Origin: Geothrix oryzae
GTDB lineage: Bacteria > Acidobacteriota > Holophagae > Holophagales > Holophagaceae
Length of the DNA stretch: 64,000 nt
Direction: 5' to 3'
NCBI RefSeq assembly: GCF_030295385.1
Contig: NZ_AP027079.1
Location: 1,116,001-1,180,000, forward strand
Shown piece after piece: positions 1 to 64,000 of the stretch. The position numbers and the translations under genes were made by a program. How positions within the stretch are numbered: the first letter of the stretch is position 1; each line of letters starts with the position of its first letter. Under the pieces are notes generated by a model, which was not told where the DNA came from, searched no databases, and worked only from the letters and a program-made list of their open reading frames with translations.

Positions 1-1761
1 CATCGGCGGGGCGACTCGGCGGGTCCGGGCCAGCAGGGGGTGCAGGGCGCGGATGCGGCCGGGCCCGGGCGGCCGGGGCCGCCACAGGCCCCGCGTGCGC
101 CACGCCGTCCAGGCCAGGGCGAGCAGCCCCACGCCCCAGGATAGCGCTGCCGGGGGCGCCTTCCAGCGCCATTCCCAGCCCTCGACGCGGCTCTGGATCC
201 AGGAGAACCCCGCCTGCTGGTCCTGGTCGGAAAATCGGACGATGTACCGGTCCCAGTGATAGGTCAGCGCGTCGAACCAGCGGGAGAGCGTCGAGAGGGC
301 TTGGCCGCCGGAGGTGGATCCCACCGCCGCCGGAGTGGGATCCGCGCGGTGCCACCGGCCCTGGTCCCAGTACTCCACCCAGCTGTGGGCCTGGTCCTGG
401 CTTACGCGGAAGTAGCCCCCTTCGGGAATCCAGGGGCCCAGCCGGTAGCCGTTCACCACGCGGGCAGGCACGCCGCGGGCCCGCAGCATCTGGGCCATGG
501 CCGAGGCGAAGTACTCGCAGTGCCCCGCCTGGGTGCGCTCCAGGAAATCCTCCAGAGGACGGGCGGCTTTGCCGGAGGGATTGTCGAGGGTGTAGCGGAA
601 ACCGCGCAGGGCCCGCTCCAGCACCCGGGCCAGCTCCGGCGCGGGGAGGATCCCCGGGGCCAGGCGCAGGCTCCAGCGGCGGACCACATCCTGCCCGGGA
701 CCGAGTTCGACGAGGTGCTCGAGCCTTCGGAGGGACAGCTGCGGTTCCGAAGGCTCCGCCGTTGCAGGGTTCCAGGCCACCTCCATCGGCATGGGACGAA
801 CCCGGGGGAACCGCCAGCGGAGGCTGCCGCCTTCGGCGCGCCGCAACGGCAGCCCTGCGGGCGACAAACCAGACAGGCCGTAGGGCAGGGCCAGGATGCC
901 GTGGGTGCTGGGGGTGAACAGGAATTCCGCCTGCAGGGCGCCGGGGCCGCGGCGGGGGACGAAGAAGGCATCGCTCGGGGTGAGCTTGGAGGGGGTCCAG
1001 TGGTCCCCCTCGAGGGACTCCAGCGCCACCCCGTGCAGAAGCTCCAATCCCTGCAGCCGAGATGGATCCGTGCCGGGGGGCGGGGCGATGCGCAGGACGA
1101 CTTCGGGATTGGGGGCGATGGGCCCGCCGCCGGCGAGGTCGAGCTGATCGCTGAGCCCGGCCTGGGCCAGGGCGGCCGTGGAGCCGAGGAAGGGGGGGCG
1201 GAATCCGGTATTCAGGCGGGGGAGCGACAGGAAGAAGCCTGCTCCCAGCAGCAGAGCGCCCGCGAGCCAGAGGGGGACCAGGCCGTAGGGTGGGCGCGAG
1301 AAGGCGCCTCGTCGGAGGCTGGAGGAGACTTCCCAGCTCTGCTGAAGCAGGGCGAGCGCCGCGGCGCCGAACCAGGCCAGGGCCCAGGCCAGAAACGACA
1401 GGCTGGTCGTGCTGACCGCCGCCGTCAGGAGGAGCAGGAACCCCATGAGCACCAGCTGGCGCCGGTGGGAGATCTCCCGGGGCAGGGCGAGCCGCAGGCC
1501 GGCCAGCAGGAAGAGGGTGTGGATGGCGACGGGGAAGACGCCGCGGCCCCGCGCGAGATCGGCCAGGAAGAAGACCAGGGCGCCCACTTCCAGCCAGCGC
1601 TGGTGCCGCCGGAGGTTCCAGCGGAGCAGCTCCACCAGCGCTGCCGCGATCAGGGGCAGCGCCATGCCCACCAGCTCGCCCAGATCATAGAGGCCTGTGG
1701 AAGCGGCGGCCCCCAGGGCCACCCACAGGGGCAGGTGGTCGATCCAGCGCGCCCCCCTCAC
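1..1761 (-). CDS. Transglutaminase-like membrane protein (TgpA/DUF3488 type), 3' end cut by window edge
   Basis: The visible 587 codons begin with several hydrophobic segments (roughly residues 8-190), followed by an extracytoplasmic region and a transglutaminase core. The catalytic triad is readable: Cys415 in GHCEYFAS, His459 in AHSWVEYW and Asp474 in RADPTPA. A further membrane segment (SWGVGLLALAWTAW) follows near residue 535. This order matches TgpA-like proteins, which are thought to act on cell-envelope substrates; the substrate here is unknown. The start is a GTG whose last two bases begin the anmK stop (GTGA overlap), so the two are probably co-transcribed and translationally coupled. 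The frame stays open through base 1, so the C-terminus is missing. Confidence 0.82.
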   Translation of the reverse strand, partial: MRGARWIDHLPLWVALGAAASTGLYDLGELVGMALPLIAAALVELLRWNLRRHQRWLEVGALVFFLADLARGRGVFPVAIHTLFLLAGLRLALPREISHRRQLVLMGFLLLLTAAVSTTSLSFLAWALAWFGAAALALLQQSWEVSSSLRRGAFSRPPYGLVPLWLAGALLLGAGFFLSLPRLNTGFRPPFLGSTAALAQAGLSDQLDLAGGGPIAPNPEVVLRIAPPPGTDPSRLQGLELLHGVALESLEGDHWTPSKLTPSDAFFVPRRGPGALQAEFLFTPSTHGILALPYGLSGLSPAGLPLRRAEGGSLRWRFPRVRPMPMEVAWNPATAEPSEPQLSLRRLEHLVELGPGQDVVRRWSLRLAPGILPAPELARVLERALRGFRYTLDNPSGKAARPLEDFLERTQAGHCEYFASAMAQMLRARGVPARVVNGYRLGPWIPEGGYFRVSQDQAHSWVEYWDQGRWHRADPTPAAVGSTSGGQALSTLSRWFDALTYHWDRYIVRFSDQDQQAGFSWIQSRVEGWEWRWKAPPAALSWGVGLLALAWTAWRTRGLWRPRPPGPGRIRALHPLLARTRRVAPPM

Positions 1762-2891
1762 GGCCAGACCCAGCTCCCAAGGACCGCAGGATGGCTGGCC
1801 CCGGTCACTTCCGGGAGGTTGCCGGGCACGCCCAGCGCGCTGGCGGCGCCCAGCAGGGCCCAGCTCACGGCCTCCCGCGCCCCGGAGGGGAAGGTCAGGT
1901 CATCTTCGAGCGGCAGCGGCAGGCGGGCGGCCAGTTCCGCTCGCAAACGCCGGTGCCGGGCCCCGCCGCCGCTCACCAGACCCCGCAAGGCGGGAGCCTG
2001 CGACCCCAGCCGGGCGAGCTCCTGGGCGACGGCCTGAGCTGTGAAGGCCGCCAGGGTGGCCAGGCGGTCGGCCAGGGGCAGGGCCTCCAGGGTTGCGGAT
2101 TCCGCCTCCAGCCAAGCCTCTCCGAAGACCTCCCGGCCGGTGGATTTGGGCAGGGCCTGCTGGAAGTAGGGATGCTGCAGCCACCGCGCCAGCAGGTCGG
2201 CGTGAACTCCGCCGGAGGCCGCGGCGCCCTCGGGATCAAAGGGCCGGCCCAGCCAACGACGGGCCGCGAGGTCCAGCAGCGACATGCCCGGGCCTGTGTC
2301 CCAGGCCTGGAGGCGCCGGCCGTCCCAGGCGGCGACATTGGCGATGCCGCCCAGGTTCAGGGCCAGCCAGGGCCCGGCCCCGCGCAGCCAGCGCTCCGGC
2401 AGGGGGACGAGGGGGGCTCCCTGCCCGCCCAGGGCCAGGTCGCGGCGGCGCAGGTCCCACACCACGGGACATCCCAGGGCCTCGGCCAGCACATAGGGAT
2501 CCGCCAGCTGGAGGCTCGCGCCCTCGGCAGGGTGATGCTGGACGGTCTGGCCATGGAGGCTCGCCAGGTCCGGCGAGAGGCCGAGGTCTGCGCAGAGGTC
2601 CGCGGCGGCGCGGGCATGGTGGTCACCCAAGCGGCGCTGGAGGATGCAGAGTCCGGCGGGGTCCAGGCGGTTCGAGGCGGCCTCGAGCACCTGGTTTTTC
2701 AGCGATTCCGGGTACGGCATCGCGTGGTGGCCCAGCAGGCGCAGGAAGGGATGTCCCTCCGGGAAGGCCGTCGGCTCCACCTCCACCAGAACGGCGTCCA
2801 CACCGTCGGCGCTGGTGCCGGACATGAGGCCCAGCACGCGCCAGGGGCGGTCCTCCGGGAGCGGGATGCGGGAACGCATGAGGGTGATCAT
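1758..2891 (-). CDS. anmK: Anhydro-N-acetylmuramic acid kinase
   Basis: The 377-residue protein begins MITLMRSRIPLPEDRPWRVLG and carries the family signature LGLMSGTSADGVDAVL (phosphate-binding loop) near the N-terminus. LHGQTVQHHP, LNLGGIANVA, DTGPGMSLLD and LVSGGGARHRRL follow in the expected order. AnmK phosphorylates and opens 1,6-anhydro-MurNAc recovered from peptidoglycan turnover, giving MurNAc-6-phosphate in the cytoplasm. Length agrees with E. coli AnmK (about 369 aa). The frame is open further upstream, but that extension is polar, lacks family features and would overlap the divergent neighbour, so the ATG at 2891 is preferred. Its stop overlaps the start of the transglutaminase-like gene. 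Confidence 0.93.
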   Translation of the reverse strand: MITLMRSRIPLPEDRPWRVLGLMSGTSADGVDAVLVEVEPTAFPEGHPFLRLLGHHAMPYPESLKNQVLEAASNRLDPAGLCILQRRLGDHHARAAADLCADLGLSPDLASLHGQTVQHHPAEGASLQLADPYVLAEALGCPVVWDLRRRDLALGGQGAPLVPLPERWLRGAGPWLALNLGGIANVAAWDGRRLQAWDTGPGMSLLDLAARRWLGRPFDPEGAAASGGVHADLLARWLQHPYFQQALPKSTGREVFGEAWLEAESATLEALPLADRLATLAAFTAQAVAQELARLGSQAPALRGLVSGGGARHRRLRAELAARLPLPLEDDLTFPSGAREAVSWALLGAASALGVPGNLPEVTGASHPAVLGSWVWP

Positions 2892-2946
2892 GCCAGCAAG
2901 TCGGGGTGCCGGATTCCGGATACCCTGGATGCCCTCGGGGGTTTCC

Positions 2947-3528
2947 ATGTCCTTCTGGCTCATTCTCATCATTGGCGTCGTGGTCTTCTTCGTCCTGCGC
3001 GGCAAGAAGGACCGTGCCGAGCAGCTCGGTGCCTCGCGGCGCGCCCTGCCGACAGCGCCGCTGGAGCCCCATGTCTTCCCCTGTCCCTACCCCAAGTGCC
3101 CCACCTGCGGCGCCACGGGGGACAAGATGAAGCAGGACTGGGACGGCCTGCGTGCCGTGAAGTGGACCTGCGGGTACTGTGGGGCCCAGGCGGGCGTGCA
3201 GACCCTCAAGGACGAGGAGCTCCCCCCTTCGGCCCGGCGACGCCTGGGCCTGGACGCGCCCATGCAGGGCTCCGTGCCCATGCAGCAGGGCGGCTATGGC
3301 CAGCCTGGCGGCGGCATGGGCGGCCTGCTCACGGGCATGATGATCGGCAGCATGATGGGCGGCGGCCACCAGCACCACGATCACCAGGATGGGGGTGATG
3401 GCTGGGGTGGCGGGTCCTCCGACAGTTCCTCCAGCGACTGGGGTGAGTCGGGTTCCAGCGATGGCGGTGATTCCGGTGGCGACTGGGGCGGGGGAGATTC
3501 CGGCGGGGACTCCGGCGGAGACTGGTAG
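2947..3528 (+). CDS. Membrane-anchored zinc-ribbon protein with Gly/Ser/Asp-rich tail
   Basis: The 193-residue protein starts with one membrane helix (MSFWLILIIGVVVFFVL) followed by basic residues, suggesting a cytoplasmic-facing body. Four cysteines in two pairs (CPTCG and CGYCG, about 25 residues apart) form a plausible zinc ribbon. The middle is Met/Gly rich (GGLLTGMMIGSMMGGG), followed by a His cluster (HQHHDHQ). The last 50 residues are almost entirely Gly, Ser, Asp and Trp in GDWGGGDSGGD-like repeats. I do not recognise a named family. It is divergent from anmK with about 55 bp between starts, so both promoters must lie in or near that gap. The His- and Asp-rich tail could bind metal, but this is inference. 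Confidence 0.75.
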   Translation: MSFWLILIIGVVVFFVLRGKKDRAEQLGASRRALPTAPLEPHVFPCPYPKCPTCGATGDKMKQDWDGLRAVKWTCGYCGAQAGVQTLKDEELPPSARRRLGLDAPMQGSVPMQQGGYGQPGGGMGGLLTGMMIGSMMGGGHQHHDHQDGGDGWGGGSSDSSSSDWGESGSSDGGDSGGDWGGGDSGGDSGGDW

Positions 3529-3726
3529 GCGCGCTTGGACTTCGGACGGCCCTCGATGGCATCTTGAGCCAGGACTGGAAGTTGGCCAAGCTCAATAATT
3601 GGAGATGATTTCATCGCCAATGAAGCGATGGGAAATTCCCATTGATTCAGCGATGAGAATGCCCATGATGGGACCACTTTCCTACGGACTGTGGCCATCC
3701 GAAGGTGGCCCTTTTGCGGAGCCGCC
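3529..3726 (+). promoter_or_regulatory. Leader of the TonB-dependent receptor gene with alternating inverted repeats
   Basis: This 198-bp gap is less GC-rich than its surroundings. It contains a perfect 15-bp palindrome ATGGGAAATTCCCAT at 3628-3642 and a second inverted repeat, CCCATGATGGG, at 3662-3672. The four arms (ATGGG, CCCAT, CCCAT, ATGGG) can pair in alternative ways. A weaker dyad, GGCCATCCGAAGGTGGCC followed by CTTTT, lies at about 3692-3714 just before the start. These could be an operator, an attenuator or both. I see no known riboswitch consensus. Confidence 0.4.
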
Positions 3727-6474
3727 ATGACCGGCCTGCGCTTGCGCTATCTGTCCTTGCTCCTTGCCTCCGGGGCCGTGCTGACGGCTCAGACGACCGG
3801 AGCGCTTCAGGGTCGGGTGCTGGATCCCAAGGGACGGCCCGTGGCCGGGGCGCGGGTGGCCATCGGCGGCCAGGCCCTCCAGGGCGGGCGGACGACGGTG
3901 ACGGACGAATCCGGCGCCTATCGGTTCGGCCTGCTGCCGCCGGGTCCCTGCACGCTTACGGCGACGAAGGAGGGTTTGAACACGGCGAAGGCCCAACTCC
4001 AGGTCGGACTCGACCGCACCTCCACGGTGGACCTGGTTATGAACGCCGTCGCCAGCGCCACCGTCGAAGTGCTCGAAACGAACACCTCTGTCGACCTGAA
4101 GGCCACGACCGTCGGTTCCAACTACACGGCCGAGGCGATTTCAAAGCTCAATGTCTCCAGAGATTTCGCGAACATCGCCCTGCTGGCCCCCGGCGTGAGC
4201 CAGGACAATGCCGGGTTCAAGGTCTATGGCTCCACCGGGGCGGAAAATAGCTTCGTCGTGGATGGCATCAATGCCACGGATGTGGAGTTCGGCACCAAGG
4301 GCAAGAAGGTGCCCATGGAATTCATCCAGGAATTCCAGGTGAAGACGGGCGGATACGAGGCCGAGTACGGCAAGGCCATGGGCGGCATCATCAATGTCAT
4401 CACCAAGTCCGGGGGCAACGAGTTCACCGGCGATGTGTTCGTCTATTCCGAAGGCGCCATCCTCAAGACGGGCAACAAGCACCAGAACGACGGAAACCTG
4501 TCCAAGCCGCTGCTGATCGAGGACAAGACGCTTGAGCTGGGCTTCGATGTGGGCGGGGCCATCATCAAGGACCGGCTCTGGTTCTTCGTCGCCTATGACC
4601 GGCGAAAAGAGAACCAGACCTACGGCATCCGCCTGGGGCCCGAGGCGGGCCAGCACGCTCCGCAGGACTCCACCCGCGATCTCTTCGCAGGCAAGCTCAC
4701 ATGGCGTTTCTCGGAGAGCCAGAGCCTCATCGCCTCCATCGTCGGCGACCCGGAGACCATCACGGGCGCCGTGAAATCTCCCCAGGGCGGCATCGGCACC
4801 TGGGATGGCCAGAACAAGGTGGGCGGCACGGACCTGAGCCTGCGCTACGAGGTCACCGGCGAGCGGTGGTTCGGTCAGCTCCAGGTGAGCCGCCACCAGC
4901 AATCCAGCTCGATCCTGCCCGGCGTGGGCGGCAACCAGATCCAGCTGGTGGACCAGGCGGGCGGGGGCGCCCAGAGCGGCGGTTTCGGCCGCTGGGACGA
5001 CAAGAAGTTCACGCGGGACAACATCACCGGATCCATCACGGGCTTCCTGGGCTCCCACGAGCTGAAGGCCGGATTCGACCTGCAGTCCGACTCGGCGGAC
5101 ATCCGCCGGAGCTTCACGGGCGGTCAGCTGGTGACCCTCCTGGCGGATGACGGCCTGGGCACCGCCACCTCGAAGGTGTACTCGCACTACTGGTGGACCA
5201 CCGCCGCCGGCCAGGTTTCACCGACCTTCGACGCGCCCAGCATCGTCTTCGCCTCCAAGCCCAAGCACGACAGCCAGTCCTTCTTCATCCAGGACAAGTG
5301 GTCGGCCCTGCCGTCCCTGACGGTGAACCTGGGGGCCCGCATCGACCAGACGGACATCAAGGACCAGTTCGGCGCCAAGGTCATCTCGCTGAAGGACGAG
5401 TGGGCGCCCCGCCTGGGCGTGATCTGGGACTTCCGCGGCAAGGGGCAGGACAAGGTCTATGCGAGCTTCTCCCGCTACTTCGAGCAGGTTCCCCTGGATC
5501 TGGTGATCCGCTCCTTCAGTGTCGAGCGGAACCCCACGACCTACAACTTCAGCCCCACCGCCTACGCGTCCGATCCCGCGGCCGAGGCGCTCATTGGCTC
5601 ATCCGCCTCCATCGTGGGGTCCTATGTCGAGCCCGTGGACAGCAACCTCAAGGGGTCGTACACGGATGAGATCATCCTCGGCGCGGAAACCACCTTCCGG
5701 GACCGCTATATCTTCGGCGCCAAGTTCATCCGCCGCTACCTGGGCCGCGCCATCGAGGATGGCCTGGATGTGAACTCCCCCCTCGGCGACTACTTCATCA
5801 TGAACCCCGGCGTCAGCTCCCCGGCAGGCGTCACCTATCCGAAGGCCGTGCGGGACTACAAGGGACTGGAGCTTTCCGCCCAGCGGAAGTTCGCCAACCA
5901 CCACAGCTGGCAGCTCAGCTACCTCTGGAGCCGCCTCGAGGGCAACTACGAGGGGGCCTACCAGGGCATCGGCGGAGCGGATGGCACGGGCCAGCTGGAT
6001 CCCAACATCAACAGCGCCTTCGACCTTCCGGAATTCATCGTGAACAGCTACGGAAAGCTGAGTGGCGACCGCACCCACCAGGTGAAGGCCAACGGCGCCT
6101 ACGAGTGGGATTCCGGGCTCACCCTCGGCCTCTCCTTCACCTACCAGACGGGCACGCCCATCAGCCGCCTGGGCTACCACGACGGCTATGGGCGCTATGA
6201 GCTGTTCCTGGTGGAGCGCGGCACCGAGGGGCGCTCGCCTGACACCGCGCGGCTCGATGTGAACCTGGCCTACACCTTGAAGCTGGCCAACAAACACCGC
6301 CTCCGGTTCGTGGTGGAGGCGACCAACCTGCTGGATTCGCAGACGGCCACGGTCATCGATCAGCGCTACAACTTCGCCCAGGCCGATGTGGGCCAGTCCA
6401 ACCCGAACTACCGGAACCCCTTCTCCTTCCAGGCGCCGCGGTCGATCCGCCTGGGCATCCGCTACAGCTTCTGA
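3727..6474 (+). CDS. TonB-dependent receptor with N-terminal carboxypeptidase-regulatory-like domain (Oar type)
   Basis: The 915-residue protein starts MTGLRLRYLSLLLASGAVLTAQ, a Sec signal peptide. An Ig-like CarboxypepD_reg domain follows (about residues 22-105, GRVLDPKGRPVAGARV). The plug domain is next (about 115-240, with FVVDGINATDVEF and EYGKAMGGIINVITKSGGNEF), then a long beta-barrel ending in RLGIRYSF with a terminal Phe, as expected for an outer-membrane protein. Such receptors use proton-motive energy from TonB-ExbBD to import large substrates. The ligand cannot be told from sequence. An in-frame ATG 12 codons earlier gives a poorer signal peptide, so 3727 was chosen. It stands alone; the nearest TonB-like gene in the window is the fusion near 54-55 kb. 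Confidence 0.9.
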   Translation: MTGLRLRYLSLLLASGAVLTAQTTGALQGRVLDPKGRPVAGARVAIGGQALQGGRTTVTDESGAYRFGLLPPGPCTLTATKEGLNTAKAQLQVGLDRTSTVDLVMNAVASATVEVLETNTSVDLKATTVGSNYTAEAISKLNVSRDFANIALLAPGVSQDNAGFKVYGSTGAENSFVVDGINATDVEFGTKGKKVPMEFIQEFQVKTGGYEAEYGKAMGGIINVITKSGGNEFTGDVFVYSEGAILKTGNKHQNDGNLSKPLLIEDKTLELGFDVGGAIIKDRLWFFVAYDRRKENQTYGIRLGPEAGQHAPQDSTRDLFAGKLTWRFSESQSLIASIVGDPETITGAVKSPQGGIGTWDGQNKVGGTDLSLRYEVTGERWFGQLQVSRHQQSSSILPGVGGNQIQLVDQAGGGAQSGGFGRWDDKKFTRDNITGSITGFLGSHELKAGFDLQSDSADIRRSFTGGQLVTLLADDGLGTATSKVYSHYWWTTAAGQVSPTFDAPSIVFASKPKHDSQSFFIQDKWSALPSLTVNLGARIDQTDIKDQFGAKVISLKDEWAPRLGVIWDFRGKGQDKVYASFSRYFEQVPLDLVIRSFSVERNPTTYNFSPTAYASDPAAEALIGSSASIVGSYVEPVDSNLKGSYTDEIILGAETTFRDRYIFGAKFIRRYLGRAIEDGLDVNSPLGDYFIMNPGVSSPAGVTYPKAVRDYKGLELSAQRKFANHHSWQLSYLWSRLEGNYEGAYQGIGGADGTGQLDPNINSAFDLPEFIVNSYGKLSGDRTHQVKANGAYEWDSGLTLGLSFTYQTGTPISRLGYHDGYGRYELFLVERGTEGRSPDTARLDVNLAYTLKLANKHRLRFVVEATNLLDSQTATVIDQRYNFAQADVGQSNPNYRNPFSFQAPRSIRLGIRYSF

Positions 6475-6479
6475 GCGCG

Positions 6480-6764
6480 CTAAAGCACCTTCGGCACCAC
6501 GAACTGCCCATGGTCCTGGTCGGGCGCATTCGCCAGGGCCTGGGCCTGGGTGAAGGTCTCGCGCGGCTCGTCCCCCCGGCGGGGCAGGGGATGGTCCAGG
6601 CCGGCGAGCATGGGCTCCACCTGGTCGAGGGGGAGTTCGTCCAGGCTGGCCGCATGGGTGAGCATCCGGGCCATGGCCGTGCGCATGGGTTCGACCTCTT
6701 CCTCCTGCAGGCTCAGGTGGGCCAAGGCGGCGCAGCGCAGGACATCCTCGCGGGTGACTTCCAT
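6480..6764 (-). CDS. gatC: Asp-tRNA(Asn)/Glu-tRNA(Gln) amidotransferase subunit C
   Basis: The 94-residue protein has the GatC pattern: an N-terminal helical part with VLRCAALAHLSLQEEEVEPMR, a central LDELPLDQVEPM, and a C-terminal LANAPDQDHGQFVVPKVL that closely matches the family (NAPE..G.F.VPKV). GatC is the linker that stabilises GatA-GatB in making Gln-tRNA(Gln) or Asn-tRNA(Asn) by transamidation. Its ATG lies one base after the tsaD stop, so it is the second gene of a tsaD-gatC transcript. gatA and gatB are not in the window. Confidence 0.9.
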   Translation of the reverse strand: MEVTREDVLRCAALAHLSLQEEEVEPMRTAMARMLTHAASLDELPLDQVEPMLAGLDHPLPRRGDEPRETFTQAQALANAPDQDHGQFVVPKVL

Positions 6765-6765
6765 C

Positions 6766-7788
6766 TCAGGCTCCCAGTTTCAGGTCGGCGTCGGCGTTCT
6801 GGATCCAGGGGTCGCCCTCGGGCGTCAGCAGCGCTCCGGCGGCGGCGATCATGGCCCCGTTGTCGGTGCACAAGCGCGGCTCGGGGATGGCGAGCCTCAG
6901 GCCCGCGCGTGCGGCCAGGCGGGCGGCTTCACTCCGCAGCCGTGAATTGCAGGCCACGCCGCCGCTGATCACCAGGCTCCGGGCGCTGTGTTCCTGAGCC
7001 AGCGCCGGAAGGGGCTTCAACAGCCAGGTCGAGATGGCCTCCTGAAGGCTGCGGCAGAGGCCCTGCACCTCAGGATCGGCGGCCCCGGCCTCGGCCAGGC
7101 GGGGGTTGCGCTCCACCCGCAGCTTCACACCGGTCTTCAGTCCCGAGAAGCTCCAGGAGGCCTTGCCATCGCGGAACTTCGGCGGCGTGAAGGGTTCGGC
7201 CGTGCGGGGTGCGGCCTGGGCGCAGGCATCCACCACCGGGCCGCCCGGATAGCCCAGGTTCAGCATGCGGGCGGTCTTGTCGAAGGCCTCGCCGGCGGCG
7301 TCATCCCGGGTCTTCTGGAGCAGCTGGAGCGAGGTCCAGTCCTTCGCCAGGTAGAGGTGCGTGTGGCCGCCGGAGACCAGCAGCACCAGCGCGGGGAAGG
7401 GCAGGTCCGGGGCCGCGAAGCGGGCGGCGTTCAGGTGCCCCAGCAGGTGATGGACGCCCACCCATGGGAGGCCGTGACGCCAGGCCGCGGCCTTGCTGGC
7501 GCTGAAGGTGGCCAGGAGGCTGCCCACGAGGCCCGGTCCCCGGGTGACGGCGATGCGGTCCAGACCGGTCAGGCCGACCCCCGCCTGCGCCAGGGCCGCG
7601 GCCATCACGGCGCGCACCTGCAGCAGGTGTTCCCGCGCCGCCAGCTCCGGCACCACGCCGCCGAAGGGGCCGTGGATGGCATCCTGGCTCTCGCGCACCA
7701 GGGACCGGAGGACGGGGCCTGCGGCCGTTTCTTCCACCACGGCGGCGGAGCAGTCGTCGCACGAGGATTCCAGGCCCAGGATCAGCAT
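6766..7788 (-). CDS. tsaD: tRNA N6-threonylcarbamoyladenosine transferase TsaD
   Basis: The 340-residue protein starts MLILGLESSCDDCSAAVVEE, the canonical TsaD N-terminus. The metal-binding HxxxH is seen as VHHLLGHLNAA, followed by LLVSGGHTHLY, LNLGYPGGPVVD, WSFSGLKTGVKL and VISGGVACNSRLR. It transfers the threonylcarbamoyl group to A37 of ANN-decoding tRNAs together with TsaB/TsaE. The frame extends seven codons upstream, but the family N-terminus and the divergent neighbour at 7824 favour the ATG at 7788. It leads a two-gene unit with gatC, tying together two tRNA functions. Confidence 0.94.
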   Translation of the reverse strand: MLILGLESSCDDCSAAVVEETAAGPVLRSLVRESQDAIHGPFGGVVPELAAREHLLQVRAVMAAALAQAGVGLTGLDRIAVTRGPGLVGSLLATFSASKAAAWRHGLPWVGVHHLLGHLNAARFAAPDLPFPALVLLVSGGHTHLYLAKDWTSLQLLQKTRDDAAGEAFDKTARMLNLGYPGGPVVDACAQAAPRTAEPFTPPKFRDGKASWSFSGLKTGVKLRVERNPRLAEAGAADPEVQGLCRSLQEAISTWLLKPLPALAQEHSARSLVISGGVACNSRLRSEAARLAARAGLRLAIPEPRLCTDNGAMIAAAGALLTPEGDPWIQNADADLKLGA

Positions 7789-7823
7789 CGGGATAGTGTA
7801 ACTTGGCAAGCTGGAGTCCCCTC

Positions 7824-9062
7824 ATGCGCGGTCCGATGCTGCTGTTGCTGCTCACGCCTGCCGTGCTGCTGGCCCAGCGTCCACAGGTGGCCCCCGCTGA
7901 GGCCTTCGACCGCGAGTTGAAGCGGAACCGGTTCGGCACCTGGCTGGTGCTGGAGGACGAGGGCGCCGCCTGGGGCGGGGTCATGCGGTCGGCCCTGGAC
8001 GAGGAACCGATGGTGCTCCTGAACCTTCCCTTGAAGGTGGTCGCCGGGGGCAAGAAGGCCGATGCCCTGGCGGCGACCCTCCGCGACCGCTTCGGATGGT
8101 CCAGGGGCGCCCACTGGGCCCTGGTGGATGGAAAGGGCCGGGTGCAGGCAGAAGGGGCGGAAGTTCCGACGGGCGCGGCCCTGGGCCGGGCCGTAGACCA
8201 GGCAGGGCTTCCCTCGCGCACCCAGGAACTGGAGGCTTTCCTCCGGCAGAGTCCGGACCGCCTGGATGCGCGGGCGGCCTTGATCCAGGTTCACCTCGCC
8301 GTGGCCAGCCGCAGGACCTGGAAGGCTCTGGGCTCCGCCGAGCCGAAGCCCGCAGAGGCGTCGGGCCCGGTGCCTGTGAAGCCGCTCGGGCCCGAGGCGG
8401 ACCTGGCCATCTGGGGCGCCGCCGCGCATCAGCTGGACGCCCTCCTTCGGGAGACGGACGGGGCCCCCCTGGGGGGCGCACAGGGATTCGTGTTCAGCAA
8501 CGGGATCAGGAGATCCGCGGCAGAGCATTCTCCCTCCGTGGTGGCCGTACTAAACCGTCACCGGGGTGCTCTGGAGGAAAAACTACGACGGCAGCCCGAG
8601 GATTCGGAAGCCTGGCAGCTCTGGACGGTGGCCTCACAGAAGTGCGGTGGGTGGCCCCTCCAGCCCCTTCTGGCGACCATGACGCCCCTGCCGGGGGCCT
8701 CGGCTGGGCAGTGGCCGCCCTGGAGCGTCCTCGAGGAATATTTGAAGGACGCCAAGTCCCGCGGCGAATGGGCGACGATCCGGGAGGTCCTGGAACCCCG
8801 CTGGGCCGAGCTCCGGGAGGCCCTGTTGGATGACCGTCGGAGTGCCGGAGGGGACGCCTTCCCCTGGAACTGGATCCTCGGCCCCCTGGTGGAGGCGCAG
8901 ATCGCGCAGGGCGACACCGGGGCCGCCGATCAGGTGCTGAACGAGGCGGCCGAGGTGATCAGCTGGCCCGGCCTGCCGGCCAAGGCCCGGGACCTCGCCA
9001 CCCGCTTGAACCGGCCTGATCTTGCCACCCGCTGGGGCGCCCTGACGCCGAAGAGCCGATGA
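7824..9062 (+). CDS. Exported protein of unknown function
   Basis: The 412-residue protein begins MRGPMLLLLLTPAVLLAQ, a signal peptide with a likely cleavage after the Ala-Gln region. The next ~110 residues (FGTWLVLEDEG... MVLLNLPLKVVAGG... GAHWALVDGKGRV) recall a thioredoxin-like sandwich without a CxxC motif. The remainder is Leu/Ala-rich and helical, with possible tetratricopeptide-like hairpins. I do not recognise a family. Its stop overlaps the priA start (ATGA), so they are probably co-transcribed and coupled. It is divergent from tsaD, with only about 35 bp between starts. Confidence 0.7.
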   Translation: MRGPMLLLLLTPAVLLAQRPQVAPAEAFDRELKRNRFGTWLVLEDEGAAWGGVMRSALDEEPMVLLNLPLKVVAGGKKADALAATLRDRFGWSRGAHWALVDGKGRVQAEGAEVPTGAALGRAVDQAGLPSRTQELEAFLRQSPDRLDARAALIQVHLAVASRRTWKALGSAEPKPAEASGPVPVKPLGPEADLAIWGAAAHQLDALLRETDGAPLGGAQGFVFSNGIRRSAAEHSPSVVAVLNRHRGALEEKLRRQPEDSEAWQLWTVASQKCGGWPLQPLLATMTPLPGASAGQWPPWSVLEEYLKDAKSRGEWATIREVLEPRWAELREALLDDRRSAGGDAFPWNWILGPLVEAQIAQGDTGAADQVLNEAAEVISWPGLPAKARDLATRLNRPDLATRWGALTPKSR

Positions 9063-11329
9063 ACCTGGCCCCCACCCGCGTTCAGCTGAACCGGCCCCTA
9101 CCGCCGCTCACCTACCTGGCACCAGAGGGCCTGCCGGCGGGAGTGCGGGTGCGGGTGCGGGTGCGGAACAGCCTGGCGGTGGGGCTGGCCATGGGGCCCG
9201 ACCCGACCCCGCCTGCGGCCAAGCTGCGGCCCATCGAGGCCGTGCTGGATCCCTTCCCCCTGCTGCCGCCGAAGCTGCGGGAGCTCCAGGCCTTCGCCGC
9301 CCGCTACTACGGCTGCCTCGAGGCCCACTTGCTGCCGTTGAGCCTGCCCCAGGCCATGCTTCCGAATTGGGAAGCCGATGAGGATGGACAGCGGTTGTCG
9401 TTTCACCGCGAGCGGGGCGCCTGGCCGGTGTTGGCTGACCTGGGCGAGGCCTGGCACCGCGATCCGGGCATCCTGCCCACGCTGCTGCACCGGGCGGGTC
9501 TGCGCGGGGCGGGGTTCACAGAGGTCCGCCTCACGGGTGCGCCCCATCCGCCCCGGGTGACGCCGGCCCAGGCCAAAGTGCTGCTCGCCCTGGAGGAGGC
9601 GGGCGGTGCCTTGATGGAGCCCGACCTTCTGGAAGCCGCCGGCGTGGGCGCCACCGTCCTGGGCACCCTGGAGAAGCGGGGGCTCCTCGCCCGCATGAAG
9701 CGGGTGGACCTGCTGGGCCAGCGGCGCGAGGCGGGGGTGGACCGCACGGTCACGCTGAACGAGGAGCAGCAGGTGGCTCTGGAGGCCGTGGCGCTCGGGG
9801 CTTTCGGCGTCCACCTGCTCCACGGCGTGACGGGTTCCGGCAAGACCGAGGTCTATCTCGCCCTGGCGGAGCGGGTGCTGGCGGAGGGCCGACGCGTACT
9901 GTGGCTGGTGCCCGAGATCGGGCTCACGGCCCGGTTGCTGGACCGCCTGGAAGCCCGCTTTCCGGGTCGCATCGCCGTGGGCCACGCGGGCCTCAATGCG
10001 GGCGAGAAGCACGGGGATGTGGTGCGGCTGCTCTTCAACGGGGCCGACCTCTTCGTGGGCGTGCGGAACGCCGCGCTGGCGCCCTTGCGAGACATCGGCC
10101 TCATCATCGTCGACGAGGAGCACGAGGGCTCGTACAAGTCCGAGGAGCACCCCCGCATCCACGCCCGGGACCTGGCCATCAAGCGGGCCCAGCTCGAAGG
10201 CTGCCCCATCGTGCTGGGCAGCGCCACGCCGAGCCTCGAAAGCTGGCAGGCGGCCCAGAGCGGCCGGTATGGGCTGCTGCGGCTGCGGCAGCGCCCCGCG
10301 GGCATCACGCTGCCGACGGTGGAAATCGTCGATCTGCGCGATGTCTACCGGCAGTTGCGGCGGAAGGTGATCCTCGCGCCCCCCTTGATGCAGGCGCTCA
10401 CCGAAACCGTGGCGAAGGGCGAACAGGCCCTGCTGCTGCTGAACCGGCGGGGTTACGAGAACTTCTGGATGTGCCGGGCCTGCGGCAAGACGCTGGGGTG
10501 CCCCCACTGCGCCATTTCGCTGACCTATCATCGGGGCGACTACCGTCTGCGCTGCCATCTCTGCGGCCATGAGACGGTGCCGCCCGAAGCCTGCCCCGAC
10601 TGCGGCGCCGATCATCTGCGGGGCGTGGGCGAGGGCACGGAGCAGGTGGAGGAGCACCTGAACCAGCTCTTCCCCACCGCCCGCATCCTGCGGCTGGACC
10701 GGGACACCACGCGCCGCCGGGGTTCCTTTGAAGCGGGCCTGTTGGCCGCCGAGGCCGGAGAAGTGGACATCCTTGTGGGCACTCAGATGCTGGCCAAGGG
10801 CCACACCTTCCCACGGCTCACCCTCGTGGGCGTCCTCAACGCAGACCAGGGACTCAAGGTGGCCGATTTCAGGGCCTCCGAACGGACCTTCCAATTGCTC
10901 ACCCAGGTGGCGGGCCGGGCCGGCCGCGCCGAGCTGCCCGGCCGAGTGATCCTCCAGACCTACTCACCCGAGCACCCGGCCATCACCTTCGCCCTGGCCC
11001 AGGATTTCGAGGGTTTCGCCGCGTCGGAACTGCCCTTTCGCGAAGGTCTGGGCTATCCGCCCTTCACGGCCCTCACCCTCTACCGGGCCGAGGCCGACAC
11101 GCTCCGCGAGGCCCGCGAGGCCCTGGATACCTTCCGGCAGCGCCTGTCCGTGCCCGGCCTGCGGGTGCTGGGCCCCCTGGAGGCGCCCGTACCCCGCGTG
11201 CGCGACCGCTGGCGCATGCATCTGCTCCTCAAAGGCACCCGGGGTGCCCTGGGCGAAGTCCTGAACCGGCACCCCCTCGATCCCGCCGGCCCCCTCAGCC
11301 TGGACCGGGACCCCGTGCAATTCGGGTAG
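9059..11329 (+). CDS. priA: Primosomal protein N' (replication restart helicase PriA)
   Basis: The 756-residue protein has the PriA layout. An N-terminal DNA-binding region contains VRVRVRVRNSLAVGL. Walker A is HGVTGSGKTEVYL (about residue 258), the Walker B/DEAH-type motif is IIVDEEHEGSYK (about 351), and GSATPSLES follows. A zinc-binding insertion holds CRACG, CPHC, CHLCG and CPDCG (about 471-515). The helicase C-terminal lobe has ILVGTQMLAKGHTFPRLTLV and QVAGRAGRAELPG. PriA reloads the replisome at stalled or repaired forks. The ATG overlaps the stop of the upstream exported-protein gene. A short GTGCGG tandem repeat (about 9143-9165) encodes the VRVRVR stretch. Confidence 0.96.
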   Translation: MNLAPTRVQLNRPLPPLTYLAPEGLPAGVRVRVRVRNSLAVGLAMGPDPTPPAAKLRPIEAVLDPFPLLPPKLRELQAFAARYYGCLEAHLLPLSLPQAMLPNWEADEDGQRLSFHRERGAWPVLADLGEAWHRDPGILPTLLHRAGLRGAGFTEVRLTGAPHPPRVTPAQAKVLLALEEAGGALMEPDLLEAAGVGATVLGTLEKRGLLARMKRVDLLGQRREAGVDRTVTLNEEQQVALEAVALGAFGVHLLHGVTGSGKTEVYLALAERVLAEGRRVLWLVPEIGLTARLLDRLEARFPGRIAVGHAGLNAGEKHGDVVRLLFNGADLFVGVRNAALAPLRDIGLIIVDEEHEGSYKSEEHPRIHARDLAIKRAQLEGCPIVLGSATPSLESWQAAQSGRYGLLRLRQRPAGITLPTVEIVDLRDVYRQLRRKVILAPPLMQALTETVAKGEQALLLLNRRGYENFWMCRACGKTLGCPHCAISLTYHRGDYRLRCHLCGHETVPPEACPDCGADHLRGVGEGTEQVEEHLNQLFPTARILRLDRDTTRRRGSFEAGLLAAEAGEVDILVGTQMLAKGHTFPRLTLVGVLNADQGLKVADFRASERTFQLLTQVAGRAGRAELPGRVILQTYSPEHPAITFALAQDFEGFAASELPFREGLGYPPFTALTLYRAEADTLREAREALDTFRQRLSVPGLRVLGPLEAPVPRVRDRWRMHLLLKGTRGALGEVLNRHPLDPAGPLSLDRDPVQFG

Positions 11330-11476
11330 TGTCTAAAAAGTAGCCAATCCTGAATTCATAGGACTTCGGCGATGCGAGGTGTATTAATCTAAATCACTGA
11401 AATAGAAGATATTAATCTTTTATGAAGATCGATATTTCATGAGCCCTAATCTTTTGCTCACCGGCGAGGTCACATC
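11330..11476 (+). promoter_or_regulatory. AT-rich promoter region of the pilin cluster
   Basis: This 147-bp gap is strikingly AT-rich compared with the flanking genes. It carries two direct copies of TATTAATCT (11382-11390 and 11410-11418, 28 bp apart) and a partial third, CTAATCTTTTG, near 11446. These look like repeated regulator sites upstream of the five-gene pilus operon. I cannot assign a clear -35/-10 pair or a sigma-54 GG-N10-GC site. A GAGG Shine-Dalgarno sequence at about 11466 precedes the first gene. Confidence 0.4.
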
Positions 11477-12118
11477 ATGGCGTCCCCACACCCTTCCAAA
11501 GGCTCCTCCGGCTACTCGATGGTCGAGGTACTCGTCGTACTTGCCATCATCGGCGTCTTGAGCCTTGCGTATGCGTCCTACCGTTCGGACAAGAACGGTC
11601 CAGCCGTGCGGGGAACTATCAATGGGATCGTCAGCGTGCTCGTGGATGCCAAGACGCTGGCCCGAGGCACCGGCAGCACGGTGACCTTGACGCCTTCGGG
11701 CACGCCGCCCCGAGCTGTCCTTGACTACCAGTCGACATCCGGAAGCGGTGCCCCCGGGCAGTATGCGCATGCTGCGGACTCGAACATTTCGAGGTATTGC
11801 ATCGTGGATCTGGATGGTTCGAGTACGGCCGGAAGCGCTGCCATCGCCAGCCTGAAGGCGGATCTCCAGAGCACGAAGGTCAACAACACGAGCATCTTCG
11901 GCAGCACGGCCTGGACCCAAAGCCTGTTCGATTCCTCGAAACCCTTCTTCTTCAACAGCAACGGGACGGCCAGCGCGGATGCCTTCATCGCCATCGTGGG
12001 TTCCACGGAGGGGGTGCCTCTGTCGGACGGTCCCGTGGGCATCATTTTGATCAATGCCTCTGGAAACATTTACCGCTACTACCGGACCAATTCCAGCTCT
12101 GCATGGGTGAGGTTATGA
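11477..12118 (+). CDS. Type IV pilus minor pilin, GspH/FimT-like
   Basis: The 213-residue prepilin has the class III leader: a short polar N-terminus ending in Gly, then YSMVEVLVVLAIIGVLSLAY, with Glu at mature position 5. That is the prepilin-peptidase (PilD) site and the assembly helix. The body contains VSVLVDAKTLARGTGSTVTL and a C-terminal GIILINASGNIYRYYR, typical of the GspH/FimT beta domain. It is the first of five tightly packed genes ending in PilY1. Such minor pilins form the tip complex that primes pilus assembly. Its stop overlaps the next start (ATGA). Confidence 0.85.
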   Translation: MASPHPSKGSSGYSMVEVLVVLAIIGVLSLAYASYRSDKNGPAVRGTINGIVSVLVDAKTLARGTGSTVTLTPSGTPPRAVLDYQSTSGSGAPGQYAHAADSNISRYCIVDLDGSSTAGSAAIASLKADLQSTKVNNTSIFGSTAWTQSLFDSSKPFFFNSNGTASADAFIAIVGSTEGVPLSDGPVGIILINASGNIYRYYRTNSSSAWVRL

Positions 12119-12669
12119 ACGCCGCTCCGAGCATCACTCCGGAACGCCGCCATCCCGGCGGCTTCAGCATGGTCGAATTTCTCGTGGCCGCCTTCATCCT
12201 CTCGATCGGGCTGCTGGGATTGATCACCCTCCAGGTCGCCGCCGTGGCTCAGACCGCGGCGGGGCGGGGGCGGACCACGGCGGCCAACATCGCGAATCAG
12301 ATCCTTCAGCGGGCCCAGATGGAGGGTCAGCATTATTACCTCGCCAAGTACAACAGTGTGGCTCCCACCCTACCTGCGGTGTTCACAGCCACGCCTGGTA
12401 CCGCCTTGGCCAATGCCCCCTTTGGCGGGTTCAATGTCGACGGTGTCCAGGTGACGGATGCCGGCGGCGCCAACCTGACCAACCTGGCCACCTTGGTGCC
12501 TGATGCCAACAAGCGCGCCCCCATCTTCACGGCCTCCTGGGCTCGCCGGGCCTATCTGGGAACGGCGCCCGCCAGTACGACCCAGACCCAGGAATTCGTG
12601 GTGAACATCGCCTGGGTGGAAGGGCCGCAGACCAAGTACCTCAGCATGAGCCGGAGCATCCGGTACTGA
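12115..12669 (+). CDS. pilV: Type IV pilus minor pilin, PilV-like
   Basis: The 184-residue prepilin contains the cleavage and helix motif GG/FSMVEFLVAAFILSIGLLGL, with Glu at mature position 5 and the SIGLLGL pattern typical of PilV. AQTAAGRGRTTAANIANQIL follows, matching the region where PilV proteins enter the globular domain. The start ATG overlaps the previous stop by four bases. It sits second in the minor-pilin operon, where pilV is usually found. The globular half is poorly conserved, so the specific role within the tip complex is inferred from position. Confidence 0.85.
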   Translation: MNAAPSITPERRHPGGFSMVEFLVAAFILSIGLLGLITLQVAAVAQTAAGRGRTTAANIANQILQRAQMEGQHYYLAKYNSVAPTLPAVFTATPGTALANAPFGGFNVDGVQVTDAGGANLTNLATLVPDANKRAPIFTASWARRAYLGTAPASTTQTQEFVVNIAWVEGPQTKYLSMSRSIRY

Positions 12670-12703
12670 TCGTCCTCCTCATCCTGATCAAAGGGCTCAC
12701 TCC

Positions 12704-13900
12704 ATGGATCAACCTATGACTGACGATCTCGGTAGGCATCACAGAGCCAGAGGGTTCTCGCTCGTCGAGCTGCTCGTGGCACTGATGTTCACGGCGCTTC
12801 TCATGGCTGGCATGGCGAATGTCTTCAAGTCATCCGTCCATACTTTCACGGCCGTCAACGAGACCATGGGCGCCCAGAGAACCAACCGCTGGGCCATGGA
12901 TCAGCTTTCCGACGACATCTCCCAGGCCGGGATGGTGTTTCCAGATCGTGCGCTGCCCAGCTTCATCATCAGCGGGTCGGAAAGCCTGTTTTCCATCACT
13001 CCAGGCGCGGTGGTAGCCAATGTGGCGCGCGTCAGCGACACCAACCCCGCGGCCACCGAGGCGGAGGTCGTGAATGCAGACATCCTCCAATTCTTCACAG
13101 ACGCACCGCTGCCCGTGAGCGGCTTTTGGGCCGCGGACACACCCGGTGACAACCCCAACCCCGGCGGCACCCCATCGGCGGCCCCGGCCAGCGCGGCCGT
13201 GGACTTCAAGCTCGGCGCTCCCACGGACCTCAAGGCCGGCGATGTGATGGTCATTCTGGACAGTGGCGAGTATGGGAACTGGGAGCATCCCCTGATCAGC
13301 GGAGGCGCCAATCCGGTGGTGTTCGAGACCGACGCCACCAAGATCGCCAACTACACCGCAACGCCCATCAGTCCTGGCATCACGCTGGCCCACAAGAAGG
13401 ATGTTCCCGTGTATTTCATCCGTCCTGCCCAGCTCGTCCGCTACGCTGTCGTGTCGGTGGCCCTGGATCCCGCCAACACGGCGGTACGCCTGCCCTGTCT
13501 GGTGCGCCAGCAGGCGAACTACCCCACGGCCGGCACGGTGGACTGGACCACGGTGCCCACGCAGATCATCGCGGAGAATGTCGAGGGTTTCCGGGTCGAC
13601 CTCAGCTTCGACGGCGGCACCACCTGGGCGCGGACGACGGGGGCGCCCACCACCTGGGCAGCCATCCAGGCCAATGCTGATGCCCAACTGGCCACCAAGG
13701 GACTTCCGGGCTGGACCAAGGTGACGGATCCTTCGAAACCGGACTGGTTCCGCGGGATCACATGCCTGATTCGCGTCGACATCACCACCCGGGCCCCGAT
13801 CCGCCGCGAGGAATACAGCCCCACGCTCGGGACCCGCGCCTACCGCACTCGCACTCAGACCCTGATGATCTCCTCCAGGAATTTCGGCGTGGGCAAGTAA
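12704..13900 (+). CDS. pilW: Type IV pilus minor pilin, PilW-like
   Basis: The 398-residue prepilin carries ARG/FSLVELLVALMFTALLMAGM with Glu at mature position 5. RWAMDQLSDDISQAGMVFP follows, the helix-to-globular segment seen in PilW proteins (L..DIR.AG). The large globular region has a C-terminal FRGITCLIRVDITTRAPI and YRTRTQTLMISSRNFG. Length is in the usual range for PilW. Another Met lies four codons downstream and could be the true start. The stop TAA shares its last A with the next start (TAATG). Expected location is the pilus tip or inner-membrane priming complex. Confidence 0.83.
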   Translation: MDQPMTDDLGRHHRARGFSLVELLVALMFTALLMAGMANVFKSSVHTFTAVNETMGAQRTNRWAMDQLSDDISQAGMVFPDRALPSFIISGSESLFSITPGAVVANVARVSDTNPAATEAEVVNADILQFFTDAPLPVSGFWAADTPGDNPNPGGTPSAAPASAAVDFKLGAPTDLKAGDVMVILDSGEYGNWEHPLISGGANPVVFETDATKIANYTATPISPGITLAHKKDVPVYFIRPAQLVRYAVVSVALDPANTAVRLPCLVRQQANYPTAGTVDWTTVPTQIIAENVEGFRVDLSFDGGTTWARTTGAPTTWAAIQANADAQLATKGLPGWTKVTDPSKPDWFRGITCLIRVDITTRAPIRREEYSPTLGTRAYRTRTQTLMISSRNFGVGK

Positions 13901-14592
13901 TGCGCCCCCTCCCTGTTGACGGTGAATCCATGCATGCCGACCACGCCTCACCTTCCCGCCACGCCGAACAGGGTGGAATCACCATCCTGACCACGCTGGG
14001 CCTATTGGTCCTGCTCACGGTGCTGGTCTTCAGCCTGGGCAAGAGCTCTCTTCGCGAACTGACCGTCACGGGCACCGTATGGCAGGCCGCCAAGGCCAGC
14101 GAGGCCGCGGAAGCCGGCCTGGACTGGTTCATTCTGTGGACCAATCCGACCAACGCCGGCAGTGCCACGACTGCCGGCCGGGAAACGCTGGTGACCGCCT
14201 TCAATGCCTTGAATGCGGGGACGACCTGGAGCGATCCCACGATCAATCCCTATCTCCTGAACAGTGCCAAGCCGTGGGATCGGGCCGCGAGCCTGACTTC
14301 CACACCCTCCACGACCGGGTCCGACATGGTTTTCGCGAATACGGGGACGGGCTACCTTCAGAGCGGCTCAGAGGTGAAGCAGTCTTTTGATCTGATGTTC
14401 CGGTTCCTCGGCACGCCCCTGGTGAATACGGTCTCCAGCGGTGGTGGTAATCCGGCAGGCCAGGGTTCCGGGACCGGGCGCCAGTCGGTTCTCTTCCAGC
14501 TCCAATCCACGGGCAAGGCCAGCATTCCGACCGGAGGAACCTACATGAACTATCGGGCCACCCGCGAAATGTACCTGACGCTGATCCCTTGA
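13900..14592 (+). CDS. pilX: Type IV pilus assembly protein, PilX-like
   Basis: The 230-residue protein has EQGGITILTTLGLLVLLTVLVFSLG, a membrane helix preceded by the EQGG motif that marks PilX N-terminal domains. KASEAAEAGLDWFIL follows, the conserved A..A...A..G.. stretch of that domain. Unlike the three preceding genes it lacks Glu at +5 after the Gly, as is common for PilX/GspK-like proteins. The start overlaps the pilW stop; a second Met at 13930 is also possible. Position four in the operon, before PilY1, supports the assignment. Confidence 0.78.
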   Translation: MRPLPVDGESMHADHASPSRHAEQGGITILTTLGLLVLLTVLVFSLGKSSLRELTVTGTVWQAAKASEAAEAGLDWFILWTNPTNAGSATTAGRETLVTAFNALNAGTTWSDPTINPYLLNSAKPWDRAASLTSTPSTTGSDMVFANTGTGYLQSGSEVKQSFDLMFRFLGTPLVNTVSSGGGNPAGQGSGTGRQSVLFQLQSTGKASIPTGGTYMNYRATREMYLTLIP

Positions 14593-14638
14593 GTTTTCCC
14601 ATAGGGCCGATTCTTCCCCCTTTTGATGAGGTCTCGAG

Positions 14639-17600
14639 ATGAGTCGCATGAAGCTCCTGCCCCTTCTTTCCATTTCCTTCCTGGTCTCCACGGTCCTGGC
14701 GGCCCAGGTGGATCCCCGCCTGCAGGCCTGCAAGACCGATGTGCTGGATGTCTACAGCGGCGGGAAGCAGGGTGCCAAGCCCGAGATCATCACGCTCATC
14801 GACAATTCCGGATCCATGGAGGCATTGGGCTGGGATTCGCGTTTCTACGCCAATGTCTCCACGAACATCCATGTGGGCGCATCCACGGTCTTCGGGACCT
14901 CAAACGGAGACAACTCCGTCGACTACTTCCAGGTGGTGTCCTCGAGCCGCTATAACGACGCGACCCATGGGAATATTCGGTACACCGTGTCCTTCGGGGG
15001 GGTCACCGAAGGCTTGCTAATCAAGCCTGATGGCACCCCGGTGGTGTCCAGCGATGTCAGCAATGCCTCGGATGTCCAAAAATGGGTGGCCCGATCCAGC
15101 CATGTCCGGTTCGCCGTCACCTCCAAGTCATCCGGGAGTGCGCCGACTTACACCTATGGGGGCATCAGTTACTCGATTCCATCTGGCAACTGCGGAATCA
15201 AGCCAAAGCCCTTCAGTAGTTCAGGCAATTACAGTTCCTCCTCCACGGGCAACATCGCCACTTCCGACCAGACTCGGGTGGTGGACATTCCTCTCCCCTG
15301 GGCTGTTTTTGATCGCGTGCCGACCTACGAGCAGCGCTCCCTCTCGCCTTCGCCATCTTCCTTGAATACAGCGAAGACGGACAAACATCCCCAGCACATG
15401 TATCTGTACGATCCCGTACCCCTCGACGACACCCTCCCGGTGGTGCCGACCGCCACCGCCCAGTACTACGAAGTGGACACCAACTGGTGGGCCACCACCG
15501 GGAACGGGGGACGGAACGGTGCGCTCGTCAACGGTAGCGGGCAATTCGACTACATCCGCGTGCACCCCGAGTATCTGGCCTGGTGTTTCTTCGGCCAGGA
15601 TGTTCGGAATCAGAATGAGACCGGGGCCTTCCAGGGCGGCATGGTCGACAAGTACCTCGGAACCAATGACGGGGGGTACACCGTGCCCGACGCCCGGGAT
15701 GGCGCAGCGGGATTCCGGAGCTTCACCCGCGATGGCGTGACCACGACGGGGAATGGGCTGCCCAACATGACGCGCCTCCAGGCCGTCAAGTACGCTGTCA
15801 TCCGGACCTACATCAATGAGCAGATGAAAGTCTGGTGGGGCATCCGGTTCCTGAAGCTGGGATCCCAGGGGTTCCAGGAGAACGGCCGATCTTCCGCCTC
15901 AAAGGTGTTCAGCTCCAGCAACACGGCCGGCAACCCTGGGGATCGGCAGGTCCTTCGTCTCTACCGCCCTACCAGTGCCAACAATCCCGACCCCAACATG
16001 GATTACATCCAGAGGATGGGGGCTCCCAACAACACGCCCCTCACCTTCGCCCTGCTCAACACCTACGCCCAGATGGCCAGCACGGATAACGGGACCAGCG
16101 GCAGCGTCTTCAGCCCCGCTAATGATGCCTACAAGGGGGAAAACCCCATTCCCAGCTGCCGCCGAAGTTTCGTGGTTGTGTTGTCAGATGGCAATCCCAA
16201 TGACGACAACTCAAACGCCAGCGGCAGCAATGGCGGGGCCTTGGGAACGGGTGATCCTTTCTCCGGTGGATCCTTCCCCACCATCGCCTTCAGCACCATC
16301 GGCCCCACCAAGGCCAATTTCAACATCTGGTCACTGGCCGCCGTGGCCGCCCACATCACGCCTTCGGCAACGGATGCCGCTACCAAGAGCGGCTGGCCCA
16401 CAGATAACGACAATGCGGGTGTGCTCCCCCCCTTCCTGGTGACTTCAAGACCCAGTGGCGTCACGCGCCGCATCAGCACCATGACGATCGGCATCAGCAT
16501 GGCGGGCAAGCGGGGCGCCGATGCCCAGGGGGCTACGGGCGCCAAGGCCGGCATGTACCGGACGGCACTCTATGGGTGGGAGCAGCGGGGTTCCTACGAT
16601 TCGACGAACCTCCCGATGCCCTTCGACCCTGCGGATTCGACGCGAAAGGACACGCAGAAGAATCCCTTCTTCTTCGACGCACAAAGCCCAGAAAGCATCG
16701 CGGATGCCTTGGCTGAAACCTTTGCCCAGGCGCGCGCCGTCACGAACACCATGAGCGCCCCGGTCGCGCCCCTCGTGGGTCTGGGGGTCGGCAAGCAGAT
16801 GTACCTGGGCACTTTCACCACGGCCAGCAATCAGGCGGCCTGGGTGGGTGATCTGCTCATGACGGGCATGACCACTTCCGGTGGAACCGTCAAGCTGCTC
16901 GACAAGGGCGGATCGCCCCTGACCAGCGGCATCAATATCAATTCGGCCATCTGGTCGGCCTCCGTCATGCTGAAGGCCAAGGGGTGGCAGAGCCGCACGA
17001 TCTATACCCTGAAGCCGGACCCGCTCAACACCGGCAAATTCCTGAAGGATCTCCTGGTCTGGAACCAGAGCACCTCGCTCGCGGACCTGCCGAATGCCAC
17101 CCTCGGGGTCAGCACGGATGCGAACCGCCGCAGCCTCATGCGGTTCATGATGGGAGCCAGCAAGGAAGCCCAGGATGACGCCGCCGCGGTCACGAGCATT
17201 GCCACTTCCCGGGATGATCTGATGGGCGACATCATCAACAGCACCCCGGCGATTCTCCAGTTCCCCCTCTCCAAGGTGCCGAGCGGAACCCTTTCCTCCT
17301 GGCTGTCCAGCAACTCCAGTCTTCAGGACAAACGCTTCCGCCTCATCATCGTGGGTGATAACCAGGGCATCCTTCACGGCTTCGGTGAAGTCAGCGGCGT
17401 GGACTCGGGTGGCCTCGTGCAGGCCGCCGTGGATGAGCTCTGGGGCTTCATTCCCCCCGACATTCTCGGCGGACTGCAAACCTGGAGGACCGGCACCATC
17501 CATCGCTATCTCGTGGATGGCTCGCCCGTGGTCTACCTGAACGAGCAGGGTACTCCCAACGGTCAGGTGGACGGGACCGACATCGTAAGGGTGGTGTTCG

Positions 17601-18922
17601 GTCTCCGGAAGGGAGGGCGCAGCTACTACGCTCTGTCTTTCGACGGCAATGATCCCGTTTCGCCACTCGTTCCCTGGATGGTTCGTCCGGACGATTCCTC
17701 CGATCTCGCCATCAAGTCCATGGGGTTCAGCACCAGCACGCCGGCGCCCGCCCGCGTGTTCGATGGGGGCCTCCTCAAAGATGTCTTCTTCCTGGGTGGA
17801 GGACTCTCCACCGCCGATGTCGATGCGGCTTTTGGGAGTTCCGCCAAGCTGGGGCGTTCGGTGATCGCCGTCAGCGTGCTGGACGGGTCTCTGGTCAAGT
17901 CATGGGACTTCATCAACAATGCCACGCTCAAGGCGGCCTATCCCTCGATGGGATGCATTCCTGCAGGCGCGGTTCCCATCGAAGTGCTTCAAGGCAGCTT
18001 CAAGACGCAACGAGTCTACTTCTCGGACTTCTCCGGCGGCGTTTATGCCCTGGGTGCGAAGGCTTCCTCCGGGGTGCGCACCGAAACATCCGATATGGGC
18101 GGTTGGAATGTCCGAACCATCTTCCGCACCAAGTATGCGGGAACCCCCATCAGCTCCTCACCGGCCATATTCTCACTTCCCTATGGCTATCCAGTGGTAA
18201 GAGATAGCGCGCCGACTGCCATGGTGCCGGCCACTGGGGTGGTGTTCGGGATGGGGGATCGCAATGATCCGATGGACCTCGACAACATCAATCCCGGGGG
18301 TGGGGGCACGGCCTATCGGGATCGACTGGTCATGGTTCTCGACCGGCAGGACAGCGCGGATGTGCCGAGATCGGGCGGGGGATCCGTGGATGCCCTCGGG
18401 TACTCCGAGGACGATGTCGCCGACCTCACCTCTGTGGCCACCACCAGCGACGCCCGGATTTCCACGGGCAGCACCACCTATTACCTGAAGTCCAAGAGTG
18501 GCTACATGCTGAACTATGCGGCGGGAACGGCCAAACCGAACATGAGCAACGCCTGGTACTACGAGAAGTCGGTGACCGCTCCCCTCGTGCTCAATTCAGG
18601 ATTGTTCTTCTCCAAATTCGCCCCCTTGATCACCGCCGGAGTCTGTTCGGGTGCGGGAGGGACCACTTACACCTACAGCCTTTGCGATGTCATGAACCCG
18701 GTCTTTGGCGGAGGGACGACGACGACGACCGGATGCAACGGCTACTATGTCAGCTACAACGACATCCCCAGCGAATTGGCCACGGCGGGCATGCGAGCCG
18801 TGATCCAGGTCGGGGAGGTCCAGAACGCCGGCACGGGTGTCGGAACGGTCGCTCCCACGGTCATTCCGCCTCCCCCCAACCCGCTTCTTCCCAGGCCCAG
18901 AGCCTGGCGCATCATCCGCTGA
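14639..18922 (+). CDS. pilY1: PilY1-like pilus tip adhesin with von Willebrand A domain
   Basis: The 1427-residue protein starts with a signal peptide (MKLLPLLSISFLVSTVLAAQ). A von Willebrand factor A region follows, with a MIDAS-like DNSGS at residues 55-59 and FVVVLSDGNPNDDN further on. The C-terminal third resembles the PilY1 beta-propeller: RLIIVGDNQGILHGFGEV, WGFIPPDIL, a metal-loop-like NGQVDGTDIV, RKGGRSYYALSFDG and VFGMGDRNDPMDLDN. PilY1 proteins cap type IV pili, regulate retraction and mediate surface sensing or adhesion. It is the last and largest gene of the operon and is followed by a strong terminator. The 46-bp gap from the PilX-like gene suggests independent ribosome entry; Met4 is an alternative start. 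Confidence 0.87.
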   Translation: MSRMKLLPLLSISFLVSTVLAAQVDPRLQACKTDVLDVYSGGKQGAKPEIITLIDNSGSMEALGWDSRFYANVSTNIHVGASTVFGTSNGDNSVDYFQVVSSSRYNDATHGNIRYTVSFGGVTEGLLIKPDGTPVVSSDVSNASDVQKWVARSSHVRFAVTSKSSGSAPTYTYGGISYSIPSGNCGIKPKPFSSSGNYSSSSTGNIATSDQTRVVDIPLPWAVFDRVPTYEQRSLSPSPSSLNTAKTDKHPQHMYLYDPVPLDDTLPVVPTATAQYYEVDTNWWATTGNGGRNGALVNGSGQFDYIRVHPEYLAWCFFGQDVRNQNETGAFQGGMVDKYLGTNDGGYTVPDARDGAAGFRSFTRDGVTTTGNGLPNMTRLQAVKYAVIRTYINEQMKVWWGIRFLKLGSQGFQENGRSSASKVFSSSNTAGNPGDRQVLRLYRPTSANNPDPNMDYIQRMGAPNNTPLTFALLNTYAQMASTDNGTSGSVFSPANDAYKGENPIPSCRRSFVVVLSDGNPNDDNSNASGSNGGALGTGDPFSGGSFPTIAFSTIGPTKANFNIWSLAAVAAHITPSATDAATKSGWPTDNDNAGVLPPFLVTSRPSGVTRRISTMTIGISMAGKRGADAQGATGAKAGMYRTALYGWEQRGSYDSTNLPMPFDPADSTRKDTQKNPFFFDAQSPESIADALAETFAQARAVTNTMSAPVAPLVGLGVGKQMYLGTFTTASNQAAWVGDLLMTGMTTSGGTVKLLDKGGSPLTSGININSAIWSASVMLKAKGWQSRTIYTLKPDPLNTGKFLKDLLVWNQSTSLADLPNATLGVSTDANRRSLMRFMMGASKEAQDDAAAVTSIATSRDDLMGDIINSTPAILQFPLSKVPSGTLSSWLSSNSSLQDKRFRLIIVGDNQGILHGFGEVSGVDSGGLVQAAVDELWGFIPPDILGGLQTWRTGTIHRYLVDGSPVVYLNEQGTPNGQVDGTDIVRVVFGLRKGGRSYYALSFDGNDPVSPLVPWMVRPDDSSDLAIKSMGFSTSTPAPARVFDGGLLKDVFFLGGGLSTADVDAAFGSSAKLGRSVIAVSVLDGSLVKSWDFINNATLKAAYPSMGCIPAGAVPIEVLQGSFKTQRVYFSDFSGGVYALGAKASSGVRTETSDMGGWNVRTIFRTKYAGTPISSSPAIFSLPYGYPVVRDSAPTAMVPATGVVFGMGDRNDPMDLDNINPGGGGTAYRDRLVMVLDRQDSADVPRSGGGSVDALGYSEDDVADLTSVATTSDARISTGSTTYYLKSKSGYMLNYAAGTAKPNMSNAWYYEKSVTAPLVLNSGLFFSKFAPLITAGVCSGAGGTTYTYSLCDVMNPVFGGGTTTTTGCNGYYVSYNDIPSELATAGMRAVIQVGEVQNAGTGVGTVAPTVIPPPPNPLLPRPRAWRIIR

Positions 18923-18944
18923 CCGATTTCCTAGTCATCGTCCA

Positions 18945-18966
18945 GGGGCCCGCGAGGGCCCCTTTT
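18945..18966 (+). terminator. Rho-independent terminator after the pilus operon
   Basis: GGGGCCC, a GCGA loop and GGGCCCC form a perfect 7-bp GC stem followed at once by TTTT. It lies 23 bp after the PilY1 stop and upstream of the rsmA start, so it should separate the pilus operon from the rsmA-rnj unit. Confidence 0.82.
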
Positions 18967-18999
18967 CGTGGGGGAGGGGCCGAGGTGGTACGCTGGGGT

Positions 19000-19809
19000 G
19001 TGTCAGATCCTTCAACCATTGCCCGCCTCCGCCCCAAAAAGGCCTTCGGCCAGAACTTCCTGGTGAACGAGGGGGCCATTCGCACCATCGTGGATGCGGC
19101 GCTGGCGAGCCCGGCCCCCCGGCTGCTGGAAATCGGCCCGGGGCCTGGGGTGCTGACGGAGCGGCTGCTGGCCGATGGCCGTCCCCTGTGGGCCGTGGAC
19201 CTGGACCCCGAGGCCATCGCCCTGCTGCGCGAGCGTTTTGCGGCGAACCCCCACTTCCACCTGCTGGAAGGCGATGCGGTGCGGATGCCCCTGCCCGAAG
19301 GCGAGGCCTGGTCGGTGGTGGGCAACCTGCCCTACAACGCGGCGACGCCCATCCTCGCCAGGCTGCTCACGGAGGGCATCCCCTGGGACCGCATGGCGCT
19401 GATGTTCCAGCTGGAGGTGGCCCAGAAGCTCATGGGCGTGCCCGGCACCAAGGCCTATGGGCCCCTGTCGGTGCTGGCCCAGCTCTGCGCACGCCTGACC
19501 CGGCTGGTGAAGCTGGGGCCCGGTTCCTTCCGGCCCGCGCCCAAGGTGGAATCCGCCGTGGTGCTCTTCGTGCCCCGTGGAGACGCGCCCAGCCTCGCAG
19601 AACGGAAGGTCCTGCTCTCCGTGCTGCACCGGTCCTTCGCCCACCGCCGCAAGACCCTGGCGAACAACTGGCAGGGCGCCCTGCCGACGGAAGCCCTGAC
19701 CCGCGCCGGCCTGGACTCGACGCTGCGAGCTGAAGTCCTGGCGCCTCCGATCTGGCTCGCTGCCACCCGCCACCTGTTGACCCATCATCCCGAGGTGTTC
19801 CCATCGTGA
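19000..19809 (+). CDS. rsmA: 16S rRNA (adenine1518/1519-N6)-dimethyltransferase
   Basis: The 269-residue protein begins VSDPSTIARLRPKKAFGQNF; the RPKKAFGQNFLVN segment is the RsmA/KsgA hallmark. SAM-binding LEIGPGPGVLTERLL, the acidic AVDLDPEAI and the catalytic NLPYNAATP follow, then FQLEVAQKL and GSFRPAPKVESAVV. It dimethylates two adjacent adenines in helix 45 of 16S rRNA late in 30S assembly. No ATG fits, so the GTG at 19000 was chosen; an in-frame GTG at 18985 is possible. The stop overlaps the ribonuclease J start, giving a two-gene RNA-metabolism unit. Confidence 0.93.
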   Translation: MSDPSTIARLRPKKAFGQNFLVNEGAIRTIVDAALASPAPRLLEIGPGPGVLTERLLADGRPLWAVDLDPEAIALLRERFAANPHFHLLEGDAVRMPLPEGEAWSVVGNLPYNAATPILARLLTEGIPWDRMALMFQLEVAQKLMGVPGTKAYGPLSVLAQLCARLTRLVKLGPGSFRPAPKVESAVVLFVPRGDAPSLAERKVLLSVLHRSFAHRRKTLANNWQGALPTEALTRAGLDSTLRAEVLAPPIWLAATRHLLTHHPEVFPS

Positions 19810-21524
19810 TCCCCGCCGCACCCGAATTCGAATCCTGGACCGAGGCCCCGGCCGCCGGAGAACTGCGGCTGGTCCCCATTGGCGGGCTCGGCGAGTTCGG
19901 CATGAACGCGCTGGTGGTGCACAGCGCCCACAGCCTCTTCCTGGTGGACTGCGGCCAGCTGTTCCCTTCGGACGACCAGCCGGGCATCGATTCCATCGTG
20001 CCGGATTTCGCCTACCTCGAGCCCTTCGCGGATCAGCTCCAGGCCGTGCTGTTGACCCATGGCCACGAGGATCACATCGGCGCGCTGCCCTACTTCCTCC
20101 GCCGCTGGCCGGTGCCCGTGTACGGGACGGCCTTCACCCTGGGGCTGGTGGAGGGGAAGCTTCGCGAGCACGGCCTGGATGTGGGCCTGCTCCACCCGGT
20201 GCGCGACTACGGCCGTATGAAGGTCGGGGACGGTGGGATCGAGGCGGAGTGGATCCCTGTCACCCACAGTCTCCCCGATGCCTGCGCCCTGGTTCTGCAC
20301 ACGCCCCAGGGGGTGCTGGTGCATTCGGGCGACTTCAAGATCGATCCCGAGCCGCTGGACGGCCGGCTCACGGGCATGGAGCGCCTGAGGGCCCTGGGCG
20401 ACGCCGGCGTGCGGCTACTCATGGCGGATTCCACCAACATCGGCCGGCCGGGCCGCTCGCCCTCGGAATCGGTGTGCCGTGAAGGCCTGGAGGCAGCCTT
20501 CGAGCAGACAAAGGGACGCCTCTTCGTCACCACCTTCAGCTCGAACATCCACCGGCTCCAGACTCTGGTGGACCTGGCCTACGAGTTCCGGCGGCGGGTG
20601 GTGCTGCTGGGGCGCAGCCTCGATCGCAACCTCGCCCTGGCCCGGTCCCTCAAGCGGCTGTCCCTGCCGGACGACATCCTGATCGACGCCAAGGACGCCC
20701 AGCTCTATGACCCCGACGAGCTGCTCGTGCTCTGCACCGGCAGCCAGGGTGAGCCCATGAGCGGGTTGGCGCGGCTGCTCCGGCGGGAGGTGAAGGGGCT
20801 GCCCATCCAACCCGGCGACCGGCTGGTGGTGAGCGCCCGGGCCATTCCCGGCAATGAGGTGGCGATCTCTCGCATGCTGGATACGGCGGAACGGCTCGGC
20901 GCGGAGACCTCACTGGAAGGTCTCGGCCCTGTCCATGCGTCGGGCCATGGCAGCCGCGAGGAACTGGCCGATCTGATCCGGGCCGTGCGGCCGGATCAGA
21001 TGGTGCCGGTGCATGGAACCTACCGGAACCTGCGCGCCCACGGGAAACTGGCCGCGGACCTGGGCTGGCCGGCCGAGCGCATCTCTCTGCTGGATGGCGG
21101 TCTCTGCCTGCGCCTCTTCGAGGATGGGGGCATGGACATGCCGGGGGCGGTGCCCGTGGGCAAGTGTTTCGTGGATCAGGGCGTGGAGCACATGGTGGAT
21201 GCCCGCGTGGTGAAGGACCGCCTCATCCTCCAGGAGGATGGCGTGGTCTTCGTGACGCTGCTGGTGGATCCGCAGACGGGAGACCTGGCTGCCGAGCCGA
21301 CGATCCTGAGCCGGGGCTTCGTGATGCTGTCGGACGACGAGGCCTACGCGGAGTTGCTGGCGGGCGTGGCCCGCAAAGCCTACGACGAGGCCCCGCCTGC
21401 GGTGCGGAAGGATGGAGAGGCCCTGCGCGACACGCTCCGTCTGGCCCTGCGGCGCATCATCCGGAAGACCACCCAGACCCGGCCGCTGGTGATCCCGGTG
21501 ATCATCGAGGCGCCGGCCCTCTGA
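19806..21524 (+). CDS. rnj: Ribonuclease J (metallo-beta-lactamase/beta-CASP nuclease)
   Basis: The 572-residue protein has RLVPIGGLGEFGMNALVV at the N-terminus, the zinc motif LTHGHEDHIGALP, IPVTHSLPDACAL and LVHSGDFKID. Beta-CASP elements follow: MADSTNIGRPG, TTFSSNIHRLQ, CTGSQGEPMSGLARL and PVHASGHGSREEL. RNase J combines 5'-to-3' exonuclease and endonuclease activity in mRNA decay and rRNA maturation. It starts at a GTG overlapping the rsmA stop (GTGA). Length is typical of the family. The C-terminal domain is present, so the protein appears complete. Confidence 0.95.
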   Translation: MIPAAPEFESWTEAPAAGELRLVPIGGLGEFGMNALVVHSAHSLFLVDCGQLFPSDDQPGIDSIVPDFAYLEPFADQLQAVLLTHGHEDHIGALPYFLRRWPVPVYGTAFTLGLVEGKLREHGLDVGLLHPVRDYGRMKVGDGGIEAEWIPVTHSLPDACALVLHTPQGVLVHSGDFKIDPEPLDGRLTGMERLRALGDAGVRLLMADSTNIGRPGRSPSESVCREGLEAAFEQTKGRLFVTTFSSNIHRLQTLVDLAYEFRRRVVLLGRSLDRNLALARSLKRLSLPDDILIDAKDAQLYDPDELLVLCTGSQGEPMSGLARLLRREVKGLPIQPGDRLVVSARAIPGNEVAISRMLDTAERLGAETSLEGLGPVHASGHGSREELADLIRAVRPDQMVPVHGTYRNLRAHGKLAADLGWPAERISLLDGGLCLRLFEDGGMDMPGAVPVGKCFVDQGVEHMVDARVVKDRLILQEDGVVFVTLLVDPQTGDLAAEPTILSRGFVMLSDDEAYAELLAGVARKAYDEAPPAVRKDGEALRDTLRLALRRIIRKTTQTRPLVIPVIIEAPAL

Positions 21525-21536
21525 CGGAACCCGGCG

Positions 21537-22052
21537 CTACCGAAGGCCCCGGCGTCCTCCCCCGCCCGGGCGCAGGGCGCCGGGCCGGTCGGCGAAGCCC
21601 TGCCGCAGGGCCTCCACCATCCGCCGTTGCATCTCCTCCACATGGATTACCAGCCGCACCTGCTGGGCAGGGCTGAGCTTGCCCCGGATGTCGTCCTCGA
21701 AGCGGAACTTCAAGTCCGCCTGCTGGCGGCGCAGATCCATGAACTGCTCCAGGAGGGGGCGGACCTGGGCGTTCTTTTCATCCTCGGAACCGGGGCTGAT
21801 CAGGATGTCGTTGAAGCGGCGGCGGAGCGCCTGGATCTGCCGCGCCCGCCCGAACTGTTCCCGGTCATAGCGCATCCAGCGATCCACCACAGTCCGCGCC
21901 TGTTCCTCGGGCAGGCCCACCTTCTGCTGGAGCTGCTCCAGGCGGAAGCGGGCCAGGGGCTGCTCATCTTCGGCCTGGGGTGGGACGGGGGCCTGCGACC
22001 AGACCGGGAGCGGGGCCAGCAGCAGCAAGGAGGTCAGGATGGGGCGGAACAT
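21537..22052 (-). CDS. Periplasmic Spy/CpxP/CnrX-like helical protein
   Basis: The 171-residue protein starts MFRPILTSLLLLAPLPVWSQ, a signal peptide. The rest is charged and almost wholly helical: LARFRLEQLQQKVGLPEEQA, then a run of Arg/Glu/Gln-rich helices, and GKLSPAQQVRLVIHVEEMQRRM. The LSPAQQ-type segment matches the LTxxQ/LSxEQ motif of Spy/CpxP/ZraP proteins. It is the third gene behind an ECF sigma factor and its anti-sigma factor, so it may be a periplasmic sensor or chaperone controlled by that pair. A GTG two codons upstream is an alternative start. The C-terminus is Gly/Arg rich. Confidence 0.72.
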   Translation of the reverse strand: MFRPILTSLLLLAPLPVWSQAPVPPQAEDEQPLARFRLEQLQQKVGLPEEQARTVVDRWMRYDREQFGRARQIQALRRRFNDILISPGSEDEKNAQVRPLLEQFMDLRRQQADLKFRFEDDIRGKLSPAQQVRLVIHVEEMQRRMVEALRQGFADRPGALRPGGGGRRGLR

Positions 22053-22054
22053 GA

Positions 22055-22564
22055 TCACCTCGGGGAGGTCGGAGCGGGCGGGTCGAGGCGCTTGAGGAGC
22101 GCTTTCATCTCATCGGGGCTGAGGGTCTGAAGCTGGGCGGCCTCTTCCTCGCGGTCGTGGAAGGGCGTGTCGGGAATCGAGATCTCGAGGGTTTCCGCCG
22201 GGCGGGGCAGGGTGGCCTCGACATAGGGCGTGCGGTTCGCGCGCCCGGCCAGGAAGGCGCCGACGCCCACGGCCATCAGGACGGCGGCGGCGGAGGCCCA
22301 GGCCAGGGGGCCCATGCGGTGATGCAGGGCGGTCCGGGCGGGGAGCTTGCGGAGGACGCGTCCAGGCAGTTGGTCGAAGTAGCCTGCCGGCGCCAGGACC
22401 TCGGGGCTCTCCTCCTGGGCGAGGTAGAAGACCCGGGTCTCGGCGCAGGCACGGCAAATCTTCATATGTCTCTCCGCCTCGGCACCGGGTTCGAGGGGAT
22501 CGGCCTGGACTGCGGCCAGCGTGGTGGCGCAGGGTTCGGGGAGCGGGAGGAGCTCGAGGTTCAT
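22055..22564 (-). CDS. Anti-sigma factor with ZAS-type zinc motif
   Basis: The 169-residue protein contains HMKICRAC (residues 33-40), fitting the HxxxCxxC core of zinc-binding anti-sigma domains. A single membrane helix follows (WASAAAVLMAVGVGAFLAG, about residues 89-107), then a short periplasmic part. This is the layout of a membrane-bound anti-sigma factor that holds an ECF sigma factor inactive until an envelope signal arrives. Its ATG overlaps the stop of the sigma gene by four bases, so the two are translationally coupled. The Spy-like gene follows immediately. The bound metal and the triggering signal are unknown. Confidence 0.82.
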   Translation of the reverse strand: MNLELLPLPEPCATTLAAVQADPLEPGAEAERHMKICRACAETRVFYLAQEESPEVLAPAGYFDQLPGRVLRKLPARTALHHRMGPLAWASAAAVLMAVGVGAFLAGRANRTPYVEATLPRPAETLEISIPDTPFHDREEEAAQLQTLSPDEMKALLKRLDPPAPTSPR

Positions 22565-23208
22565 GTGCGGCCTCCTTTGACATGGCGGGTGAGGTTCTGG
22601 ATGGCGTGGAAGATGTGGGCCTTCACGCTGCCCACGGAGGTGCCCATCTGCTGCGCGATCTGCTCGTACTTCCAGTCGTGCTGAAGCTTCAGGGTCAGGG
22701 CCTCCTTCTGGCGCCGGGGCAGCTTGGGGAGGGCCTCGTGCAGCAGGCGTCTCGCCTCCTGGTCCAGGAGGGCCGCCCCCTGCGTCTCCTCCACGCGGAG
22801 GGCGGGATGCTCCAGGGTGCCGTCGGGGCCTTCGAGGCTTTCATGGTCCCGGGCGACCCGTTCGCGGAAGTTGAGGGCCTGCCGGGTGGCGATGGTGATG
22901 AGCCAGGTGCGGAAGGAGGACTCGAAGCGGAAACCCGGCAGCGACCGGAAGACCCGGATGAAGGTCTCCTGCACCACATCATCCGCATCCTGGTGGTTCT
23001 TCAGGATGGAGAAGGCCTTGCCGTAGACATCCCGAGAAAACAAGCGCACCAGGGCGGCGAAGGCCGCCTGGTCGCCACCCTGGGCAGCCTCGACCCAGCC
23101 AAGAACCTCCGGGGCATGGTACGGCGAGCCCGGGTCGGGGAGCCGATCGGCGGTCGGGAGGACCGTAGGGGGCAGCAGGGGCTCGTTCAAAGTGGCTTCC
23201 ACCATCAT
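22561..23208 (-). CDS. ECF-subfamily RNA polymerase sigma factor
   Basis: The 215-residue protein has a 40-residue N-terminal extension and then sigma region 2 (FAALVRLFSRDVYGKAFSIL, DADDVVQETFIRVFRSLPGF, FRTWLITIATRQALNF). Region 4 follows a linker: LHEALPKLPRRQKEALTL and YEQIAQQMGTSVGSVKAHIF, a helix-turn-helix for -35 recognition. It probably directs RNA polymerase to a small envelope-stress regulon that may include its own operon. A second Met follows the first directly. The gene is divergent from the phosphoribosyltransferase, with about 127 bp between starts. Confidence 0.93.
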   Translation of the reverse strand: MMVEATLNEPLLPPTVLPTADRLPDPGSPYHAPEVLGWVEAAQGGDQAAFAALVRLFSRDVYGKAFSILKNHQDADDVVQETFIRVFRSLPGFRFESSFRTWLITIATRQALNFRERVARDHESLEGPDGTLEHPALRVEETQGAALLDQEARRLLHEALPKLPRRQKEALTLKLQHDWKYEQIAQQMGTSVGSVKAHIFHAIQNLTRHVKGGRT

Positions 23209-23335
23209 CTTAGACCTCGACGGCAGGGGACTGATGGGGATCCGCCGTCACCCGATGGACCCGGGAAGCCCTTCTGGGGTTGAATGGAAATGGTCTAAGT
23301 CTTCGATCTTCAATCTTCAGTCCCAAGGAGTCTTC

Positions 23336-23857
23336 ATGCGCGACCGCATCACCCCGCTGCTCACGGAAGCGCAGATCCGGGCCCGGGTCCAGGAAATGGG
23401 CGCCCAGTTGACCCGGGATTACGCCGGCCAGGATCTGGTCGTGGTGGGCCTCCTCAACGGCGTGTTCCCCTTCTTCGCCGACCTGGTGCGGTCCATGGAT
23501 TTCGATTTCGATGTGAGCTTCATGCAGGTGGCCAGCTACGGCGGCGGCACCGAAAGCACGGGCGAGGTCCACATCCTCAAGGATCTGGACCGCTCGATCC
23601 AGGGCCGCCACGCCCTGGTGGTGGAGGACATCGTGGACACGGGCCTGACCCTCTTCAAGGTCCGGAACCTGCTCAAGGACCGGGAGCCCCAGAGCCTGAA
23701 GATCTGCACCCTCCTGGACAAGCCCAGCCGCCGCAAGATCGAAGTGCCCGTGGACTATGTCGGCTTCACCATCGAGGATCACTTCGTCGTGGGCTACGGC
23801 CTCGACTTCGACGGGAAACTCCGCAACCTGCCGTATGTGGGCGTCTACCACCCGTAG
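23336..23857 (+). CDS. hpt: Hypoxanthine phosphoribosyltransferase
   Basis: The 173-residue protein begins MRDRITPLLTEAQIRARVQE and contains LVVVGLLNGVFPFFADLVR, the PRPP-binding LVVEDIVDTGLTL and a C-terminal VGYGLDFDGKLRNLPYVG. These are diagnostic of the Hpt family. It salvages hypoxanthine (and often guanine) to the nucleotide using PRPP. An AAGGAG Shine-Dalgarno sequence five bases before the ATG supports this start over the longer open frame. The next gene starts eight bases after its stop, suggesting a transcript hpt-lptE-like-holA. Confidence 0.93.
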   Translation: MRDRITPLLTEAQIRARVQEMGAQLTRDYAGQDLVVVGLLNGVFPFFADLVRSMDFDFDVSFMQVASYGGGTESTGEVHILKDLDRSIQGRHALVVEDIVDTGLTLFKVRNLLKDREPQSLKICTLLDKPSRRKIEVPVDYVGFTIEDHFVVGYGLDFDGKLRNLPYVGVYHP

Positions 23858-23864
23858 GATCTCC

Positions 23865-24422
23865 GTGCGCACCTCGCTCCGCTTCATCGTTCTCCCGCTC
23901 TTCCTCGCGGCCCTCTCCGGTTGCGGGTACCACCGTCTGGACCGCCAGCAGCGGTCCGTGGCCTGGGCGAAGCAGGGGGAGACCATCCGGCTGGCCCGGT
24001 TCCGCAACCTGACGCCGCGATTGGGGTTGGAGGACCGCTTCACCAAGGCCCTGGAGAACCGCATCGTGGCGGCCAGCCCCTGGCGCCTGGTGGCGCAGGG
24101 CGAACCTTCCCGCTGGGTGCTGCAGGGCACGCTCGAGGAATACAAGTCGCGTCCCATCGGCCTCACCCTGGGCAACGACCGGGCCAAGGCCAGCGCTGGC
24201 TCGGCCTCTCGCGTGGAAGTGGCCGTGGTGGCCAGCGTGGAGCTGCTGGATGGGCAGACGGGCGCGGTCGTGCTGTCCCGCCGGGGCCTGACCTTCTCCA
24301 ACCAGTACCGGGTGGATCAGAATTTCGCGAGCTTCGACAGCCGCGAGCTTCAAGTGCTGGAGAGCCTCGCCGACGATTTCGCGGAGAGCTTCCTCACCCA
24401 GCTGCTGGAAGGCGCGGACTGA
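23865..24422 (+). CDS. LptE-like LPS-assembly lipoprotein
   Basis: The 185-residue protein begins with a GTG and has a lipoprotein signal MRTSLRFIVLPLFLAALSGC, where LSGC is the lipobox and Cys20 the likely acylated residue. GYHR follows directly, as in many LptE (RlpB) proteins. The mature part fits the LptE pattern of an early RLARFRNLTPRLGLEDRFTK and later VAVVASVELLDGQ. LptE plugs the LptD barrel that delivers LPS to the outer leaflet. The sequence family is weakly conserved. Location just before holA, as leuS-lptE-holA in E. coli, supports the call. Confidence 0.75.
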   Translation: MRTSLRFIVLPLFLAALSGCGYHRLDRQQRSVAWAKQGETIRLARFRNLTPRLGLEDRFTKALENRIVAASPWRLVAQGEPSRWVLQGTLEEYKSRPIGLTLGNDRAKASAGSASRVEVAVVASVELLDGQTGAVVLSRRGLTFSNQYRVDQNFASFDSRELQVLESLADDFAESFLTQLLEGAD

Positions 24423-25438
24423 TGGCCATGCCCTGGCTGGACCAGTCCTTCGCCCTGATCCACGGCGAGGACGGCGATGGCCGCCGGAAGGCCGTGGAGG
24501 CGTGGAAGCAGAAGCATGTGGACCCTGAATGGGCGGATTTCTCGCTGACGGTCTGCGGGGAAGGCTGCCCCTGGCCCGAGGTCGTCGCCGCGCTCCAGGA
24601 GGCCACGCCCCTGGGGGCGGAAGCCCGCACGGTGCTGGTGCCCGCGGCGGACAACCTGTTCCTGCGGGCCAAGGAGCTGCCGGCCGCGGTCAAGGGGTTG
24701 CTGGAGAAGCCGCCCCAGGGCGTGAAGCTGCTGCTGGTGGCCTGGAATACCCTGTCCGCCGCGCCGGGCAAGGCCCTGGGCGCCAAGCCCTGGACCGACT
24801 GGGCCAAGGCCGGGCGCATCCTGAAGGTGGGCGTCATCGAGCCTGCGGAGATCCCGGGTTTCATCGAGGCCGAGGCCCGGAAGCTGGGGCTGTCGCTCCA
24901 GGGGGCCGCGGGCAGCCTGCTGGCTCAGCGCCAGGGCGGGAACCCCGGGCTCATCAAACGGGCGCTGGAGGTGCTGGACCTGCTGGCGGACGATCAGCGC
25001 GTCACCGAGGCGATGGTCGATCAGGTCACCTTCCGCCTGGCCGAGCAGAAGGCCTTCGCCTGGTCCGGGGCCTGGCAGAAGGGGGACGCCGCGGGAGCGC
25101 TGAAGGCCCTGCGGATGGCCATGGAGGATGGCGACGAGCCTCTGATGCTGCTGGGCCAGGCCCGGCGCGAGGTGGACCGGTTGCTGAAGCTGGCGGAAGC
25201 CGACGCGGCCGGACTGAAGGGAGGCGAGGTCCTGGGCGCCCTCGGGCTGTCTCCCAAGCAGGCCTTCCTGCTGGAGGGCTACCGGAACGCCCTGGCCAAG
25301 CTGAAGCGCCGGGGCCTGAAGGCGCTGCTGGGTCGGTTGAACCAGTGTGAGCGGGACCTCAAGGGCATGGCCCTTTCCCGGAGCGAGGCACCCCTGCTGG
25401 ATCTCACCCTGACCCTGTGCCGGGCCTGGGGACGCTGA
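24422..25438 (+). CDS. holA: DNA polymerase III delta subunit
   Basis: The 338-residue protein fits HolA: an N-terminal IHGEDGDGRRKAVEAWK, the central RILKVGVIEPAEIPGFIEAEARKLGL and LAQRQGGNPGLIKRALEVLDLL, and a helical C-terminal collar domain (LLGQARREVDRLLKLAE, ALGLSPKQAFLLEGYR). The delta subunit opens the beta clamp as part of the clamp loader. It starts at an ATG that shares one base with the lptE-like stop (TGATG), and the two genes neighbour each other in many genomes. Delta subunits are divergent, but order, length and context agree. Confidence 0.85.
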   Translation: MAMPWLDQSFALIHGEDGDGRRKAVEAWKQKHVDPEWADFSLTVCGEGCPWPEVVAALQEATPLGAEARTVLVPAADNLFLRAKELPAAVKGLLEKPPQGVKLLLVAWNTLSAAPGKALGAKPWTDWAKAGRILKVGVIEPAEIPGFIEAEARKLGLSLQGAAGSLLAQRQGGNPGLIKRALEVLDLLADDQRVTEAMVDQVTFRLAEQKAFAWSGAWQKGDAAGALKALRMAMEDGDEPLMLLGQARREVDRLLKLAEADAAGLKGGEVLGALGLSPKQAFLLEGYRNALAKLKRRGLKALLGRLNQCERDLKGMALSRSEAPLLDLTLTLCRAWGR

Positions 25439-25518
25439 ATTCCCGGGGGAACCGGACATTGATCACTTGAGCGTGAGCTTCGGCGGGCGGATCATGGGGG
25501 CTGAATCCCGGAGGGCCC

Positions 25519-26499
25519 ATGTCCGAATGCGTCATCCCCACGCTCACCTCAGCTGAAGTGGTGGAATCCAAGTCAGTCCTGCCCGCCGGGTGGAAGGCCG
25601 ACCTCTCGAACCTGAAGGCCCTGGACCTCACGCTGCCCATGCTGGAGCTGCTCCGGCGGTCCACCAGCCGGTTGCCGCAGGATGTGATCGACGCCCTGGT
25701 GAAGGGCCGGGACGCGGAGGAGGAAGGCAGCCGCGCGTTCAATACGCTCAACGACATGGTTCGCAACATCATCCTGGCCGACGGCCATGTGACGCCCCTC
25801 TGCCAGGACACAGGCACCATCATCGTCTGGGTGCGCCACCCCTTCGGCCTGAGCCAGCGCGCCGCCAAGCAGCAGGTCCGGGCGGCGGTGGTGGAAGCCA
25901 CCAAGCGGTCCTGGTTGCGCCCCAACTGCGTGGAGGCCCTCAGCGGCAAGAACACCGGCAACAACATGGATCCGTTCCACGAGGGTCATCCGGCCGTCCA
26001 CTTCGAGGAGTGGGACAAGCCGGAAGTCGAGATCGCCGTCATGCAGAAGGGCGGGGGCTGCGAGAATGTCGGCGCCCAGTATCGCCTGCCGGATGCCGCC
26101 CTGGGCGCGGGGCGCGACATCAAGGGCGTGCGCAAGTGCATCATCGACGCCGTGGTGAAGGCCCAGGGCCAGGGTTGCAGCCCGGGGATCCTCGGCGTGG
26201 CCATCGGTGGGGATCGCGTCTCCAGCTACGAAAAGAGCAAGGAGCTGATCCTCCGCAAGCTCGGCACCGCCAACCCCGATCCGAAGATGGATGCCTTCGA
26301 GAAGGAGGTCACCAACGACCTCAACACTCTGGGCATCGGCCCCATGGGCTACGGCGGCAACACGACCGTGCTGGGCGTCATGGCGGAGGAGATGTACCGC
26401 CACCCCGCCAGCTTCTATGTGAGCATCAGCTACATGTGCTGGAGCAGCCGCCGGGGCGCGATGACGCTCCGGGCCAACGGCGAAGTGTCCTTCGACTGA
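25519..26499 (+). CDS. Class I fumarate hydratase, alpha subunit (Fe-S)
   Basis: The 326-residue protein matches the N-terminal half of class I fumarases and tartrate dehydratases. LCQDTGTIIVWV (Cys near 95), GGGCENVG (near 181) and GQGCSPGILGVAIGGDR (near 220) supply the three cysteines of the [4Fe-4S] cluster. It hydrates fumarate to malate in the TCA cycle, in complex with the beta subunit encoded 16 bp downstream. GGAGGGCCC just before the ATG is a good ribosome site. Two-gene class I fumarases are typical of many anaerobes. TtdAB (tartrate dehydratase) is the main alternative and cannot be excluded from sequence alone. Confidence 0.9.
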   Translation: MSECVIPTLTSAEVVESKSVLPAGWKADLSNLKALDLTLPMLELLRRSTSRLPQDVIDALVKGRDAEEEGSRAFNTLNDMVRNIILADGHVTPLCQDTGTIIVWVRHPFGLSQRAAKQQVRAAVVEATKRSWLRPNCVEALSGKNTGNNMDPFHEGHPAVHFEEWDKPEVEIAVMQKGGGCENVGAQYRLPDAALGAGRDIKGVRKCIIDAVVKAQGQGCSPGILGVAIGGDRVSSYEKSKELILRKLGTANPDPKMDAFEKEVTNDLNTLGIGPMGYGGNTTVLGVMAEEMYRHPASFYVSISYMCWSSRRGAMTLRANGEVSFD

Positions 26500-26515
26500 T
26501 CCCAGGAGCATGTCC

Positions 26516-27094
26516 ATGATCCGTCTCACCACTCCCATCACTGAAGACCAGATCCGCCAGCTCAAGGTGGGCGACGAGGTGCTGCTCAACGGCCGCGTCG
26601 TCCTCAGCCGCGACATGGGCCACAAGTACATGAAAGAGCAGAAGCCCGAGTGGCTGAAGCCCATCCTCGAGAACATGGTCATCTACCACTGCGGCCCCGT
26701 CGTGAAGAAGCACGAGGACGGCCACTACAGCTTCGTGGCGGCGGGCCCCACTACTTCCATCCGGGAGGAGCCCTACCAGGCCGATGTCATCGAGACCTAC
26801 AAGGTGCGCGGCGTCATCGGCAAGGGCGGCATGGGCAAGAAGACCAGCGAGGGCCTCCAGAAGACCGGCGCCGTCTACCTCCACGCCACCGGCGGGGCGG
26901 GCAGCCTGCTGGCCGAGCGCTGCAAGCGCGTGGTGGATGTGAAGATGCTGGAGGAATTCGGCAGCCCCGAGGCCTTCTGGATCATCGAGGTGGAGGACTT
27001 CCCCCTGGTGGTCACTATGGACAGCCACGGCGGCAGCCTCCACGAGATCGTGGCCCAGCAGAGCCAGGAGCGCGCCAAGGCCTTGATGGCCTGA
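26516..27094 (+). CDS. Class I fumarate hydratase, beta subunit
   Basis: The 192-residue protein has LKVGDEVLLNGRVVLSRDMGHKY at the start, then the substrate region YHCGPVV, AAGPTTSIREEPY and VIGKGGMG, and a C-terminal FPLVVTMDSHGGSLH. These are typical of the FumA/TtdB C-terminal domain. It forms the swivelling half of the heteromeric Fe-S fumarase with the gene just upstream. The ATG at 26516 is preferred over the ATG at 26510 because AGGAG (26504-26508) sits seven bases before the former but only one base before the latter. Confidence 0.9.
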   Translation: MIRLTTPITEDQIRQLKVGDEVLLNGRVVLSRDMGHKYMKEQKPEWLKPILENMVIYHCGPVVKKHEDGHYSFVAAGPTTSIREEPYQADVIETYKVRGVIGKGGMGKKTSEGLQKTGAVYLHATGGAGSLLAERCKRVVDVKMLEEFGSPEAFWIIEVEDFPLVVTMDSHGGSLHEIVAQQSQERAKALMA

Positions 27095-27138
27095 AATCCA
27101 GGGGTTCTGGCCGCGCTCTCCCGCGATAGGCTGGAGGG

Positions 27139-27969
27139 ATGGTCCAGACCTACCGACAGCTCCGCCTCGACTTGAGCGCGGCCCTCGCCGAATTCCTCGA
27201 CCTGTCCGAAGCCCACGCGGAGAGCATCCGCTGGTTCGAGGAGGGGCTCGACCTCTCGCGCAGCTGGCTGGCCATCCACGGAATGGAACCGGCCCCGGCC
27301 CAGGTGCGCCGGCAGGTCAGCGACTGGGTCCGCCGTCGCCGGACCGGGGAGCCCTGGGCCTACCTCCTGGGGTGGAGTTCCTTCCGGGACCGCCGGTTCA
27401 AGGTCACCCGCGACACCCTGATCCCCCGCCCGGAAACGGAGCTGCTGGTGGAGGCGGCCCTGGATGTGGGCCGGCGCCTGCAGGTGGAGCGCTGCGTGGA
27501 TGTGGGGACCGGGAGCGGCATCATCGCCGTGAGCCTGGCTCTGGAGACGGCTTGGCAGGTGGCCGCCACGGATCTGAGTCCCGGTGCCCTGGCGGTGGCC
27601 CGCGCGAATGCCGAGGCCCTGAAGGCCCCGGTGGCCTTTTTCGAGGGCAGCCTGCTGGACCCGGTGCCAGACCCCCTCGGCCTGGTGGTGGCCAATCTGC
27701 CCTATGTGGATCCGGCCGACCAGCCGGGTCTCCAGCCGGAGCTGGGGTTCGAACCGGCCTCGGCCCTGTTCGCCCCGGATCGGGGGCTGGCCCTTTCCGC
27801 CGAGCTGCTGGTCCAGGCCCGAAGGCGGCAGGCTCCGGCCTGCCTCCTGGAGATCGGCGCCGGGCAGGGGGGCGAGTTATGCCGCCGGGCCTTGGGGGCG
27901 GGCTGGGGTAAAGCCATGGTCCATCAAGATTTTGCAGGCCACGATCGGGTGCTGGTGACGCTGGCCTGA
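27139..27969 (+). CDS. prmC: Peptide chain release factor N5-glutamine methyltransferase
   Basis: The 276-residue protein has the PrmC layout: a helical N-terminal domain (RRRRTGEPWAYLLGWSSFRD), the linker RDTLIPRPETELLVEAAL, the SAM motif CVDVGTGSGIIAVSLAL, and FEPASALFAPDRGLA near the end. It methylates the Gln of the GGQ motif in release factors RF1/RF2. One oddity: the catalytic motif, usually NPPY, reads NLPY here (VVANLPYVDP). prfA is not adjacent in this window. The gene lies 44 bp after the fumarase pair and just before the flagellar genes. Confidence 0.88.
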   Translation: MVQTYRQLRLDLSAALAEFLDLSEAHAESIRWFEEGLDLSRSWLAIHGMEPAPAQVRRQVSDWVRRRRTGEPWAYLLGWSSFRDRRFKVTRDTLIPRPETELLVEAALDVGRRLQVERCVDVGTGSGIIAVSLALETAWQVAATDLSPGALAVARANAEALKAPVAFFEGSLLDPVPDPLGLVVANLPYVDPADQPGLQPELGFEPASALFAPDRGLALSAELLVQARRRQAPACLLEIGAGQGGELCRRALGAGWGKAMVHQDFAGHDRVLVTLA

Positions 27970-27975
27970 GCTTTT

Positions 27976-27991
27976 TGGCATCCTCCTCGCC
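27976..27991 (+). promoter_or_regulatory. Candidate sigma-54 promoter for flgH
   Basis: TTGGCATCCTCCTCGC holds GG (27977-27978) and GC (27989-27990) separated by exactly ten bases, as in the TGGCAC-N5-TTGCA consensus of RpoN promoters. The -24 box is close (TGGCAT); the -12 box is weaker (TCGCC). The predicted transcript start would fall about 12 bases before the flgH ATG, leaving room for the GGAGG ribosome site. Confidence 0.38.
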
Positions 27992-28014
27992 CTGTCTAGG
28001 CGTGGAGGCCTGTG

Positions 28015-28686
28015 ATGCGGAAAATGCTGCCTATTGCCCTGGTGCTGGTCGGGATCGGTTGCTCCATTCCCCGTCGCCACGACCCCAACCTGGTGAAGAA
28101 GCCGGCCATTCCCCTGGTGGAGGAAGCCCCGGCCGCCCAGCCCCTCAGCGAGGGCAGCCTCTGGCGGGACCGGCCCTTCGTGGCCGACCTCCGGGCCTTC
28201 CGGGTGAACGACCTGGTGACCCTGCGCATCACGGAGAGCACCAATGCCATCAGCAAGGCCGATGTGACCACCAAGCGGGACGGCAGCAATAAGCTGAGCA
28301 GTCCCAACCTGTTTGGCGCGCTTTCCGGATTCGGCATCGGCAGCAGCACCTCGGACAAGACGACCGCCAACACGAACAAGTTCGCGGGCACCGGGACCAC
28401 CGGGCGCAGCGCGACCTTCACCACGGTCGTCACCGCCCGGGTGGTCAAGGTCATCGGCAACGGGAACCTGATCGTCGAAGGCTACCGCGACATCCAGCTG
28501 AACAACGAGACGCAGCGCCTCTATGTGGCGGGCATGATCGATCCGAACCGGCTCGACAAGGACAACAGCATCGCCTCCGGCCAGGTGGCGGAACTGCGCA
28601 TCGGCTACGGTGGCCAGGGCGTGGTGGACGAGACCCTCAAGCCGGGCTACATCAGCCGGCTGCTGGCCTACATCTGGCCCTTCTAG
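28015..28686 (+). CDS. flgH: Flagellar L-ring protein FlgH
   Basis: The 223-residue lipoprotein begins MRKMLPIALVLVGIGCS, with Cys17 as the likely acylated residue. Core motifs include GSLWRDRPFVADLRAFRVND, VTLRITESTNAISKADVTT, VVTARVVKVIGNGNLIVEGY and SGQVAELRIGYGGQG, all FlgH-like. FlgH builds the outer-membrane L ring that guides the flagellar rod. A GGAGG box six bases upstream sets the ATG at 28015 as start, although a GTG one codon earlier is open. It is the first gene of a flg cluster and is followed nine bases later by flgI. Confidence 0.93.
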   Translation: MRKMLPIALVLVGIGCSIPRRHDPNLVKKPAIPLVEEAPAAQPLSEGSLWRDRPFVADLRAFRVNDLVTLRITESTNAISKADVTTKRDGSNKLSSPNLFGALSGFGIGSSTSDKTTANTNKFAGTGTTGRSATFTTVVTARVVKVIGNGNLIVEGYRDIQLNNETQRLYVAGMIDPNRLDKDNSIASGQVAELRIGYGGQGVVDETLKPGYISRLLAYIWPF

Positions 28687-28695
28687 GAGGCTTCC

Positions 28696-29805
28696 ATGCG
28701 CATCGCAGCCCTGTTCCTCGCGGCCCTCTCGCTCTTCGGAGCGGATGCGGTCAAACCGGAAAAGAAGATCGAATCCCGCCTCCGGGATGTGGCCCGGCTC
28801 CAGGGCGTCCGCGGCAACCAGCTGCTGGGCTACGGCGTGGTGGTGGGCCTGGACGGCACCGGCGACAAGGACCAGACGAAGTTCACGGTGCAATCGCTGA
28901 CCAACCTCCTGTCCCGTCAGGGCCTGACGATCAACCCGACGACCGTGAAGGTGAAGAACATCGCCGCGGTCATGGTGACGGCCGAGCTGCCCCCCTTCGC
29001 CCGGACGGGCTCCCGCATCGATGTGACCGTGTCCAGCACCGGCGACGCGAAGTCCCTGGCCGGCGGCATCCTGCTGATGACGGCCTTGCAGGGTCCGGAT
29101 AGCCAGACCTACGCGGTGGCCCAGGGCCCCCTGCTGGTGGGCGGATTCAGCGCGGCGGCCGGGGGTGCCTCGGTCACGAAGAACCATCCGACGGTGGGCC
29201 GGGTGCCGGAAGGCGCCCTCATCGAGCGCGAGGTGGGCGGGAACTTCAATGCCCGGAACTCCCTGCGGTACAGCTTGATGGAAGAGGACTTCACGACGGC
29301 CATCCGGGTGGTGCACAGCATCAACGAGGAACTGGGCGAGAAGGTGGCCCAGCCCCTGGATGCCCGCACGGTGGATGTGCAGATTCCGAAGGAGTACCAG
29401 GGCAGGGCCGTCGAGCTCGTGGCCCGGCTGGAGAATCTGAGCGTGCAGCTGCAGCCCCGGGCCCGGGTCGTGGTGAACGAGCGCACGGGCACCGTCATCC
29501 TGGGATCCGAAGTCCGCATCGGCGCCGTGAGCATCGTGCAGGGCGGTCTCAGCATCATGGTCAGCTCCACGCCGCTGGTGAGCCAGCCCGCGCCCTTCAG
29601 CCAGGGGAAGACCGTCACCGCGACCAAGAAGGATGTCGCCGCGGTGGAGGAAAAACCCAAGACGCTCAATGTCGAACCCGGCGTGAGCGTGGGCAAGCTC
29701 GCGGAAATGCTCAACAGCATGGGTGTCAGCCCCCGGGACATGGTGGCCATTCTTCAGGCCATCAAGGAAGCCGGAGCCCTCCAGGCTGAATTGAGGGTCC
29801 TGTGA
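28696..29805 (+). CDS. flgI: Flagellar P-ring protein FlgI
   Basis: The 369-residue protein has a short signal peptide (MRIAALFLAALSLFGADA). Family blocks follow: RLRDVARLQGVRGNQLLGYG, VVGLDGTGDKDQTKFT, NIAAVMVTAELPPFARTGS, GGILLMTALQGPDSQTYAVAQ, VGRVPEGALIERE, and near the end VGKLAEMLNSMGVSPRDMVA. FlgI polymerises around the rod in the peptidoglycan layer. AGGAGG precedes the ATG with good spacing. Its stop overlaps the GTG start of the rod-binding protein gene, so the two are coupled. Confidence 0.96.
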   Translation: MRIAALFLAALSLFGADAVKPEKKIESRLRDVARLQGVRGNQLLGYGVVVGLDGTGDKDQTKFTVQSLTNLLSRQGLTINPTTVKVKNIAAVMVTAELPPFARTGSRIDVTVSSTGDAKSLAGGILLMTALQGPDSQTYAVAQGPLLVGGFSAAAGGASVTKNHPTVGRVPEGALIEREVGGNFNARNSLRYSLMEEDFTTAIRVVHSINEELGEKVAQPLDARTVDVQIPKEYQGRAVELVARLENLSVQLQPRARVVVNERTGTVILGSEVRIGAVSIVQGGLSIMVSSTPLVSQPAPFSQGKTVTATKKDVAAVEEKPKTLNVEPGVSVGKLAEMLNSMGVSPRDMVAILQAIKEAGALQAELRVL

Positions 29806-30182
29806 TCGGCCTCGGCGAGCTGCCCACCACCGATCCCCTGGCCCAGGCCCAGGGGATGAAGGCCCTGCCCGATCCGGCGGAAAAGACCGACAAGGCGGCA
29901 CGGCAGTTCGAGGGCCTGCTCATGGGCCTTCTCTTCCAGACCATGCGCAAGACCGTGGAACCTTCGGGATTGCTGGGGGATTCCGGCCAGTCGCGCTCGA
30001 CCTACGAGTACCTGATGGACCAGGCGGTGGTGGATCAGGCCGTCTCCACCGGCCATGGATGGGGCCTCGCGGATCGTCTGAAGGAGAGTTGGAACCAGCA
30101 CGAAAAAACCGACAAAAAAATCACGACACCTGACGAGTTGAGGGATTCCGGCAAACTGCCGATAGGAGCCTTGTCGAGGTGA
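29802..30182 (+). CDS. flgJ: FlgJ-type rod-binding protein (N-terminal domain only)
   Basis: The 126-residue protein matches only the rod-binding half of FlgJ: KAARQFEGLLMGLLFQTMRKT and YEYLMDQAVVDQAVSTGHGWGLAD. The C-terminal muramidase found in enterobacterial FlgJ is absent, as in many other phyla where a separate enzyme opens the peptidoglycan. The start is a GTG overlapping the flgI stop, with GAGGG upstream. The last 30 residues are Lys/Asp-rich and look unstructured. The stop overlaps the region from which flgM begins. Confidence 0.85.
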   Translation: MIGLGELPTTDPLAQAQGMKALPDPAEKTDKAARQFEGLLMGLLFQTMRKTVEPSGLLGDSGQSRSTYEYLMDQAVVDQAVSTGHGWGLADRLKESWNQHEKTDKKITTPDELRDSGKLPIGALSR

Positions 30183-30184
30183 AT

Positions 30185-30487
30185 ATGCGCATCAGTGGCA
30201 AACCGGGCAGCGTCAGTAGCTCCCAGAGTGTGTCCGGGTCCAAGGGATCCGCCACGCCCTCGGCTGCGGCCGTCGCACCGGCGCCTGCTTCAGACGCCGT
30301 CCAGGTCTCCTCTTCGGCCCAGCTCATGGCTGTGGCCCAGGAGGTTCTGGCGGTGACCCCGGATATCCGGGCTGAGAAGGTGGAAGCCCTTAAGAATCAA
30401 CTTGATGCTGATGCCTATCACCCCGATGGAGAGGCCGTGGCCGAGGGGCTCATTCGTGAGCATCTGGCGAAGGGACATCGTTCCTAG
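30185..30487 (+). CDS. flgM: Negative regulator of flagellin synthesis (anti-sigma-28 factor)
   Basis: The 100-residue protein has a disordered Ser/Ala/Pro-rich N-terminus and a C-terminal part with DAVQVSSSAQLMAVAQEVL, RAEKVEALKNQLDADAYHPD and AVAEGLI. These are the conserved FlgM pattern (D.V..S......... R..KV..L...I..G.Y). FlgM binds sigma-28 (FliA) until the hook-basal body is complete and FlgM is exported. Presence implies a FliA elsewhere in the genome. GAGGTGA just upstream favours the ATG at 30185; a GTG two codons earlier is also open. Confidence 0.88.
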   Translation: MRISGKPGSVSSSQSVSGSKGSATPSAAAVAPAPASDAVQVSSSAQLMAVAQEVLAVTPDIRAEKVEALKNQLDADAYHPDGEAVAEGLIREHLAKGHRS

Positions 30488-30511
30488 CCCCGAGGTCCCC
30501 GTCGTGAGGAC

Positions 30512-30808
30512 ATGATCAGCCCCCTGGGACAGCGCCAAATTCTGCAGACCGCCGCCATCGAGACGGTGAGGCTGGCCATGGACGGCGGGGCGCAGGTGCA
30601 GCGGGAGCAGGCCCGGCGGCAGGCCTTCGACGCGAAGCTGGCCGAGGCCATGGTGGAAGTGCCGGAGGTCGCCGAATCCGACGAGCTGCGGCTCTCCGAA
30701 CGCCAGGGGCAGCGGGGCAACCAGGGCGAGGGCACGGGGGCCTCTGACGAGGAGGCCGAAGAAAGCCCGGCAGAGGGTGCCGACCCGCACCTGGACCTGT
30801 TGGCCTGA
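30512..30808 (+). CDS. Small flagellar-operon protein of unknown function
   Basis: The 98-residue protein starts MISPLGQRQILQTAAIETVR and is helical and Gln/Arg/Ala-rich for its first 55 residues. It ends in an acidic Gly/Glu/Asp-rich tail. I recognise no family. It lies 24 bp after flgM and 32 bp before the FlgN-like gene, so it is likely part of the same transcript. Codon use looks like its neighbours, with G/C at most third positions. It could be an export chaperone, but that rests on position only. Confidence 0.6.
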   Translation: MISPLGQRQILQTAAIETVRLAMDGGAQVQREQARRQAFDAKLAEAMVEVPEVAESDELRLSERQGQRGNQGEGTGASDEEAEESPAEGADPHLDLLA

Positions 30809-30840
30809 GGCTTGCCGGAAGACCCATGAGGAGGCCTTCC

Positions 30841-31137
30841 ATGCTGCATGCCGTGCCCGAACTCCTGGATGCGCTCGAGTCCAGACTCGTTGCAGGGGAG
30901 GATCCGGCCACCCTTTTGACCAAGATCCGCTGGTCCGAACTGGTGGGATGGCCGGAGGATCAGGCCGGCGCCCTGGCTCTGAAGCGCCGTCTCACCTCCA
31001 TCCAGACCCTCCTGGCGGGGCTGCAGTCGCCCCTCCGGGCGACGCTCATCGGCTTGTCGGGGAATCCGGGTTACGGCCGGAATGGCATTCCGGCCGACGC
31101 CTCCGGCCTGGCTCCCCGCCTGCGCGAGAAGGCCTAG
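30841..31137 (+). CDS. Putative FlgN-like flagellar export chaperone
   Basis: The 98-residue helical protein begins MLHAVPELLDALESRLVAGE and ends LSGNPGYGRNGIPADASGLA. The GYGRNG segment resembles the YG..G element near the C-terminus of FlgN, the export chaperone for FlgK and FlgL. The gene sits exactly where flgN is expected, between flgM and flgK, nine bases before flgK. It is shorter than usual FlgN (about 140 aa). AGGAGG nine bases before 30841 supports this ATG rather than the one five codons upstream. Function is inferred mostly from position. Confidence 0.6.
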   Translation: MLHAVPELLDALESRLVAGEDPATLLTKIRWSELVGWPEDQAGALALKRRLTSIQTLLAGLQSPLRATLIGLSGNPGYGRNGIPADASGLAPRLREKA

Positions 31138-31146
31138 GAGACTCCC

Positions 31147-32640
31147 ATGCCCGGACTCAATGCCAGTCTCTACCTCGGGCTTACGGGCCTTCAGGCCCAG
31201 CAGTCGGCCCTCAATGTGGTGGGCCACAACATCGCGAATGTGAATACGCCCGGCTATACCCGGCAGCGGGCTGACCTGACCTCGAACCAGTCGCTGATCG
31301 AAGGCCAGGTCTATTTCGGGACGGGCGTGACCCTGAACACGGTGCAGGGCATCCGCGACCGGTTCCTGGACCTCCAGATCTACCGCGAGACCGCCCGCCA
31401 GACGGGCGCCACGGAGCGCTACTCCGGCGTGGACGCCATTTCGGCGAGTCTGGGCGACTCGGGAAGCACCGGCATCGCCGCCCAGATCCAGGCCTTCTTC
31501 CAGGGCTTTCAAGAACTGTCGGCACGGCCCGAAGACGGAGCCCTGCGCACCAATGTGGTCGGCAAGGCCCAGTCCATGATCACCGCGCTCCAGAGCCGCT
31601 ACCGCCTCCTGGCCGACCAGAGGAGCAGCGCCGATCTGGCCGTGGGCAGCATCACGAACGAAGTGAATGTGCTGACGGACCAGATCGCCCGGCTGAACCA
31701 GCAGATCACCACCGAATCCGGCCAGGGCCTGGACAACGACGCCCGCGACCAGCGGAAGGCCCTGACGGACAAGCTCGCGGGGCTGGTGGGCATCAATGTG
31801 TTCGAGGGCTCCAAGGGGGAGTACCAGATCAGCCTGGATTCGGGTGCCGCCGTGCTCGTCAGCGGAAGCAACGCCTACAAGCTCCGGGTCCAGGCCGGAA
31901 GCGCCCAGGACGGCTATTCCAGCGTGATGTCGGAGATGGGCGGGGCCCCCGTGGATGTCACCAAGGGCATCAAGGATGGGCAGCTCGGCGCCAAGTTGGA
32001 CCTCCGCGACAACATCCTGGTGGGGTTCCAGCTGCAGCTGGACCAGATCGCCGCCGGCGTGGCCGGGCAGGTGAACGCGCTCCACAAGACCGGGTATGCA
32101 GCCGATGGCGCCACCACGGCCAACGCGGGCCCGCCCCCCTACGACAACTACTTCTTCCTTGGAGACGCCGCCAACGGCGGGCTCCCGGGAGGCATCACGG
32201 TGGCCAGCTCGTACAAGGGCATGGTGAACGCGCTCTCGGTCTCCTCGGCCATCGTGAAGGACCCCTACCTGATTGCCGCCGCCGGGGTGGCTGGAGCCAA
32301 GGGCAACAATGACAATGCCAAGGCCATGGCAAACCTCCAGTTCTCGGGGACGACGGTGGACACGGACCACAATGGCGTGGGCGACACGGGATACAGCACC
32401 GCGGCGGGTCGGCTCATCAGCGATGTGGGTACCCAGGCCCAGAACTGGAAGGCTCAGAGCGACACTCAGCAGAACCTGGTGTCGGCCCTCCAGACCCAGC
32501 GGGACCGCATCTCGGGCGTGGACCTGGATGAGGAGGCCGCGAACATGATGACCTTCCAGCGGGGTTACCAGGCGTCCGCGCGGTTCCTCAGCGTGATCAA
32601 CCAACTCACGGATCAGCTGGTGAATCAGTTCGGCCGATAA
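31147..32640 (+). CDS. flgK: Flagellar hook-associated protein 1 (FlgK)
   Basis: The 497-residue protein begins with the axial-protein motif SLYLGLTGLQAQQSALNVVG followed by HNIANVNTPGYTRQ. It ends with SGVDLDEEAANMMTFQRGYQ and SARFLSVINQLTDQLV, the paired terminal coiled coils typical of FlgK. FlgK joins hook to filament. Length is within the family range (about 460-640). It follows the FlgN-like gene by nine bases and precedes flgL by 30 bases. Confidence 0.95.
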   Translation: MPGLNASLYLGLTGLQAQQSALNVVGHNIANVNTPGYTRQRADLTSNQSLIEGQVYFGTGVTLNTVQGIRDRFLDLQIYRETARQTGATERYSGVDAISASLGDSGSTGIAAQIQAFFQGFQELSARPEDGALRTNVVGKAQSMITALQSRYRLLADQRSSADLAVGSITNEVNVLTDQIARLNQQITTESGQGLDNDARDQRKALTDKLAGLVGINVFEGSKGEYQISLDSGAAVLVSGSNAYKLRVQAGSAQDGYSSVMSEMGGAPVDVTKGIKDGQLGAKLDLRDNILVGFQLQLDQIAAGVAGQVNALHKTGYAADGATTANAGPPPYDNYFFLGDAANGGLPGGITVASSYKGMVNALSVSSAIVKDPYLIAAAGVAGAKGNNDNAKAMANLQFSGTTVDTDHNGVGDTGYSTAAGRLISDVGTQAQNWKAQSDTQQNLVSALQTQRDRISGVDLDEEAANMMTFQRGYQASARFLSVINQLTDQLVNQFGR

Positions 32641-32651
32641 GTGCCGATAAG
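32633..32651 (+). repeat. Tandem GCCGATAAG motif upstream of flgL (possible sigma-28 -10 element)
   Basis: GCCGATAAG occurs twice with two bases between the copies, at 32633-32641 (covering the flgK stop) and 32643-32651. GCCGATAA is the exact sigma-28 -10 consensus. No convincing TAAAGTTT box lies 11 bases upstream (the region reads AATCAGTTC), so a functional promoter for flgL is uncertain. Confidence 0.35.
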
Positions 32652-32670
32652 CCTTGAGAGCAGGTGACCC

Positions 32671-33612
32671 ATGTCCTTCCGAACCCCCAGCACCACCCAG
32701 CAGCGCCAGACGCTCCTCGATCTCGAAAGGACCAAGGAGAGGCTCGCGCTGAACACCACCCGCCTGGCTTCCGGGAAGCGCATCACCCGCCCCGGGGATG
32801 ATCCCGCCGCGGCCGCGCTGGTGCTCGATTTCCAGAACTCCATCCAGGCCAATGGCCAGTTCATCAAACAGGCGGACTCGGCGCTGTCTTTCCTGATGTC
32901 TTCCGAGGATGTGGTGACGGGCTCGCTCAATGCGGTCACCCGCCTTCGGGAACTGGCCCAGCAGGCCGCGAACTCGACAAACGGGGCCGCCGGCCGGGCG
33001 GCCCTGGCCCAGGAGGTGGACTCGATCCGGAGCAACCTGCTGGCCCTGGCGAATACAAAGGATCAGGGCAAGTACCTCTTTGCCGGCACCCAGACGCAGA
33101 CGCTTCCGTTCGCGATTCCCGTGCCGCCCAACACCCCGCCTTACGGACCCGGCAACGGCGCGATCACCTATTCAGGCGACTCGGGGGACATCAACCTCGA
33201 TGTGACGAGCAACACTGCCGTCACGACGAATCTGCCCGGGGACAAGGTCTTCTTCGGCAGCGGCGGCGTCGGCAGCAGCACGGATCTCTTCACGGTCGTG
33301 ACGCAACTCCACGACGCCCTACTGGCCAACAGCACGACGGGCATCCAGACGGCCATGACCGACTTGAAGGGCATCTTCGACAACCTGAATCAGATTCAGG
33401 ACGACCTGGGTGGGCGGCAGGCCGGCCTGCTGGACTTGAAGGACACCCTCTCGGGCTTCAACCTCACCCTCCAGGGGCTCCAGGACACCCAGGAAGGCAC
33501 CGACTATGTCCAGTCGGCCACGGAACTCAGCTCCGACCAGACGATCCAGACCGCCACCCTGAGCGCCCTGGCGAAAATCAACAAGACCAACCTCTTCGAT
33601 TACCTGGGCTGA
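32671..33612 (+). CDS. flgL: Flagellar hook-associated protein 3 (FlgL)
   Basis: The 313-residue protein starts MSFRTPSTTQQRQTLLDLER and has the flagellin-like N-terminal block LNTTRLASGKRITRPGDDPA and ADSALSFLMSSEDVVTGSLN. The C-terminal coil includes LQGLQDTQEGTDYVQSATEL and the end LSALAKINKTNLFDYLG. FlgL is the second hook-filament junction protein, placed after flgK as usual. No fliC lies nearby. Its 3' end overlaps the convergent gene on the minus strand by 13 bases. Confidence 0.92.
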   Translation: MSFRTPSTTQQRQTLLDLERTKERLALNTTRLASGKRITRPGDDPAAAALVLDFQNSIQANGQFIKQADSALSFLMSSEDVVTGSLNAVTRLRELAQQAANSTNGAAGRAALAQEVDSIRSNLLALANTKDQGKYLFAGTQTQTLPFAIPVPPNTPPYGPGNGAITYSGDSGDINLDVTSNTAVTTNLPGDKVFFGSGGVGSSTDLFTVVTQLHDALLANSTTGIQTAMTDLKGIFDNLNQIQDDLGGRQAGLLDLKDTLSGFNLTLQGLQDTQEGTDYVQSATELSSDQTIQTATLSALAKINKTNLFDYLG

Positions 33613-34901
33613 AGGGCCCGCATCGGCAGCCACCACAGCCGTTCCGGAGCGCCGAAGGTCAGGGCGCCCGCCTCCGGCCGCAAGCCTGCATCGCCCGTCG
33701 GCGGCACGAAGCCAGCGGGGGGTGCCAGGTTCTTCCAGGCTTCGGCCCAGGCAAGGGCGGTCATGGTCTCCTCGCCGGGCTTCCACCGGTAGACGCGGTC
33801 CAGACCCTGCTTCAGGTGCGCCTCCCATTGGTCGCGGGATGGAGCAGGGGGCTGGGCTGCAGGCATGGAAGGCGATGGTTCCGGGCTGGGCTCCCCTGCC
33901 ACCGGCTGGGCCGCCTCTCGAACGGAGACGGGGGCCGAAGGCAGGGTGGGCCGCGCCAGCCCGAACCAGAGCGCACCCGACTCATCTACGCCCAGGAGCC
34001 GCAGCAGATCCGCGTCCAGGGCTGCAGCCTCGGGAAGAAGGGCCTTCAGGTTTCTGGATTCTTCCGGGACACCCTTGGGGTCGAGGGGCATCAACAGACC
34101 GGGCTCCGGCTGCCACCAGGCGGACTTGACCGACCCCGCGAGGGTGCCGAGGTTCCGGCCGAACCCCAGGGGTGAAGGCGTCGGGGCCTTGGTGTGGGTC
34201 CAGCTTCCCTGGTGCCAGGCCGACAGGCCTGCTGCGTGAGCCGCGAGGAAGGATCGGGATCCCGTGGGGAGCAAACCGGAGACTTCTCCGACCTCCTGGG
34301 GGAGCTCCACCTGAAGGACGGAGGCGCGGGCTGCGCCGGCCAGATCAAGAATGCTGACGCCGCCCTCGCCAAAGAGGAAGACGCTGTGCCGATCCGGAGA
34401 GAGGGCGAGATGGGCGCCCTTGGCCCGGTGGGCCCACTTCATCTGATCGGAGTGCAGGTCCCATGCGAGAACCAGAGCCGGCTCCGTCGCATTGGCGCCG
34501 CGGTACAGCAACGCCACCGCCTCGCCGGGAACCACGACCGCATCCACCAGATCGGCGAACTGGAAGAAGCTGGCCGACGCGCCCGGCGGGCAGGGCAGGG
34601 AGAGGGTGGACCCCAGCTGCCCATTCTGGAAGAGCACGATTCGCTGCTGTCCCGTCTGGGTCAGGACTTGCGCCACCGCGGCGCCTCCAGGGAGAGGACC
34701 CGCCCAGCGGACCGTCCTGAGGGGGACCGCCGGCGGTTGCAACGCCACGAGCGTACCTGGACCCGACACCTCCGTTCGGAACAGGGTCTGGACCTCATCC
34801 TGAGGCGGCGCGCCGGGGGTGCGACGGGTCAGCCAGAATGACCCGAGGCCGAGAGACAGGGCCAGCGCGGCGAGGCCGAGGAGAGGCCTGGGGCGGATCA
34901 T
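33600..34901 (-). CDS. Exported or membrane-anchored protein of unknown function
   Basis: The 433-residue protein begins MIRPRPLLGLAALALSLGLG, a signal peptide or anchor. A run of short beta-rich segments follows, with recurring aromatic and hydrophobic pairs (VLAWDLHSDQMKWAHRAKGA, LALSPDRHSVFLFGEGGVSI) that suggest a WD40- or PQQ-like propeller. A Pro/Ser/Ala-rich linker near residue 350 leads to a helical C-terminus. I do not recognise a family. Its start overlaps the trmFO stop by four bases, so it is downstream of trmFO in a shared transcript. Confidence 0.68.
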   Translation of the reverse strand: MIRPRPLLGLAALALSLGLGSFWLTRRTPGAPPQDEVQTLFRTEVSGPGTLVALQPPAVPLRTVRWAGPLPGGAAVAQVLTQTGQQRIVLFQNGQLGSTLSLPCPPGASASFFQFADLVDAVVVPGEAVALLYRGANATEPALVLAWDLHSDQMKWAHRAKGAHLALSPDRHSVFLFGEGGVSILDLAGAARASVLQVELPQEVGEVSGLLPTGSRSFLAAHAAGLSAWHQGSWTHTKAPTPSPLGFGRNLGTLAGSVKSAWWQPEPGLLMPLDPKGVPEESRNLKALLPEAAALDADLLRLLGVDESGALWFGLARPTLPSAPVSVREAAQPVAGEPSPEPSPSMPAAQPPAPSRDQWEAHLKQGLDRVYRWKPGEETMTALAWAEAWKNLAPPAGFVPPTGDAGLRPEAGALTFGAPERLWWLPMRALQPR

Positions 34902-36244
34902 CGCGCACCTCCGAGGGCTTGCAGGTGCCGGTCGAGCGCCAGCAGGGCCCGCTCACGGTGGGCCCTGCCCTTGGCGGATTTCACCGCCCGGGTCCCTCCC
35001 GTGCGCTTGAGCCCCCGCAAGTCGAGCAGACCTTCGGGAAGGGGCGGCAGCAGCCCGAGCATGGCATTGGTCGGGCCGAAGTCCTTGCTGGAGGCGTGGG
35101 CCAGGTAGTGGAGCAGGCTGCCCAGCACTGTCTCCGGTGGAAAGGGAAGAGCGACGAGGCCTTGCACGGCCCGGTCCACGGCGAAGGCCGCCGCCAAGCC
35201 GCCAGCGGCGGATTCCAGATAGCCCTCCACGCCCGAGAGTTGGCCGGCGATCCACAGGTTCGCAATGGATTTGACAGCAAGTGTCGCATCGAGCATTCGC
35301 GGGGCCTGGATGTAGGTGTTACGGTGGATGCTTCCGAAACGGACGAATTCCGCCACTTCGAGCCCCGGGATCAGGCGGAAGACCTCTTTCTGGGCGCCCC
35401 ACTTCAGACGGGTCTGAAAGCCGACCAGGTTGAAGTGCTCGCCGGCGAGGGTGTCCTGGCGGAGCTGGATGACCGCATGGGGCCAGCGTCCGGTGCGGGG
35501 GTCGTCCAGTCCCACGGGTTTCATGGGGCCGTGACGGAGGGTCTCGCGGCCACGGTCCGCCATCACCTCGATGGGCAGGCAGGCCTCGAAGTAAGGCGTG
35601 TCCACTTCGTGGAGAGGAACGCGCTCGGCGGCGAGCAGCGCATCCAGGAACCGTTCGTACTGCACCTTGTCCATGGGGCAGTTGATGAAGTCCGGGCCGC
35701 CCTTGTCGTAGCGCGCCGCCATCCAGGCGATGCCCATGTCGATGCTGTCCCGTTCGACGATGGGGGCAATCGCATCGTAGAAATGGAGGCTCCCGTTTCC
35801 GGTGAGGTCCGCAAGCCAGGCGGCCAGGGGTTCCGAGGTGAGCGGGCCCGTGGCCAGGATGGTCGGCATCGTGAGATCTGGGCAGGCGACCTGGGCCTCT
35901 TCCCAGCGGATGCGGGGATGGGCCTTCAATTCGGCGGTGACCATCCCGGAGAAGGCCTCCCGGTCGACCGCGAGGCTGTTTCCCGCCGGGACGCGGGTGG
36001 CTTTAGCGCAGCGCAGGATCAGCGAATCCATGCGCCGCAACTCGGCCTTGAGGATCCCGGTGGCGGAGTAGGGATCGTCGCTCTTGAAGGAGTTGGAGCA
36101 GACCATTTCCGCGGCGCGGTCCGTGGAGTGGGCGGGCGTGGTCCACCGCGGCCTCATCTCGGAGATCAGGACCTCGTGGCCCCTTGACGCCAGCTGCCAG
36201 GCGGCTTCCGAGCCAGCCAGGCCCGCCCCGATGATGTGGATCAC
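34898..36244 (-). CDS. trmFO: Methylenetetrahydrofolate-tRNA-(uracil-54-C5)-methyltransferase
   Basis: The 448-residue protein starts MIHIIGAGLAGSEAAWQLAS, the FAD-binding TrmFO N-terminus. EMVCSNSFKSDDP, PAGNSLAVDRE, ATGPLTSEPLAAWL, FINCPMDKVQYERF and GVEGYLESAAGGLAAA follow. It makes m5U54 in the T-loop of tRNAs using methylene-THF as carbon source and FADH2, the folate-dependent counterpart of SAM-dependent TrmA. It is divergent from the rRNA operon, with about 150 bp between its start and the likely rrn promoter. Confidence 0.95.
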   Translation of the reverse strand: MIHIIGAGLAGSEAAWQLASRGHEVLISEMRPRWTTPAHSTDRAAEMVCSNSFKSDDPYSATGILKAELRRMDSLILRCAKATRVPAGNSLAVDREAFSGMVTAELKAHPRIRWEEAQVACPDLTMPTILATGPLTSEPLAAWLADLTGNGSLHFYDAIAPIVERDSIDMGIAWMAARYDKGGPDFINCPMDKVQYERFLDALLAAERVPLHEVDTPYFEACLPIEVMADRGRETLRHGPMKPVGLDDPRTGRWPHAVIQLRQDTLAGEHFNLVGFQTRLKWGAQKEVFRLIPGLEVAEFVRFGSIHRNTYIQAPRMLDATLAVKSIANLWIAGQLSGVEGYLESAAGGLAAAFAVDRAVQGLVALPFPPETVLGSLLHYLAHASSKDFGPTNAMLGLLPPLPEGLLDLRGLKRTGGTRAVKSAKGRAHRERALLALDRHLQALGGAR

Positions 36245-36649
36245 GCGCTCTCCCCGTTTGGGGGGATTCTACCGTCAAGGACGCGTCCGACCTCCTGGCC
36301 CCTCCCCGCCAAAGCGGCTTCCCGGGCGCCGGTATGCCCTTGCCGGGCACGCCGGATGGCCCGATCTTGGGGGTTCCGGGAGGTCACCTGAAATTTTCTA
36401 TTGCGTCATTGGCGACCAGTGATAGTCTGAATGTCCTGCGCAGTTGAGGCTGCGAGGTGCCAGGGGGAGCCGAGAGGCGAGCTTTGGAGCGTGCGGAGAG
36501 CACGGGGCGTCTTTGAAAACCGGATAGAAGATAGGAAGCCTTTGAGGGTTCCGGATCGCGTCTAAGGATGGGGTTCGGGATTCAGAACAATTTTTCGACC
36601 AGAACATTGGCCTGAGAGACGAGAGTCTCGAGGGTAAGAGTTCAGAATG
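36245..36649 (+). promoter_or_regulatory. rRNA operon promoter and 16S leader region
   Basis: This 405-bp gene-free stretch separates trmFO from 16S. An AT-rich block, AAATTTTCTA (36391-36400), directly precedes TTGCGT (36401-36406), a plausible -35 with UP-like element. Downstream candidates for -10 are GATAGT (36421-36426, 14-bp spacing) or TAGTCT (36423-36428, 16-bp spacing); neither is strong. The leader then contains the 5' arm of the 16S processing stem (36507-36529). No coding frame with a good start or plausible composition was found here. Confidence 0.45.
36507..36529 (+). other. 5' arm of the 16S rRNA processing stem
   Basis: These 23 bases are complementary to 38241-38263 downstream of 16S, with a single G-T pair as the only departure from perfect pairing. 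Flanking stems of this kind loop out pre-16S rRNA and are cut by RNase III. Confidence 0.8.
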
Positions 36650-38191
<1,542 letters not shown>

Positions 38192-38240
38192 GGAGAGTCG
38201 CTTTTAGGAGCGACGAAAGGTCAACGCTTCCGATCGAAAT

Positions 38241-38263
38241 TTCTATCCGGTTTTTAAAGACGC
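38241..38263 (+). other. 3' arm of the 16S rRNA processing stem
   Basis: This arm pairs with 36507-36529 across the 16S gene over 23 bases. It lies about 50 bases after the 16S 3' end and before tRNA-Ala, where the RNase III site is expected. Confidence 0.8.
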
Positions 38264-38303
38264 TCGGTCAATCTTTGACGAGCGTGCTTGGGCGTCTGGA
38301 AAC

Positions 38304-38379
38304 GGGCCCGTAGCTCAGCTGGGAGAGCGCCTGGTTTGCATCCAGGAGGTCGTCGGTTCGATCCCGGTCGGGTCCACCA
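38304..38379 (+). tRNA. tRNA-Ala (anticodon TGC)
   Basis: The 76-nt cloverleaf is complete. Acceptor GGGCCCG pairs with CGGGTCC (one G-T), the D arm is GCTC...GAGC, the anticodon stem CCTGG/CCAGG holds loop TTTGCAT, and the T arm has GGTTCGATCCC-like sequence. ACCA is encoded at the 3' end. It lies in the 16S-23S spacer. Confidence 0.97.
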
Positions 38380-38401
38380 ACGCCCGCTGAGGCACAAACT
38401 G

Positions 38402-38479
<78 letters not shown>

Positions 38480-38698
38480 TTTATGCAAGGTTTGAGTTGA
38501 GTTGAGACCTTTCGAGGTTTGAATCCAGCTCAAGGCTGACTCAAGGGTCAGCTGCCGGAAGGCAGAGTTGTTTGACAGTCAAATAGAAGGAATAGAGAAG
38601 GGTGATCCATGGCGTTGAAGTGACGCTGTGGGCTTAAGGCGAGGCAAGTTTAGCGAAATACTCTTAAGGGTCGAAGTCAATGTAATTCATTGATGGAA
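38480..38698 (+). other. tRNA-Ile to 23S spacer with 23S processing-stem 5' arm
   Basis: No gene is present. A small dyad TTTGACAGTCAAA lies at about 38571-38583. The segment 38667-38696, just before 23S, is largely complementary (with G-T pairs and small bulges) to 41636-41667 after 23S. It is the likely RNase III processing stem for pre-23S rRNA. Confidence 0.65.
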
Positions 38699-41635
<2,937 letters not shown>

Positions 41636-41667
41636 TCATCAATCAATTGCATCAACTTCATGACCCT
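41636..41667 (+). other. 3' arm of the 23S rRNA processing stem
   Basis: It pairs with 38667-38696 upstream of 23S through most of its length, with G-T pairs and small bulges. It is placed immediately after the 23S 3' end, as expected for a pre-23S RNase III substrate. Confidence 0.6.
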
Positions 41668-41716
41668 CGAGCGCAACACGCGCCTCGCCCAAATCCCTTC
41701 TCACCCTTCTACCCCT

Positions 41717-41833
41717 TCGTCGTGGCTTTTCCCCAAGGGTCACACCCGTTCCCATCCCGAACACGGCAGTTAAGACTTGGAGGGCCGATGATACTGCTCC
41801 TCACAGGAGTGGAAAAGTAGGTCGCTGCGACGT
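41717..41833 (+). rRNA. rrf: 5S ribosomal RNA
   Basis: The gene is about 117 nt. Terminal helix CGTCGTGGC (41718-41726) pairs with the 3' end (41824-41832) with two G-T pairs. The conserved loop A/B region CCCGTTCCCATCCCGAACACGG is followed by AGTTAAG and a 3' GAAAAGTAGGTCGCTGCGACG. It sits about 80 bases after 23S and ends the rRNA operon. Confidence 0.93.
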
Positions 41834-41842
41834 TAAAATCAG

Positions 41843-41872
41843 ACGGGTCACCCCAACAGGTGACCCGTTTTT
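41843..41872 (+). terminator. Rho-independent terminator of the rRNA operon
   Basis: ACGGGTCACC and GGTGACCCGT form a perfect 10-bp stem around a CCAACA loop, followed by TTTT. It lies ten bases after 5S. Confidence 0.9.
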
Positions 41873-41881
41873 CATGCCGAG

Positions 41882-41904
41882 CCCCCGCATCCGCGGGGGT
41901 TTTT
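41882..41904 (+). terminator. Second tandem terminator after the rRNA operon
   Basis: CCCCCGC, loop ATCC and GCGGGGG form a 7-bp GC stem followed by TTTTT, only ten bases after the first terminator. It lies 45 bp before the ppdK start, so a ppdK promoter must overlap or follow it, or ppdK depends on read-through. Confidence 0.88.
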
Positions 41905-41948
41905 GCGTTCCACGCCGGATACACTGGAAGTTCCGCGTGGAGGAACTG

Positions 41949-44663
41949 ATGAGTAAAGGTGTTTACACCTTTGGGGGGAACCGCAACGAGGGGGGCGCAT
42001 CCATGCGCAACCTGCTCGGAGGCAAGGGGTGCAACCTGGCTGAAATGGCCGGGCTGGGCATTCCGGTGCCTCCGGGATTCACGCTCACGACCGAGCAGTG
42101 CGGCGCCTACTACACGAACGGCCGGCAGCTCAGTGAGGGGCTCAAGGCCGAAGTGCTCGAGGCCCTGAAGTGGCTGGAGGGCGTGCGTGGATGCGGCTTC
42201 GGGGCCGCCGAGAACCCTCTGCTCCTCTCCGTGCGCTCCGGCGCCCGCGTCTCGATGCCGGGCATGATGGATACGGTTCTCAATCTCGGCCTGAACGACC
42301 GCACGGTCGCCGCCTTGGAGCGGGCCAGCGGCAATGCCCGCTTCGCCTGGGATTCCTACCGCCGCTTCATCACCATGTACAGCAATGTGGTGCTGGGCGT
42401 CGAGCACTCGCTCTTTGAGGCGGAACTGGAGCGCGCCAAGGAGCGCTCGGGCAAGCACCAGGACACGGACCTCGATGCCGACGATTGGAAGGGCCTGGTG
42501 TCGGCCTTCAAGGAGATCGTGCTGGAGGAGACCGGCCAGCCCTTCCCGCAGGAGCCCATGGACCAGCTCTGGGGCGCCATCCGCGCCGTCTTCGAGAGCT
42601 GGAACACGGCACGGGCCATCACCTACCGGCGCCTTCACCGCATCCCGGATGACTGGGGCACGGGCGTCAATGTGCAGAGCATGGTCTTCGGCAACATGGG
42701 TGACGACTGCGGCACCGGCGTGGCCTTCACGCGGGATCCTGCCACGGGCGAGCGGCTCTTCTACGGCGAGTACCTCATCAACGCGCAGGGCGAGGATGTG
42801 GTGGCCGGCATCCGCACGCCCCAGCCCATCACGCGGTCGCAGGCCGAAGGTACGGGCCTGAAGAGCCTCGAGGAGGCGATGCCCGCCTCCTTCACGGAGC
42901 TGGACGCCACCTGCCAGCGCTTGGAACACCACTTCAAGGACATGCAGGACATTGAGTTCACCATTGAGCGCGGGAAGCTGTACCTGCTTCAGACGCGCAA
43001 TGGCAAGCGCACGGCCATGGCCAGCATCCGCATCGCCATCGATCTGGTGGACGAGGGCCTCATCGACAGCCGCACCGCGCTCAAGCGCATCGATGCCGAC
43101 AGCCTCTCCCAGCTGCTGGCGCCGGTCTTCGATCCCAAAGAGAAGGACCGCCTCCGGAAGGAAGGCCAGCTGCTGACGAAGGGCCTCAATGCCGGGCCGG
43201 GGGCGGCCACGGGTCGCATCGCCCTCACGGCCGAGCAGGCCGAGACGATGGCCCAGGAGGGCCCCGTGGTGCTCGTGCGCGTGGAGACGAGCCCCGAGGA
43301 CATCTCGGGCATGGTGGCCTCCCAGGGCATTCTCACGGCCCGGGGCGGGATGACGAGCCATGCGGCCGTGGTGGCCCGAGGCATGGGCAAGCCCTGCGTC
43401 TGTGGCGCCTCGGCGCTTCAGATCGACCTGGTCCGCGGCGTGGTGCTGGTGGGCGGGCACGAGCTGAAGGCCGGCCAGGACTGGATCTCCATGGATGGAT
43501 CCACCGGTGAGGTCTTCGCCGGCAAGCTCAGCGCCCATCCCTCCGAGGTCAACCAGGTGCTGGTCGACAACCGGCTCAAGGCCGAAGACAGCCCGCTCTA
43601 CCAACGCTTCGCCAAGATCATGGCCTGGAGCCACGAGGCCAAGCGCATGAAGGTGCGCACCAACGCCGACACGCCGCACGACGCGGCCGTGGCCCGCGCT
43701 TTCGGTGCGGAGGGTATCGGGCTCTGCCGCACGGAGCACATGTTCTTCGAAGGGGATCGCATCCTCGCGGTGCGCGAGATGATCCTGGCCAGCGATGTGG
43801 AGGGCCGCAAGAAGGCCCTGGTGAAGCTGCTGCCCATGCAGCGCGAGGACTTCGAGGGCCTCTTCACGGCCATGAACGGCCTGCCCGTGAACATCCGCCT
43901 GCTGGATCCCCCCCTGCACGAGTTCCTGCCCCAGGACGAGCCGGGCCAGAAAGAGATGGCCGAAGTGCTGGGCGTGGACCTCGGCACCGTGGAACGCCGC
44001 GTGACGCAGCTCCACGAGTTCAATCCCATGATGGGCCATCGCGGCTGCCGTCTCGGCATCACCTTCCCGGAGATCATCCGGATGCAGGTCCGGGCCATCG
44101 CCGAAGCCGCCCTGAATGTGACGGCCCAAGGCATCAAGGCCCTGCCGGAGATCATGGTGCCCCTCATCGGCACCGTGCGCGAGCTGGCCTACACCAAGGC
44201 CGAGATGCTCGACGAGATCGCCCAGGTGAACCAGGAGCGCGGCAGCCAGTTCGCGTGCCCCATCGGCACCATGATCGAGATTCCCCGCGCCGCCATCACT
44301 TCGGACAAGATCGCCCAGGAGGCCGAGTTCTTCAGCTTCGGCACCAATGACCTCACCCAGATGGGCTTCGGCTTCAGCCGCGACGACGCCGGCACCTTCC
44401 TGCCGGAATATGTGGGGAAGAAGATCCTGGAAGACGATCCCTTCCAGAGCCTGGATCAGGAGGGCATCGGCGAGCTGGTCCGGATCTCCTGCGAGAAGGG
44501 TCGCGCCGCGCGTCCCGGGATCAAGCTGGGCGTCTGTGGCGAGCACGGCGGCGATCCCCGCAGCGTGGCCTTCTTCCACCGCGTGGGGCTGGATTATGTG
44601 AGCTGCAGCCCCTACCGCGTGCCCATCGCCACCCTGGCTGCCGCCCAGGCCGCCCTGGATTAG
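41949..44663 (+). CDS. ppdK: Pyruvate, phosphate dikinase
   Basis: The 904-residue protein begins MSKGVYTFGGNRNEGGASMR, and LLGGKGCNLAEMAGLGIPVP marks the nucleotide-binding domain. The phosphohistidine loop GGMTSHAAVVARGMGKPCVCG lies near residue 470. The PEP/pyruvate barrel has LCRTEHMFF, MMGHRGCRLGIT, FSFGTNDLTQM and the catalytic-Cys loop GVCGEHGGDPRS near 862. PPDK interconverts pyruvate+ATP+Pi and PEP+AMP+PPi; in anaerobes it serves glycolysis or gluconeogenesis. GGAGGA five bases before the ATG supports this start over the longer open frame, which would run into the rrn terminators. Confidence 0.96.
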   Translation: MSKGVYTFGGNRNEGGASMRNLLGGKGCNLAEMAGLGIPVPPGFTLTTEQCGAYYTNGRQLSEGLKAEVLEALKWLEGVRGCGFGAAENPLLLSVRSGARVSMPGMMDTVLNLGLNDRTVAALERASGNARFAWDSYRRFITMYSNVVLGVEHSLFEAELERAKERSGKHQDTDLDADDWKGLVSAFKEIVLEETGQPFPQEPMDQLWGAIRAVFESWNTARAITYRRLHRIPDDWGTGVNVQSMVFGNMGDDCGTGVAFTRDPATGERLFYGEYLINAQGEDVVAGIRTPQPITRSQAEGTGLKSLEEAMPASFTELDATCQRLEHHFKDMQDIEFTIERGKLYLLQTRNGKRTAMASIRIAIDLVDEGLIDSRTALKRIDADSLSQLLAPVFDPKEKDRLRKEGQLLTKGLNAGPGAATGRIALTAEQAETMAQEGPVVLVRVETSPEDISGMVASQGILTARGGMTSHAAVVARGMGKPCVCGASALQIDLVRGVVLVGGHELKAGQDWISMDGSTGEVFAGKLSAHPSEVNQVLVDNRLKAEDSPLYQRFAKIMAWSHEAKRMKVRTNADTPHDAAVARAFGAEGIGLCRTEHMFFEGDRILAVREMILASDVEGRKKALVKLLPMQREDFEGLFTAMNGLPVNIRLLDPPLHEFLPQDEPGQKEMAEVLGVDLGTVERRVTQLHEFNPMMGHRGCRLGITFPEIIRMQVRAIAEAALNVTAQGIKALPEIMVPLIGTVRELAYTKAEMLDEIAQVNQERGSQFACPIGTMIEIPRAAITSDKIAQEAEFFSFGTNDLTQMGFGFSRDDAGTFLPEYVGKKILEDDPFQSLDQEGIGELVRISCEKGRAARPGIKLGVCGEHGGDPRSVAFFHRVGLDYVSCSPYRVPIATLAAAQAALD

Positions 44664-44668
44664 GGGCG

Positions 44669-45067
44669 CTACAGGAACGCCACGGACTGCGTGGCCGTGG
44701 TCACGATGAAGCACCGCTCGTTGTTGGATCGCGGATCGGCCGGGAGCAGGAAGAACCCCGGCCGGTCCGGCTGATAGCCCTGGGTGGTGCCCACCAGCAC
44801 TTCCCCATCCTTGAAGGTGACCTGGACCTTCCGCCCCGGCGTCGGCGCGAAGGGGGGGAAGTCGTTGGTCTTGTGGTGGTCTGGATCCCCCTCCAGACGC
44901 CGGACGAAATACACCGCCTTGAGGTCGGGGACCTTCACTTCCTGGGGTTTCGCGCCGTTGCCGGTTCCGGCAAGCAGAATGTGGAAGAGGTTCTTGGTCG
45001 GCAGGAAATCGCTGGTCTGGCCTTTCAGGGTGCTTCCATCCAGGAATCGCGCCACCACTTGGTTCAT
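44669..45067 (-). CDS. Small conserved protein of unknown function
   Basis: The 132-residue protein starts MNQVVARFLDGSTLKGQTSD and continues FLPTKNLFHILLAG, VPDLKAVYFVRRLEGDPDHH, GRKVQVTFKDGEVLVGTTQG and PGFFLLPADPRSNNERCFIV. The repeated pattern F.DG..L.G.T..........F.. suggests two small beta domains. I have the impression of a family common in acidobacteria and deltaproteobacteria, but I cannot name it with certainty. It converges on ppdK with five bases between stops and is divergent from ettA. The frame is open further upstream without a better start. Confidence 0.7.
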   Translation of the reverse strand: MNQVVARFLDGSTLKGQTSDFLPTKNLFHILLAGTGNGAKPQEVKVPDLKAVYFVRRLEGDPDHHKTNDFPPFAPTPGRKVQVTFKDGEVLVGTTQGYQPDRPGFFLLPADPRSNNERCFIVTTATQSVAFL

Positions 45068-45270
45068 GGGAGTCTCCGCGTCGCTTGGGTCCAGAGGGAG
45101 GGGCTGCCGCTTGAATGGATGCGCCAAAATTACAAGCAATCACCTTCGACTGCAAGGTGTCTGCAGGTGCAAGGGGGGTGGCAGGCGAAGGCTCCGCGAC
45201 CGTGACAACGGGGATCCCCGCGATGGGTTCGGCGGGAAGCGCGATAGAATCACCCTTTTCGAGTGATGAC

Positions 45271-46968
45271 ATGGCCAAAACCGCGACCAGGACTCCATCC
45301 GATCAGCCCGAGATCATCTATTCGATGATGCGGGTCAGCAAGATCTACAACAACAAGCCGGTCATCAAGGACATCTCCCTCAGCTACTTCTATGGCGCCA
45401 AGATCGGTGTCCTGGGCCTCAACGGCTCCGGCAAGAGCACCGTGCTGCGCATCATGGCGGGCGTGGACCACGACTTCAACGGCGAAGCCGTGCTCAGCAA
45501 GGGCTACACCACGGGCATCCTGGACCAGGAACCCCAGCTCGATCCCGCCAAGACCGTGCGGGAGATCGTGGAGGAGGGGGCCGCCGAGAAGGTGGGCTGG
45601 CTCAAGGACTACAACGCCATCAGCGACCAGTTCGCCGATCCCGACGCGGACATGGATGTGCTGCTGGCGAAGCAGGCTGAGCTGCAGGACAAGATCGACG
45701 CCCACGACTGCTGGGACCTGGATTCGCGCCTCGAGCAGGCCATGGACGCCCTGCGCTGTCCCGACCCCGACACCAAGATCGCCGTGCTGTCCGGCGGCGA
45801 GCGCCGCCGCGTGGCGCTCTGCCGCCTGCTGCTCCAGGAACCGGACATCCTGCTGCTGGACGAGCCCACCAACCACCTGGATGCCGAGACCGTGGCCTGG
45901 CTGGAGAAGCACCTGCAGGACTACAAGGGCACAGTCATCGCCGTCACCCACGACCGCTACTTCCTGGATCATGTGGCCGAGTGGATCCTCGAGCTGGACC
46001 GGGGCGAGGGCATCCCCTGGAAGGGCAACTACTCCAGCTGGCTGGAGCAGAAGCAGGGCCGCCTGGCCCGCGAGGAGAAGTCGGACCAGAAGCGCCAGAA
46101 GACCCTCGAGCGCGAGCTGGAGTGGATCCGCATGTCGCCCAAGGGCCAGCACGCCAAGAGCAAGGACCGCATCGCCAACTACGAGCGGCTGGCGGGCGAG
46201 GAGGGCCGCCAGAAGGAGCAGGAGCTGGAGATCTACATTCCCAGCGGCCCCCGGCTGGGCGATCTCGTGGCCGAGCTGAACGGCGTCTCCAAGGCCTACG
46301 GCGACCGCGTGCTCTTCGAGAACCTCAGCTTCGCCATTCCCCGCGCCGGGATCCTCGGCGTCATCGGTCCCAACGGCGCCGGCAAGTCCACGCTCCTGCG
46401 CCTGCTCACGGGCCAGGAGACGCCCGATGCCGGCACCATCCGGATCGGGGAGACCGTCCGCATGGCCTATGTGGATCAGCTGCGCGCCAACCTCAACCCC
46501 GACAAGAATGTGTTCGAAGCGGTCTCCGGCGGCTACGAGCAGATCGAGCTGGGCGGCAAGCTCATCAACGCCCGGGCCTGGTTGAGCCGCTTCGGGTTCT
46601 CCGGCGATTCCCAGCAGAAGAAGATTTCCGAGCTGAGCGGCGGGCAGCAGAACCGCCTGAACCTGGCGCTCACCCTGAAGAGCGAATCCAACCTGCTCTT
46701 CTTCGACGAGCCCACCAATGATCTGGATGTGAACACCATGCGCGCCCTGGAGGAGGCCATCGAATCCTTCGCCGGCAGCGCCGTCCTGGTGAGCCACGAC
46801 CGCTGGTTCCTGGATCGCCTGGCCACGCACATCCTGGCCTTCGAGGGTGATTCGCAGGTGCAGTTCTTCGATGGGAACTACAGCCAATACGAGGAATATC
46901 GCAAGGATGTCCTGGGTCTGAAGCCCTTCGATCCCCACCGCATCAAGTACCGCAAGCTGACGCGATGA
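45271..46968 (+). CDS. ettA: Energy-dependent translational throttle protein EttA (ABC-F ATPase)
   Basis: The 565-residue soluble protein has two ABC domains and no membrane segments. IIYSMMRVSKIYNNKPVIKD and GAKIGVLGLNGSGKSTVLRI open the first, with LSGGERRRVALCRLLL and LLLDEPTNHLDAET. GVIGPNGAGKSTLLRLL, LSGGQQNRLNLALTL and FFDEPTNDLDVNTMRALEEA form the second. An arm and a basic linker (KSDQKRQKTLERELEWIRMS, GQHAKSKDRIANYE) lie between, as in EttA. EttA binds the ribosomal E site and gates the first peptide bond according to the ATP/ADP ratio. Its stop overlaps the next start by four bases. Confidence 0.94.
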   Translation: MAKTATRTPSDQPEIIYSMMRVSKIYNNKPVIKDISLSYFYGAKIGVLGLNGSGKSTVLRIMAGVDHDFNGEAVLSKGYTTGILDQEPQLDPAKTVREIVEEGAAEKVGWLKDYNAISDQFADPDADMDVLLAKQAELQDKIDAHDCWDLDSRLEQAMDALRCPDPDTKIAVLSGGERRRVALCRLLLQEPDILLLDEPTNHLDAETVAWLEKHLQDYKGTVIAVTHDRYFLDHVAEWILELDRGEGIPWKGNYSSWLEQKQGRLAREEKSDQKRQKTLERELEWIRMSPKGQHAKSKDRIANYERLAGEEGRQKEQELEIYIPSGPRLGDLVAELNGVSKAYGDRVLFENLSFAIPRAGILGVIGPNGAGKSTLLRLLTGQETPDAGTIRIGETVRMAYVDQLRANLNPDKNVFEAVSGGYEQIELGGKLINARAWLSRFGFSGDSQQKKISELSGGQQNRLNLALTLKSESNLLFFDEPTNDLDVNTMRALEEAIESFAGSAVLVSHDRWFLDRLATHILAFEGDSQVQFFDGNYSQYEEYRKDVLGLKPFDPHRIKYRKLTR

Positions 46969-47582
46969 AGGCCGATGCTTCCCCGGCCGTCCGCCTGACC
47001 CTGCTCTCGGCCGGAGCCGATCTCATCCTGGGCGGAGCTGCGTTGTGGCTGGGACTTTCCGAAGGCGCCATCGCCCTGTGGGGGGTCGGCGGCGCCTCCC
47101 TGCTGCAGATCCCGCCGGCCCTGAGCCTGCGGGGACGCATCCTGGATGGCCTCGGCAACCGGGGACTCGACCGGGAGCGGCTGGTCCTTCGGACCCTCAG
47201 CCACCTCCTGCGCCTCCTGGCTCTGGGGCTTGCCCTGGCTGCGGTCCTGGCGCTCCGGGAGGGCCCCGGGATGCGGGTCGGCTTCTCGACTCTGGGGGTG
47301 GCCATCCTGAGCCTCGCCTTCCAGGTGCCCCTCTGGATCGCGAAGCGGCGTCTGGCCGGAGTCCATCCCGCCCTGGGGTGGGATGCCGACCGCACCCGCG
47401 CCCTGCTGGAGCGGGCGGCCCTGCTCCTGGCGGGCGGTCTGCTGGGCCTCTGGTTCCCCTGGGCCGATGCCATCACGGGGCTGGCGCTGGCCCTCCACCT
47501 CTTCATCCAAGGGCAGGGCCTCGCCAAGGGCACCGCCCTCCGGGCCGCCGCTTGCGGCGGTTGTGGAAGTGGCTGCGGCTGA
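46965..47582 (+). CDS. Degenerate CDF (cation-efflux)-like membrane protein with Cys-rich tail
   Basis: The 205-residue protein has about five or six hydrophobic segments: LLSAGADLILGGAALWLGLS, GAIALWGVGGASLLQIP, LLRLLALGLALAAVLAL, TLGVAILSLAFQVPLWI and LLLAGGLLGLWFPWADAITG. The spacing and the closing W.DAITGLALALHLFIQG resemble CDF transporters (DPI.GL.IA...). The metal-binding HxxxD-type residues of a working CDF are missing. The C-terminus is CGGCGSGCG. It may be a remnant or a new membrane family. It starts inside the ettA stop (ATGA), and its own stop overlaps the methyltransferase start, so all three are probably one transcript. Confidence 0.62.
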   Translation: MKADASPAVRLTLLSAGADLILGGAALWLGLSEGAIALWGVGGASLLQIPPALSLRGRILDGLGNRGLDRERLVLRTLSHLLRLLALGLALAAVLALREGPGMRVGFSTLGVAILSLAFQVPLWIAKRRLAGVHPALGWDADRTRALLERAALLLAGGLLGLWFPWADAITGLALALHLFIQGQGLAKGTALRAAACGGCGSGCG

Positions 47583-48439
47583 TGCGCGTCCTGGAGCTGT
47601 TCTCGGGTCTTGGAGGCTGGCGCTGCGCCCTCCGAGACCGGGGCACCGTGGCCGCCGCCTACGATGTGAGCGAGGCCGCCAACGCGACCTACGCCCTGAA
47701 TCACGGCCACCGGCCCACGCCCCGGGAACTGGCCGCCGTGCCATGGCAGGAGCTGGCCGCCCATGGAGCCGACACCTGGCTCATGAGCCCGCCCTGCCAG
47801 CCCTTCTGCCGCATGGGGAACCACCAGGGCCTGGAGGACCGGCGCTCGCGGGCCTTCCTCCACCTGATGGACCTTTTCCGGGAAGCGCCGCCGGATCGCC
47901 TGGTCCTGGAGAATGTGGGCGGCTTTCTGGGCTCGGATGCCCATGCGCTGCTGTCGGAGCGGATCCGGGCCCACGGCATGCACCGGCTGGATCTCCAGGC
48001 CTGCCCCAGCCGCTTCGGACTGCCCAACCAGCGGCCCCGCGTCTTCATCGTGGCCTCGCGGAAACCCCTGGAACCCAAGCCGCTGCCGGACCTCGCCCCG
48101 CGTCCCCTGGCCGGCGTCCTGGATCCGGAGGAAGACGAGGGGCTGTACCTGGATCCTGGCATCCTCGCCCGCCACCGCCACGGCATGGACCTGGTGGAGC
48201 CCGGGGACCAGCGCAGCACCTGCTTCATCGGCGGCTACGGTCGGCGTTTCGTGGGCAGCGGCTCCTTCCTGAAGACCGCGCGCGGCATCCGCCGGTTCTC
48301 GCCCTCCGAAACCGCGCGGTTGCTCGGGCTGCCCGAGGGGTTCCGCTTTCCCGAAGCCGTGTCCCTGGAGGTCCGCTACCGGTTGCTGGGGAACGGCCTG
48401 TCCATTCCCGTCGCGGCCTGGGCCCTGGATCATCTGTAG
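47582..48439 (+). CDS. DNMT2 (TRDMT1)-type cytosine-C5 methyltransferase, probable tRNA methyltransferase
   Basis: The 285-residue protein has all m5C-methyltransferase motifs: LELFSGLGGW (I), MSPPCQPFCRMGN with catalytic Cys72 (IV), VLENVGGF (VI), NQRPRVFIVA (VIII) and RYRLLGNGLS (X). Several features are DNMT2-specific rather than DNA-type: SPPCQPF.R.G followed by SRAFLHLMDL, the short target region, and CFIGGYGRRFVGSGSFL, which mirrors the CFT..Y....GTGS element of eukaryotic DNMT2. DNMT2 methylates C38 of tRNA-Asp in eukaryotes; a Geobacter homologue is reported to act on tRNA-Glu. No restriction endonuclease gene is adjacent. The start overlaps the stop of the CDF-like gene (TGATG). Confidence 0.85.
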   Translation: MRVLELFSGLGGWRCALRDRGTVAAAYDVSEAANATYALNHGHRPTPRELAAVPWQELAAHGADTWLMSPPCQPFCRMGNHQGLEDRRSRAFLHLMDLFREAPPDRLVLENVGGFLGSDAHALLSERIRAHGMHRLDLQACPSRFGLPNQRPRVFIVASRKPLEPKPLPDLAPRPLAGVLDPEEDEGLYLDPGILARHRHGMDLVEPGDQRSTCFIGGYGRRFVGSGSFLKTARGIRRFSPSETARLLGLPEGFRFPEAVSLEVRYRLLGNGLSIPVAAWALDHL

Positions 48440-48448
48440 AATCACGCC

Positions 48449-49030
48449 ATGAGACTCCTGCTGTCCGCCTTCGCCCCCGAACTGGGCTCCCTCGCCGGGG
48501 ATCCGCCCGCGGGCTGGGAAACGGCCACCGTGGGCGTGGGCGCCGTGACCGCGGCGGCCGCCACGGCCCGGCTGCTGGCGGAGCGAAACCCCGAGGCCGT
48601 GCTCTTCCTGGGCACCTGTGGGCGCTACGATGGCCGCCTGGGCCTGTTTGAGGGGCTGTGGGCCTCCCAGGCCATCGCAACCTCGGTGGAGGAACTGCGC
48701 GGGGGGGCCTACCGTCCCGGGATCGAGCGGGTCCGCTGGGATGCCACCCTGAAGGGGCCGCTGCCACCCTATGGGGTGGCCGTGCCACCCGCCATCACCA
48801 GGACCTTGGAAGGCGCGGCCCTGCTCGCTTCCGTGGCCCCGGTGGAGCATCTGGAACTCACCGGCGTCTTCGCGGCCTGCCATGCGGCGGGCGTGCCCTG
48901 CGCCGGGGCGCTGGTGGTGGTGAACGATGTGGGGCCGGAGGCGCAGGCCCAGTGGACGGCCAACCACGCCGAGGGCAGCCGGCGGCTGGTGGACCGCCTC
49001 AGGGCGTCGGGCTTTTTCGCAGGGGCGTGA
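48449..49030 (+). CDS. Nucleoside phosphorylase-superfamily protein (MTA/SAH nucleosidase- or futalosine hydrolase-like)
   Basis: The 193-residue protein shows MRLLLSAFAPELGSLAG at the N-terminus and VGVGAVTAAAATARLLAE with AVLFLGTCGRYDG, the phosphate/ribose-binding glycine loops of the PNP/UDP family. Near the C-terminus, VEHLELTGVFAACHAAGVPC and VVVNDVGPEA align with the VEME...A.....VP and ISD segments of MTA/SAH nucleosidase and futalosine hydrolase (MqnB). The protein is shorter than MTAN (about 230 aa), and the exact substrate cannot be read from sequence. It lies nine bases after the DNMT2-like gene. Its 3' end overlaps the convergent comEC by 32 bases. Confidence 0.7.
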   Translation: MRLLLSAFAPELGSLAGDPPAGWETATVGVGAVTAAAATARLLAERNPEAVLFLGTCGRYDGRLGLFEGLWASQAIATSVEELRGGAYRPGIERVRWDATLKGPLPPYGVAVPPAITRTLEGAALLASVAPVEHLELTGVFAACHAAGVPCAGALVVVNDVGPEAQAQWTANHAEGSRRLVDRLRASGFFAGA

Positions 49031-51329
49031 AGGCCGTCGCGCCTTCACCGGTATCGATGCGCCAACCTCCGTCCTGGGCGGAGATGCGGACGCCCTGGGA
49101 GGAGCCCGTGATCCAGGGGATCAGCCCCTCGCGGCGGAAGGTGGCCAGCGTCTCCGGATGCGGATGTTCGAAGCGGTTGTGGAAGCCGGCGGGGATGAGG
49201 GCCACCTCGGGCTTCAGGGCCGCGACCCAGGCGGGATCGGAGGCGTTGCGGCTGCCGTGGTGTCCGGCCTTCAACAGGCGATGGGGGGAGGGGCCGGGAT
49301 CGCCCAGATCCAGGAGGTCCCGCTCCTGGATGGCCAGGGCATCGCCCATGAGCCAGAGTTCCCGGTCCCGCCAGGTGACCCGCAACACCACCGACTCCAT
49401 GTTGGCGTCCGGCAGGGCGAAGGCCGAGGAAGGCCAGCGGACGCTGAAGGCCGCTTCACCTCGGGTCCACGCATCACCCCGGAGGAGACCCCCGGGGTCG
49501 GCGCCCGCGGGCGGGCGGAAGGGGAGCCAGGGATCCTCCTCCTCCGCCGTGACCGGTACTGAAGTAGCGGCCAGGGGCCAGAGCCGGGACAGGGTGGCCC
49601 AGCCGCCGGCGTGATCCCCGTGGGCGTGGGTGAGCACCAGGTGGACGGGTTCGCGCACGCCGCGCCGGCTCAGGACGCGGGCGAGACGGCGGCCGCTCCA
49701 GGGACCCGGGCCCGTGTCGATCAGCGTGGCCCCTCCTCCGGGCACCCGCAACAGCAGGGCATCCCCCTGGCCGATGTCCACGGATTCCAGGGACAGGGTG
49801 GCCGGCGCCCGGCCCGTGCCGTGGAAGCCGAGCAGGCCCAGCGACAGGACCACGAGCCCCACGGTCAGGGCCCGGGTGTGCCTCAGGGTTCCCTGCCGGT
49901 GGGCGAGGATGAGCCAGCCCAGCGTGAGCAGGAGCCAGGGCCAGAGGATCCCCGTGGCCAGCGGCGCGATGCCCGTGAGGGCCGGCACCAGCCGATCGCC
50001 CATCCAGGTCAGCAGGGTGGCGGCGCCCTGGGTGACCCCCGGGATGGGCACCAGGATCAGGGCCAGACAGACGGGCGTCAGGAAGGCCACCAGGGGCAGC
50101 ACCAGCAGGTTGGCGAGGATGCCCCACCAGGGCGCGCCCCCATGGAGCAGCGCCAGCAGGGGCAGGGTGGAGAGCCAGGGCGCGGCCAGCCGTCCGAAGG
50201 GCAGGGCGAGGCGGCCCAGCAACGGCGAGACCAGGCCCGCCAGGGGCTCGGCCCCCCAGAGCAGGCCCAGCAGGGCCCACCAGGCCAGCAGGAAGCCCGG
50301 TTCTGCGCCGGCCGCGGGATGCCCCAGCAGCCAGAGTCCCAGGGCCAGGTGCAGCCCGGCCGCCGGCGGCAGCTTCCAGCCGCTGCTGCGCCCGAGGGCC
50401 CAGGCGATGCCCATGAAGAGGCCGCGCCACACCGGCGCGGAAAAGCCCACCAGGGCCGAGTACAGCAGCCCGGCCGCGATGGAGCCGGTGGCCGCGCCGC
50501 GCAGGCGCAGTCGCCGCCACAGAGCCTCCAGGACCGCCATCACCAGGGTCACCTGGAGGCCCGACACCACCAGGATGTGGAGGGTGCCGCTCTCGGCGAA
50601 CACGCTGAAGTGGGCCTCGTCCACCGGGGGGATGCCCAGGGCGAGCGCGCCCCAGAGGTCCCTGGCGGTGGGCCCCAGGGGCAGGGCCTCGAAGCGCCGC
50701 CGGGCCAGGGTCTGAAGGCGCAGCAGAAGGGAGGGCGCGGGTGGACCCGTCGCCTCCATCAATTGGGCCGAAGTCAGGTGGATGCGCCGGGGCGCTTCGT
50801 CACTGCGGGCCCGCCAGAGGGGGCGTTCTGCCAGGAAGACCGGCGCGGGCTGGACAGGGCGAAGCTCGGCGCGCAGGCGCACCGGCGTGCCGGGAGCGGG
50901 CGGAGGGAGCTCACCCTCGGCGGGCACCGTGAGGGGCAGGGCGAGGCCGCGAAGGACTTCCGGCGCGGACAGCTCGAGCTGGGTGCGCAGCCGTTCGCCC
51001 TGCAGGGTCCAGGGAGCCGCGATGCGGCCTTCCACGGCCAGGAAACCCGAGGGCAGGGCCGCCTCCCAACGGGCCTTGCGGGCCAGCCCCAGGAAGGTGA
51101 ATCCCGCCAGGCCGAGGGCGAGGGGCACCACGATCCAGCGGCGCCCCCGGAGCAGGGGCAGTGTGAGGCTCCAGGCCAGGGCGCCGAGGACGACCCAGCG
51201 GCCGGCGAGCTGACCGTTCCAGCGCTCGGGTGCCAGCCACGGCACGGTGCAGGCGGCCGCCAGGGCCCAGGCCAGGGGCCAGAGCGAAGCCCCGGACAGG
51301 CGCTGCCACAGGCTGGATCTGGAAAGCAT
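48999..51329 (-). CDS. comEC: ComEC/Rec2-family DNA uptake channel
   Basis: The 776-residue protein has N-terminal membrane helices and an OB-like domain. A Competence domain follows, with FSVFAESGTLHILVVSGLQV, AGLLYSALVGFSAPVWRGLF and about eight hydrophobic helices. The C-terminal metallo-beta-lactamase domain has GQGDALLLRVPGGGATLIDT, LTHAHGDHAGGW and LLKAGHHGSRNASDP. ComEC carries single-stranded DNA across the inner membrane during natural transformation, and type IV pili such as those encoded here normally bring DNA to it. The ATG at 51329 was chosen over an in-frame start 20 codons upstream that would overlap the divergent regulator gene. Confidence 0.93.
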   Translation of the reverse strand: MLSRSSLWQRLSGASLWPLAWALAAACTVPWLAPERWNGQLAGRWVVLGALAWSLTLPLLRGRRWIVVPLALGLAGFTFLGLARKARWEAALPSGFLAVEGRIAAPWTLQGERLRTQLELSAPEVLRGLALPLTVPAEGELPPPAPGTPVRLRAELRPVQPAPVFLAERPLWRARSDEAPRRIHLTSAQLMEATGPPAPSLLLRLQTLARRRFEALPLGPTARDLWGALALGIPPVDEAHFSVFAESGTLHILVVSGLQVTLVMAVLEALWRRLRLRGAATGSIAAGLLYSALVGFSAPVWRGLFMGIAWALGRSSGWKLPPAAGLHLALGLWLLGHPAAGAEPGFLLAWWALLGLLWGAEPLAGLVSPLLGRLALPFGRLAAPWLSTLPLLALLHGGAPWWGILANLLVLPLVAFLTPVCLALILVPIPGVTQGAATLLTWMGDRLVPALTGIAPLATGILWPWLLLTLGWLILAHRQGTLRHTRALTVGLVVLSLGLLGFHGTGRAPATLSLESVDIGQGDALLLRVPGGGATLIDTGPGPWSGRRLARVLSRRGVREPVHLVLTHAHGDHAGGWATLSRLWPLAATSVPVTAEEEDPWLPFRPPAGADPGGLLRGDAWTRGEAAFSVRWPSSAFALPDANMESVVLRVTWRDRELWLMGDALAIQERDLLDLGDPGPSPHRLLKAGHHGSRNASDPAWVAALKPEVALIPAGFHNRFEHPHPETLATFRREGLIPWITGSSQGVRISAQDGGWRIDTGEGATAFTPLRKSPTP

Positions 51330-51377
51330 GGGGTGAAGTCTATCCAGACTGTCCAAACCTTGACAGGGGGTTCCGGC

Positions 51378-52814
51378 ATGGGGAACCATGCAGGTATGAA
51401 TCCAGCCCGGGCTCTGCTGGTGGACGACGATCCCACCATCCTCGAGGTGGTGGGCACCCTGTTATCCCGCCATGGGCACGAGGTGGTGGGTACCGGCTCG
51501 GGGCTGCGGGGCGCCCAGTGCCTGCGGCGCGAGCACTTCGACCTGGCCGTGGTGGACCTCATGCTGCCGGATCTGAACGGCCTGGAACTGGCCCGTCAGG
51601 CCGTGGCCAACCCCGACACGGTGGTGGTGGTGCTGTCCGGTTCGACTTCCGTCGAGACGGCCCTCCAGGCCATGCGGATGGGCATCTACGACTATGTGCC
51701 CAAGCCCTTCCGGGCTGAGGAACTGGAGCACACGCTCCTGCGGGCCATCGAGAAGTCGCAGCTGAACCAGGAGAACAAGCGGCTCCGCGAGCAGATCCAG
51801 CACAAGGAGCCCGGCCCCCAGATGGTGGGTCGGTCCGAGGCGTGGCAGCACCTCCAGACCCTGCTCCGCCGGCTGGCGCCGTCACCCTCCACGGTGCTCA
51901 TCACCGGGCCTTCGGGGACGGGCAAGGAACTGGCGGCCCGCGCCATCCACCAGTGGAGCCCCCGGGCCCAGGGCCCCTTCGTGGCCATCCACTGCGGGGC
52001 CATTCCGGAGACGCTGCTGGAGGACGAACTCTTCGGCCATGTGCGCGGGGCCTACACGGACGCGCGCACCGACCGCCCGGGGCGTTTCCAGCAGGCGGAG
52101 GGCGGCACCCTCTTTCTGGACGAGATCGGCACCATGCCCCTCAGCCTGCAGGTGAAACTGCTGCGGGTGATCCAGGAGCGGGAGTTCACGCCGCTGGGCT
52201 CGGCGCGCACCGTGAAGGCGGACTTCCGCCTGCTGGCGGCCACCAACGAGGACCTGAGCGCCCTGGTGGTGGAGAAGCGGTTCCGCGAGGACCTCTTCTA
52301 CCGTCTGAATGTGATCCCCGTGCAGCTGCGGCCGCTGCGGGAGCACCGGGACGACATTCCGGTGCTCGTGGCCCACTTCATCCGCAAGTTCGCCCGTGAG
52401 CTGGGTCTGCCGCTGAAGCAGGTCGAGCCCGCTGCCCTGCAGGCCCTGGAAGCCTACGGCTGGCCGGGCAATGTGCGCGAGCTGGAGAATGCCGTGGAGC
52501 GGGCCATGGCGCTGGGCTCCGATCCCGAGCGGATGCTGCTCCAGGATCTTCCCGCGGCCATCGCCGGCATCCTGCCGACGGCGGCCTACCCGCGCCTGCC
52601 GCAGCACCAGGGGCTCGGCCGGTTCCTGGAGGATCTGGAGCGCCACTTGATCCTCGAGGCCCTCCAGGCCACCGGCTGGAACAAGAGCGAATCCGCCCGC
52701 CGGCTCGGCATGCGCCGCACCACCCTGCTGCACCGCCTGAAGGCCCTGGGCATTCCGTTGAACCCCATGGATGAAGCGGAATCGGCCCTGGCCCAGGAGT
52801 CCCACGATGCGTGA
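51378..52814 (+). CDS. Sigma-54-dependent response regulator (NtrC family)
   Basis: The 478-residue protein has a receiver domain ([20 protein letters not shown], phospho-Asp in [11 protein letters not shown], Lys in [15 protein letters not shown]). The AAA+ domain follows, with Walker [14 protein letters not shown], the GAFTGA-equivalent GAYTDA, Walker [11 protein letters not shown] and R fingers in [12 protein letters not shown]. The C-terminal Fis-type helix-turn-helix is [20 protein letters not shown]. It activates RNA polymerase with RpoN after phosphorylation. No histidine kinase gene is adjacent, so its partner is elsewhere. A GGGGG box favours the start at 51378; ATG 51396 is an alternative. 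It may act on promoters such as that proposed for flgH. Confidence 0.92.
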
Positions 52815-53478
52815 TCCGAGAGGCGCGGCACTGTTGCTGCTGCTGTTGGCCTGCGGGCCGCTGAGGGCCTGGTCCCCGAGGGTCCACGAGGCCCAGACGG
52901 CCAAGGCGATCCGGCTGCTGCCCAAACGCATGGCCACGCTGCTGCGGGCCCACCCGCAGGCCCTGCTGGAGGGGGCGCGGGGGGTCGCCAACGACCAGCC
53001 GCCCACGGTGGAAGAGGTGGAGGCCCAGTTCCGCACGATCCTCCGTCTCAGCGAGGAGCGCCGCCGCCCCGAGGACATCGTCCGCGACCTGGGCGTCCTG
53101 GCCCACCTGGTCCAGCTGCTGACGGATCCTTCGGCCAGCGAGGGCATGAGCCCCCTGCGGGAGAGCTTCGAAGCGTACGCCGACGAACACATGGCGCACC
53201 TGCTGGTGACCCAGGAGCCCTACTGGGCGGTGGCCGGCGGCCTGGATCCCGTCCCCGCCCTCCGGCGCTTTCTGGCCACCAAGCAGGAGCGGAATCGGCG
53301 CCTCCGGGAGCATTTCGACGAAAATGCCGGTCGCCGCATCGGCCCCTGGGACGACCTGTCCCTCCCCTTCGCCCAGATGCAGCTGGCTTTTTCCAATGGC
53401 GTCCACGCCACGGCCAACCTTTGGATCCTGGCCTGGCGGGCAGCCGGGGACCAGTGGGAGATTCCGCCCGCGCCCTGA
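52807..53478 (+). CDS. Exported protein related to zinc-dependent phospholipase C / P1 nuclease fold
   Basis: The 223-residue protein has a signal peptide ([21 protein letters not shown]), and the predicted mature N-terminus is WSPRVHE. Trp1 and His6 of the mature chain match the zinc ligands at the N-terminus of P1/S1 nucleases and phospholipase C. VANDQ (Asp62 of the precursor) and GVLAHLVQLLTDPS (His99) recall later ligand motifs, but the usual H-x3-D spacing is broken. It may be a divergent or inactive member. The ATG overlaps the upstream regulator stop, so they are co-transcribed. Confidence 0.6.
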   Translation: MRDPRGAALLLLLLACGPLRAWSPRVHEAQTAKAIRLLPKRMATLLRAHPQALLEGARGVANDQPPTVEEVEAQFRTILRLSEERRRPEDIVRDLGVLAHLVQLLTDPSASEGMSPLRESFEAYADEHMAHLLVTQEPYWAVAGGLDPVPALRRFLATKQERNRRLREHFDENAGRRIGPWDDLSLPFAQMQLAFSNGVHATANLWILAWRAAGDQWEIPPAP

Positions 53479-53502
53479 TCCCGCGAGCCTGAAAGAACCC
53501 TC

Positions 53503-53519
53503 GATTCGCTAGGCGAATC
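53503..53519 (+). promoter_or_regulatory. Perfect inverted repeat upstream of the pseudokinase-TonB gene
   Basis: GATTCGCTAGGCGAATC has 7-bp arms around a 3-base centre, 45 bp before the start. No T-run follows, so it looks more like an operator than a terminator. I cannot name the regulator. Confidence 0.4.
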
Positions 53520-53564
53520 ACGACTTTCAAGCTATCTTTCCAAGCATTCCCTCTGGAGAAAGTC

Positions 53565-55385
53565 ATGGGCACCTATACGCGCCTCGGGTCCTATCTGCTG
53601 GCCTCAGACCTGGCTAGCGATCCTTTCGGCGCGATCCATCGGGCCGTCGTCATCACCGGCAGCAACTTCGACCGCCACGCCCTGGTGCGGACCTTTTCGG
53701 AGGAGATGTTCCAGGCGGGCATGAACACCCGCCTGTCCGAAGCTGGTCGCGTGGTGCCCCTGCTGGGCGGCGCGCGCATCTACGGGTTAGGCTACCGGGT
53801 GGAGAGCGGCAAGGCGCCGCATGTGGCTTGGGACTATGTGCCCGGCCGAAGCCTCGCGCAGCTCATCGAGAAGGCCCGGCAGGAGCAGATCCCCTTCGGC
53901 GTCGATCACGCCCTCACGGTGATCCAGGGCGTGGCCCAGGGCATCGTGCAGATGCAGGCCAAGGGCGCCAGCCACGGCGTGCTGAGCCCGCACAGCGTGT
54001 GGGTGAGCTTCGAAGGCGCCACCCAGATCGTGGATGCCCCCTATGCCGCTCTGGCCAAGAGCATGCTGGCCAAGGCCCCCACGGCGAAGCGCAAGCTCGC
54101 GCCCTACCTCCAGGGCCCCGAGAACGACGCCCTCCAGCAGGATCTGTTCGCGCTGGGTGCCGTGCTCTACGAGCTGCTCACCTTCGAGCAGCTGCCCCTC
54201 GGCGGCGACTTCCAGACCCTCCTGGACAAGGCCACGCTCAAGGCCGCGCAGGAGGAGGCCCCCCTGCCCGCGGAGATCCGCGCCTTCCTCGGCCGCCTGC
54301 TGCTGGGCCGCCAGCCCTTCGCCACGGTGGAGGCCTTCAACGCCGAGCTGGAGCGGGTGCTCTACGACGGCGAGTACAGCCCCACCACCTTCAACATGGC
54401 TTTCTTCATGCACACGCTGTTCCGGGAGGAGAACGACCGGGACGCGCTGGCCATGAAGGCGGAACAGGGGGACAACTACCTGGCCTACACCGCCGCCGGC
54501 GAAACCCTGCGCAGCGGCGCCACCCGCGTGGAGCACATCGACGGCCACGCGGCGGAGGAAGCCAACCAGAAGAACAAGACGCTCCTCATCGGCGGCGGCC
54601 TGGCCGCGGTGGTGATCCTGGGCCTGGGCTACATCCTCTTCGGCCGCCCCAAGGTCGATCCGGCCATGCAGAAGCAGCTGGCGGAGCTCCAGCTCCTGAA
54701 GGTGCAGATCGAACAGCAGAAATCCGACCTCGATGCCAAGGCCAAGGCCGAGACCGAGAAGACCGCCCAGCTCCAGAAGCAGCTGAGCGAGACCAAGTCC
54801 GTGGAAGAGAAGGCCCGGATCCAAAAGCAGCTGGACGAGGCCCAGGCCCGCAAGCTCGAAGTGGAGCGGCAGCAGAGGCTGGCCGAGCAGAAGCTGGCCG
54901 AGCAGAAGGCGGCCGAGCAGAAGCTGGCCGAGCAGAAGAAGGCCGCCGAGACCAAGGTGGCCGCCGCCCCGCCCGCGCCGGAGCCGCCCAAGCCCCAGCC
55001 CATGCAGGAGGCCCAGCGGCCCGCCGCCGTGCCCACCCAGGTCCCCACGCCCCAGACCGCCGCGCCCCAGACCATGGCCCCGGCCGTCAACAACGACCAG
55101 CCAGCCCGCGTGACCAGCCAGATCGCGCCGGCCTTCCCCCTCCGGGCCGTTCAGATGCGCTGGGAGACCAACCTCGACCACTTCGTGCGGCTGAAGGTGT
55201 TCGTGAGCGAACAGGGCCATCCCCTGAAGGTATCCGTGATCGAGGGCGTGTCCGGTTCCTACGGGTTCGACGAGGCGGCCATCGAGGCAGCCAACAAATC
55301 CTCGTTCAGCCCCGCCGTCCGCGACGGCAAGCCCGTCCGAGGCTGGACGCCCGAGATCGTCTACAAGTTCCCCAAGCGGAGGTAG
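53565..55385 (+). CDS. Pseudokinase-TonB fusion protein
   Basis: The 606-residue protein has four parts. Residues 1-270 resemble a Ser/Thr kinase fold, with hinge HVAWDYVPGRSLAQLIEKA and helix F region DLFALGAVLYELLTFEQLPL. The catalytic loop reads ASHGVLSPHSVWV in place of HRDLKPxN, and DFG is replaced by VDAP, so it should be inactive. Residues 337-360 are a membrane helix. Residues 365-465 are a charged coiled coil with AEQKLAEQKAAEQK repeats, followed by a Pro/Ala-rich stretch. Residues 515-606 are a TonB C-terminal domain (HPLKVSVIEGVSGSYGFDEA, AANKSSFSPAVRDGKPVRGW). It probably energises an outer-membrane receptor while sensing something in the cytoplasm. TGGAGAAAG precedes the ATG. Confidence 0.85.
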   Translation: MGTYTRLGSYLLASDLASDPFGAIHRAVVITGSNFDRHALVRTFSEEMFQAGMNTRLSEAGRVVPLLGGARIYGLGYRVESGKAPHVAWDYVPGRSLAQLIEKARQEQIPFGVDHALTVIQGVAQGIVQMQAKGASHGVLSPHSVWVSFEGATQIVDAPYAALAKSMLAKAPTAKRKLAPYLQGPENDALQQDLFALGAVLYELLTFEQLPLGGDFQTLLDKATLKAAQEEAPLPAEIRAFLGRLLLGRQPFATVEAFNAELERVLYDGEYSPTTFNMAFFMHTLFREENDRDALAMKAEQGDNYLAYTAAGETLRSGATRVEHIDGHAAEEANQKNKTLLIGGGLAAVVILGLGYILFGRPKVDPAMQKQLAELQLLKVQIEQQKSDLDAKAKAETEKTAQLQKQLSETKSVEEKARIQKQLDEAQARKLEVERQQRLAEQKLAEQKAAEQKLAEQKKAAETKVAAAPPAPEPPKPQPMQEAQRPAAVPTQVPTPQTAAPQTMAPAVNNDQPARVTSQIAPAFPLRAVQMRWETNLDHFVRLKVFVSEQGHPLKVSVIEGVSGSYGFDEAAIEAANKSSFSPAVRDGKPVRGWTPEIVYKFPKRR

Positions 55386-55399
55386 CGGCTCGGACATCC

Positions 55400-55429
55400 A
55401 TGAAACGGGCCCTTCGGGGCTCGTTTCAT
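55400..55429. terminator. Bidirectional hairpin between convergent genes
   Basis: ATGAAACGGGCCC and GGGCTCGTTTCAT form a 13-bp stem with one G-T pair around a TTCG tetraloop closed by C-G, which is very stable. It lies between the stops of the fusion gene and rnhA and covers the rnhA stop. No long T-run follows on either strand. Confidence 0.6.
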
Positions 55430-55869
55430 GTCAGGGACTGCGCCGCCTCGTTGGCCAGGCGGTCCACCCGCTCGTTCTCTGCGTGGCCCGCGTGGCCCTT
55501 CACCCAGCGGGCCTCCACATGGTGCCGGGCCAGCTGGGCGTCCAGCGCCTGCCAGAGGTCCGCGTTCAGGACCGGCTTGCCGTCGGCCTTCTTCCAGCCG
55601 CGCCGTTTCCAGTCCTTCAGCCACGAGGTGATGCCCTTCACCACATACTGGCTGTCGCTCTGGAGCAGCACCTGGCAGGGCTTGGTGAGGGCTTCCAGGC
55701 CGCGGATGGCGGCCATCAGCTCCATGCGGTTGTTGGTGGTGTCGGCCTCGGGGCCGGACCCTTCCTTCTCCTGGATGCCCGTGGCGAGGTGGACCCTCAG
55801 CAGGTACCCCCAGCCACCCGGACCGGGGTTCCCAAGACACGCGCCATCGCAGTAGAGCTCGATCTTCAT
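55426..55869 (-). CDS. rnhA: Ribonuclease HI
   Basis: The 147-residue protein begins [20 protein letters not shown]. The catalytic acids are visible: Asp8 (YCDGAC), Glu in [10 protein letters not shown], Asp in [10 protein letters not shown] and Asp in [21 protein letters not shown] supplies the conserved His. It degrades RNA in RNA-DNA hybrids. The size is standard for bacterial RNase HI. The ATG overlaps the stop of the lysine aminotransferase gene by four bases. Confidence 0.95.
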
Positions 55870-57206
55870 CCCACCAGAGTAGGGGAAGCGGCCGCCACTT
55901 GTGCCACGGCCTTGCGGAGCAGCTCCACGCCCAGATCCAGATCCGGGGTCGTGAGGTTCATGGCGGGGCGGAAGCGCAGGCCCTTCACGCCGGTGGAGAG
56001 GATCATCATGCCCAGCTCGTGGCCCTTGGCCACCACGGCATTGCGCAGCTCGGGGCTGGCGATGTCCATGGCGCAGAAGAGGCCGCGGCCGCGGGGGTTC
56101 GCGGTGAACTCGGGGAAGTCGCGGTGGATCTCCTGCAGGCCCTTGAGCAGGCGCTCGCCCTGCTTCACGCCGTGCTCAAGGAGGTTCTCCTCGCGGATGA
56201 CCTCGATGATGCGCGTGCCGCGCACCATGTCCACCAGGTTGCCACCCCAGGTGCTGTTGATGCGGCTGGGCACCTTGAACACGCTGTCCACTTCGTCCAA
56301 GCGCCGGCCGGCGGCGATGCCGCAGGTCTGGGCCTTCTTGCCGAAGGCGATGATGTCGGGCTGCACGCCGAACCACTGGTGGGCCCACCACTGGCCCGTG
56401 GCGCCGAAGCCCGTTTGCACTTCGTCGAAGATAAGCAGGAATTCATGACGGTCCGCCAGGACCCTCAGCTTCGCCAGGAATTCACCCCGGAAGTGGTTGT
56501 CGCCGCCCTCGCCCTGGATGGGCTCGATGATCAGGCAGGCGATGTCGTCGGGGTTCTGGGCCACGGCCGCTTCGATGGCAGCCACGGCTTCGGCTTCCGC
56601 AGCCTCGATCTTGGCGAGGTCCATGGGGAAGGTCAGCTTGGGGTTCGGCACGCGGGGCCAGGGGAACTTGGGGAAGTACTGGTATTTGCGGGGATCGGCG
56701 GTGTTCGTGAGGCTGAGGGTGTAGCCGCTGCGGCCGTGGAAGGCCTCACGGAAATGGATGACCTGCGAGCCCTTCTCGCCCTTGCCCGCCGCCAGGTTCT
56801 TGCGCACCTTCCAGTCGAAGGCCGCCTTCAGGGCGTTCTCCACCGCCAGGGAGCCGCCGTCGATCCAGAACAGGTGGGGCAGGTAGTCCGGCGCCGCGTG
56901 GGTGCCGAAGGCCTCCACCCACTCCGCGAAGGCCGTGGTGTAGATGTCCGAGTTGGCGGGCTTGTTGACGGCGATTTCGCCCAGACGCTGGACGAAGGCC
57001 GCCTCCCGCAGGCGGGGGTGGTTGTGGCCCAGGGGGGTGGTGGCGAAGAAGGTGTAGAAATCCAGGTACTTCCGGCCGTCCCGAGCGTCCACGATCCAGG
57101 AACCATGGGACTTCTCCAGGTCCATCACCAGGTGGAACCCGTCCACCAGCATGTGGCGGCCCAGGGTGTCGAAGACAGCATTCGGATCAAGGTGGGGCAT
57201 GGACAT
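55866..57206 (-). CDS. lat: L-lysine 6-transaminase (class III aminotransferase)
   Basis: The 446-residue protein is a PLP class III aminotransferase. [84 protein letters not shown] and [10 protein letters not shown] (Schiff-base Lys) are all visible. FGKKAQTCG and [16 protein letters not shown] fit L-lysine 6-transaminase (Lat), which converts lysine and 2-oxoglutarate to aminoadipate semialdehyde and glutamate. GAGG six bases upstream supports the first ATG. It is divergent from moaE and is followed by rnhA, an association that is probably not functional. Confidence 0.88.
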
Positions 57207-57260
57207 GGCGGACCTCGGGAAACAGTTCAGTGTATGTTTGGGCCTGAAGCGGAGACACGC

Positions 57261-57701
57261 ATGATTCCCTGGATAGCGGTTCAGGAAGCGCCTCTGGACG
57301 CGATGGCTTTACGAAGTGTCATGGAAGACCCCCATGCCGGCGCCCTCGTGCTCTTCGAAGGGCGGGCCCGAGACCACCACGAGGGCCGCCCCGTGCTGGA
57401 GCTGGCCTACGAGGCCTATGTGCCCATGGCGGAGAAGGAACTGGGCCTCCTGCGCGAAAAGGCCATCGAGCGTTACGGGCTCACCCGCTGCGCCATCCAC
57501 CACCGCATCGGCGTGGTGCCCCTCACCGAGGCCGCCGTCCTCGTCGTCACCAGCAGCGCCCACCGCGCCGAGAGCTTCCAGGCCGCCGCCTGGATCATGG
57601 ACGAGATCAAGCAGCGCGTGCCCATCTGGAAGCGGGAACGCTACAAGGACGGCTCCGAGAGCTGGGTGGAGTGCACGCACCGGTTCCAGATGGAGCCTTG
57701 A
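57261..57701 (+). CDS. moaE: Molybdopterin synthase catalytic subunit
   Basis: The 146-residue protein shows MEDPHAGALVLFEGRARDHH (usually GA...F.G.VR), LAYEAYVPMAEKELGLLREK, IHHRIGVVPLTEAAVLVVTS, AHRAESFQAAAWIMDEIKQR and VPIWKRERYKDGSESWVE, all MoaE-like. With MoaD it inserts sulfur to make molybdopterin. The region that is usually VR.. is slightly altered (GRARDHHEGRPV) but otherwise complete. GGAG six bases before the ATG supports this start. moaD is not adjacent. Confidence 0.92.
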   Translation: MIPWIAVQEAPLDAMALRSVMEDPHAGALVLFEGRARDHHEGRPVLELAYEAYVPMAEKELGLLREKAIERYGLTRCAIHHRIGVVPLTEAAVLVVTSSAHRAESFQAAAWIMDEIKQRVPIWKRERYKDGSESWVECTHRFQMEP

Positions 57702-57708
57702 GCCCGAT

Positions 57709-59043
57709 TCAGAAGCTGTAGCGGGCCTGCAGGGCCAGGACCTGGATGTGATTGCGGTAGGTGCCGGAGAGGTTGCCGCGGAAGAAGTCCGGGTTGCCGG
57801 GGCTGCCGGCCTTGAGGTTCAGGGTGGAATCCTTCACGAAGATGTAGCTGTAGCCCAGGTCCAGGGCGAAGGCCCTGCTGAAGGCGTAGCCGGCGCCGGC
57901 ACTGAGCCAGGTGCGGTCCGCGTCGGGAATGCGGGGGGTGCGGTAGGCGTCCGAGGTCGCCGCCTGGTCCTTGGCCACGCCGGCCCGGAAGGTCCAGGTC
58001 TCGTTCGGCTTCCAGGTGGTGCCCAGCGAGGTGAACCAGGTGTCCTTCCACTGCTCCTCGGTGACGGAGGTACTCTGGCCCGAGGCGAACCCGATGCGGA
58101 TGTCCTGGAAGCAGCTCCAGAAGGTCCGGGCAGCCTCCGCCTGGAGGCTCAGGCCCGGGGCGACCTCCCAGGCCGCGCCCAGGGAGGCGGTGGCCGGCTG
58201 GTTGGCCCGGGGGGTGGCTCCTCCGTCCTGGAAGGCCGCCTTCAACGCTGCGGGCACCCCCTCGTAGTGCACATCCCCTTTCAGGGCGAAGTCGATGCGG
58301 GAGTGGTAGGCGGCGCCGAGGCGCAGGTTCCGGGTGGGTTCAAAGAGGACCCCCAGCTTGTAGCCGTATTTCCACTGTTTCCCCGTCACCTTCACGGTGC
58401 CGTCCTGGGTTCCCGGAATGAAGCCGGGAATGCGAAGGGCCGCGCCCACCGCGCCGAAGTCCACGGCGTTGGTCAGTTCGGCGTCCACATACCGGGCCAC
58501 CACGGCGGCGCCCAGGGACCAGCGGGAATCCACGCGCCAGGCCAGGCTGGGGGCAACCTCCACCACTGTGATCTGGGATTTGATCGCGTGGTACCGGCCG
58601 ATCCAGTTGGCCTCGTACTCGCTGCCGAGACCGAAGGGGCTGTTCAGGGAAAGGCCCAGCTTCAGGTCCGGGCTCGCGCTCCAGAGGGCGTAGGCCACGG
58701 GGAGGACCGCCTGGCGGCCCGCATCGCCACCCGCGGTGCCGCTGACCGGGCTGCCGCCCAGAAGCGTGGCCCGGGAGGCGGAACCGCCTTCCAGGCGGGC
58801 CGACGGGGCGATGCTGCTGAAGCCCAGCACGGCCTGGTTCCCCTCGAAGCGCGTGAGGGTGGCCACATTGAAGAACATGCTGCCGATGTCGGTACCCCCG
58901 GCGCTGATGCCGGCGTAGGCGTTGCCCTGGGCGCTGGGGCTCTGCTCCCGCAGCTGGAAGCCCGACCCCAGAAGCGTTCCGGCCGTGGAGCCGGTGATCA
59001 GGAAAGCGAGCAGGGTGCGGGAAGGGCGAAGGGGGCAAACCAT
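57709..59043 (-). CDS. OmpP1/FadL-family outer-membrane transport protein
   Basis: The 444-residue protein has a signal peptide (MVCPLRPSRTLLAFLITGST...) and a mature part starting GSGFQLREQSPSAQGNAYAG. SAQGNAYAG is the FadL N-terminal hatch signature (S...G.A.AG). About 14 beta strands follow, including GLSLNSPFGLGSEYEANWIG, and the C-terminus is LQARYSF with terminal Phe. FadL proteins let hydrophobic compounds such as long-chain fatty acids or aromatics cross the outer membrane. The substrate is unknown. It is convergent with moaE (seven bases between stops) and divergent from the imuB-dnaE2 pair. Confidence 0.88.
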   Translation of the reverse strand: MVCPLRPSRTLLAFLITGSTAGTLLGSGFQLREQSPSAQGNAYAGISAGGTDIGSMFFNVATLTRFEGNQAVLGFSSIAPSARLEGGSASRATLLGGSPVSGTAGGDAGRQAVLPVAYALWSASPDLKLGLSLNSPFGLGSEYEANWIGRYHAIKSQITVVEVAPSLAWRVDSRWSLGAAVVARYVDAELTNAVDFGAVGAALRIPGFIPGTQDGTVKVTGKQWKYGYKLGVLFEPTRNLRLGAAYHSRIDFALKGDVHYEGVPAALKAAFQDGGATPRANQPATASLGAAWEVAPGLSLQAEAARTFWSCFQDIRIGFASGQSTSVTEEQWKDTWFTSLGTTWKPNETWTFRAGVAKDQAATSDAYRTPRIPDADRTWLSAGAGYAFSRAFALDLGYSYIFVKDSTLNLKAGSPGNPDFFRGNLSGTYRNHIQVLALQARYSF

Positions 59044-59318
59044 GGGAACTCCGGGGGCGGGACAGGGGAACGGCGGGCCGTTGCCGGCGGATGGAGGGGG
59101 TACGATGCCCCTTCATGCGAGGCCTTCCGGGCTCGCGAAGGGCCAGTATCCCGGAATTCCAGCAGGTACATAAGTGCGGATTTTGATGGATTAGGCTGCA
59201 TACGACAAAGGTCGGCGCCGCCTTGGGGGAACCGACCCCATCCCGGGAGCAGGAGGATCGATCTCGAATTGCAATTCGCTAAATTTTCGCCATACTTGGA
59301 TCCCCCTTGGAGGTCCCG
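59044..59318 (+). promoter_or_regulatory. fadL-like/imuB intergenic region with a palindromic promoter
   Basis: A perfect 14-bp palindrome, CGAATTGCAATTCG (59265-59278), contains TTGCAA (59269-59274). With 16 bp spacing, CATACT (59291-59296) follows as a -10 element, so the palindrome overlaps the proposed -35 of the imuB promoter. TTGGAGG provides the ribosome site at 59307-59313. This is the expected place for a LexA-type operator, but the sequence is not a known LexA box. Nothing else was recognised in the gap. Confidence 0.5.
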
Positions 59319-60449
59319 GTGCTGGCGATGTGGGTTCCCGAACTGCCGTTCCAGCTGGCCTGCGGGCGGGATGGGAGCCTGCGGGACCGGCCCCTGGCCT
59401 TCCTGAATCCCGAAAGCCCCCGTTCGCCCACCCTCTGGTTCGTGAACCGCCGGGGCCGGGCGGAGGGGCTGGCCCCGGGCATGCCCATGGACCAGGCCCT
59501 GCGGGCCGCCAGCGGCCTGCGGGTGCTGGATCCGGCCCCTCAGGTGTGGTGGGAGGCCCAGGGCAGCCTCAGCGACTTCCTGCAGCACTGGACGCCCCAG
59601 GGCCAGATGGGTCGCCTGGGCGAAGCCCTGGTGGAACTCCAGGGCACCCAGCGGATCTTCGGCCCCCTGGCGGATACCGCCGCGCGCATGTGCCGCGAAC
59701 TGACCGACCGGCACGGCTGGGCCAGCCACGGAGGGCTCTCCCTCAGCGCCACCGCCGCCCAGATCGCCGCCCATGCCGAGCACCACCTGGAGCGGGTGGT
59801 GGAGGGGGCCGAGGCCTCCTTCCTGGCGCCCCAGCCCCTCCGCCGCCTGCCGGACCTGGCGCCCCGCATCCGGGACCGCTTCCACCGCCTGGGCCTGCGC
59901 CAGTTCGCCGACCTCCAGCCCGTGCCCCTGGCGGTGCTGGCAGAGCTGACGAACGCCACGGTGGCGCCAGACCTGCAGGCCCGCGTCCGCGGCGAGGACC
60001 GGCCCCGGCTGCCCCTGCTCACGGAGCGCCCCGGCCACGCCCGCCACGGCTGGCGCCTCCAGCCCCCCCGCCTGCCCGAGGAGGTGGCCCTGGCCGCCCG
60101 CTGCCTGGACTGGCTCTGGTCCGATGCCCGCCACCCGCGCCGCCTGACCCTGCGCTGGTGGGATGTGGATGGCGAGCCCCACGCCTGGCATGCCGCCCCC
60201 GAGGACCTGACGACACCGCCCCTGGTGCTGGCCCGCCGCCTCCAGCAGGCCTTCCTGGCCCTGGCCACCCGCCGCCTCCTCGTGCGCGAGGTGGAGCTGC
60301 GCCTGGCCTGGGGCCTGGGCCGTGAACGGGCCCTCTTCGAGGATTCCCGGAACGAGAAGCTCGAGCGCCTTGAGCCCGTCTTGGCCCGCCTCCGCCGCCG
60401 CTTCCCTGGCCGCGCCATCCTGCCGGGGTGGATGGGACAGGGCGCCTGA
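59319..60449 (+). CDS. imuB: ImuB-like Y-family polymerase homologue
   Basis: The 376-residue protein starts MLAMWVPELPFQLACGRDGS, matching the ImuB pattern LALWLPDWPLQ. RGRAEGLAPGMPMDQALRAA, VELQGTQRIFGPLADTAARM, HGGLSLSATAAQIAAHAEHH and LRRLPDLAPRIRDRFHRLGL follow as in DinB/ImuB proteins. The catalytic Asp/Glu residues of active Y-family polymerases are absent, as is normal for ImuB, which acts as a platform linking DnaE2 to the clamp. It is shorter than usual ImuB (about 450-520). The GTG at 59319, five bases after GGAGG, was chosen as start. dnaE2 begins seven bases after the stop. Confidence 0.82.
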   Translation: MLAMWVPELPFQLACGRDGSLRDRPLAFLNPESPRSPTLWFVNRRGRAEGLAPGMPMDQALRAASGLRVLDPAPQVWWEAQGSLSDFLQHWTPQGQMGRLGEALVELQGTQRIFGPLADTAARMCRELTDRHGWASHGGLSLSATAAQIAAHAEHHLERVVEGAEASFLAPQPLRRLPDLAPRIRDRFHRLGLRQFADLQPVPLAVLAELTNATVAPDLQARVRGEDRPRLPLLTERPGHARHGWRLQPPRLPEEVALAARCLDWLWSDARHPRRLTLRWWDVDGEPHAWHAAPEDLTTPPLVLARRLQQAFLALATRRLLVREVELRLAWGLGRERALFEDSRNEKLERLEPVLARLRRRFPGRAILPGWMGQGA

Positions 60450-60456
60450 GGCCCCC

Positions 60457-63381
60457 ATGTTCGCCCTCGGCATTTCCGATTTCTCTGTGGGTGAAGGCGT
60501 CTACCCCGCGAAGCAGCTGCTGTCGCTGGCGCGCCGGCTGGGCTACCGCGACCTGGTCTGCTGGGACCAGGGTGTGGCGGGCTATCCGAAGCTGCGGGCG
60601 GAACTGGCGTGGATCCACGAGGCCCGGAAGCTGGAGGGCCTGCCCCCGGATCCCCGGTGGACGGACTTCCGCATCCACCTGGGCAGCCGCTTCACCTGGC
60701 GGGGCCACAGCTACGGCGCGCTCCCCTTCCGTGATGCGGGTTACGCCGCCCTGAACCGCCTGCTCTCGGCCCAGGCCCACGACGCGGCGCCCGTCGCGGA
60801 GATTCCGGGACTGGGCACCCCTGAACCACCGCAGGGCTGCGTACTGCTGGCCGACGACCTCGCGGGCCTGGACGCGCTCCTGCGCGAGGGGTTCACCGGG
60901 GCCCTGCTGGCCCACCCCCGCCGGGCGCAGGAGGCACGGAAGGCCCTGGCCGCGGGCCTGGAGGTGGTGGCGCCTCAGGTGCTGCGCTTCCGCACGGAAG
61001 AGGGGCTGGAGATGCACCGGCTGAAGCGGGCCATCGACCTGCAGGCGACGCTCATCCGCACGGAGGCCCTGTGGGATCCCGCCGAGGCGGCCGTGCCCCG
61101 GGCCGACTGGGAGGCCCGCTTCCCCTTCGGTGAGCCCGCCGTGGAACGGGCCACCGCGGCCGTCCTGGAGCGCATCTCCGGCTGGAACATCCACTGGGGG
61201 AAGTGGGTGCTGGCCGATCCTCTGGGTCGCGCCGGCGCGGACCTGGATGCCCTCCTGCGCGAGAAGGTGCGGGCGGGCGTGGCGGCGCGGTTCAAGAACC
61301 CAGGCGGCGAGGTGCTGGCCCGCATGGAACGGGAGCTGGACCTCGTCTCCGAGCTGAAGTTCGCCCGCTACTTCCTGCTGGTGGAGGACATCGTGCGGGC
61401 CGCCCAGGGCGCGACGCCCCGCATCTGCGGCCGGGGCAGCGGCGCCGCCTCCCTGGTGAGCTACGCCCTGGGCCTCAGCAATGTGGATCCCGTGGCCACG
61501 AACCTGATGTTCGAGCGCTTCCTGACCAGGGAGCGCAAGGATCCGCCGGACATGGACATCGACTTCGCCTGGGACGAGCGGGAGGAGGTCATCCAGGCCG
61601 TGTTCGAGCGCTATGGCCGCCACCGCGTGGCCATGGTGGCCAACCACGCGTTCTTCAAGGCCAAGGGCGCCCTGCGGGCCGTGGCCCAGGCCCATGGGCG
61701 GCCCGACAGCGAGCTGAAGCAGCTGGCCCGCTATGTCCGCGGCTGGGAAGGGGGCCTGGTCCGCGCCTCGGAGAACCCCGCCTGGGACGCGATTCTCCGG
61801 CAGGCCGCGGCACTGCAGGGCCACTTCCACCAGTTCTCCGTGCATCCCGGCGGCACCGTCGTCACGCCCGGTCCCTTCTGGGAGCACGCCGCTTTCCAGC
61901 CCGCGCCGGCCAAGGACAAGGTGTCCACCACCACCTGGGACAAGGATGGCGTGGAGAACTACGGCCTGGTGAAGATCGACCTCCTGGGCAACCGCAGCCT
62001 CGCCGTCATCCGCGATGCCTACGAGGTGCTGGGCGACCGCGTACCCGCCGATCCCGGCACCCATTCCCGCGAGGATCCCGCCACCCAGGCCCTGCTGGCC
62101 CGGGGCGACAGCATCGGCGTGTTCTATGTCGAAAGCCCCGCCACGCGCCAGCTCCAGCAGCGGGTGCGTAAGGGAGACTTCGAGACGCTGGTGATCCACA
62201 GCAGCCTCATCCGTCCCGCCGCCTACCGCTGGGTGGACCGCTATGTGAAGCGCAGCCGCAAAGAGGAAGTGTGGGAGCCCAGTGATCCCGTGTTCAACGA
62301 GCTGCTGTCCGAGAGCTTCGGCGTGCTGGTCTATCAGGAGGATGTCATCAAGGTCTGCGTGGCGCTGGCGGGCTGGAGCCACCATGAGGCCGACCAGCTC
62401 CGCAAGCTCCTGGGCAGGCCCGACTGCGAGGAGAAGCTGCCCTACTACGAGGCCCGGTTCCGCGGCGGCTGTGCCGCGCGCGGCGTGCGGCCTTCAACGG
62501 CGGACGAGGCCTGGGACATGATCCGCACCTTCCAGGGCTACTCCTTCTGCAAGCCCCACTCCGCCAGCTACGCCCAGGTGAGCTTCGAGAGCGCCTGGAT
62601 CAAGGCCCACCATCCGGCCGCGTTCTTCGCCTCCGTCGTCACCAACCAGGGCGGCTACTACCCGGCCATCGCCTACCTGGGCGATGCCCGGCGCCACCGG
62701 CTGGTGGTGCGGGGGCCCGATGCGAACCTGTCGGCCTGGCCCTTCACCGCCGAGGGCGAGCAGGCCCTGCGCGTGGGGCTCATGCAGGTGCACGGTGCCC
62801 TGAAGCCCGAAGTGCTGGAGCTGCTGGAGGAGCGCGGACGGCACGGCCCCTTCGAGACCCTGGATGACCTGCTGGCCCGCGTGAAGCTCTCCGTCACCAC
62901 CGCCGAGGCCCTCTGTGCCGCCGGGGCCTTCGACCGCTGGGCGCCGGATGGTGACCGCACGCGCCTCATGTGGGCGCGACTCGGCGGCGTGCCTCCCGGC
63001 GTGCGTCCCTGCCCCACGGATCCCTTCGATCGCGCCGACCTGGAGCTTCAGACCATGGGCCTCTCGCTGGAGGTCCACCCCGCCGCCCTCTCCCGGGTGC
63101 GCAAGGGCGGCGGGCCCGACCGCGTGGCGGATGCCAGCCAGGGCAAGCCCGGCCGCTGCCTGCGCTTTTGGGCCCTGGTGGTGGCGGACAAGGAGGTGGG
63201 CACGGAGCGGGGCGACCGCATGCAGTTCGTCACCTTCGAGGACGACACCGGCCTCTGCGAAGCCGTGGCCTTCCCCGATGTCCTCAGGCGCCGCCAGCGG
63301 CCCTTCCGGGTGGGGGAGGTCGTGTCCGTCCGCGGGAAGACGACCCTGCAGGATGGGCTGGCGGTGTTCGAGGTGGGGTGA
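60457..63381 (+). CDS. dnaE2: Error-prone DNA polymerase III alpha subunit DnaE2
   Basis: The 974-residue protein is a C-family polymerase. ICGRGSGAASLVSYALGLSN, PDMDIDFAWDEREEVIQAVF (catalytic Asp residues), HPGGTVVTPGPFWEHA, DLLGNRSLAVIRD, the RDSIGVFYVESPA-like GDSIGVFYVESPATRQLQQR and GYSFCKPHSASYAQVSFESA mark the DnaE2 core. A C-terminal OB fold ends the protein (FVTFEDDTGLCEAVAFPDVL). DnaE2 performs mutagenic lesion bypass with ImuB. The N-terminal PHP domain is degenerate: where HxH is expected it reads LGISDFSVGEG, and the later metal Asp-His reads CWDQG. It is somewhat shorter than typical DnaE2 (about 1020-1080). Confidence 0.93.
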   Translation: MFALGISDFSVGEGVYPAKQLLSLARRLGYRDLVCWDQGVAGYPKLRAELAWIHEARKLEGLPPDPRWTDFRIHLGSRFTWRGHSYGALPFRDAGYAALNRLLSAQAHDAAPVAEIPGLGTPEPPQGCVLLADDLAGLDALLREGFTGALLAHPRRAQEARKALAAGLEVVAPQVLRFRTEEGLEMHRLKRAIDLQATLIRTEALWDPAEAAVPRADWEARFPFGEPAVERATAAVLERISGWNIHWGKWVLADPLGRAGADLDALLREKVRAGVAARFKNPGGEVLARMERELDLVSELKFARYFLLVEDIVRAAQGATPRICGRGSGAASLVSYALGLSNVDPVATNLMFERFLTRERKDPPDMDIDFAWDEREEVIQAVFERYGRHRVAMVANHAFFKAKGALRAVAQAHGRPDSELKQLARYVRGWEGGLVRASENPAWDAILRQAAALQGHFHQFSVHPGGTVVTPGPFWEHAAFQPAPAKDKVSTTTWDKDGVENYGLVKIDLLGNRSLAVIRDAYEVLGDRVPADPGTHSREDPATQALLARGDSIGVFYVESPATRQLQQRVRKGDFETLVIHSSLIRPAAYRWVDRYVKRSRKEEVWEPSDPVFNELLSESFGVLVYQEDVIKVCVALAGWSHHEADQLRKLLGRPDCEEKLPYYEARFRGGCAARGVRPSTADEAWDMIRTFQGYSFCKPHSASYAQVSFESAWIKAHHPAAFFASVVTNQGGYYPAIAYLGDARRHRLVVRGPDANLSAWPFTAEGEQALRVGLMQVHGALKPEVLELLEERGRHGPFETLDDLLARVKLSVTTAEALCAAGAFDRWAPDGDRTRLMWARLGGVPPGVRPCPTDPFDRADLELQTMGLSLEVHPAALSRVRKGGGPDRVADASQGKPGRCLRFWALVVADKEVGTERGDRMQFVTFEDDTGLCEAVAFPDVLRRRQRPFRVGEVVSVRGKTTLQDGLAVFEVG

Positions 63382-63415
63382 TCGGAGAAGCGTGGTGCGC
63401 CCGTGATCCCAGGCG

Positions 63416-64000
63416 CTACGGGGTCTCCTTCAGGATCGTATAGGTCGATGTGGCTCCCGTCGCCAGCGAGTCCCGCCCAAAGACGGTCACCCGGCCCGTG
63501 TCATCAAAGACGAGGGCCGGGTTCCGCTCGTAGCCGATGAAACGGGGCGTCAAGGCGAGGGGCATCCAGGTGCCCTTGGAGAAGAGGTAGAGAAGGCGGT
63601 CGGTGGACGCGTTTGCGAGCAGGGCGATCCGGGACCGGTCGGCGGAGAGGGCGATGTCCCCGTCGTAGCGGAGGCCGAAGACGGAAGCGGCCCCCAGCCG
63701 ATACGGCGATTGCCAGGTGCCGGCGACCTTTTCGATGCACATCAGGTCCACATCCGGGAGGGGAGGGCCGCTGGGCGCGATCCGGTCGAATACGAGCAGG
63801 GCGCGGTCGGGGGCGGGGAACACCAGCTTGCTGAAGGCTCCGCTGCTGAGTTGGATCGTCGGAATGGGGGAGGCGGTCCAAGCGCCGCCGGAGGTTCGGA
63901 ACAGCTCGGTGCCATTTCCGTCGGAGCCCCAGACGACGGCATGAGGGGCATTCGACGGATCCACGGCGAGCGTCACGCGGTTGTAGGACTGGGCCGGGAG
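63416..64000 (-). CDS. Beta-propeller-like protein, 5' end beyond the window
   Basis: The visible 195 codons (frame open to base 64000) are beta-rich with short repeated blades: VTLAVDPSNAPHAVVWGSDG, GTELFRTSGGAWTASPIP, RLGAASVFGLRYDGDIALSA and DRSRIALLANASTDRLLYLF. Blades of about 50 residues with D.....A..W..... suggest an Asp-box/BNR or similar propeller, likely secreted. I do not recognise a family. It converges on dnaE2, with 34 bases between the two stops. The N-terminus and any signal peptide lie outside the window. Confidence 0.65.
   Translation of the reverse strand, partial: LPAQSYNRVTLAVDPSNAPHAVVWGSDGNGTELFRTSGGAWTASPIPTIQLSSGAFSKLVFPAPDRALLVFDRIAPSGPPLPDVDLMCIEKVAGTWQSPYRLGAASVFGLRYDGDIALSADRSRIALLANASTDRLLYLFSKGTWMPLALTPRFIGYERNPALVFDDTGRVTVFGRDSLATGATSTYTILKETP

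Follow-up and report, generated by a model that had tools for sequence, protein, structure and literature searches.

A pseudokinase joined to a TonB C-terminal domain in a membrane protein of Acidobacteriota, and its sister family of kinases with intact motifs

The gene at positions 53565..55385 (+) of the window, as we call the whole 64,000-nucleotide stretch of Geothrix oryzae DNA analysed here, encodes one 606-aa chain in which a kinase-like region, a single membrane helix, a helix of about 100 residues and a TonB_C domain follow one another, just as a sequence-only reading of this DNA had described. By computation, we find this architecture, a kinase fold and the loss of catalytic residues in a family spread over the Acidobacteriota, together with a sister family that retains its kinase motifs and largely occurs in the same genomes. 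We propose, with a probability of roughly one half, that the pseudokinase is the regulatory or sensing half of a receptor pair with an active kinase, and that TonB_C serves as its periplasmic docking domain. The chain and the ORF upstream of it are made up as follows:

53565..55385 (+): whole gene with ATG start; pseudokinase, membrane helix, long helix, Pro-rich linker and TonB_C in 606 aa
53565..54362 (+): pseudokinase domain, about residues 1-266 (Pfam, PDB sequence search, AlphaFold2, Foldseek, VIA-align 2, residue census)
54366..54464 (+): juxtamembrane segment, residues 268-300, DGEYSPTTFNMAFFMHTLFREENDRDALAMKAE, containing the family's best-conserved 15-mer (273-287)
54576..54641 (+): single membrane helix, about residues 338-359, without His and without S-x3-H (hydropathy)
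54660..54953 (+): predicted long alpha-helix, probably a coiled coil, residues 366-463 (AlphaFold2 model)
54954..55100 (+): Pro/Ala-rich linker of low model confidence, residues 464-512 (AlphaFold2 model, sequence)
55101..55382 (+): TonB_C domain, residues 513-606 (Pfam; pLDDT about 95)
52771..53478 (+): upstream ORF of 235 aa, separated from the gene by 86 bp; its N-terminus is signal-like, and no Pfam family scores above its cut-off

At the C-terminal end, Pfam recognises TonB_C (PF03544) in residues 522-595 (4.4e-11, 43.5 bits against a cut-off of 24.6). The kinase-like match to PF07714 in residues 1-270 has an E-value of 1.4e-4 and remains under the curated cut-off, and the scores for NCBIfam MAD6 and PknB_PASTA are far under theirs. 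Across 49 members of the family, TonB_C is found in 44 and Pkinase in 40 at E <= 0.001. The sequence-only reading had allowed for an assembly join of two genes. Such a join, or a chance product, is ruled out because collinear full-length orthologues, in other taxonomic families and down to about 28% identity, span the phylum; they also answer its call to look for the same architecture in other acidobacteria.

The N-terminal region is predicted to form a bilobal protein-kinase fold, because sequence matches, the AlphaFold2 model and structure searches all lead to kinases. Searched against the PDB, the window protein finds PknB as the best match (3.8e-6), and a profile of the aligned kinase region retrieves StkP there (3.5e-36). 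The AlphaFold2 model, built on 49 aligned rows picked as a spread sample, has a mean pLDDT of 80.7, with values mostly of about 90 in the kinase region up to about residue 266 (61-66 at residues 61-80) and of about 95 in TonB_C (515-606); the helices after the kinase domain comprise residues 275-285, 287-301, 366-409 and 413-463, the linker has low confidence, and the membrane segment lies within a low-confidence stretch. The best Foldseek matches of this model are kinases, with PknA first and PknB among the top rows, and VIA-align 2 on the Foldseek top 1000 yields Z values of 22.0-23.0 and rmsd values of 2.6-3.5 over 236-261 residues among the 50 rows listed. The kinase-like character assigned to residues 1-270 from the letters is thereby borne out by structure prediction and fold search.

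The catalytic residues of this fold are largely replaced. In the window protein, R42 stands at the VAIK lysine, H137-G-V-L-S-P142 at HRDLKP and D157-A-P at DFG, and the alpha-F aspartate D193 is retained. Both HRD and DFG had been read as replaced; HRD is indeed gone (H137-G138-V139), but the "VDAP" sequence keeps the DFG aspartate, D157, and only its F and G are changed. An active Ser/Thr kinase has VAIK Lys, HRD Asp and DFG Asp, and the corresponding residues of the window protein are R42, V139 and D157; the protein is thus a pseudokinase as defined in the relevant section of PMC12599244, where the absence of at least one of the three suffices. For a residue census (n=80), the window protein and 79 of 80 fetched loci (L098 left out), these being the best 80 of 149 relatives, were aligned with kinases encoded in the same genome as the window protein. 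None of the 80 homologues has Asp at the HRD aspartate, where Phe, Val and Leu predominate, and the loss of the catalytic aspartate is therefore family-wide and no local accident. The VAIK lysine position holds Lys in 3/80 and Arg, as in the window, in 45/80; the DFG aspartate position holds Asp in 33/80 (window included) and Gly in 35/80; the first glycine of the glycine loop is Gly in 6/80. The HRD histidine (75/80), the proline (79/80) and the alpha-F aspartate (78/80) are retained. Judged from these alignments, the family appears to have kept the kinase fold and to have lost the catalytic residues throughout.

The best-conserved stretch of the family lies past the kinase lobe and ahead of the membrane helix, at residues 273-287 (PTTFNMAFFMHTLFR in the window, consensus SPTTFNLAFFMHSLFR), and is an addition to the sequence-only reading, from whose description it was absent. 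This 15-mer reaches 3.9 bits, with means of 1.7 for the N-lobe, 1.8 for the C-lobe and 1.7 for TonB_C (weighted relative entropy); these values and the membrane-helix counts given below refer to 76 rows, window included, with L098, L101, L108, L118 and L147 left out. Searching genome contigs for TFN[LM]A[FY][FYL]M returned 179 stretches, of which 149 are relatives; the best 80 of these are mostly labelled as acidobacterial. One relative (L153) is labelled Chrysiogenales. Another (L090), labelled "Deltaproteobacteria", is no evidence for spread outside the phylum, because its match is identical in contig number, coordinates and score to that in G377, a genome of the same phylum.

A 47-position model of the juxtamembrane motif, searched in 395 near-complete Acidobacteriota genomes, matches 124 of them, in 70 of 212 genera, with a single match in 118 of the 124. 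In the organism's own class 51 of 55 genomes have a match, and one of the other four (G043) carries, at the edge of a contig, a fragment with the TonB end. The pseudokinase-TonB_C chain is thus widely spread in the Acidobacteriota, and few genomes of its own class lack it. The gene may be tandemly duplicated in G241, where the pseudokinase model matches contig 60 at 1543-2487 and again, about 2 kb away, at 3648-4616. The surroundings of the gene are variable: among 34 clustered loci no neighbour is common to all taxonomic families, and in four loci read by eye the neighbours are mostly housekeeping genes (ATP synthase, HIT, PlsY/GpsA, RecJ). A relative of the upstream 235-aa ORF lies near the gene in 7 of the 34 loci, window included, and the two genes possibly belong to the same operon. 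The window also contains a complete rRNA operon (36650-41833: 16S, two tRNAs, 23S, 5S).

The next-best relatives in the phylum include a sister family of kinases, about 900-1100 aa long, that have VAIK, HRD[VI]SPQN, DFG, a membrane helix and TonB_C. The TonB_C end is present in 18 of the 19 sister loci first examined (L207 is cut by the contig end; L209 has no VAIK pattern match), and L221 and L225 are two further fusions, giving L194-L196, L198-L206, L208-L213, L221 and L225 as active kinase-TM-TonB_C loci. These proteins resemble the pseudokinase in layout and in the position of the juxtamembrane segment, where a segment PTxADLAxYMHRL (several loci, by eye) follows the kinase domain in place of the pseudokinase motif; they differ in their intact catalytic motifs, in an extra N-terminal part and in lacking the SPTTFN motif. 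Pfam finds a receiver domain in this N-terminal part in L195, L196 and L225, and none in L205, L221 or L194, the last read from an internal start. Against the TonB_C model of the pseudokinases, the active fusions score 51-98 bits and other TonB_C proteins 23-63 bits, ranges that overlap. As the closest relatives found for the whole architecture are kinases with intact motifs, the comparison points to signalling. By eye, accD-like ORFs adjoin the active kinase in 9/24 loci and yebC-like ORFs in 8/24 (among L198-L213 and L221).

In a tree of 57 kinase domains, which is unrooted (root for drawing only) and has long pseudokinase branches that were flagged, the pseudokinases lie on one side of a branch with 100/100 support and 12 other kinases are set off by another (100/100). 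The active TonB_C kinases do not form one group, and three active kinases of Holophagaceae without TonB_C (L002, L220 and L224) nest beside L194-L196 (100/97). L002, from the genome of the window (contig 1, 2259643-2260539), retains its kinase motifs and stops just past the membrane helix; Pfam detects neither a receiver nor TonB_C in it, and the genome's seven TonB_C matches all lie elsewhere. All three active kinases read from Holophagaceae stop after the membrane helix, and TonB_C is left on the pseudokinase only, which would therefore be the sole arm of the pair into the periplasm.

The two families occur together. With the active family scored as present at E <= 1e-75, it is found in 124 of the 395 genomes: 113 genomes have both families, 11 the pseudokinase alone, 11 the active kinase alone and 260 neither. 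This cut admits four weaker genomes (1e-93 to 1e-100), and the overlap without them is 112; with a stricter active cut, 26 taxonomic families have both, 2 the pseudokinase only and 4 the active kinase only. Several mismatch genomes are assemblies of hundreds of contigs, but the active kinase stands alone in four genomes of one family (f18), and the pseudokinase alone in G199 (99% complete, 60 contigs) and G399 (98% complete, 70 contigs). The Fisher p of about 1e-71 is a raw value that ignores relatedness. On the best RpoB tree of 30 hand-picked genomes, pseudokinase presence needs 9 changes, and the only 3 supported independent contrasts are all concordant, an underpowered comparison (p 0.25). 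The co-occurrence may be largely shared ancestry, and co-inheritance of the two genes is suggestive; no gene linkage was seen between the families. Genomes with the pseudokinase seldom lack a relative whose kinase motifs are intact, and this pattern suggests a signalling receptor in two parts and not a motor for nutrient import.

Based on these features, we propose the following hypothetical scheme, in which (i) the pseudokinase would be paralogous to receptor Ser/Thr kinases that retain their motifs and run from an N-terminal part (receiver in some) through kinase, membrane helix and linker to TonB_C; (ii) the dead kinase domain, to judge from topology, would lie in the cytoplasm, and the strongly conserved juxtamembrane helix would link it to the membrane helix; (iii) the long periplasmic helix and the Pro-rich linker would let TonB_C extend in the direction of the outer membrane or cell wall, where it would dock a partner strand in the periplasm; (iv) the juxtamembrane helix and the pseudokinase would relay docking to the catalytic partner. 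Here we infer the pairing itself, the ligand and the direction of the signal, as well as a derivation of the inactive from the active proteins.

Receptor Ser/Thr kinases of the PknB/StkP type consist of a cytoplasmic kinase, a juxtamembrane segment, one membrane helix and an extracytoplasmic domain (PASTA). They are the best bacterial sequence matches of the window protein and share with it the kinase fold, the juxtamembrane segment and the single membrane helix; the window protein differs by its lost catalytic residues and by having TonB_C where those kinases have PASTA or another sensor. With the force transducers TonB and TolA it has in common the membrane helix, the long periplasmic linker and TonB_C, and it differs from them by the large cytoplasmic domain, a membrane helix without S-x3-H and the absence of any ExbBD linkage that we could see. 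The bacterial pseudokinases MviN (ActPs3), EssB/YukC, ActPs1-3, GLW, CP1, DYD and DLHK likewise combine a kinase fold with lost motifs, several of them beside a membrane helix; as far as they are described in the 2025 review of bacterial pseudokinases (PMC12599244), they belong to other taxa and have other motifs, and the main text of that review mentions neither "TonB" nor "Acidobacteri".

A structural tether or scaffold, in which the dead-kinase head would bring cytoplasmic partners to the membrane and TonB_C would anchor to the cell wall or outer membrane with no regulated kinase partner, appears rather unlikely to us. The long helix and Pro-rich linker of the model would suit it, and it has precedents: in the sections of PMC8262864 concerned, SjdR is a TonB-like protein with a role other than siderophore transport, built of a cytoplasmic part, a membrane helix and a periplasmic Pro-rich part, and GltJ of GltJ/AgmX has a TonB-like C-terminus, with no kinase domain named there for either system, and PMC12599244 presents EssB/YukC as a pseudokinase of the membrane with a role in recruiting secretion machinery. 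However, neither the almost one-to-one occurrence with an active kinase nor an architecture common to both families would be expected of a tether.

The sequence-only reading had instead taken the protein for a TonB energiser, in which the pseudokinase could control the passage of energy to outer-membrane receptors such as the one at 3.7-6.5 kb, with ExbBD as the usual partner of TonB. This reading is weakened, and we consider it improbable, even though TonB_C is intact. TonB and TolA bind their motor via the SHLS motif of the membrane helix, as described in passages of PMC12204202, and TonB contacts ExbD via the D-box, as described in passages of PMC10907165. Among the 76 members, neither S-x3-H nor a core His occurs in any membrane helix, and [ST]-x3-[HY] occurs in two, versus 9/19 usable conventional TonB_C ORFs of the class (all with Tyr, some near-copies). 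The S-x3-H test nevertheless says little, because none of these 19 ORFs shows S-x3-H either. They are the usable short ORFs from 34 TonB_C loci, 15 being left out (long ORF, wrong frame or not found); by eye, some of the loci left out have His in the membrane helix, L157 and L178 have S-x3-Y just beyond the stretch counted, in addition to the nine, and the TolA-like protein of the own genome has S-x3-H.

Linkage to exbB/exbD is not universal among known TonB genes. With four ExbB/ExbD queries, no homologue was found in any of 114 pseudokinase loci (the whole window and stretches of about 3 to 18 kb, some genomes represented twice), which for the 64-kb window agrees with the earlier remark that no exbB or exbD is near; the own genome has its further TonB_C matches and three ExbD matches elsewhere. 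Three near-complete genomes of the same taxonomic family without a motif match (G046, G052 and G060) retain 7, 6 and 6 matches to the Plug domain of TonB receptors, the other four genomes in the same comparison having 3, 10, 10 and 4, and the pseudokinase is therefore not needed for keeping TonB-dependent receptors. On the energiser's side, an exbB homologue lies beside 4/23 active-sister loci (L199, L201, L205 and L221), with exbD too in L199, L205 and L221; in L205, exbB/exbD and then a TonB-like ORF are divergent from the kinase (by eye). The active kinase may thus have a link to the Ton machinery. Nothing ties the receptor in the window to the pseudokinase. Located at 3691-6474, that receptor has CarboxypepD_reg, Plug and beta-barrel matches in Pfam.

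The least probable reading is that the protein acts as a nucleotide-binding switch or catalyses a non-canonical reaction. R42 and D157 would fit it, as would the Lys-to-Arg change of ActPs2 pseudokinases, for which a section of PMC12599244 suggests another ligand-binding mode; against it, the catalytic-loop Asp is absent from all 80 homologues, the DFG position is Gly in 35 and the first loop glycine persists in 6.

In summary, we favour the receptor pair, in which a dead and an apparently live kinase, widely conserved, usually single-copy and mostly carrying TonB_C, would act together. Most of the receptor kinases known from bacteria have a ligand-binding domain, PASTA for example. In the open-licence part of PubMed Central we found no published description of a protein with both a kinase and TonB_C, and one may exist elsewhere. 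Other TonB_C fusions of the same class comprise, by eye, M56-type peptidase-like regions (L181, L183 with TonB_C twice, and L191) and anti-sigma-like zinc-finger regions (L173 and L197). More speculatively, and in our estimate unlikely, acidobacteria would use trans-envelope phospho-signalling, in which TonB_C reads the state of an outer-membrane (TonB-box) protein and the pseudokinase/kinase pair converts it into cytoplasmic Ser/Thr phosphorylation, without an ExbBD motor. The pair would imply that TonB_C, known for force transfer, is also a sensor or docking module, and would offer a bacterial model for the regulation of a kinase by a pseudokinase.
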